Shown here one piece after another: positions 1 through 37,529 of a stretch of DNA of 37,529 nt. Under the pieces are notes generated by a model. The model was not told where the DNA came from, searched no databases, and saw nothing but the letters and a program-made list of their open reading frames with translations. Each line of letters begins with the position of its first letter. Position 1 is the first letter of the stretch. The translations under genes and the position numbers were made by a program. Source of the DNA: Bacteroidales bacterium (GTDB lineage Bacteria; Bacteroidota; Bacteroidia; Bacteroidales; VadinHA17); the NCBI GenBank assembly GCA_030692905.1, contig JAUYBT010000030.1, positions 1-37,529 of the forward strand, in the 5' to 3' direction.

Positions 1-55
1 AAGTTAAAGCCGATAATTTTATATATTTACACCTGATTTAAAGCAATCTAGTTAG

Positions 56-1843
56 ATGGACAATATCCGGAATTTCTGCATAATAGCTCATATTGACCAT
101 GGCAAGAGTACACTGGCCGACCGGTTACTGGAGAAGACCAATACAATAACCGAAAGAGAATACCAGGCACAGGTACTCGACGACATGGATATTGAAAGGG
201 AAAGAGGCATAACAATAAAGAGTCATGCAATTCAGATGGAATATTTCCATGACGGTAAAAAGTATATCCTGAATCTTATTGATACACCCGGGCATGTTGA
301 TTTTTCTTATGAAGTATCGCGGTCAATTGCTGCATGCGAAGGTGCTTTACTTGTTATAGATGCTACTCAGGGAATACAGGCACAAACCATATCGAACCTC
401 TATATGGCTATCGATCACAATCTTGAAATTATTCCGGTGCTAAACAAGATGGACATGGCCAACGCGATGCCTGAAGAGGTTAAGGATCAGATCGTTGACC
501 TTGTAGGTTGCAAAAGGGAAGACATCATTGAGGCAAGCGCAAAGACAGGCATGGGAGTAGAAAAAATTCTTCGTGATATTGTAAATCATATTCCACCTCC
601 GGAAGGAAATCCCGATGCCCCTTTACAGGCTCTGGTATTTGATTCAATCTTCAATTCATTCAGAGGTATTATTGCTTACTTTAAAATAATTAATGGAACA
701 ATACGTAAAGGTGACAGGGTAAAATTCTTCAGTACGGAACATGAATATAATGCAGAAGAGATAGGAGTTTTAAAATTTAAACAGGATCCCCGCGATAAAT
801 TGGGGGCAGGCGATGTTGGTTATATTATTTCAGGAATAAAAAACTCCGTAGAAGTTAAGGTTGGTGATACTATTACACATGTTAAGAACCCCTGTGATAA
901 AGCAATTTCAGGATTTGAGGATGTTAAACCAATGGTGTTTGCCGGAATTTACCCTATTGATGCTGATGAGTATGAAGACCTGAGAATTTCAATAGAAAAG
1001 TTACAGTTGAATGATGCTTCTCTTTCATTCATTCCGGAATCATCAGCAGCACTTGGATTTGGTTTCAGGTGCGGTTTCCTGGGACTACTTCATATGGAAA
1101 TCATCCAGGAGCGTCTCAACAGGGAGTTCGACATGGATGTGATTACAACGGTACCAAACGTTTCTTATAAAGCATATACCACCAAAGGAGAAGAGATTGA
1201 TGTTCATAATCCTTCGGGGTTGCCTCCTGTTAACCATCTCGACCGTATTGAGGAGCCCTATATTATTGCACAGGTAATTACATTATCTGAGTATGTAGGC
1301 TCAATAATGAATCTTTGTATTGATAAAAGGGGTGTTCTGAAAAATCAGGTTTACCTTACAAGAGACAGGGTTGAAATAACATTCGAAATGCCTCTGGCAG
1401 AAATTGTTTTTGATTTCTACGATAAACTTAAGAGCATCTCTAAAGGGTATGCCTCTTTTGATTATTATTATACTACATATCAAAAGGCGGATCTTGTAAG
1501 GCTTGATATCCTTTTAAACGGTGAAATGGTGGATGCTCTTTCCACACTTATTTACAGAGGTCATGCATACGAATTTGGCCGGAAGATGTGTGTCAAACTT
1601 AAAGAACTTATTCCGCGTCAGCAGTTTGACATTGCCATACAGGCAGCGATAGGAGCGAAAATTATTTCCCGCGAAACAGTAAAGGCAGTCAGAAAGGATG
1701 TAACAGCAAAATGTTACGGCGGCGATATTACAAGGAAAAGAAAACTTCTGGAGAAACAGAAGAAAGGGAAGAAACGAATGAGGCTGGTGGGAAACGTTGA
1801 AGTTCCTCAACAGGCATTCCTTGCAGTTTTAAAACTTGACTAA
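56..1843 (+). CDS. lepA: Elongation factor 4 (LepA GTPase)
   Basis: 595-aa ORF with [34 protein letters not shown] and a C-terminal lysine-rich LepA tail ([20 protein letters not shown]). Confidence 0.98.
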
Positions 1844-1868
1844 TCCGATCAACCAACCTAAGTTCTTT

Positions 1869-1905
1869 ACCCTGACCAAATCTAAAAAATTTCAGGGTGT
1901 TTTTT
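1869..1905 (+). terminator. Rho-independent terminator downstream of lepA
   Basis: ACCCTGA(1869-1875) pairs with TCAGGGT(1892-1898), followed by GTTTTTTT. Confidence 0.75.
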
Positions 1906-2591
1906 CAGCAAATAAGTTTATAGCCTCTTCCGTGTACGTTTAATATTTTTACAGACGGGTCTTTTTTGAGATATTTTCTCAATCTTGTAATATATACATC
2001 CATGCTCCTTGCATTAAAATAGTTATCATCAATCCAGATAGTTTTTAATGCAAAGTTTCTCTCCAGTATTTCGTTCCCATGCCGACATAATAGTTCAAGC
2101 AGCTCTGATTCCTTTGTTGTGAGTTTTATTAGTTGATCTCCGTAAACAAGCAATTGTTTCAGAGGCTCAAAAGAATAACCTCCAATTACATAGGGTCCCT
2201 CTTTTTTATTTACGGAAGTATTGGTGGTTCTTCTCAGGATGGCTTCGATGCGGTAAAGCAGCTCCTCCATTGAAAATGGTTTTGTAATATAATCATCAGC
2301 ACCTGATTTGAATCCTTCTATTATGTCTTCTTTCTGGTTTTTTGCTGTAAGAAAAATTATGGGTACTTCAGGGTTTGTAAGGCGAATCTCTTTTGCAAGA
2401 GTAAGTCCATCCATTTCGGGCATCATAATATCAAGTATGCACAGCCCGAATGACTCTGCAGAGAAGGCTTCAAGAGCCAGACTACCGTTTATGAACAGTG
2501 TTGTTTCATAGTTCTTAGCGGTGAGATAATTCCTTAACATGATGCCCAGGTTGCTGTCATCTTCGGCAAGCAGAATTCTAATCTTATTCAT
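1905..2591 (-). CDS. OmpR/PhoB-type response regulator
   Basis: Receiver domain (ILLAEDDSNLG, LCILDIMMPEMDG, IIFLTAK, ITKPF) plus C-terminal winged helix (VYITRLRKYLKKDPSVKILNVHGRGYKL). Start overlaps the kinase stop by 4 nt. Confidence 0.95.
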   Translation of the reverse strand: MNKIRILLAEDDSNLGIMLRNYLTAKNYETTLFINGSLALEAFSAESFGLCILDIMMPEMDGLTLAKEIRLTNPEVPIIFLTAKNQKEDIIEGFKSGADDYITKPFSMEELLYRIEAILRRTTNTSVNKKEGPYVIGGYSFEPLKQLLVYGDQLIKLTTKESELLELLCRHGNEILERNFALKTIWIDDNYFNARSMDVYITRLRKYLKKDPSVKILNVHGRGYKLIC

Positions 2592-4144
2592 TTTAATCCG
2601 TTTTGTGGAAGAAAAATAGTAAATCTTGTTCCTTTATTAATCTGGCTATCAGCCTTAATTGTTCCGTTATGTTCTTCTATAATCTTCTTAACATAACTTA
2701 AACCGAGGCCAAACCCTTTTACATTATGAACATTACCGGAAGGGACACGAAAGAATTTGTCAAAAATCCTTTTCAGGTTTTCTTTACTTATCCCCATACC
2801 TTTATCTTCAATAGTAACCAAAATACCTTTCTTGTTATTACGGGTGGAGATAATTATTTCCGGTTTATCTTTAGAGTATTTAATTGCATTATCAATAAGG
2901 TTGGAGATTGAATTCAGAAAATGAATTTCATCAACCATTGCAAGTGACATCGTGGCCTGAAAATCACTCTTTATCAAGCCATCGTGGTTTCCGATCTGAA
3001 GAGCGAAATTATCTACTGCTTTATTAATTATCCCATTAACATCCAACTCAACCAGATTGAATTTCATTTTTATTTTTTCAAATATTGCCATCTGGAGAAC
3101 TTTCTCAACCTGGAACTTAAGTCTCATGCTCTCATCGGAAATAACTTTTGCCAGGTTGTCGATATTTCTATCCTTGTCGGAGATTGTTTTATCGGCCATC
3201 ATCTGGGAAGCCAGAGATATTGTGGAAATAGGTGTTTTAAGCTCATGAGTCATATTGTTTATGAAATCACTCCTTATTTCTGAAATCCTTTTTTGGCGGA
3301 AAATAACAATAAAAGTCCCGGTGGAAAGGATCAGCAGAAGCAAGGTAAACAGCAGGGATAAAAAACCAAGGATTCCGATTTTCTCAAATTTATATTGTTG
3401 TTCCTGAAGGCAATATAGTACTATCTGATTCTGACTGGGAACAGGGTCGTTCGGAAAAAGCTGAATGATGAATTTATTTGTCCCTGGCTTATCGGTAAAA
3501 CCAGGCGTTTTCCATATATTTCCCAAGCGCCCGGACCGGATGGAGAATTCATAATCGAGATAAATTCCGGCATTATTAAGGGCTGTTCTGAGTTGCTGAT
3601 TCAGATTTTCAGGATCTATTCTTTCTCTGATATCAGGGGTATTGCGAAGTATTTTCTCCATTATATTCTCGAGGAAAACAATTTTATTACTCACCCTTCC
3701 GGTTATATCCGAATTAGTTATTTGTGGCGAAGGTTCAGGTGTTTCATCTGTGGAAAAGGGAGAAATATCTTCAGCTGAAATAAATATTTTATGACCTGAA
3801 CTGGTTATTGCTATTGGTTCACCAGGATTATTAAGTCCATACATTTCAAGAAGTTTGGAGTTGGGCTGATATCCCTGAAGTTTCCTGGCCAGAGGAGAAT
3901 TAGCGGGAACAATTGCTGTAACTGAATCTGTTGATGCCGGATCGATATCTTCAACGATATTTTTTATTAATTCCTTCTCTTCAAGATCAAGAACGACTGA
4001 CTCAAGAGCTTTATTAGCAAGGTAACGGAATTGCTGATCGGTTATAGCAATCGCATTTCGAATCCAGTATAACTGTATAAGGATCAGCCCCGAGATAGAC
4101 AGAAAAAAAAATATGGCCAGTAATACTATGGTTTTCCGCTTCAT
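2588..4144 (-). CDS. Sensor histidine kinase
   Basis: N-terminal TM segment, H-box NNMTHELKTPIST, N-box LIDNAIKYS, G-boxes GMGI and GFGLGLSYVKKI. Confidence 0.95.
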   Translation of the reverse strand: MKRKTIVLLAIFFFLSISGLILIQLYWIRNAIAITDQQFRYLANKALESVVLDLEEKELIKNIVEDIDPASTDSVTAIVPANSPLARKLQGYQPNSKLLEMYGLNNPGEPIAITSSGHKIFISAEDISPFSTDETPEPSPQITNSDITGRVSNKIVFLENIMEKILRNTPDIRERIDPENLNQQLRTALNNAGIYLDYEFSIRSGRLGNIWKTPGFTDKPGTNKFIIQLFPNDPVPSQNQIVLYCLQEQQYKFEKIGILGFLSLLFTLLLLILSTGTFIVIFRQKRISEIRSDFINNMTHELKTPISTISLASQMMADKTISDKDRNIDNLAKVISDESMRLKFQVEKVLQMAIFEKIKMKFNLVELDVNGIINKAVDNFALQIGNHDGLIKSDFQATMSLAMVDEIHFLNSISNLIDNAIKYSKDKPEIIISTRNNKKGILVTIEDKGMGISKENLKRIFDKFFRVPSGNVHNVKGFGLGLSYVKKIIEEHNGTIKADSQINKGTRFTIFLPQNGLK

Positions 4145-4335
4145 ACAGACACAAAAGTACTTGTATATATTTTATATTACCACTCTTTAACTTTCTTTAA
4201 CAATCCTGACTGTTTCAGGCGATTATTACAGGAATTGCGAAGACACAAAAAATAAATTATTTTAACATATCATTAAAATATTGTTAATATTCAACTATTT
4301 AGAAAAAAATATTTTTTTAATCCGGTTATTTATAT

Positions 4336-4343
4336 TATATTTG
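4336..4343 (+). promoter_or_regulatory. Candidate Bacteroidetes -7 box (TATATTTG)
   Basis: Exact match to TAnnTTTG; no clear -33 TTG element at ideal spacing. Confidence 0.35.
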
Positions 4344-4428
4344 CAAAGGATTTGGCATGATATTTGAATCAAAAGATATAGAGGTTTTTTTCATAGGTTA
4401 GGTTAGTTTTTAGGGTTATCAAAAAAGT

Positions 4429-4449
4429 GAGCCGCTTTCATAGCGGCTC
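4429..4449. terminator. Hairpin terminator, possibly bidirectional
   Basis: Perfect 8-bp stem GAGCCGCT-TTCAT-AGCGGCTC; + strand followed by TTCTTTTT, - strand followed by ACTTTTTT. The - strand use would end the acpP-fabF-rnc-IPExxxVDY gene set (last stop at 4479). Confidence 0.8.
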
Positions 4450-4478
4450 TTCTTTTTGTATCATGTCTCAGGAAAACT

Positions 4479-4919
4479 TTATTGGGTCAGGTATTGTAAA
4501 TTCTTATCCTTAAAGGTATTTATATCAATATTGAACACTGCATTTACAGATTCAATTTCTCTCAGACTGGCAGTTATCTGATCTGTATGATTTTCATTTT
4601 CAGCATCCTGTACCTGAAAAATGTAATCTACATTTTTCAGTTTTTTAAGAAGAAAGCTTTTGCCAGACCGGTTTGAGAACAGATTAAACACTACATCCGG
4701 AGACTTACTGGAATCCGAAAACCGGCTAAATGCCAGTTCAGATCCGGTATCATCAGTAATCTTAAGGGGTAATATGTTTTTAAGAGAAATCCGGAATTTC
4801 TTATTAATTGAAAGTGAAAGTTTATAGTCAGGTTCTGCTGATACTATTCCAAGAAGTATAAACTCATCATTCTGGTTAATCTTAAGTTGCAATCGTGTTA
4901 TTCTTTGAATACTCTTCAT
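4479..4919 (-). CDS. IPExxxVDY family protein
   Basis: 146-aa protein downstream of rnc, with the family-like KNVDYIFQV segment; position as in other Bacteroidetes. Confidence 0.7.
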   Translation of the reverse strand: MKSIQRITRLQLKINQNDEFILLGIVSAEPDYKLSLSINKKFRISLKNILPLKITDDTGSELAFSRFSDSSKSPDVVFNLFSNRSGKSFLLKKLKNVDYIFQVQDAENENHTDQITASLREIESVNAVFNIDINTFKDKNLQYLTQ

Positions 4920-4968
4920 CTTTCGACGGCTTAACTAATAAAGTTAAGTAAAAAAGAAATACCAAACC

Positions 4969-5709
4969 TTATACGTTGAATTTATCTTTCAGTCTTTTCC
5001 ATGCCTGACTGGAAGATTCCTGTTCGGCCTCCTTTTTTGAGGCTCCGTGGCCTTCCCCTAACTCTTCTTTATCAATGAAAAGGATTGTTGAGAAGACAGA
5101 TTTTTTGAGGTTAAAATCATATTCCTCATTATATGTGAACATGAGGTTGGATTTATGCTTTTGCACCCATTCAAAAATAAGACTTTTATAATCTGTATCT
5201 GTATTAACGATCACATTCAGATCGAGGTATTTATTAAGTACATTACTGATAAAGAGCTTTTTGGTTTTTTTGAATCCTTTGTCTATAAAGACTGATCCGA
5301 TAAGTGCCTCGAGGGCATCACCATAAAGATTTTTTGTCGGGTGAACAGAACTGACATTGCTGATAAGGATTTTATTGATCCCCATTGATACCGCCAGTTG
5401 ATTAAGTACTTCCCTGTTCACAATCCTTGACCGTATTTTGGTCATAAAGCCTTCGCTGGCATCTGGGAATTTCTCGAAGAGATAATCTGACAGAATTGCA
5501 TCGAGCACGGCATCTCCCAGATACTCAAGCCTTTCATTATTCACTTTTTTACCATTGGGCAGGGTAAAAGAAGCTGACCGGTGGATAAATGCTATTTCGT
5601 ATAATTTAAGGTTTCCTGGACTAAAGCCTAAGATCTTTTTTAAACGGGAACCAAATTCCCGGTTATCGAGTACATATGTACCATTTATTCTTTTCCGGAA
5701 TAATGACAC
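4969..5709 (-). CDS. rnc: Ribonuclease III
   Basis: NERLEYLGDAVLDAILSDYLF signature, GDALEALIGSVFID, C-terminal dsRBD (GHGASKKEAEQESSSQAW). Confidence 0.97.
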   Translation of the reverse strand: MSLFRKRINGTYVLDNREFGSRLKKILGFSPGNLKLYEIAFIHRSASFTLPNGKKVNNERLEYLGDAVLDAILSDYLFEKFPDASEGFMTKIRSRIVNREVLNQLAVSMGINKILISNVSSVHPTKNLYGDALEALIGSVFIDKGFKKTKKLFISNVLNKYLDLNVIVNTDTDYKSLIFEWVQKHKSNLMFTYNEEYDFNLKKSVFSTILFIDKEELGEGHGASKKEAEQESSSQAWKRLKDKFNV

Positions 5710-6956
5710 TAAACTTCAGCTTTTTTAATGACGACAGAAGCGTTATGACCCCCAAACCCAAAGGTATTACTGATGGCAACATTAACTTTTCTGTTCTGGG
5801 CTTTGTTGAGTGTAAGATTCAGTTTTTGATCAATTGCAGGATCAGGAATCTTGAAGTTGATGGTAGGAGGAATGATGTCGTGAACAACAGACATTATGGC
5901 TGCAATTGCTTCAACAGCACCGGCTGCTCCCAAAAGGTGACCTGTCATTGATTTAGTCGAACTGATATTTAGCTTATAGGCATGTTCTCCAAAAACACTT
6001 ACAATAGCTTTTGTTTCAGAGACATCACCCAGCGGAGTTGCTGTGCCATGTACATTTATATAATCAACATCTTCGTACTTCAGGCAAGCATCATTTACCG
6101 CAAGTTTCATTACATTCTGTGCACCAAGTCCCTCAGGATGAGGAGCCGTCAGGTGATAGGCATCAGCAGTTAATCCTGTACCAACTAATTCGGCATACAC
6201 TTTTGCACCTCTTGCTTTGGCGTGTTCATACTCCTCAACTACCAATGCGCCTGCACCTTCTCCCAGGACAAACCCATCACGGGTCTGATCGAAAGGTCTT
6301 GATGCAGATTGAAATTCAGCATTATTTGTAGAGAGGGCCTGTAATGCATTAAAACCACCAATTCCCGGTTCATTGATACTGGCTTCTGAACCTCCGGTAA
6401 TGAAAATATCTGCTTTTCCCCAGCGTATATAATTGATAGCATCAATAATTGCGTTGGTGGAGGAGGCACATGCTGAAACAGTAGCGAAGTTTGGCCCTCT
6501 GAAACCGTATTTTATTGAGATTGATCCGGCAGCAATGTTTCCGATCATCTTGGGGATAAAGAATGGACTGAAGCGGGGTGTCCCATCCCCAAGGACATAA
6601 CTTTTAATGGCCAGAAAAAAGGTTTCAAGTCCCCCGATACCTGAAGCCCATATAACCCCAACCCTGTCTTTGTTAACTTTTTCCAGATTTAACCCTGAAT
6701 CAATTATTGCTTCGTCAGTGGCAATGAGTGCATACTGAGAATACAAATCCAGTTTGTAGGCCTCTTTCCTGTCAAAATACTTTGCAGAGTCGTAGTCCTT
6801 TAATTCGCAGGCAAATTTGGTTTTGAACTTTTCAGTATCAAAACGTGTAATAATTACTGATCCGCTGACACCATTTTTTAGTCCTTCCCAATATTCGTGC
6901 AAATTATTACCTAAAGGAGTTAATACTCCCAGACCTGTCACTACAACTCTTCTCAT
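5709..6956 (-). CDS. fabF: 3-oxoacyl-[ACP] synthase II
   Basis: MRRVVVTGLGVLTPLGN, active-site VSACASS, NVHGTATPLGD, STKSMTGHLLGAAGAVEA. Confidence 0.98.
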   Translation of the reverse strand: MRRVVVTGLGVLTPLGNNLHEYWEGLKNGVSGSVIITRFDTEKFKTKFACELKDYDSAKYFDRKEAYKLDLYSQYALIATDEAIIDSGLNLEKVNKDRVGVIWASGIGGLETFFLAIKSYVLGDGTPRFSPFFIPKMIGNIAAGSISIKYGFRGPNFATVSACASSTNAIIDAINYIRWGKADIFITGGSEASINEPGIGGFNALQALSTNNAEFQSASRPFDQTRDGFVLGEGAGALVVEEYEHAKARGAKVYAELVGTGLTADAYHLTAPHPEGLGAQNVMKLAVNDACLKYEDVDYINVHGTATPLGDVSETKAIVSVFGEHAYKLNISSTKSMTGHLLGAAGAVEAIAAIMSVVHDIIPPTINFKIPDPAIDQKLNLTLNKAQNRKVNVAISNTFGFGGHNASVVIKKAEV

Positions 6957-6979
6957 AAATGGGTTATTAAAAATGCAAA

Positions 6980-7216
6980 TTATTTTGCATTCTCTTCAAT
7001 GTACTTGATAGCATCTCCGACTGTGCCAATGGTTTCTGCCTGATCGTCGGGAATACCGATATTGAATTCTTTCTCAAACTCCATGATTAACTCAACAGTA
7101 TCAAGAGAGTCTGCACCTAAATCGTTTGTGAAACTGGCTTCAGGAGTTACTTCTGATTCGTCTACTCCAAGTTTGTCAACTATAATCTCCTTTACTCTTG
7201 TGGCAATGTCCGACAT
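6980..7216 (-). CDS. acpP: Acyl carrier protein
   Basis: 78 aa with the [12 protein letters not shown] phosphopantetheine site. Confidence 0.98.
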
Positions 7217-7368
7217 AATAATAAATTTTAATTAATATTAATTTTTGAACCATGTAAAGAAATATATTTGTACTTTATTTTTCAAGAGATTTGATGTTTT
7301 TTTATTTAGGTTACAGTTTAATGTGTTGATAATTAGAAAAATAATCTTATTTTAAGGAATTATTAATA

Positions 7369-8001
7369 ATGGTTGATAAATATGCTAATTATCAAAATAT
7401 GAGGAATATAGCAATTTTTGCTTCTGGCTCCGGTACCAATGCAGAAAACATAATTCAATACTTTTCGAACAGAAATACAGCTAAAGTAAGTCTTGTTTTG
7501 TCAAATAAGCGTCAGGCAATGGTTCTAAAAAGGGCTGAAGCACTTAAAATAAGAACTGTTTTTTTCGAACATAAGGAATTTTATATCACAGGAAAGGTAC
7601 TTCGTTACCTTGGATTATATAAAATTGATTTTATTGTTCTGGCTGGATTTTTATGGCTCGTACCCGAGAATATAATTGAACAATACCCCGGACGAATTAT
7701 AAATATTCACCCTGCACTTTTACCTGGTTATGGTGGAAAAGGAATGTATGGAGATGCTGTCCATAAAGCAGTGATTGGTAATCATGATAAGGAATCAGGA
7801 ATCAGTATTCATTATGTAAATAAATTGTATGATAAGGGGGATATAATTTTTCAGGAACGTTGTAAAGTTGATCCTTCTGATACTCCTGACTTACTTGCTG
7901 AAAAGGTTCATGCCCTTGAATATCTGCATTATCCAAAGATTATTGAAGACCTGGTGGTAAAATTGCCTGATTTTCTAATTAAAGGTCCCGAGGAGGCTTA
8001 A
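7369..8001 (+). CDS. purN: Phosphoribosylglycinamide formyltransferase
   Basis: IAIFASGSGTNAENII, INIHPALLPGYGGKGMYG, SGISIHYVN. Real start may be the Met at 7399 (MRNIAIFASG). Confidence 0.93.
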   Translation: MVDKYANYQNMRNIAIFASGSGTNAENIIQYFSNRNTAKVSLVLSNKRQAMVLKRAEALKIRTVFFEHKEFYITGKVLRYLGLYKIDFIVLAGFLWLVPENIIEQYPGRIINIHPALLPGYGGKGMYGDAVHKAVIGNHDKESGISIHYVNKLYDKGDIIFQERCKVDPSDTPDLLAEKVHALEYLHYPKIIEDLVVKLPDFLIKGPEEA

Positions 8002-9249
8002 GATAACAGTTTTGATTTTTTCAAACTTCACCCTGTTTTCCTCTGACACTGGTTCTACGGGAGGTGCATCAACTTTCAGAGGATCGACCGATGATCCGTT
8101 CCGATAAAATCTGAAATCGAGATGGGGTCCGGTTGAAAGCCCGCTGCTGCCAACATAACCTATTATATCACCCTGTTTAACAGGGGCGCCCGGTGAAATA
8201 CCCTTACCAAACCTGCTCAGATGCAAATATGCAGTTGCATAAACACTATTGTGTTGAATTTTAACTACCCTTCCTGATCCGATTTCAGTTTTGGCTGAAA
8301 TAATTTTGCCATCGCCTATTGACTGAACGGGTGTACCAACAGGAGCAGCATAATCAACTCCAAAATGGGGCCTTCGTATTCTCAGAATCGGATGGAGCCT
8401 GCTTGATGAGAAACGCGAGCTTATTCTCGAAAACTGCAACGGTGCTTTTAGAAATGCTTTCCTCATGCTGTTTCCATCAATGTCGAAATATGTTTCTTTT
8501 CCATCCTGAATAAATGGTATAGCAGTAATTGAAGAACCTTTCCTATTAAACTGAGCTCCATATATTTTATCTGTTCCCAACGACTTGTTATCGATAAAAA
8601 GTTCTTCATAAATTACCTTAAAATTGTCTCCTTTCTGTAATCCGAAGAAATCGACTGTCCATGCAAAAATATCATCAAATTCAACTACCAGTGAAGGATT
8701 CAGGCCTCCTGCAATCATAGCATCCCAGAGTGAGGTTTCGATAGTCCCCGATGCATATTTGATTTCACTTTTTATCTCCTTTCTGAAAGGCGTAATATTA
8801 AGCGAATCATTAAAGCTGAATACATAACAGGTTGAAGGGTCATGTTCGTATACCAGATACCTCGCCCTGGCAATATTGTCTCTGTCGCAAAAAAGGGTAT
8901 AGTTATTACCCGACCTGATATTTCTTACATCAAAAACTGTTTTGGAATTTTTAACTGCCTGGTCAATCTCCTGCATACTGACACCTTGTTTTATGAGAAT
9001 TTCTGACAGGAAACCATTTTGCTTGATGTGACCGTAAACCAATTTGAATGAATCAGAAGGGATTCCATACAAAAAGACCGGACTGCTGATTTTTTGATTA
9101 ACAGCTGTATCTGTTGCAATTGATGCAATTTCAGGGTTGCTGTTCACTGAATTATTACAGGAAACTGAAAGAGATATAAAAGCAATTGTGATTATGGATT
9201 TTAGGTTGGTATACATCAATATATCAGTATAATTTGTGTGTAAGACCAA
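7975..9249 (-). CDS. M23-family peptidoglycan peptidase, probable lipoprotein
   Basis: HPILRIRRPHFGVDYAAPVGTPVQSIGDGKI, GPHLDFRFYRNGSSVDP; N-terminal signal with lipobox-like SLSVSCNN. Start may be the Met at 9216. Confidence 0.92.
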   Translation of the reverse strand: MVLHTNYTDILMYTNLKSIITIAFISLSVSCNNSVNSNPEIASIATDTAVNQKISSPVFLYGIPSDSFKLVYGHIKQNGFLSEILIKQGVSMQEIDQAVKNSKTVFDVRNIRSGNNYTLFCDRDNIARARYLVYEHDPSTCYVFSFNDSLNITPFRKEIKSEIKYASGTIETSLWDAMIAGGLNPSLVVEFDDIFAWTVDFFGLQKGDNFKVIYEELFIDNKSLGTDKIYGAQFNRKGSSITAIPFIQDGKETYFDIDGNSMRKAFLKAPLQFSRISSRFSSSRLHPILRIRRPHFGVDYAAPVGTPVQSIGDGKIISAKTEIGSGRVVKIQHNSVYATAYLHLSRFGKGISPGAPVKQGDIIGYVGSSGLSTGPHLDFRFYRNGSSVDPLKVDAPPVEPVSEENRVKFEKIKTVILSLLGTFN

Positions 9250-9331
9250 AGACCGAAGACCGAAGACCGAAGTCAGAAGTATTGATCCTGATTGCTTCCG
9301 GCTTCCGACTTCCGATTTCTGACTTCTGACT
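9244..9331. repeat. Degenerate short-word inverted repeat, 3' side of leuS
   Basis: Left arm gaccaaagaccgaagaccgaagaccgaagtcagaagt; right arm cttccggcttccgacttccgatttctgacttctgac, an imperfect reverse complement. Confidence 0.8.
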
Positions 9332-9333
9332 TT

Positions 9334-11997
9334 TCAATTTTTAATCACTATGTTAACGATCCTGTTCGGAACAACTATTATATTCGAAGGAGTAGCAGTT
9401 CCAATCCATTTCTTAGCCCTCTCATCAGCCAGAACTATTTTAATGATTTCTTCTTTGGAAAGGTTGACCGGGAGTTCAATTTTAAACCTCATTTTACCGT
9501 TAAATGATACCGGATAATCAAAGATGTCTTCTTTCAGAAACTCCTCATTGAATTCAGTCCATGGCTCATATGAAAGAGTTTCATTATGACCCAGCAGATG
9601 CCATAATTCCTCAGCCATGTGTGGCGCAAAAGGAGCAAGGACCTTTGTAAATATACAGGCGGTATCAACTGTTACTTTACCCTTTTTTGTTGCAAGGTTG
9701 AGGAATATCATCATTGCAGAAATTGCTGTATTAAACCGTAGGTTTTCAATATCCCCCTCTACTTTTTTGATAACATGGTGAAGTGCTTTTACGACCTCTC
9801 CATCTTCCTCTCCCTTAGTTATATTCTCCGGATTTGACAGGAACCTGAAAGTTCTCCCAAGGAACCCGAATACTCCTTTGACGCCTTTATCGTCCCATGG
9901 TTTTGTAACATCAAGTGGCCCCATAAACATCTCATAAAGTCTTAGGGAGTCAGCCCCGTATTTTGATGTAACATCATCGGGATTAACTACATTCTTGAGC
10001 GATTTTGACATTTTTGCGACGATCTGTTTCAGTTTGTCACCTGTCTCTTTATGGAAGTATTTGCCCTCACGCTCTTCAACCAGATCACCTGAAACCTTGG
10101 ACCCTGATTCAGTTTCGTAAGCAAAGGCAAGGATCATTCCCTGGTTGAATAATCTTTGATAGGGTTCGTCTGTTGAGACAATTCCAAGGTCAAATAATAC
10201 TTTGTGCCAGAACCGGCTGTAAAGGAGGTGAAGGACAGCATGTTCAGCGCCACCAATATAAAGATCAACCGGCATCCAGTATTTCTCTTTTGTCAGGTCA
10301 AAAATTATTTTGTCATTTTTCGGATCAATAAACCGGAGGTAATACCAGCACGATCCTGCCCATTGAGGCATGGTATTGGTTTCCCTTCTGCCTTTGCGTC
10401 CGTTTTTATCAGCTACATTCAACCATTCAGTTGAGTTTGAAAGAGGTGATTCGCCCGTTTCGCCTGGAAGATATTTTTCAAGTTTAGGCAGTTCGAGGGG
10501 AAGTTCATTCTCGTTCATCGCTGTAATTTCTCCATCTTCCCAATGAATTACAGGAAATGGCTCACCCCAGTATCTCTGTCTGCTGAAAAGCCAGTCGCGG
10601 AGCTTATAGTTAACTTTCGCTGTTCCCAGGTTTTTTGTCCCAAGCCACCTGGTAATATGAGCGATACCAGCATCTTTATTCATGCCGTTTATGTCAATAC
10701 CGGTCGATTTATCTGATGAGTTAATATATTTCCCGTCTTCAGTCCAGCATTCCTTCCCGTCAAGGATTCTTTTCTTCTGCTCTGAATCAGAAACATCAGG
10801 ATCTTGTATGCAGACAATAGGAAGATTGAATTTTTGAGCAAATTCGAAGTCCCTGGTGTCGTGAGCAGGAACAGCCATAATTGCACCTGTGCCGTAACCT
10901 GTTAATACATAATCAGCTACCCATATCGGTATCTGCTTCTTATTTACAGGATTAATTGCATACCTGCCGGTAAAGATCCCTGTTTTTTCTTTTGCAAGAT
11001 CAGTCCGGTCAAGGTCTGATTTAAGAGAAGTAGCTTTAATATAATCGTTAACGGAATTTTTATTGTCATGTATTGTAATTGCATCTGTAAGAGGATGTTC
11101 AGGTGCAATTACCATATATGTTGCTCCAAATAATGTGTCGGGCCTTGTTGTAAAAACGGTCAAATTTTCGTTTAATCCTTCAATTTTAAAATCAACTTCA
11201 GCTCCGGTTGAGCGCCCTATCCAGTTGCGCTGCATATCTTTAATCCCTTCAGGCCAGTCGAGTTTATCAATGCCTTTCAGCAGCCGTTCGGCATAAAGTG
11301 GAATGCGGAGCATCCATTGTTTGAGATTTTTCTTTTCAACCCTGTTCCCGCATTTCTCATGAGAACCATCAGTCATGACCTCTTCGTTTGCGCATACTAT
11401 CCGGCAGCTTGGACACCACCACACCAAGGCATTGTCGTAGTATGCAAGTCTCTTGGAATCAATGTATTTAACTATCTCTTTCTGACCAAGCTTTGCAATG
11501 TTTTCCGGTAACTTTAATTCGGAAATTGGTCTTCCTCTCTGCAATTTATCATCGAACCATGTATTATAAAGCTGTATAAATATCCACTGGGTCCATTTAA
11601 AATAGCCGGGATCAGTTGTATTAATTTCTTTGTCCCAGTCATAACTTAGTCCGAGTTCTTTTATCTGTCTTCTGAAAGTATCACAATTGTTATTTGTGGT
11701 AATTGAAGGATGTGTTCCGGTTTGTATGGCATACTGTTCTGCAGGAAGGCCGAATGCATCCCATCCCATTGGGTGGAGTACATTGAATCCTTTCATCCTT
11801 TTGTATCTGCTGAAAATATCTGTTGCTGTATATCCCTCAGGGTGACCCACATGCAGACCTGCCCCTGACGGGTAAGGGAACATGTCGAGAATATAACACT
11901 TTTTCGGATTAGTTAAATCTTCCGGAGTTTTAAAGGTTTTGTTATCCTCCCAGTATTTCTGCCACCTCTTTTCAATTTCGTGGAAATTGTAATCCAT
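9334..11997 (-). CDS. leuS: Leucyl-tRNA synthetase
   Basis: 887 aa with class [13 protein letters not shown] (HIGH-type), [14 protein letters not shown] (KMSKS), [20 protein letters not shown]. Confidence 0.98.
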
Positions 11998-12030
11998 CTT
12001 GCTCTTTTCTTGATAAGTTGTTTCTAATAA

Positions 12031-12124
12031 GTCCGAAGACCGAAGTCAGAAGTCCGAAGTTTAAAGATTGCCACCGTATCTATAATTCTTAACTTCTGAC
12101 TTCCGACTTCCGACTTCCGACTTC
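12031..12124. repeat. Degenerate short-word inverted repeat, 5' side of leuS
   Basis: Left arm gtccgaagaccgaagtcagaagtccgaagt (12031-12060); right arm aacttctgacttccgacttccgacttccgacttc (about 12091-12124). Shares exact 21-mer CCGAAGACCGAAGTCAGAAGT with 9260-9280. Confidence 0.85.
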
Positions 12125-12257
12125 ACAGCATTTAAACCTGATTAGTTAAAATAGTTTTAATGCTGAATATGAGTCTGCGAAAATAGAAAATCTTTGGCAA
12201 ATTTCATTAATGAGGTGTTGCAATAGATGGTCGGATCAGGTAAATTTACTGAATTAG

Positions 12258-12288
12258 TTGTATAAATGGGCTTTTGGTTATATTTTTG
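12258..12288 (+). promoter_or_regulatory. Bacteroidetes-type promoter of tRNA-Arg
   Basis: TTG at 12258-12260, 20-nt spacer, TATTTTTG at 12281-12288 (TAnnTTTG), tRNA starts at 12301. Confidence 0.7.
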
Positions 12289-12300
12289 CGTTGTTGTTAT

Positions 12301-12373
12301 GGTCCCGTAGTTCAATGGATAGAATGACAGATTCCGGTTCTGTTGGTTGGGCGTTCGAGTCGCCCCGGGATCA
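12301..12373 (+). tRNA. tRNA-Arg (anticodon CCG)
   Basis: Cloverleaf readable: acceptor GGTCCCG/CGGGATC, anticodon arm ACAGA-TTCCGGT-TCTGT, T arm GGGCG-TTCGAGT-CGCCC. Confidence 0.95.
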
Positions 12374-12375
12374 CA

Positions 12376-12400
12376 AAAAGGCGCTGAAAGGCGCCTTTTC
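12376..12400 (+). terminator. Rho-independent terminator of tRNA-Arg
   Basis: AAAAGGCGC-TGAAAG-GCGCCTTTT hairpin right after the tRNA. Confidence 0.85.
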
Positions 12401-12454
12401 AAGTTAAAAGTTAAGACAAAAGATAAAAGGATAAAGACAAAAGTATATAGAGGC

Positions 12455-13048
12455 CTAACCAGGAACTCGAAACGAGGAACCCGAAACCCTTAAGATTTCG
12501 ATCATTTCCATTATCGCCTCAGTATCAACAGTATCCTTTATAGGAGACAGACCTAAGAGTATCCTGGCCTTGTTTAGATCATCACCGGTAATGAAATCTT
12601 TACCAATTAATATATAGTATAGCAATGCTGATTTCAGTGTGTTTGATTTGACCCTGAAAGAGTGCGGACTTGATCGAGCTGGGAAAAGATGGACGTACCT
12701 GATTTCGTTATTGTGATATTTAAGGGTCCATTGTGAACTGTCGGATAATGAGATTATTTTGAAGTTATTCATATTTATACCTGCCCAAAGGGAGAAAGGC
12801 TCTCTCCTTAAAATATCTTTCTGTTCAAGAAATTCTTCAACTTCTTTGCAAATATTAATAATAGATAATGATCCGGTATAAACATCCATTACAGATGTGC
12901 CCAGATGTTTCAGGTCTTTAATGAGATTTTTAATATCAGCATTAGATTCATCTTCTATTTTAAGATTTATGAACTCTTTAATGAATCCAAGATGGTGCTT
13001 AAGAGGGTTGAATAAAAGGGGTTCAGGTATTTGATAACCAATATTCAT
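12455..13048 (-). CDS. Hypothetical protein
   Basis: 197-aa ORF with even composition and no family I recognise. C-terminal residues are encoded by a short-word repeat (see findings). Confidence 0.65.
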   Translation of the reverse strand: MNIGYQIPEPLLFNPLKHHLGFIKEFINLKIEDESNADIKNLIKDLKHLGTSVMDVYTGSLSIINICKEVEEFLEQKDILRREPFSLWAGINMNNFKIISLSDSSQWTLKYHNNEIRYVHLFPARSSPHSFRVKSNTLKSALLYYILIGKDFITGDDLNKARILLGLSPIKDTVDTEAIMEMIEILRVSGSSFRVPG

Positions 13049-13142
13049 ATTACAAAGATAAGCTAAAGAAAAAAAGCATTTAAGAATAATATAGCATGAA
13101 TGTCATAATATTTAGAATCGATTAACTTTATGAACTGAATAA

Positions 13143-14417
13143 ATGGCTTTTAAATTTTTAGATATGCCAGACTCTTCAAGACAGAATTTCTTAAAGACAA
13201 TAAACCATCAGCAACCTGATAAGGTTGTAGTAGATTTTGGCTCCACCGCTGTAACAGGTATCCATGTCGTGATTGTTGAAAAACTTCGTGAATACTACGG
13301 ACTGGAGAAAAAACCTGTCAAAGTTATTGAACCGTACCAGATGCTCGGAGAGATTGACAATGAGTTGATAAAAGCAATGAATATAGATGTAATTGGATTG
13401 TTTTCTGCAAAGAATATGTTCGGAGTTCCGAATGAAAACTGGAAGGTTCATAAAACGCTATGGGGACAGGAGGTACTTTTTCCCGGCACTTTTAATTACA
13501 CTTATAACAGCAATGGTGATATTCTGATGTATCCTGAAGGAGATACTTCTGTACCTCCAAGTGGTATGATGCCAAAGGCGGGTTACTTTTTCGACGCCCT
13601 CGACAGACAGCAGCCTATTGATGAATCAAAGATGAAAGTAGAGGACAACCTTGAGGAATTTGCTCATATCACTGAGCCGGAGCTTACTTACTGGAAAAAT
13701 CAGATTAAATTACTTGAAGATAATTCAAAAGCAGTAGTTGCTTCTTTAGGAGGGACAGCCCTGGGAGATATTGCCCTTGTCCCTGCTGTCGGGTTAAAGA
13801 ATCCAAAAGGAATTCGTGGTGTCGAAGAATGGTATATTTCCACACTCATAAGAGAGGATTTTATTAAAGGAATATATGACAGGCAGACAGATATAGCCAT
13901 TGAAAATCTTAAGTTATTACACAATGTCATAGGAAATAAAATTGATGTTGTCTTTACTTGTGGTACCGATTTCGGTACCCAGAATTCAACTTTCTGTTCA
14001 CCTGAAACCTACGACAGGGTTTGGTTGCCATATTATAAAAAAGTAAATGACTGGATCCACCAGAATACAAACTGGAAAACATTTAAACACTCATGCGGTG
14101 CTGTTGAACCGCTTTTGTCGCATTTCATCGAATCGGGATTTGATATTATAAATCCGGTTCAGATAAATGCCTCTGATATGGATCCCCGGAAACTTAAGAA
14201 GGAATATGGTGATAAGCTTGTCTTCTGGGGCGGAGGTGTTGATACCCAGGGTGTTTTTGCTTTCGGAACTCCGGCTCAGGTTAAGGAGCAGGTTAAATCC
14301 CAGTGTGAAATGTTTAACAATAATGGTGGTTTCGTCTTTAACACTGTTCATAATATTCAGGCTAACGTCCCCTTTGAAAATGTCGTTGCGATGCTGGAGG
14401 CCTTGAAAGAATTCTGA
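13143..14417 (+). CDS. Uroporphyrinogen decarboxylase (UroD)/cobamide methyltransferase-like protein
   Basis: 424 aa; UroD-superfamily C-terminal features FKHSCGAVEPLLSHFIESGFDIINPVQ and WGGGVDTQGVFAFGTPAQVKEQV. Confidence 0.8.
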   Translation: MAFKFLDMPDSSRQNFLKTINHQQPDKVVVDFGSTAVTGIHVVIVEKLREYYGLEKKPVKVIEPYQMLGEIDNELIKAMNIDVIGLFSAKNMFGVPNENWKVHKTLWGQEVLFPGTFNYTYNSNGDILMYPEGDTSVPPSGMMPKAGYFFDALDRQQPIDESKMKVEDNLEEFAHITEPELTYWKNQIKLLEDNSKAVVASLGGTALGDIALVPAVGLKNPKGIRGVEEWYISTLIREDFIKGIYDRQTDIAIENLKLLHNVIGNKIDVVFTCGTDFGTQNSTFCSPETYDRVWLPYYKKVNDWIHQNTNWKTFKHSCGAVEPLLSHFIESGFDIINPVQINASDMDPRKLKKEYGDKLVFWGGGVDTQGVFAFGTPAQVKEQVKSQCEMFNNNGGFVFNTVHNIQANVPFENVVAMLEALKEF

Positions 14418-14450
14418 TAAAACCAATCCTGAAATATTCAAGCTGTACTA

Positions 14451-15848
14451 ATGAAAGACCAAAAAATTAACTGGAATTACCTGGTAAGCATTTCGCTTGT
14501 TTCTGCAATGGGTGGACTTCTTTTCGGTTACGATTGGGTCGTGATAGGAGGAGCAAAACCTTTTTATGAACCTTTTTTAGGAATTACAAACAATACGTTT
14601 TTACAGGGCTGGGCAATGAGTTGTGCTCTTATAGGTTGTCTGGCAGGAGCAGTGTTATCTGGTTGGTTAAGTGACCGGTTTGGGAGGAAAAAACTCCTGA
14701 TTCTGTCCGCAGGTTTATTTGTTGCAGCATCCCTTGGAACAGGAGCATCTGGTTCATTTGGAACATTTATTATCTTCCGGATGCTTGGTGGTATTGGTAT
14801 TGGTCTTGCCTCAAATCTCTCTCCAATGTATATTGCTGAAATTACACCCGGTAATGTCAGGGGAGGATTTGTTTCAATAAACCAGCTAACCATTGTCATA
14901 GGGATTCTTGCAGCTCAGCTAGTTAACTGGAGGATTGCCCGACCTGTTCCTGCCGGGGCAACAACAAGTGATATTCTGACTTCATGGAACGGACAAATGG
15001 GTTGGCGATGGATGTTTTATGCCTGCACTGTACCTGCAGGACTCTTTTTTATTCTTATGTGGTTTGTACCGGAAAGTCCGAGATGGCTGGCAAAAGATCA
15101 AACTAATCACAGTAAGGTACTTAAGATATTGACAAAAATTGGCGGTCCCCATTTTGCAGGTTCTGAACTGACCTCAATTAATGAAACCTTACGTAAAGGG
15201 GCAGATAAGTCAGATTTTAGTCTTCTAATGCAACCAGGTTTCCGTAAAATCCTGATTCTTGGTATCGTTATTGCAGTTTTCCAGCAATGGTGCGGGATAA
15301 ACGTGATTTTCAATTATGCTCAGGAGATCTTTGCAACCGCAGGTTATAGCGTTTCAGACATCCTGTTTAATATAGTGATTACCGGTAGCGTAAACCTTGT
15401 TTTCACATTTATCGGGATGTTTACTGTCGACAAACTTGGCAGGAAAACGCTTATGCTTCTGGGTTCAGGGGGTCTTGCAGGTATATTTGCCGTAATCGGG
15501 AGTATGTACTTTTTCCATTTGCAGGGATTACCTTTATTAATAATGGTAGTAGTTGCAATTGCCTGTTATGCTATGTCGCTCGCACCGGTAACATGGGTTA
15601 TTCTCTCTGAGATTTTTCCAAACCGCATGCGCGGAACTGCAATGTCGGTTGCAACATTTTCATTGTGGACAGCCTGTTTCGTGCTTACTTACACATTCCC
15701 GTTACTGAATAAGCTGCTTAATGCTTCAGGTACTTTCTGGCTTTACGGGGTAATTTGTGTGATTGGTTTCTGGTTCATTTATAAAAGACTACCAGAAACA
15801 AAAGGAAAGTCTCTTGAAGAAATTGAACATGAATTAACTAAAATTTGA
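14451..15848 (+). CDS. MFS sugar porter family transporter
   Basis: GWLSDRFGRKKLL, PESPRWL, DKLGRKTLM, RGTAMSVATF and PETKGKSLEEIE sugar-porter signatures. Confidence 0.95.
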   Translation: MKDQKINWNYLVSISLVSAMGGLLFGYDWVVIGGAKPFYEPFLGITNNTFLQGWAMSCALIGCLAGAVLSGWLSDRFGRKKLLILSAGLFVAASLGTGASGSFGTFIIFRMLGGIGIGLASNLSPMYIAEITPGNVRGGFVSINQLTIVIGILAAQLVNWRIARPVPAGATTSDILTSWNGQMGWRWMFYACTVPAGLFFILMWFVPESPRWLAKDQTNHSKVLKILTKIGGPHFAGSELTSINETLRKGADKSDFSLLMQPGFRKILILGIVIAVFQQWCGINVIFNYAQEIFATAGYSVSDILFNIVITGSVNLVFTFIGMFTVDKLGRKTLMLLGSGGLAGIFAVIGSMYFFHLQGLPLLIMVVVAIACYAMSLAPVTWVILSEIFPNRMRGTAMSVATFSLWTACFVLTYTFPLLNKLLNASGTFWLYGVICVIGFWFIYKRLPETKGKSLEEIEHELTKI

Positions 15849-15854
15849 CAAAAT

Positions 15855-15933
15855 GACGCTCGACACAAGACACACGACACAAGGAAGAAAAGAATTTGAT
15901 TTCCCCTGCGCCGTTAGTCGTGAGTCGTGCGTC
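15855..15933. repeat. Degenerate short-word inverted repeat (different word)
   Basis: Left arm gacgctcgacacaagacacacgac; right arm gccgttagtcgtgagtcgtgcgtc, imperfect reverse complement. Confidence 0.65.
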
Positions 15934-15952
15934 AACAACAAATATATTTGAT

Positions 15953-18796
15953 ATGAAAAAAATATTAATTCTTTTATTTGTTGTCTCCGGATGCACAAGT
16001 CAGAATGTCGAAGTAAGAAATAGCTTTTCCCTTGCAGGTGATTGGAAATTCAGAATCGATTCACTCGATCAGAGAATTGAAAACAAATGGTATACTAAAT
16101 TAAGCCAGGAGACAGTTGAGATGCCTGGTTCAATGGCAGAAAACGGAAAAGGTGATGAGGTTACTCTCAAGACAGACTGGACCGGCGATATTATTGATAA
16201 ATCATATTTCACCGATAAGAAGTATGAAAAGTACCGTCAGCCGGGAAACATAAAAATACCATTCTGGCTGAAACCAGTCAAATATTATAAAGGAGCAGCA
16301 TGGTATCAGAAAGAGATTGAGATACCTGCAAACTGGAAAGGAACTCGCATTGTACTCTTCCTTGAACGTTGTCATTGGGAATCGACAGTATTTGTTAATG
16401 ATAAAAAGGCAGGAAGTCAGAACAGCCTGGCAACGCCTCATGAATATGATATAACAGATCTGATTGTTCCTGGTAAAAACCTTTTCAATATCAGAATTGA
16501 TAACCGCGTAATTATTCCTATCGGGGTTAACTCTCACAGTATCAGTGACCACACCCAGTCGAACTGGAACGGCATTACAGGAGATATTAGTCTGAAAGCA
16601 ACATCAAAAGTATTTATCAGTGATGTAAGGGTATATCCTGATATCCAAGGTAAAAAAGCAAAAATAATTGTAGAATTAACCAACAAAACGGGAACAACGT
16701 TTAAGGGAAAAGTAGCGCTGCAGGCTGAAAGTTTTAATTCGGGTATCTCGCAAAAACTGAAAAGTAAAGTTGTGTCAGCAAACACCGGTTCAAAGGAACT
16801 GCAACTGGTGATTGACTATCCGATGGGAAATAAGATGCAATTATGGAGTGAATTCACGCCTTCATTATATAAACTATCTGTAAGTCTGAAAGGATCGAAG
16901 GGGGAAATAATTGATCATACGTCAGAGGACTTCGGCATGCGTGAGTTTAAAACCAATGGAACACGTTTCGAAGTAAATGGTCAGCAGATATTCTTAAGAG
17001 GAACACTTGAATGCTGCATTTTCCCGCTTACAGGTTACCCTCCGACTGATGTTAAATCGTGGGAGAAAGTTTTGCAGACTTGCAAAGATTATGGATTAAA
17101 CCATATCCGGTTCCATTCATGGTGCCCTCCGGAAGCTGCTTTCATTGCCGCTGATAAACTTGGAATTTATTTTCATATCGAATGTTCTTCATGGGCTAAC
17201 CAGGGGAGTTCAATAGGTAATGGAGGAGTTATCGATGAATATATATACCAGGAGGGAGACAAAATTCTGAAGACCTATGGAAACCACCCATCATTCTGCA
17301 TGATGGCTTATGGTAATGAACCTGCCGGTAGAAACCAGAAAGAATATTTGGGAAAGCTTCTGACATACTGGAAAACAAAGGATAACCGAAGGGTATATAC
17401 ATCTGCAGCTGGATGGCCAATAATTCCTGAAAATGATTACAACCTATCGTCTGAACCAAGGATTCAACACTGGGGAGAAGGGTTAAAGAGTATCATTAAT
17501 GCTGAACCTCCCCAGACCATGTTTGACTTTCGTGATTTTGTTTCAAAGTTCACAGTACCTACTGTCAGTCATGAGATCGGACAATGGTGTGTTTATCCCG
17601 ATTTTAAAGAGATTTCGAAATACCCCGGTGTCCTGAAACCAACAAATTTTGAGATTTTCCGCGAAACACTGATTGAAAATAGCATGGGCGACCAGGCAGA
17701 GGATTTCCTGATGGCATCAGGAAAACTTCAGGTATTATGCTATAAGGCTGATATTGAGGCAGCTCTCAGGACACCCGGATTTGCAGGTTTTCACCTTCTT
17801 CAGCTTCACGATTTTCCCGGGCAGGGAACTGCCCTTGTTGGTATACTTAATCCCTTCTTTGAATCGAAAGGATACATCACCCCCGAAGAATTCAGAATGT
17901 TTTGTAATGAGACCGTTCCACTGGCAAGGATGCAGAAACTTGTTTACAGTAATAATGAGTCTTTTAAAGCGGAGATTGAAATGGCCCATTTCGGGGCAAA
18001 ATCGTTAAAAAAGCCTGTGATTCTGTGTGATGTTTTAAATTCAGCAGGTGACACTATTTATAAGGAGATTTTCACAAAAGAGGATATAGCGATTGGTAAT
18101 TGTATTCCAATAGGTTCTTTATCAGTTGATCTGGCCAATATTTCTAAAGTTCAGAAACTTATACTGGAAGTTTCTGTAGAAAACACATCTTATAGAAACA
18201 ACTGGGATTTTTGGGTTTATCCTGCAAAACAGGAGATAATTAATGGCAATGTTTTAATGACAGACAAGCTTGATAAAAATGCTGAAACAACTCTGAAAAA
18301 TGGAGGTTCTGTTCTGTTACTTACTTATGGTAAAGTCGGAAAAGAAAAGGGAGCACAGATTGCAATCGGATTTTCAAGTATATTCTGGAACACAGCCTGG
18401 ACAAATAACCAGGCACCACATACACTTGGAATTCTTTGCGATCCTAAGCATCCGTTATTCAGTGATTTTCCGACAGAAAATCACACCAACTGGCAATGGT
18501 GGGATCCGGTAACCCATTCACAGGCAATGATACTCAATGATTTCCCTGTAAAACTGAAACCTCTTATCCAACCAATTGATACCTGGTTCGAGAACAGAAG
18601 ATTGGGTCTTGCCTTTGAAACAAAAACCGGCAATGGAAAGCTACTGGTTTGTAGTATTAACCTCAAAGATGGCATTGAAGAGAGACCTGTTTCTGAACAG
18701 CTTCTTGTATCAATTCTTAAATATATGAATAGCGGATCATTCAATCCTCAGGTTGAGGTAGACCAGGTCCATATTAAGGATTTATTGAAAAATTAA
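15953..18796 (+). CDS. Glycoside hydrolase family 2-like enzyme, predicted lipoprotein
   Basis: ORF track begins at 15896, but MKKILILLFVVSGCTSQ (lipobox) starts at 15953 and the upstream codons fall in the inverted repeat. GH2 architecture with AWYQKEIEIP, HIRFHSWCPPEAAF, YGNEPAG, SHEIGQW. Confidence 0.85.
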   Translation: MKKILILLFVVSGCTSQNVEVRNSFSLAGDWKFRIDSLDQRIENKWYTKLSQETVEMPGSMAENGKGDEVTLKTDWTGDIIDKSYFTDKKYEKYRQPGNIKIPFWLKPVKYYKGAAWYQKEIEIPANWKGTRIVLFLERCHWESTVFVNDKKAGSQNSLATPHEYDITDLIVPGKNLFNIRIDNRVIIPIGVNSHSISDHTQSNWNGITGDISLKATSKVFISDVRVYPDIQGKKAKIIVELTNKTGTTFKGKVALQAESFNSGISQKLKSKVVSANTGSKELQLVIDYPMGNKMQLWSEFTPSLYKLSVSLKGSKGEIIDHTSEDFGMREFKTNGTRFEVNGQQIFLRGTLECCIFPLTGYPPTDVKSWEKVLQTCKDYGLNHIRFHSWCPPEAAFIAADKLGIYFHIECSSWANQGSSIGNGGVIDEYIYQEGDKILKTYGNHPSFCMMAYGNEPAGRNQKEYLGKLLTYWKTKDNRRVYTSAAGWPIIPENDYNLSSEPRIQHWGEGLKSIINAEPPQTMFDFRDFVSKFTVPTVSHEIGQWCVYPDFKEISKYPGVLKPTNFEIFRETLIENSMGDQAEDFLMASGKLQVLCYKADIEAALRTPGFAGFHLLQLHDFPGQGTALVGILNPFFESKGYITPEEFRMFCNETVPLARMQKLVYSNNESFKAEIEMAHFGAKSLKKPVILCDVLNSAGDTIYKEIFTKEDIAIGNCIPIGSLSVDLANISKVQKLILEVSVENTSYRNNWDFWVYPAKQEIINGNVLMTDKLDKNAETTLKNGGSVLLLTYGKVGKEKGAQIAIGFSSIFWNTAWTNNQAPHTLGILCDPKHPLFSDFPTENHTNWQWWDPVTHSQAMILNDFPVKLKPLIQPIDTWFENRRLGLAFETKTGNGKLLVCSINLKDGIEERPVSEQLLVSILKYMNSGSFNPQVEVDQVHIKDLLKN

Positions 18797-18805
18797 AAAG
18801 CACTG

Positions 18806-20008
18806 TCAGGCTGGCTGCAGTTCAATTTTTTTACCAACTACTGAGAGGTTTTCCAGTAACATCTCTTCTGTTGTGATCCCGGATACAACGCCAGACAGAT
18901 CTGTATTCTGCAATGCCCATAAATAAGCTTTGACTGGTAATTTCATATCCCCGGGTATGATCTGGTTTAGTTTCTGGATTCTCCATTCAGGGATCGGGAC
19001 TTGTTCAGGAGAATATGGTGTAAATACTGCCATTGCAACCTTCATTGCAATAATTCCGACATTATTCTCTTTGGCTCTTTTTATTACATGATCCAAAAAT
19101 CCGTAATTAACTATATTGTATGCCAGCATTACCACATCAAAGTGTTTCGCATCGATGGCTGTATTTAAAATCGGTGCCATGTCGCTATGAGTTGATAATC
19201 CGTGAAATCTCACCTTACCCTGTTTTTTGAGTTCGCTGAATGTTTCAGCAATAAATGGGTTTTTTGCCTCGTGCGGACTGTTCGTTGCATGAGGGCAATG
19301 GACAATGTCTAAATAATCGGTACCTAATCTCTTTAGTGATTCTTCAACTGTGCTTATGATTAGTTTCTTAAACTCCGGGCTGCCCTCTACTTTTTCACCA
19401 TATTCTGCCATCATGGCATCACTCAGAAATACTCCATCAAGCTGACGTGGATGACCGGGCCAATATGTAAGAAAATAGCCTGGCTTTTCGATACCTCTTT
19501 CTCTTCGCATATCCAGGGCTTTTTTTTGCAGGGCTTCCTTCTTCGTAGTCGATAATCCATCGAAGATCTCTTTATAGAGTCTGTTACGGAGTGACGGAAA
19601 GGCACTGATTTTAGTAGCAAGAAACACCTTCTCCCTTTTTGAAGAACTGCTAAGCACTTTACCCAGAGCCGTTTCAGATGCACCTCTCCCGTACTGGGGA
19701 GCGGTATCCAGGTAATTCACCCCTCTTTCAATTGCAATCTCAACAGGTCTGATGTTTTCCGGAGTGGTAAACTCACTTCCATAGACTATCTCTGAAACCA
19801 TAAACCCGGTTCTTCCCAACTGCCTATAGACTATCCCATCCTGTTTATTACGCCATTCAGGAGTTGTTGACTGCGGTATCTCATTCGAGATGTTCTTCAA
19901 ACCTGATGATTCAAAGCCGGAGATAAAAGGAACCGATAAGGCAGCCATTGAACCCACATGAATGAATTCCCTCCGGCCTATTTCTCTGTTTTTTTTCTTT
20001 TTTTCCAT
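18806..20008 (-). CDS. Aldo/keto reductase with Tat signal
   Basis: NREIGRREFIHVGSMAALSVPFISG twin-arginine signal; AKR motifs YLDTAPQYGRGASE, HGLSTHSD. Confidence 0.9.
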   Translation of the reverse strand: MEKKKKNREIGRREFIHVGSMAALSVPFISGFESSGLKNISNEIPQSTTPEWRNKQDGIVYRQLGRTGFMVSEIVYGSEFTTPENIRPVEIAIERGVNYLDTAPQYGRGASETALGKVLSSSSKREKVFLATKISAFPSLRNRLYKEIFDGLSTTKKEALQKKALDMRRERGIEKPGYFLTYWPGHPRQLDGVFLSDAMMAEYGEKVEGSPEFKKLIISTVEESLKRLGTDYLDIVHCPHATNSPHEAKNPFIAETFSELKKQGKVRFHGLSTHSDMAPILNTAIDAKHFDVVMLAYNIVNYGFLDHVIKRAKENNVGIIAMKVAMAVFTPYSPEQVPIPEWRIQKLNQIIPGDMKLPVKAYLWALQNTDLSGVVSGITTEEMLLENLSVVGKKIELQPA

Positions 20009-20250
20009 AATATTATTTTTTGATTTATATTACTAAAATGAAACATCAGGATATAAAAGATCACTTGTTCCGGAATCTGATAAAGTAAAATTCCTGATTT
20101 ATTAATATGTCTTTAAAATAGTAAATAAAAACCATTTTCATATTGATTCTTTGGATTTTTTCGTAAATTTTGGTAAAAATATCTACGTAATAGATGATTA
20201 AGAAAATCTTACTCTTTTGTCTGAAGAATTAACCTTTATAATCCCGAACA

Positions 20251-21633
20251 ATGGACCGCAGATCATTTGTTAAAACCTCGGCAATAGGCTATTCCGGACT
20301 TGTATTAGGTGGACTTGCATTCAATCCGCTTCGTGCTTTGTCAAGACCTACTAACCTTAAAATCACGGATATCAGGGGGTGCACCGTAGCATCGAATTAT
20401 GATTATCCAATAATTAAAATTTATACAAATCAGGATATTTACGGACTTGGGGAGGTAAGAGATGCCGGATTTCTTGGCCAGGCGCTTATGATGAAACCAT
20501 ATCTTATCGGAAAGGACCCTCTGGATATAGAAAGTATACTTCATTCAATCCGGCCATTTACCGGACATGGAAGATTTGGAGGAGGATACAGTGCAATTGA
20601 TATTGCCTTAATGGATATTGCAGGAAAAGTTATGGGATGGCCATGTTACAAACTATTAGGGACAAAACTGAGAGATACAATTTCTGTATATGCCGATACA
20701 TTTGGCTCAGAAGATAAAGAGGCTTTCGCACGGTTCATGGAAATCAGGTTAAAACAGGGGTATAAGCATTATAAGATGGATCTCCGACCATGGTATCTGG
20801 AAGGTATTGAAGGAGCCCAGTCGGGAGGTTATCCCACTGAAAAAGGTCTGGAAGTATGGGGTAGTTATGTTGAAAGAATCAGAGATGTTATCGGTTACAA
20901 GGTGTCGCTGGGGGCTGACCATTTCGGGCCAATGAATATCCAGACAGGTATAAGGCTGGGTGAATTCATGTCACAATCGAAATACTGCCTTGCATATATA
21001 GAAGATGTTTACCACTTCTCTCAAACCAATTCAGTAAATGTCAATAAAGCAATCAGTGCAGGATCTCCTGTTCCTACACTGGGATTTGAAGATATTTTTG
21101 GCTTCGAGGGATACAGACCTTTTATTGAAGAAAACGCTATTGACATTATTCATGCCGATATGCTAACTTCAGGCGGCATGCTTGAAACAAAAAAGATAGC
21201 AGATTACGGTCATATATTTGGTATCAGAACTATGATGCATTGTGCCGGCTCGCCAATAGCTTCAATTGCAATGGTTCATTGTGCTGCAACTATTCAGGAT
21301 TTTATATGCCTTGAGAATCATGCGCTTGAAATACCATGGTGGTCGGATCTGATTACAGGGTTTGAAAAACCCATAATCCGGGATGGACTCATAAAAGTTC
21401 CTGAAAAACCGGGTTTGGGGATCGAACTAAATGATGAAGTAATGAAAAAATATTTAAGAGAACCGGGATATTTATACAAATCTGGCTATTTTGAACCTAC
21501 CCCTGAATTTGATAAGCCATTTCTCTGGCAGGAAGCAATCGATAAGAAAATCATTGGCCGATGGGCAAATATGGGCCCATGGTGGCATATAAACGATAAA
21601 GGCGAATACGGCTATACGATGGATCGCAGATAA
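20251..21633 (+). CDS. Mandelate racemase/muconate lactonizing enzyme (enolase superfamily) with Tat signal
   Basis: MDRRSFVKTSAIGYSGLVLGG; metal-ligand-like LGADHF, YIEDVY, GFEDIF; HADMLTSGGM and MMHCAGSPIAS. Confidence 0.9.
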   Translation: MDRRSFVKTSAIGYSGLVLGGLAFNPLRALSRPTNLKITDIRGCTVASNYDYPIIKIYTNQDIYGLGEVRDAGFLGQALMMKPYLIGKDPLDIESILHSIRPFTGHGRFGGGYSAIDIALMDIAGKVMGWPCYKLLGTKLRDTISVYADTFGSEDKEAFARFMEIRLKQGYKHYKMDLRPWYLEGIEGAQSGGYPTEKGLEVWGSYVERIRDVIGYKVSLGADHFGPMNIQTGIRLGEFMSQSKYCLAYIEDVYHFSQTNSVNVNKAISAGSPVPTLGFEDIFGFEGYRPFIEENAIDIIHADMLTSGGMLETKKIADYGHIFGIRTMMHCAGSPIASIAMVHCAATIQDFICLENHALEIPWWSDLITGFEKPIIRDGLIKVPEKPGLGIELNDEVMKKYLREPGYLYKSGYFEPTPEFDKPFLWQEAIDKKIIGRWANMGPWWHINDKGEYGYTMDRR

Positions 21634-21668
21634 GAAATAAATGGTAATATAAAGAAAATCAAAATAAT

Positions 21669-22538
21669 ATGAGATATTTAATTCTGCCACTCTTCTTTTC
21701 GGCATGTTTTTCATTTATTATTGAGGGACAGACTCCGGAATTCCTAAAACGGACTTTATCTGATGTCTTAGTTAAAAAGGCAGACATTTCTGGTGAGTCA
21801 GCGTACTATAAACCAATTTTTGGAGATGGAGATAGTAATGCCGAGACTGTTAAATGTATCGCCAGGTATGGTTTCCTTTCCATTGACTCAGGAGGATCAA
21901 GCAGTATTGTAAGATATGAAAAAGAGGAACAGGTTATATTCATTCTTGAAGGTACAGGAAATCTTCATTACGCAAAAGAGACTGTTCCGGTCACGAAAAG
22001 TGATTTTGTATATATTCCTGTCGGTGTGGAATATGGATTATCAAATCCCCGGGAAAAAACTTTGAAAGTAATTGTGATGGGATATAAAATTCCTGATGGA
22101 ACAAAAATGAATCAAACCCAAAAGCTGATGATTGCAAATGCTGATGAAGTACCTTTACAGGTTCTTGGTCAACATGGACCAACAACACAGTTTCAATTGC
22201 TTATGGGTACAACAGAAAGCAAAAGAGACAGACTTGCCGCTGCCTGTCAGGTTAACAGCCTGTTCATCATGGATTTTGCTGCAGGCGGAACCAATATTCC
22301 TCACATTCATGAAAGGGAAGAAGAGGTATATTTTGTTCTCAGAGGAAATGGTGAAATGGTGGCAGGGCAGACTTCTGACGGAAAAGAGATACGCTTTCCA
22401 GCCAAGGAAGGTGATGTTTTCTATTTTTCACCATGCACTCTGATAGGATTTTATAGTGCCACCAGGGAAGGGGAGGAGCATGCAAGAATACTTGCTGTAA
22501 GATCAAAATTCATTGTTCCTGACTCTGGAGGTAAATAG
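21669..22538 (+). CDS. Cupin-domain protein (bicupin), predicted secreted
   Basis: N-terminal signal peptide; two cupin halves, e.g. IFILEGTGNLHYAKETVPVTKSDFVYIP and NIPHIHEREEEVYFVLRGNGEMV...GDVFYFSP. Confidence 0.85.
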   Translation: MRYLILPLFFSACFSFIIEGQTPEFLKRTLSDVLVKKADISGESAYYKPIFGDGDSNAETVKCIARYGFLSIDSGGSSSIVRYEKEEQVIFILEGTGNLHYAKETVPVTKSDFVYIPVGVEYGLSNPREKTLKVIVMGYKIPDGTKMNQTQKLMIANADEVPLQVLGQHGPTTQFQLLMGTTESKRDRLAAACQVNSLFIMDFAAGGTNIPHIHEREEEVYFVLRGNGEMVAGQTSDGKEIRFPAKEGDVFYFSPCTLIGFYSATREGEEHARILAVRSKFIVPDSGGK

Positions 22539-22587
22539 TCCACAAATTGAAAATTCAACAGCGGAGTAAACTTCTGAACCCCTGGTG

Positions 22588-25254
22588 TTAAATACTCTGT
22601 TTTTTTGCTTTTATTCTAAGTATTGTAAATGAATAAGGTTTGAACTCCATTTTAAATGAGTTGCTGAATTCTGCACATTCCGATACATGGGGAGATACTT
22701 TTGTCGGTTCGGCAAAGCTATTTTCATCCTGATTAGAAGCAGAAGATATCGTAATTACCTGACCGACAGGATTAACCTCAGCAGCATTGTTAAGATTAAT
22801 AGTTGTATTGAAAGGAGTTCCCTCACCATTCACAACTTTAACTATTATTTCATTATTGGTGCGATCGTAACCTGCAATTGCATACTGCTTCTGGAGTCTT
22901 TTATATTCAATTTCACCCTGGGTTACATCATCGATGGAACAGCTGATCATTTTACCATTTATAGTCAGTTTGATATTATGCCATCCATCTATACCGAACT
23001 CAAACGGTTTGCCGATAGTTCCGACTCTGACATTGCTTCCATTGGCAACTTTATCAACTGTAACAATATAGGTTCTTGGCTGATTCTGATCTTGCTGGCC
23101 TCCGAAACCGCCACCTCTCTGCATCCTGCTGCTTCCTACTGATAAGAGGAAGTAATTTCTGTCATCGGAAACTCCGAACCTGATGCTGAATCCATTGAAT
23201 ACACTGTCTCTTTTAATGTTTGCCGAGATCGTGCAATCTTCAAAAATAAGATCTTCAAGCAGCATGGCATTTGTCCTTCTGCCCCGGTTTTGTCCACCTC
23301 CCTGACCGGGCTGGCCCTGAGGATTCTGTTGGCCAATTTTTGTTGAATATGCATTTTCTATTACTTCCCAGTTTCCCGAAAGAATTTTCCATTTTGCCGT
23401 ATCTGCAGGAAAATCTGAAGTATAGAGAACTTTTGAACCCTTGCTGACGGTAAAGTCCTTGAACTTAACTGTTGAATTGACTGCAAATGCTGCAGCTTCG
23501 AAACCGACATTCCCTGAAATATTCTCTGCCGGAGGAACCCAGTCGAGTGTTGAAACTAGATTTAAATCTGGTCTGTTCTCGTTGTACATCTTCTGGACAT
23601 AATAAGAAGAACGTCCGAATACCGAATCATTTTTGAATCTTATAAGGTTGGTTGGCCAGTTCCTGTAATTAACATTCTCAAGAAGCGGAGCATACGAAGC
23701 GATCTTGATAAGGTCTGAGTTGTGCTCAATACCGGTCATAAAGGAAGCTTCGCTCAGGGCAGCATCCATGTTACCCGTTCCCACATTCCTGTTACAGGCA
23801 TATTCGCCTATATAAACTTCATAATTGCCTCTTGGAACAGTGTCATACATACGAACATTACTATAGAAAAATTCAGGACTGTTGTAATAATGAGGGTCGA
23901 TCATCTCAATTTTGTCAGCATCATAATAGGAGGGAAGTTGATTCCTTAACCCATTAGTGTTGATATAGGTCAGGTGCGGATATTTTTCCTTTAATGCTTT
24001 GTAAATCATATTGTAACGCTCACCGTAAATCGGGCCCGAGTTTTCATTTCCGATCTCAACATATTTCAGGGGGAAAGGAGCCGGATGTCCGTTTTTAGCA
24101 CGCTCGGCACCCCACTTTGTGCTTTTATCGCCAATTGCATATTCCACTGCATCGAGAGCATCCTGAACAATTGTTTTCATATCTTTCATTTCGTAATAGT
24201 CACCATTACGGACAGAGCATGAAACACCGGCATTGGCCACAAACATCCCCACAGCGCCGATATCTTCACAGAATTGAAGAAATTCATGATAGCCGAAATT
24301 ATAGGTATTATGATAGCCCCACAGGTCAAACTGCCCCTGACGGGTTATACGGTCACCAATCGATTCCTTCCAGTTAACCCTGTTCTCCATTGTGAATCCT
24401 TCAACAATACAACCGCCCGGCCACCTGATAAATGAGGGTTTCAGGTCCGCCAGTATCTGGGCAATATCTTTCCGCAGGCCATTTTTTCTACCCATAAATG
24501 TGTTCTGTGGAAGGAGAGAAACAAAGTCAACCCACAGCTCACCTGTGGAATTAAACTGCATTACAAGTTTTGCTTTGTTATCAGTAATAATTGAAGTAAT
24601 AGTATATGCATAACTAGTCCAGGTACCTGAATTATTTACTTTATACTCACTTGAAGAAATAACGTTACCATTTGAACTGATCAGTAAGACATTAACTTTC
24701 CCTTTATAGGATTTGTCAGCCTTCAGGAAGAACAGGAGGTCATATTTTTCACCATTCAGAACGGAAATTCCTTTAAATCCTTCATTAATGAGATTAACTC
24801 CACCGTCATTTTTGCTGATGTCGATCTGCAGAGAATGAGGTGTAGCTTTGTTCAAGGGATTATCGGTAGTGATTTTCATTTCTGCTTTTGATGCTCCTTT
24901 TGATTCCAGTATCCATCCTTCTGATTTCTCATCCGCATTAAATTTGAATCTGAAATTGCTTATTCGCCCCGAGCCATAATTTGGAAGGGAAGGGGCAATA
25001 ATAAATCCATCGGCAAATGTTGTTGAAGAGGGAATATTTTTCTCTTCAAAGCCCATGTTATAGATCATTTCCGGGTAGAGTCCGCCATCACCGGCACGAC
25101 TGATCTCTTCATAAAAGATACCCCAGAGTCCTTTGGAAATTTCGGCACCTTCTTTTGCCACATCAACAGATATGACTGAAGGTTTTTGTTTTGAGCAACC
25201 GGGGAACAGGCATGCTGCCAACAAAAATATGATTAAATAATTGAACCTTTTCAT
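22588..25254 (-). CDS. GH51 alpha-L-arabinofuranosidase-like lipoprotein with inserted domain
   Basis: Lipobox LFPGCSKQ; WPGGCIVEGF, VEIGNENSG (acid/base), YEVYIGEYACN (nucleophile); C-terminal region interrupted by a LamG/jellyroll-like insert. Confidence 0.9.
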   Translation of the reverse strand: MKRFNYLIIFLLAACLFPGCSKQKPSVISVDVAKEGAEISKGLWGIFYEEISRAGDGGLYPEMIYNMGFEEKNIPSSTTFADGFIIAPSLPNYGSGRISNFRFKFNADEKSEGWILESKGASKAEMKITTDNPLNKATPHSLQIDISKNDGGVNLINEGFKGISVLNGEKYDLLFFLKADKSYKGKVNVLLISSNGNVISSSEYKVNNSGTWTSYAYTITSIITDNKAKLVMQFNSTGELWVDFVSLLPQNTFMGRKNGLRKDIAQILADLKPSFIRWPGGCIVEGFTMENRVNWKESIGDRITRQGQFDLWGYHNTYNFGYHEFLQFCEDIGAVGMFVANAGVSCSVRNGDYYEMKDMKTIVQDALDAVEYAIGDKSTKWGAERAKNGHPAPFPLKYVEIGNENSGPIYGERYNMIYKALKEKYPHLTYINTNGLRNQLPSYYDADKIEMIDPHYYNSPEFFYSNVRMYDTVPRGNYEVYIGEYACNRNVGTGNMDAALSEASFMTGIEHNSDLIKIASYAPLLENVNYRNWPTNLIRFKNDSVFGRSSYYVQKMYNENRPDLNLVSTLDWVPPAENISGNVGFEAAAFAVNSTVKFKDFTVSKGSKVLYTSDFPADTAKWKILSGNWEVIENAYSTKIGQQNPQGQPGQGGGQNRGRRTNAMLLEDLIFEDCTISANIKRDSVFNGFSIRFGVSDDRNYFLLSVGSSRMQRGGGFGGQQDQNQPRTYIVTVDKVANGSNVRVGTIGKPFEFGIDGWHNIKLTINGKMISCSIDDVTQGEIEYKRLQKQYAIAGYDRTNNEIIVKVVNGEGTPFNTTINLNNAAEVNPVGQVITISSASNQDENSFAEPTKVSPHVSECAEFSNSFKMEFKPYSFTILRIKAKKQSI

Positions 25255-25312
25255 AGATGATAAAAGTATAAAATGTTAATAATAGTTTCGTAGGTCTTGA
25301 TTATGCAGGATT

Positions 25313-25417
25313 TTAAAATGTAATTCTATTTTTTGCCTTCTTAAGATCCATAATGAATATGCCGTAACCAATACCGGCAAGATCGGTTGATTTCACCAGC
25401 TTGAAGTTGTTATGAAA
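25313..25417 (-). pseudogene. Possible 3' remnant of an unidentified gene
   Basis: - strand reads FHNNFKLVKSTDLAGIGYGIFIMDLKKAKNRITF*, protein-like composition; upstream codons are AT-rich and no start is visible. Confidence 0.35.
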
Positions 25418-25524
25418 GGTAAGAAAAATAAATGTATTTTTTACACGTAAAAAGTTAAAAAATAATAAAATTAAGTTATTGGACTGTAAATCAATTACCT
25501 AAGTTTTTCAACACTGGGAGAAAT

Positions 25525-25615
25525 GGGGATTACATGCGGTGATCCCTTGTGGGGGTTCCTTGCAAAGCCAAATTACTCCCTTATTCGTTTCACTCGTATT
25601 GTCTTTTTCTTTTCT
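25525..25615 (+). repeat. Direct repeat copy 1
   Basis: ggggattacatgcggtgatcccttgtgggggttccttgcaaagccaaattactcccttattcgtttcactcgtat...; roughly 90% identical by eye to 30476-30566. Confidence 0.9.
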
Positions 25616-25645
25616 GTAAAATAATTAATCCCGACTTGGCAGGAT

Positions 25646-27052
25646 TCATTTAAGCTTTGCAGAATCAGGAGGATCAATAACCGTTTCATTTGCTTCAGGT
25701 TCATCATTGGTTTCAATCCGTACAAACTGAAGAGGTTTACGAAACCATGATGTCCGGTATGCACCATAAAGGACACCGGCTGTAAGCCAGCACATTCCTG
25801 CGATCTTGGCTTTGTATCCAAGGCTGAGCCATAGATATAAACAGATAGTAAATCCTAAGATCGGTACAATAAGATTGCTGAAGGTTTTGTGTTCGTTGCG
25901 TAAAAAATAGCGCACAAAAGCAGAGGCATTAACCCCCATGAATGCAATTAAGGCCCCAAAATTTAGTAATTGAGCACCTAACGGGTAGGTAAGCAGGAAT
26001 ACGCCGAAAAGGACTATTACGCCGACCAGGATTATATTGTTAGAAGGTATGCGCGTGCGTGGATTAATTTTAGCAAAGAACTTACCGGGGATAGCATTGT
26101 CTCGTCCCATTCCATATAGAAGACGGCCGGCTCCGAGATGGGCACCTGAACCTGAACCTATTGTCGCTACCAGTAGTGCAAGGTTGACAGCATGGAAGAG
26201 CCATTGGCCACCTGCCTTTCCTGCTACATAACAGAATGCCGTGTCCTGGTCCGGAAAGGTTGTTCCCGGCCATACAAGCTGAGCGGTATAAACCTGTATT
26301 GAAGCAAGCACACCTGTAATAAGGCAAACCAGGACTGTAGCCAACAGGATGTTGCGTCGTGGATTATGAACCTCTTCAGACAATGTTGAAATTCCGTCGA
26401 AACCAATGTAGGTAAGGACTGCCAGCGATGCACCTGCAGATACTGCGGAAAACGAAAAAGTCTTGGGATCATAAAATGGTCTTGTCCATTCAGCTGCATT
26501 GACGGGAGGATGTAAAAAAAGATAACGGGCCGCCGCTCCCAGGAAAAGAATAATAACCACACCCAATCCGGTAGCTATGATAGAGTTAGTACGTGAACTG
26601 GCTTCAATTCCACGCAAGTTCATTGCCGTAAATAAACATGTAAAAGCAATTGCGTAAACTGCGAAGGGTATTTCGGGAATTAAATTCATGGAAGCCTTAC
26701 TGATCCATATCACGCTGATTATAGGATTCATTACATAGTCGAAAATCATACCCCAGCCTACAAAGTAACCAAGTGCGGGATGAATTTCCCTGCTGACATA
26801 TGTATATGCCGAACCGGCACTGGGATAAGCATTAGCCATACGCCCGTAACTGATAGCAGTGAACAGCATCGCCACCATACCTATCAGAATCGTGGTAACC
26901 ACATGACCATGAGCTAAACCTGCAGCAGCGCCGAACAATGGCATTGGCGCCGTAGGCTGAATAAGAATAATCCCGTACAGTACCAGTGACGAAAGTCCAA
27001 GAACACGTTTTAAGCCCGGTCCTGAAACGGATGATGTTTGGGTGCCACTCAT
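25646..27052 (-). CDS. APC-superfamily amino acid permease
   Basis: 468 aa, multiple TM segments; AISYGRMANAYPSAGSAYTYVSREIHPALGYFVGW, YIGFDGISTLSEEVHNPRRNI. Confidence 0.92.
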   Translation of the reverse strand: MSGTQTSSVSGPGLKRVLGLSSLVLYGIILIQPTAPMPLFGAAAGLAHGHVVTTILIGMVAMLFTAISYGRMANAYPSAGSAYTYVSREIHPALGYFVGWGMIFDYVMNPIISVIWISKASMNLIPEIPFAVYAIAFTCLFTAMNLRGIEASSRTNSIIATGLGVVIILFLGAAARYLFLHPPVNAAEWTRPFYDPKTFSFSAVSAGASLAVLTYIGFDGISTLSEEVHNPRRNILLATVLVCLITGVLASIQVYTAQLVWPGTTFPDQDTAFCYVAGKAGGQWLFHAVNLALLVATIGSGSGAHLGAGRLLYGMGRDNAIPGKFFAKINPRTRIPSNNIILVGVIVLFGVFLLTYPLGAQLLNFGALIAFMGVNASAFVRYFLRNEHKTFSNLIVPILGFTICLYLWLSLGYKAKIAGMCWLTAGVLYGAYRTSWFRKPLQFVRIETNDEPEANETVIDPPDSAKLK

Positions 27053-27224
27053 ATTTCTTTTTTTTAGAAATTCATAGTGTTAATAAAGATAATAACTATA
27101 TATCTAATTTGAAATATTTGAATCGGAATTAATCCGATTTAAATGTAAAAGCTTCCTGTCAATTTATTTTACTAACTTTAATACTTAAAAATGAATTTAT
27201 ACATCTATCATTAAAACCCGCGAT

Positions 27225-29810
27225 ATGAAAACCCGTATTATCTTCACTGCCGTCGTATTGGTTATCCTTTCCTTAACCTGCCTCGCACAGGCCCCTGCAG
27301 GCAGAAAAATTCTGCTTAAAGATAACTGGGCAATACAGTCTTCCAATGAAATCAAGCCAGACGGTAAAGCCATTTCAAATACCGGCTTCAATACCAATGG
27401 ATGGTATCCCACTTCTGTGCCTGCAACTGTTCTTGCTGCATTAGTTGCCAACAAGGTTTACCCCGATCCCTATTTTGGAACCAACATCAAAAACCTTCCC
27501 GGTACAACCCCCGAGCGGAACAGAGACATGCCCGATGGCAGTCCGTTTAAGGTTGCCTGGTGGTACCGTACCGAGTTCAAACTCCCTGCCGATTATAAAG
27601 GAATGCACACCTGGCTGCAGTTTCACAGCATCAACTACAAAGCAAATATCTGGCTGAACGGCAAGCTTATTGCCGATACAACCACTATTGAAGGTGCGTA
27701 TCGTCTCTTTAACCTCGATATTTCAAAAGAAGCCTTACCAGGCGATAACAATTGCCTGGCCCTGGAGATATTTCCTCCAAAGGGAATGGACCTTACCATC
27801 ACCTGGGTTGACTGGAACCCCACCCCGCCCGACCGGGGCATGGGTATATGGTACGACGTGTCCGTTCATGCAACCGGTGCAGTGGCAATTGAAAACCCCC
27901 ATGTGGTAACAAAGCTGAACCTGCCGTCAACCGACCAGGCCAGACTCACGGTCACGGCAGAACTGCGGAATGCAGAGAAGAAACCGGTAACAGGAATGCT
28001 GAAAGGGACCATTGAAAATATTACTTTCTCGCAAGAAGTAAAGCTGGGAGCCGGGGAAACAAAGCTGGTGAGTTTTCTGCCTGAGACATTTCCCCAACTG
28101 GTGATGGCTAATCCGCGCCTCTGGTGGCCGCATACAGTAGGTCCCCAAAACCTTTATGACCTGAACCTTAGTTTTGAGGCCTCAGGCAGTACAACGGACA
28201 CCAAAAAAGTGCGCTTTGGCATTCGCGAGATCACCGCATGGATGAACAATTTCGACAAACTTCATACAAAAGTTTTCCAGGTGAATGGTAAGAACATCGT
28301 TATCAGGGGCGGCGGCTATGTGCAAGACCTGATGCTGCGGCCATCCAATGAACGGACAGACGCAGACCTGTTGTATGCAAAGCACATGAACCTGAATACC
28401 CTGAGGATGGAAGCTCCGCGGGGCTCTGATTATTTGTTTGAAAGGTGCGATGAAGAAGGCATTTTGCTCATGGTGGGCTGGTGCTGCTGCAGTGCATGGG
28501 AACGCTGGAAAAACTGGACACCGCACACAGGTGATGTGGCCGAATTGAGCTGGAAAGACCAGATTGTCCATCTGCGCAATCATCCTTCGGTTTTTACCTG
28601 GCTATACGGAAGTGATAATTTCCCACCCCCTGATGTTGAAAAGAGATACATCAAAGTATTGGATGAATATGACAACACCCGGCCTTATGAATCTTCAGCC
28701 ACCCAGGCCCCCAGTACCATTACCGGCTTGACCGGTGTGTGGATGGGTCCCTATCCAAAGGTGTATGCTTATTTCCCACCTTCCTACTGGTATACGAAAC
28801 TGGAGTTCAATACGGAAGCCGGTCCCACAGGCGAACAATTGCCGCCAATCGAGACAATGAGGCGGATGATGCCCGAAAAGGACTTGTGGCCCATGAGTGA
28901 ATCATGGGATCTGCGCCTGCATAAAGCATTTTATCCGATTGCAAGGGCAGCTCTTGAATCACGCTATGGTAAACCAACCGGCGTGGAAGAGTATTGCATG
29001 AAGTCGCAGGTGTTTCAGAATGAGGCTGTAAAGGCCATGTTCGAGGCTTTTGCAGGCAATAAATACCGTTCCAGCGGCATTATTTACTGGATGTACAACT
29101 CCGCCTGGCCCAAGATGTACTGGCAATTGTACGACTATTATTTTATGCCCAACGGGGCTTTTTACGGGGCAAAGAATGCCTGCGAACCGCTGCATATCCA
29201 GTATTGCTATGATGACAATTCAATTAAAATTGTGAATTGCTTTTACAAGGATTTTAACGGATTGAAAGCATCCGTGAAAATCTTTGATTTCAATATGGCT
29301 GAAGTCTGGTCGAAAGTGGTAGATGCCGGTGTAGCTGCCGATGAGAGCAAAAAAATACTGAACCTTGAAATTCCAAAGGATATTACAAAGGTTTATTTCC
29401 TCAAGTTGGAGTTAAAAGATGCTTCAGGAAAACCGGTATCATCCAATTTTTATTGGTTAAGCTCCAATGGGGATGAGAAGGCCGATTTTACTGATCTCAG
29501 CAAGCTTCCCGTGGCGAATGTAAATGTTACTGCATCAGCAATGCAGCAGGAAGGAAATAAATGCCGGCTCACGGTTACCATTGAAAATCCGGGTACGGGA
29601 CTAGCTTTTGCTGTGAATCCAAAGATACTGAAACTGACTTCCAAGGATCCGGTACTGCCTGTGTTCTGGGAGGATAATTATATTTCGCTCCTGCCAAAGG
29701 AAAAGCGGACGCTGCAGGTTGAATTCGACGTGAAAAATCTGAATGGTGAAAAGCTTCTGCTGAAAGTTGAAGGGTGGAATGTGAATGTGGTGGAAAAGGA
29801 AATTAGGTAG
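27225..29810 (+). CDS. Glycoside hydrolase family 2, exo-beta-D-glucosaminidase-like
   Basis: Signal peptide; GH2 domains; YGSDNFPPPDVEKRY and LEFNTEAGPTGEQLPPIETMRRMMPEKDLWP resemble the GSD acid/base and EtsaGP nucleophile regions of CsxA-type enzymes. Confidence 0.85.
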   Translation: MKTRIIFTAVVLVILSLTCLAQAPAGRKILLKDNWAIQSSNEIKPDGKAISNTGFNTNGWYPTSVPATVLAALVANKVYPDPYFGTNIKNLPGTTPERNRDMPDGSPFKVAWWYRTEFKLPADYKGMHTWLQFHSINYKANIWLNGKLIADTTTIEGAYRLFNLDISKEALPGDNNCLALEIFPPKGMDLTITWVDWNPTPPDRGMGIWYDVSVHATGAVAIENPHVVTKLNLPSTDQARLTVTAELRNAEKKPVTGMLKGTIENITFSQEVKLGAGETKLVSFLPETFPQLVMANPRLWWPHTVGPQNLYDLNLSFEASGSTTDTKKVRFGIREITAWMNNFDKLHTKVFQVNGKNIVIRGGGYVQDLMLRPSNERTDADLLYAKHMNLNTLRMEAPRGSDYLFERCDEEGILLMVGWCCCSAWERWKNWTPHTGDVAELSWKDQIVHLRNHPSVFTWLYGSDNFPPPDVEKRYIKVLDEYDNTRPYESSATQAPSTITGLTGVWMGPYPKVYAYFPPSYWYTKLEFNTEAGPTGEQLPPIETMRRMMPEKDLWPMSESWDLRLHKAFYPIARAALESRYGKPTGVEEYCMKSQVFQNEAVKAMFEAFAGNKYRSSGIIYWMYNSAWPKMYWQLYDYYFMPNGAFYGAKNACEPLHIQYCYDDNSIKIVNCFYKDFNGLKASVKIFDFNMAEVWSKVVDAGVAADESKKILNLEIPKDITKVYFLKLELKDASGKPVSSNFYWLSSNGDEKADFTDLSKLPVANVNVTASAMQQEGNKCRLTVTIENPGTGLAFAVNPKILKLTSKDPVLPVFWEDNYISLLPKEKRTLQVEFDVKNLNGEKLLLKVEGWNVNVVEKEIR

Positions 29811-30320
29811 GTGTTAGGGTAAGTGTGTGCCTTGAATGAGCCTTATCGAAAGATGAGAATCAATGCTGTAAGTAAGATGGAGGAAGGCCCTCCGCAGGTG
29901 TTGTACAGGCGAGACCTGCAAACCGTCCTACGGTGCTTCTCGGGTGACTGAGCGGTATTGAACGGTTAGGGAAAAAGTCCTGTTGGAAGGATTAGGTAAG
30001 GATAGAAAAGATGAACGAAAGTGAACCTCTGTTGAAGTGCCGTGAAAACGAACTTCCTGTCAAAACTACCGTTTACTTACGACGGAGGATAAATGTAGCG
30101 GGCACCTGTTTACTGGCTACATGGCAGGCGTCATAGAGGAAGCATGATTTCTATTCGGGCTTACTTATGGAACAAGGGAAGTCTTGCAGAGATGCAAAGG
30201 GAAAGGCACAAGCAGGGGAAACACTTGCGAGGCTGAATACTGATGATCTGCAAGATGGCGGACTACCTCGTAGTAGTGAAGAAGCTTCTGTAATGGGAGT
30301 GGAGCGAAGGGGGTAGCAGC

Positions 30321-30380
30321 TTAATACGTCGCTAAATGAACAACTGTATTTACAGGAGGATTTAGCCAGCGAAGTATTAA
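30321..30380 (+). ncRNA. Group II intron domain IV, reduced to a short hairpin
   Basis: TTAATAC/GTATTAA outer stem, CGCTAAAT/ATTTAGccAGCG inner stem; no room for a reverse transcriptase ORF. Confidence 0.7.
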
Positions 30381-30385
30381 CTGAA

Positions 30386-30419
30386 GAGCCGTATGATGGG
30401 AGACTATCACGTACGGTTC
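30386..30419 (+). ncRNA. Group II intron domain V
   Basis: GAGCCGTA-TGATGG-GAGA-CTATCA-CG-TACGGTTC: 34 nt, AGC triad, GNRA loop, 2-nt bulge. Confidence 0.95.
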
Positions 30420-30475
30420 CGTGAAAGGTTTGGGGGTGAAATTCCCCCTTACCTATTCGACTAATGAAAATCGGA

Positions 30476-30566
30476 GGGGATTACCTGCGGTGATCCCTTG
30501 TGGGAGTTCCTTGCAACGCCAAATTACTCCCTTACTCGTTTCACTCGTATGGACTTTTTATTTTCA
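30476..30566 (+). repeat. Direct repeat copy 2
   Basis: ggggattacctgcggtgatcccttgtgggagttccttgcaacgccaaattactcccttactcgtttcactcgtat...; same orientation as 25525-25615. Confidence 0.9.
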
Positions 30567-30636
30567 TAGCTTTCCCAAACTGGTTTTGGAAAGCTATGAA
30601 AATAAAAAGCCCCCGGCTTTGCCGAGGGAGTAATTT
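30521..30636. repeat. Nested palindrome next to tRNA-Ser
   Basis: Outer 12-bp arms AAATTACTCCCT (30521-30532)/AGGGAGTAATTT (30625-30636); inner perfect 22-bp arms 30554-30575/30588-30609. Confidence 0.9.
30608..30628 (-). terminator. Rho-independent terminator of tRNA-Ser
   Basis: - strand CCCTCGGC-AAA-GCCGGGGG-CTTTTTATTTT. Confidence 0.7.
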
Positions 30637-30642
30637 ATCTTT

Positions 30643-30731
<89 letters not shown>

Positions 30732-30798
30732 TTTTTAATGCATCAGGTGTAAAAAAACAGGGGCGCAAATTACAAAAATATTTTTACAAAACGCCCTG

Positions 30799-31833
30799 TC
30801 ATGAGATTTCTCCTGCCAGGGTCTTATTCAATGATTGTACTACTTTTTCCCTCGATGAGTATCTGCCAAGCAGATGCATAAGTTTGGTAACAGAAGCTTC
30901 CGATGTAATGTCTTTACCGCTCACCACACCGGCTGCCAGCATCTGACGGCTTGTCTCATACAAACCCATTTCAACACTACCTCCAAGGCACTGGGTGACA
31001 TTGAAGATTATTCCTCCATTATCAATGTAGTATTTAAGATCATCTAAAAACCATTGGTATGTGGGTGCATTCCCCGACCCGAAGGTCTCAATAATTAATC
31101 CTCTCAGCCCATCAGTATTAATAATAGCCTGAACAAGTTTTCTGTTAATCCCAGGGAAGAGTTTCAGTATGGCAACGTTGGTATCGAATGTTTTATTAAC
31201 TATAAGTTTCTGATCTTTTGCATGATATCTTATCAGGTTACTAAAATATTTCAAATGTAATCCGACTTCTGCAAGAGGAGGATAGTTGGGAGAATAGAAG
31301 GCGTCGAAATGCTCAGCGCTCATCTTGGTGGTACGATTTCCACGGGTTAGTTTATTGTCGAAATATATACAAACCTCAGGTACTGCCGGAACCCCGTTTT
31401 CCTTGGCTGCAGCGATTTCTATTGCGGTGATGAGATTCTCTTTTCCATCAGTACGAAGCAGACCTATCGGCAATTGCGAACCGGTAAGAATAACGGGTTT
31501 TCCCAGGTTCTCCAGCATAAAGCTTAACGCTGATGCAGTATATGCCATTGTATCAGTTCCATGTAATACCACAAAGCCGTCAAAATCATTGTAGTTTTCT
31601 TCAATGATCTCAGCCATTTTAACCCAGACTCCGGGATCGATATTGGATGAATCCTTTACCGGATCAAAAGAGATTGAGTGAAGGTCATAACCGAACTTCA
31701 GGAGTTCGGGTACGTGATCTGAAATATGCCGGAAGTCGATTGGTATCAGCGATCCGGTTACAGGATCGTGAACCATCCCGATGGTTCCCCCTGTATAAAT
31801 GATCAGTATAGAGATATCCTTTTTATTTTTCAT
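30799..31833 (-). CDS. ansA: Type I L-asparaginase
   Basis: IYTGGTIGMV and GFVVLHGTDTMAYTASALSF signatures. Confidence 0.95.
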   Translation of the reverse strand: MKNKKDISILIIYTGGTIGMVHDPVTGSLIPIDFRHISDHVPELLKFGYDLHSISFDPVKDSSNIDPGVWVKMAEIIEENYNDFDGFVVLHGTDTMAYTASALSFMLENLGKPVILTGSQLPIGLLRTDGKENLITAIEIAAAKENGVPAVPEVCIYFDNKLTRGNRTTKMSAEHFDAFYSPNYPPLAEVGLHLKYFSNLIRYHAKDQKLIVNKTFDTNVAILKLFPGINRKLVQAIINTDGLRGLIIETFGSGNAPTYQWFLDDLKYYIDNGGIIFNVTQCLGGSVEMGLYETSRQMLAAGVVSGKDITSEASVTKLMHLLGRYSSREKVVQSLNKTLAGEIS

Positions 31834-31842
31834 TATTTCCTT

Positions 31843-32609
31843 TCAAAGATTGAAAAGTCGGGTTGAGTTAGTATACGTTATTGAAGCAACTTCTTCTTCA
31901 CTCATTCCGAAAATTTCTGCGAGTTTTTTATTAATAATACAAATATACGAACTCTCGTTCCTTTTTCCTCTATGTGGTACTGGCGCAAGATATGGAGAGT
32001 CAGTTTCAAGAATAAGGTTCTCCGGGCCAGTCTCTTTAACTATTTTGTCGAGCCCGGAGTTCTTAAAGGTTACAATACCTCCAATCCCAAGTTTAAATCC
32101 CATACCTATTGCTTTCTCAGCATCTTTGATATTCCCCGTAAAGGCATGTAAAACACCTTTTAAACCTTTCCCTTCAAATTCATCCAAGACTGAAAAAACT
32201 TCAGGGAAAGAATCCCTTGAATGAATTACAACAGGTAAGCCTTTATCTAATGCAAAGGCAATCTGCCTTCTGAAAGCAACCAGCTGTTCTTTCAGGAAAG
32301 TCTTATCCCAATACAGATCGATCCCGATTTCCCCGATTGCAATGAATTTATGTTTTGTAAACAGGTTTTCAAACTTATCGAGTTGAACAATGTAGTCCTC
32401 TTTGACAGAAGTGGGATGAAGGCCAATCATAGGATAACATATTCCAGGATATCTGTCAACTGTAGAAAGTATGCGGTCAACAGACTGAATATCAATGTTA
32501 GGCAGCAGCATTTTTGAGATACCACTGCTGCCAGCTCTGTTTACAGCTTCATCCCTGTCGGTATCGAATTCCGGAAGATAAAGATGGGTATGGGTATCAA
32601 TCAATTGCA

Positions 32610-32610
<1 letters not shown>
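31843..32610 (-). CDS. tatD: TatD-family metal-dependent hydrolase
   Basis: LIDTHTHLYLPEFD, IGEIGIDLYW, PVVIHSRDS, LETDSPYLAPVPHRGKRNE. Confidence 0.93.
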
Positions 32611-33962
<1,352 letters not shown>

Positions 33963-34049
33963 TTAGTTAAAAGGTTAATTGGTAAGTTAAAAGTATAAAA
34001 ACAATGGCAATTATCATTTCATTTTCCAGGGAATAAATGATATGACAAC

Positions 34050-35201
34050 TTATACTGTCCGATATATATTTCCCGGGGAACACTTTACTAGTCCTTTAAA
34101 CTCCATCTGAAGGAGCAGGGATGATAATTTATAAACCGGTATTTCGAGCGTCCGGCAAATACTGTCTATGGTAAGTTCCCCTTCTTTCATGAGTAATTCA
34201 AAGATCAGCTTTTCAGTCTCATCCAGATCGGAGAACAATGTTCTCTGTACAGGAGGTTTTGATTTTTCAGGTTTCCAGTTAAGAAAGTATTCGATATCAT
34301 CAGAACATTCGGTAAGTGCTGCTTTATTGCTCCTGATAAGGCTGTTGCAGCCGGCCGACCATTGATCATCCGGTCGTCCGGGTACAGCAAAAACATCGCG
34401 ATTATATGAATTGGCTATGTCGGCTGTAATAAGAGCACCTCCCTTTATTCCTGATTCGACAAGCAGGGTAGCATCGGATAGTCCGGCAATAATGCGGTTT
34501 CTTTTCAGGAAGTTATTGCGCTCAGGAAGTGCGTCTGAAAGGAAATCAGTCAGCAGTCCTCCTTTTTTAACTATCGTCCTTGCTGTTGAGGTGTGGACAG
34601 CAGGATAGGTGGTCTTAAAACCATGTCCCAGAACTCCTATGGTTTGCAGATTATTTGCAAGGGCTGCTTTGTGTGATGCAATATCAATGCCGTATGCAAG
34701 GCCGCTTACAATAATAAGATCGGGATGACCCGCTGCCAGCCCTCCGATAATCTTGTCACATATTTCTCTTCCACGTGTTGTGGCATTACGTGTGCCAACT
34801 ACACTTAATATCTTTGCAGCATTCAGATCGCAGTCACCCATGAAGAAAAATACCACGGGAGAATCATCACATTGTCTGAGTCTGAAAGGATAATCATTAT
34901 CAAGATAGAAATAGGTTCTGATGTTGTTCTTACTGATATATTCGGCCTCCTGTTCCGCAGTATCGAGATACGATCTGTCGCTGATATATTTTGCAATACC
35001 TGATCCGATTCCCGGTATTTTGATAAGGTTTCTGTAAGGTTCATGAAAAATCGCTTCCACGCTTCCGAAATGTGATACAAGCTTTCGCGCATTAATGTCG
35101 CCGATACGTGGAATCAGACCTAAAGCAATTTTATGCTTAAGTGATACTTCTGGCATAGCACAAGAAATTGAAACATACAAATATAAAAAATGCAGGGACA
35201 T
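34050..35201 (-). CDS. dprA: DNA processing protein DprA
   Basis: VVGTRNATTRGREI, IVSGLAYGIDIASHKAAL, GGALITADIANSYNRDVFAVPG, C-terminal winged helix. Start is probably the Met at 35156 (MPEVSLKHKIAL). Confidence 0.95.
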   Translation of the reverse strand: MSLHFLYLYVSISCAMPEVSLKHKIALGLIPRIGDINARKLVSHFGSVEAIFHEPYRNLIKIPGIGSGIAKYISDRSYLDTAEQEAEYISKNNIRTYFYLDNDYPFRLRQCDDSPVVFFFMGDCDLNAAKILSVVGTRNATTRGREICDKIIGGLAAGHPDLIIVSGLAYGIDIASHKAALANNLQTIGVLGHGFKTTYPAVHTSTARTIVKKGGLLTDFLSDALPERNNFLKRNRIIAGLSDATLLVESGIKGGALITADIANSYNRDVFAVPGRPDDQWSAGCNSLIRSNKAALTECSDDIEYFLNWKPEKSKPPVQRTLFSDLDETEKLIFELLMKEGELTIDSICRTLEIPVYKLSSLLLQMEFKGLVKCSPGNIYRTV

Positions 35202-35249
35202 GTCATGGCATGTCCCTACTAAATTTTATAATGACAGAGGGGTAAAATT

Positions 35250-36587
35250 TTATATCACACCCATATCAAGCATTGAACTTGCTACTTTAAGGAATCCGGC
35301 AATGTTTGCACCCTTCACATAATCAACATAGCCGTCTTCCCTCTTACCATGTTTAACGCACTGGCTATGGATATTGCACATGATATCATGCAGACGGTCA
35401 TCAACCTCCTGACAGTTCCAGCGAAGCTTCATTGAGTTCTGAGTCATTTCCAGTCCCGATGTAGCAACTCCACCGGCATTGACTGCTTTACCAGGAGCAA
35501 ATAATATCTTATGTTTATGAAATTCCTCAACAGCTTCGGGAGTGCAACCCATATTTGATACTTCAGCAATGAGGATAGCACCGTTGTTGATCAGTTTTTT
35601 TGCATCTTCACCGGTAAGTTCATTTTGGGTTGCACATGGGAGTGCAATATCAACTTTAACTTCCCATGGACGTTTACCTTCATGAAATTCGACTTCTTCA
35701 AATGCATAGGAATATGGTTTAACTATATCTTCATTTGATGCGCGAAGTTCAAGCATAAAATCAATTTTCTTTCCGGAAATTCCTTCTGGATCATAAATAT
35801 AACCATCAGGACCTGAGATAGTAACAACTTTACCTCCCAGTTCGGTAGCTTTAAGAGCAGCACCCCAGGCTACATTGCCAAATCCGGATATTGAAATTGT
35901 TTTACCCTTAAGAGTTTCATTTTTAGTAGCCAGCATTTCCTTGGCAAAATAGATCCCGCCAAAACCGGTAGCTTCAGGACGTATAAGCGAACCACCCCAG
36001 TTGCTGCCTTTGCCTGTAAGAACGCCCGTATGATCTCCCTTCAGTCTTTTGTACATCCCGTACAGGAATCCAATTTCACGGCCTCCAACACCGATATCAC
36101 CGGCAGGAACATCAGTTTCCGGTCCGATGTATTTCCACAGTTCAAGCATAAATGATTGGCAGAAACGCATTACCTCTGCATTTGATTTTCCTTTTGGATC
36201 AAAATCAGAACCCCCTTTACCTCCACCCATCGGAAGAGTGGTAAGTGCGTTCTTGAATATCTGTTCAAATCCAAGGAACTTAAGAATTGAAAGGTTAACA
36301 CTGGGGTGGAAGCGAAGGCCTCCTTTATAGGGACCAATGGCATTATTGAACTGAATGCGGTAACCAAGGTTTACCTTTACATTTCCTTCATCATCAACCC
36401 ATGGAATTTTAAAAGTTAAAACGCGATCAGGTTCAATGATGCGCTCAATAATGTTTGCAGATTCAAACTGTGGGTTTTCGTTATAAACCTCTTCGATCGA
36501 TTCCAGTACTTCTCTTACTGCCTGTAAATACTCAACCTCTCCCGGATGCTTCTTTTCGAGGTTATTCATGATTTTATCTACGTTCAT
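35250..36587 (-). CDS. gdhA: Glutamate dehydrogenase, second GdhA-family paralog
   Basis: [60 protein letters not shown]; clearly homologous to 32610-33959. Confidence 0.96.
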   Translation of the reverse strand: MNVDKIMNNLEKKHPGEVEYLQAVREVLESIEEVYNENPQFESANIIERIIEPDRVLTFKIPWVDDEGNVKVNLGYRIQFNNAIGPYKGGLRFHPSVNLSILKFLGFEQIFKNALTTLPMGGGKGGSDFDPKGKSNAEVMRFCQSFMLELWKYIGPETDVPAGDIGVGGREIGFLYGMYKRLKGDHTGVLTGKGSNWGGSLIRPEATGFGGIYFAKEMLATKNETLKGKTISISGFGNVAWGAALKATELGGKVVTISGPDGYIYDPEGISGKKIDFMLELRASNEDIVKPYSYAFEEVEFHEGKRPWEVKVDIALPCATQNELTGEDAKKLINNGAILIAEVSNMGCTPEAVEEFHKHKILFAPGKAVNAGGVATSGLEMTQNSMKLRWNCQEVDDRLHDIMCNIHSQCVKHGKREDGYVDYVKGANIAGFLKVASSMLDMGVI

Positions 36588-36756
36588 TATTCTGATATTT
36601 TAATTGATAATCCGTGTTAAAAATTAACTATTCAAATTTGAGGTTGTCAAAAATAATTTAAAATGATAAAACTCATGTTATCAAATGATAACCTTCACGC
36701 CTGTGGGGCACAAAATTAATTTTTTTTTCAAAAGGCATTACTGTTCAGGAAAAAAC

Positions 36757-37197
36757 CTATCGCCTGGTTTTAAAGAATCTCATCAATAATTCCATGCATT
36801 CTTCCTCAAGAACTCCGGATTCCACTTTAGTTTTTGGATGCAGTAACAAATCTGATATTGATCTGTAGCCCTTCTTTTCATCCTTTGCTCCGTAGACTAA
36901 TGCAGTCGCCTGGCTCCAGCCAATGGCTCCGGCACACATTGCGCAGGGTTCAAGTGTAACGTATATTGTACAATCTATCAGATATTTGCCACCAAGCCAG
37001 TTTGTGGCAGCTTTAATAGCCTGCATCTCAGCATGAGCTGTCGGATCTTTTAATGTCTCAGTAAGATTATGAGCCCTGGCAATAATCATATCATTGCAGA
37101 TCACCACCGCACCAACCGGAATCTCCTGTTTGTCAAATGCTTTATTTGCTTCAGCAAGGGCCGCCCTCATAAACTGCTCTTCTTTTTTCTGAGCCAT
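36757..37197 (-). CDS. tadA: tRNA adenosine deaminase (TadA)/CMP-dCMP deaminase family
   Basis: PTAHAEMQAI and TLEPCAMCAGAI zinc motifs. Confidence 0.9.
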   Translation of the reverse strand: MAQKKEEQFMRAALAEANKAFDKQEIPVGAVVICNDMIIARAHNLTETLKDPTAHAEMQAIKAATNWLGGKYLIDCTIYVTLEPCAMCAGAIGWSQATALVYGAKDEKKGYRSISDLLLHPKTKVESGVLEEECMELLMRFFKTRR

Positions 37198-37272
37198 AAC
37201 CTTCTTGATTTACCTCTAAAAGTAGAAAGAAAAATGGGATTTCCCTTTTTCTCAGCAATCTGATAATTTTCT

Positions 37273-37280
37273 TATTTTTG
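37273..37280 (+). promoter_or_regulatory. Candidate -7 box of aspS (TATTTTTG)
   Basis: TAnnTTTG match 22 nt upstream of the ATG. Confidence 0.4.
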
Positions 37281-37301
37281 TTGAAAATTAAATAGAAAGA
37301 A

Positions 37302-37529
37302 ATGTACAGGACACACACGTGCGGCGAATTGAATATGAGAAATACAGGGCAAGACGTTATTTTATGCGGTTGGGTTCAGAAATCGAGGGACCTTGGCGGA
37401 ATGACCTTTGTTGATCTTCGTGACCGTTATGGTATAACCCAGCTCGTATTTAACATGGAAACGAACAGAGAGCTTTGTGAAAAAGCCAGGAAACTCGGAC
37501 GCGAATTTGTTCTTCAGACGAAAGGGAAA
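37302..37529 (+). CDS. aspS: Aspartyl-tRNA synthetase, 5' part (truncated by window end)
   Basis: [51 protein letters not shown]; no stop before the window end, so absent from the ORF track. Confidence 0.93.

Follow-up and report, generated by a model that had tools for sequence, protein, structure and literature searches.

Group II introns usually encode their own protein. ORF-less introns of this class in bacteria and archaea have been reviewed (PMC4424553) and counted in a prokaryote survey (PMC8919778); they usually share a genome with related introns that carry an IEP, and the review describes them as rare in bacteria and does not expect non-mobile forms to last (PMC4424553). In Thermosynechococcus elongatus, the ORF-less introns of the TeI3 family are mobilised by the TeI4c IEP (PMC2882425), and in Clostridium tetani the ORF-less intron C.te.I1, a full ribozyme, resides in a genome that has no IEP (PMC4424553, PMC3919590). 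Here we describe an intron of the same kind in a Bacteroidales genome, within a 37,529-nt stretch of DNA that was analysed as a whole and that we call the window. The window intron adds to a known kind, ORF-less introns moved in trans, and it resembles TeI3 in its intact ribozyme, in a DIV that has lost the ORF but kept DIVa, in its good EBS/IBS match and in having an ORF-bearing relative in the genome. The two cases differ in their histories: one deletion gave rise to the 17 TeI3 copies of a single genome, whereas here many losses of the ORF took place, and the clade of the window intron extends over several host genomes. For T. elongatus, mobility in trans has been demonstrated (PMC2882425); for the window intron we infer it, and this intron is most likely a non-autonomous group II intron that is spliced, and was once inserted, by an IEP acting in trans.

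The intron occupies positions 29825-30461 of the plus strand, which is also the strand of its domains and exons, and its 637 nt (GUGUG...AC) are delimited by Rfam matches, folding, covariation and an 84% identical homologue. Its 5' end reads GTGTGCC at 29825, in agreement with the GTGTG start given in a preliminary description of this DNA, and its 3' end is AC at 30461; both ends follow the GUGYG/AY rule, and the homologues end alike. The covariance-model search suggested in that description recovers both the core of DI (RF01999, group-II-D1D4-2, at 29879-29997; 84.6 bits, E 8e-16, gathering cutoff 36) and DV-DVI (RF00029, at 30384-30461; 61.1 bits, gathering cutoff 40), the parts whose sequence and structure the window intron has in common with these Rfam models, which are silent on IEP coding. 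The consensus structure of five ORF-less introns assigns DI to 29830-30177, DII to 30178-30259 and DIII to 30263-30316, and together with RF00029 it assigns DV to 30385-30420; DVI, at 30422-30459, follows from RF00029. DV (GAGCCGUAUG..CACGUACGGUUC, 30386-30419) has the canonical 34 nt noted earlier, with the AGC catalytic triad at 30387-30389, a GAGA tetraloop of the GNRA type and the bulge expected of a group II intron, and the hairpin first described only as DVI-like matches RF00029 and offers A30455, at position -7 from the intron 3' end, as the candidate branch point. The minimum free energy of the 637-nt intron is -218.9 kcal/mol, compared with -182.8 +/- 4.8 for shuffled sequences (z -7.5), and all six domains are already visible in that fold. 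The window intron is a structurally intact six-domain ribozyme with standard ends, in line with the intact catalytic domains described earlier.

Where does such an intron differ from one that carries its protein? No RT or maturase ORF was found inside 29825-30461, and no RT was found anywhere in the window, which bears out the earlier statement that the reverse transcriptase is missing. That DIV is a mere hairpin also held, but its bounds did not: in place of roughly 60 nt at 30321-30380, the consensus helix of the ORF-less introns spans 30317-30383, 67 nt that are free of any ORF, with a basal stem that shows covariation in a comparison of eight ORF-less introns. This DIV contains a DIVa-like hairpin, CAACU-stem-AGGAGGA (30341-30358), which is kept in DIV of ORF-less introns and which ORF-bearing relatives have immediately before the start of their RT. 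Of its five consensus pairs, three have changed on both sides within the window intron's own clade. Known group II IEPs bind DIVa (PMC2882425), and by that likeness the hairpin may be the IEP-binding site. A short DIV might also be an artefact of assembly, a longer RT-bearing intron having been collapsed or made chimeric in a draft MAG that is 88% complete in 258 contigs, and repeated introns do break contigs of this genome (C63, C77). However, the 67-nt DIV is a closed, covarying hairpin, and independent genomes, isolates among them, have full-length introns that also lack the ORF and agree with the window intron in size and DIV, which leaves the artefact scarcely any probability.

The 84% identical homologue, from a genome of another family in the same order (G012), is identical at that level over its full length of 634 nt and is likewise ORF-less. 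In a tree of 76 introns, built on DI-DIII plus DV-DVI with DIV excluded, the window intron and five other ORF-less introns, each of the six from a different genome, form a clade (support 98/91.8) next to an RT-bearing intron of G231. An intron of the window intron's own group (L053, in G233 C116) is truncated after DIII and continues, without DV, into unrelated sequence. We examined covariation in the five full-length introns of the clade, namely those of the window, of G012, of two Bacteroidales MAGs and of one genome labelled only Bacteroidetes. Among 194 consensus pairs, 49 have changed on both sides with pairing kept, and these are distributed over all six domains. None of 500 shuffles, a control that leaves sequence relatedness in place and so may be inflated, reached 49 such pairs, and sliding the consensus structure by 1-3 columns, a control that retains relatedness, reduced them to 2-8. 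Because double-changed pairs persist in the ORF-less clade and collapse in the slid controls, the ribozyme has been kept after the loss of the ORF.

These compensatory changes also bear on whether the intron is dead, a decayed copy being one of three options raised in the preliminary description. On this reading the intron, having lost its ORF, would be degenerating at an intergenic site where a failure to splice is harmless. It does lie outside any coding sequence, and the order does hold decayed ORF-less copies (G118, G129 C138), but these are visibly different from the window intron, in which all domains, the DV triad, the DVI adenosine and EBS1/IBS1 are intact. Since relatives at 84% identity keep their pairs by double changes, and since compensatory changes are found in all six domains within the ORF-less clade, we take the window intron to be no decayed relic and consider that reading very unlikely.

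The gene upstream (27225-29810) matches GH2 Pfam domains, and between its stop codon (TAG, 29808-29810) and the intron lie the 14 nt of the 5' exon (29811-29824), so that the intron sits past the gene and not inside it, exactly as first noted. The 3' exon begins with TAATGAAAATCGGA (30462-30475), and this stretch is followed by a repeat hairpin and then by a tRNA-Ser gene (30644-30731, on the strand opposite to the intron). IBS1 (GTAAGT, 29819-29824) and EBS1 (ACTTAC, 30075-30080) form the 6-bp match reported before, with Watson-Crick pairs at six of six positions. Inspection by eye yielded no assignment for EBS2-IBS2. The EBS1-IBS1 pairing holds family-wide: for 18 introns from the order, some ORF-bearing and some ORF-less, EBS1 and IBS1 pair at 5.61 of six positions on average, compared with 4.36 in mismatched combinations (p < 1e-5), and in nine ORF-less introns alone the means are 5.56 and 4.31 (p 8e-5); in a wider set with 39 distinct EBS1/IBS1 combinations, 0 of 20000 shuffles reached the observed pairing. 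Within the window intron's own clade the combinations are ACTTAC/GTAAGT in the window, GCTTGT/GCAAGC in G012 and ATTAAT/ATTAAT in fen980, so this ORF-less lineage, like that of TeI3, has made several insertions at matched sites. EBS1 and the 5' exon have changed together, and therefore the ORF-less introns were inserted by normal target pairing and re-aimed. No orthologous empty site could be read among relatives in the genus and family; these relatives do have counterparts of the GH2-like gene and of the tRNA-Ser side, but on separate contigs or with other neighbours.

The surroundings of the intron hold several further elements. A 90-nt repeat, 92% identical between copies, occurs at 25525-25614 and 30476-30565 of the window and again at 30020-30063 of contig C123 of the same genome (G000); it contains a strong small hairpin (GGGATTACC..GGTGATCCC), and the C123 copy starts like the 3' end of a tRNA-Ser gene. 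Between the intron and the tRNA-Ser gene, at 30553-30608, lies a very long, near-perfect hairpin with arms of about 22 bp, probably a two-way terminator. Elsewhere in the window, 14-nt tandem units (AAGACCGAAGTC-like) at 9242-9340 and 12029-12138 flank one gene.

If the window intron depends on a protein, which one might serve it? A search of the same genome for an intron bearing an RT or maturase, as the preliminary description had suggested, found a sole group II IEP gene on contig C63, where 318 aa with RVT_1 and maturase (GIIM) domains are interrupted by the contig end (238.7 bits to TIGR04416); the DV-DVI of that intron is 88% identical to that of the window intron. The genome holds two other fragments, an intron end with a DIV of the ORF-less type that is cut by the start of contig C77, and the 5' portion of a further, distant group II intron on C160, a contig that has no overlap with C63. 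The RT motif of the C63 IEP reads YADN (L013 7163-7100, minus strand), a reading that could come from a single base or from a sequencing error; wherever else the motif could be located among IEPs of the family it is YADD, except for FADD in L247. The C63 IEP may thus be a maturase without RT activity.

We propose that transcription of the GH2-like gene carries the intron along in the 3' untranslated region, that the intron RNA then folds, and that it would be removed by branching with the help of a maturase (IEP) provided in trans from a different group II intron. Such an IEP may recognise the DIVa hairpin that was left behind after the loss of the ORF, and the arrival of the intron at its site would have been reverse splicing guided by EBS1/IBS1 with an IEP of this sort. 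Because the only IEP gene found reads YADN, help with splicing is likelier than new insertion as the present-day role of this genome's IEP. A maturase in trans is the best supported of the three options in the preliminary description, on the strength of the compensatory changes and of an IEP gene in the genome, albeit one with a YADN motif and cut by a contig end. Life on the protein of a related element is the most likely mode because the RNA is intact and ORF-less relatives stand at new matched sites in other species.

The third option, a ribozyme that splices in vivo with no need of a protein, would place the window intron beside C.te.I1 of C. tetani, which it resembles in being ORF-less and a full ribozyme (PMC4424553, PMC3919590). 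The strong, intact fold would suit such a ribozyme, as would the several genomes, isolates included, that have ORF-less introns and show no IEP. We found no group II IEP in eight of the 15 genomes of the order that hold ORF-less introns, and among 19 isolates two had no IEP, Subsaximicrobium wynnwilliamsii (with four ORF-less copies) and Marinifilum N1E240, and one had a 70-aa relic only; these missing IEPs are weak evidence because draft genomes lose repeated elements. The isolates of Mesonia (L189), Subsaximicrobium (L153) and Marinifilum (L178) all carry ORF-less introns with no intact group II IEP detected, and that of Mesonia has six near-identical copies. An IEP in trans may therefore not always be present. 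However, unlike C. tetani, the genome of the window intron does have an IEP gene, its DIV retains the DIVa-like hairpin and so has not been freely trimmed, and insertion at matched new sites requires reverse transcription; self-sufficiency accordingly seems improbable here, though less so than decay.

The window intron does not stand alone. When 393 genomes of the order were searched with a covariance model built on the 3' part of the ORF-less introns, a high-scoring group that is ORF-less stood apart; after manual inspection of the lower scorers, the number of genomes with ORF-less copies came to about 15. A pattern scan for the same short DIV across GTDB species genomes returned 91 stretches, mostly from Bacteroidota, a figure that is neither a total nor a rate because the pattern covers one type of DIV only; even so, it stands against the rarity described in the review (PMC4424553). 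The matches include Gelidibacter, Mesonia, Subsaximicrobium, Leeuwenhoekiella, Maribacter, Cyclobacterium, Marinifilum and Sunxiuqinia, and the few beyond Bacteroidota come from Gammaproteobacteria, Scalindua, Desulfurivibrionaceae and one archaeal MAG, MAG labels being liable to error. We could delimit 57 of the matches as full length, mostly 620-870 nt. No viral contig in IMG/VR matched the intron, and plasmid matches were partial, none covering 80% of it.

On the tree, introns must have switched between the ORF-bearing and the ORF-less state at least 12 times, the direction of each switch being left unsettled by counting because the sampling favours ORF-less introns (60 of the 76). A single ORF-less clade for the whole set was ruled out by the AU test (p 7e-7). 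In one ORF-less intron (L105, in G066 C242), remnants of the two ends of the lost RT ORF can still be recognised in DIV, which on this sequence evidence marks a recent ORF deletion. Judged from the genome sequences, copies lacking the ORF are a common and recurring feature of Bacteroidota. Their spread and repeated origin in this phylum are unreported in the open-access literature that we searched, itself a partial sample, and their breadth there seems to have been under-reported.

Some of these relatives occupy special sites. One ORF-less clade (L160, L165, L170, L175, L183, L199, L218) is found head to tail with a second group II intron, directly behind the 3' end of the latter (junction ..CTACTCGAC|GTGTGCTG), and the GTCGAG of its EBS1 can pair at every position with CTCGAC, the conserved intron 3' end; in G398, G402 and G411 the upstream intron of the pair carries the RT. 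Insertion at precisely such 3' ends of group II introns may be the specialty of this clade. Flavobacterial ORF-less introns (L189, L162, L205, L217, L215, L156, L176 and others) have a common target, ..CGCNACTNNTCATA(T)|ACNNAACCGTTRGC, that resembles an arm of an integron attC-like hairpin, and one Mesonia ORF has such a site on either side, in the manner of a cassette. At nine sites of the flavobacterial type, GTT begins 7-8 nt past the intron. A general hairpin scan gave a weak signal, 102 matches compared with 65 in shuffled DNA, and although the 7-8 nt offset was noticed post hoc, its sharpness in the nine relatives is suggestive of attC-like targeting. In this, and in their cassette orientation, some ORF-less relatives recall the IIB intron UHB.I2, which lies beside attC (PMC7923331). 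The window intron, unlike UHB.I2 with its CL1 IEP (PMC7923331), is ORF-less and not at a hairpin site. An attC-type target was considered for it since relatives of its own clade insert 13 nt past a CGTT motif, and was rejected, as folding the joined flanks of the insertion site gave no attC hairpin.

In reviews, bacterial group II introns that lack an ORF are taken to be rare, immobile and short-lived, while organelles and the spliceosome illustrate the outcome when introns live on a shared protein. The window intron and its relatives provide many natural cases in which to study dependence on a protein in trans, the specificity of IEPs and the fate of introns without a detectable IEP, some of them in culturable isolates that carry several near-identical copies.
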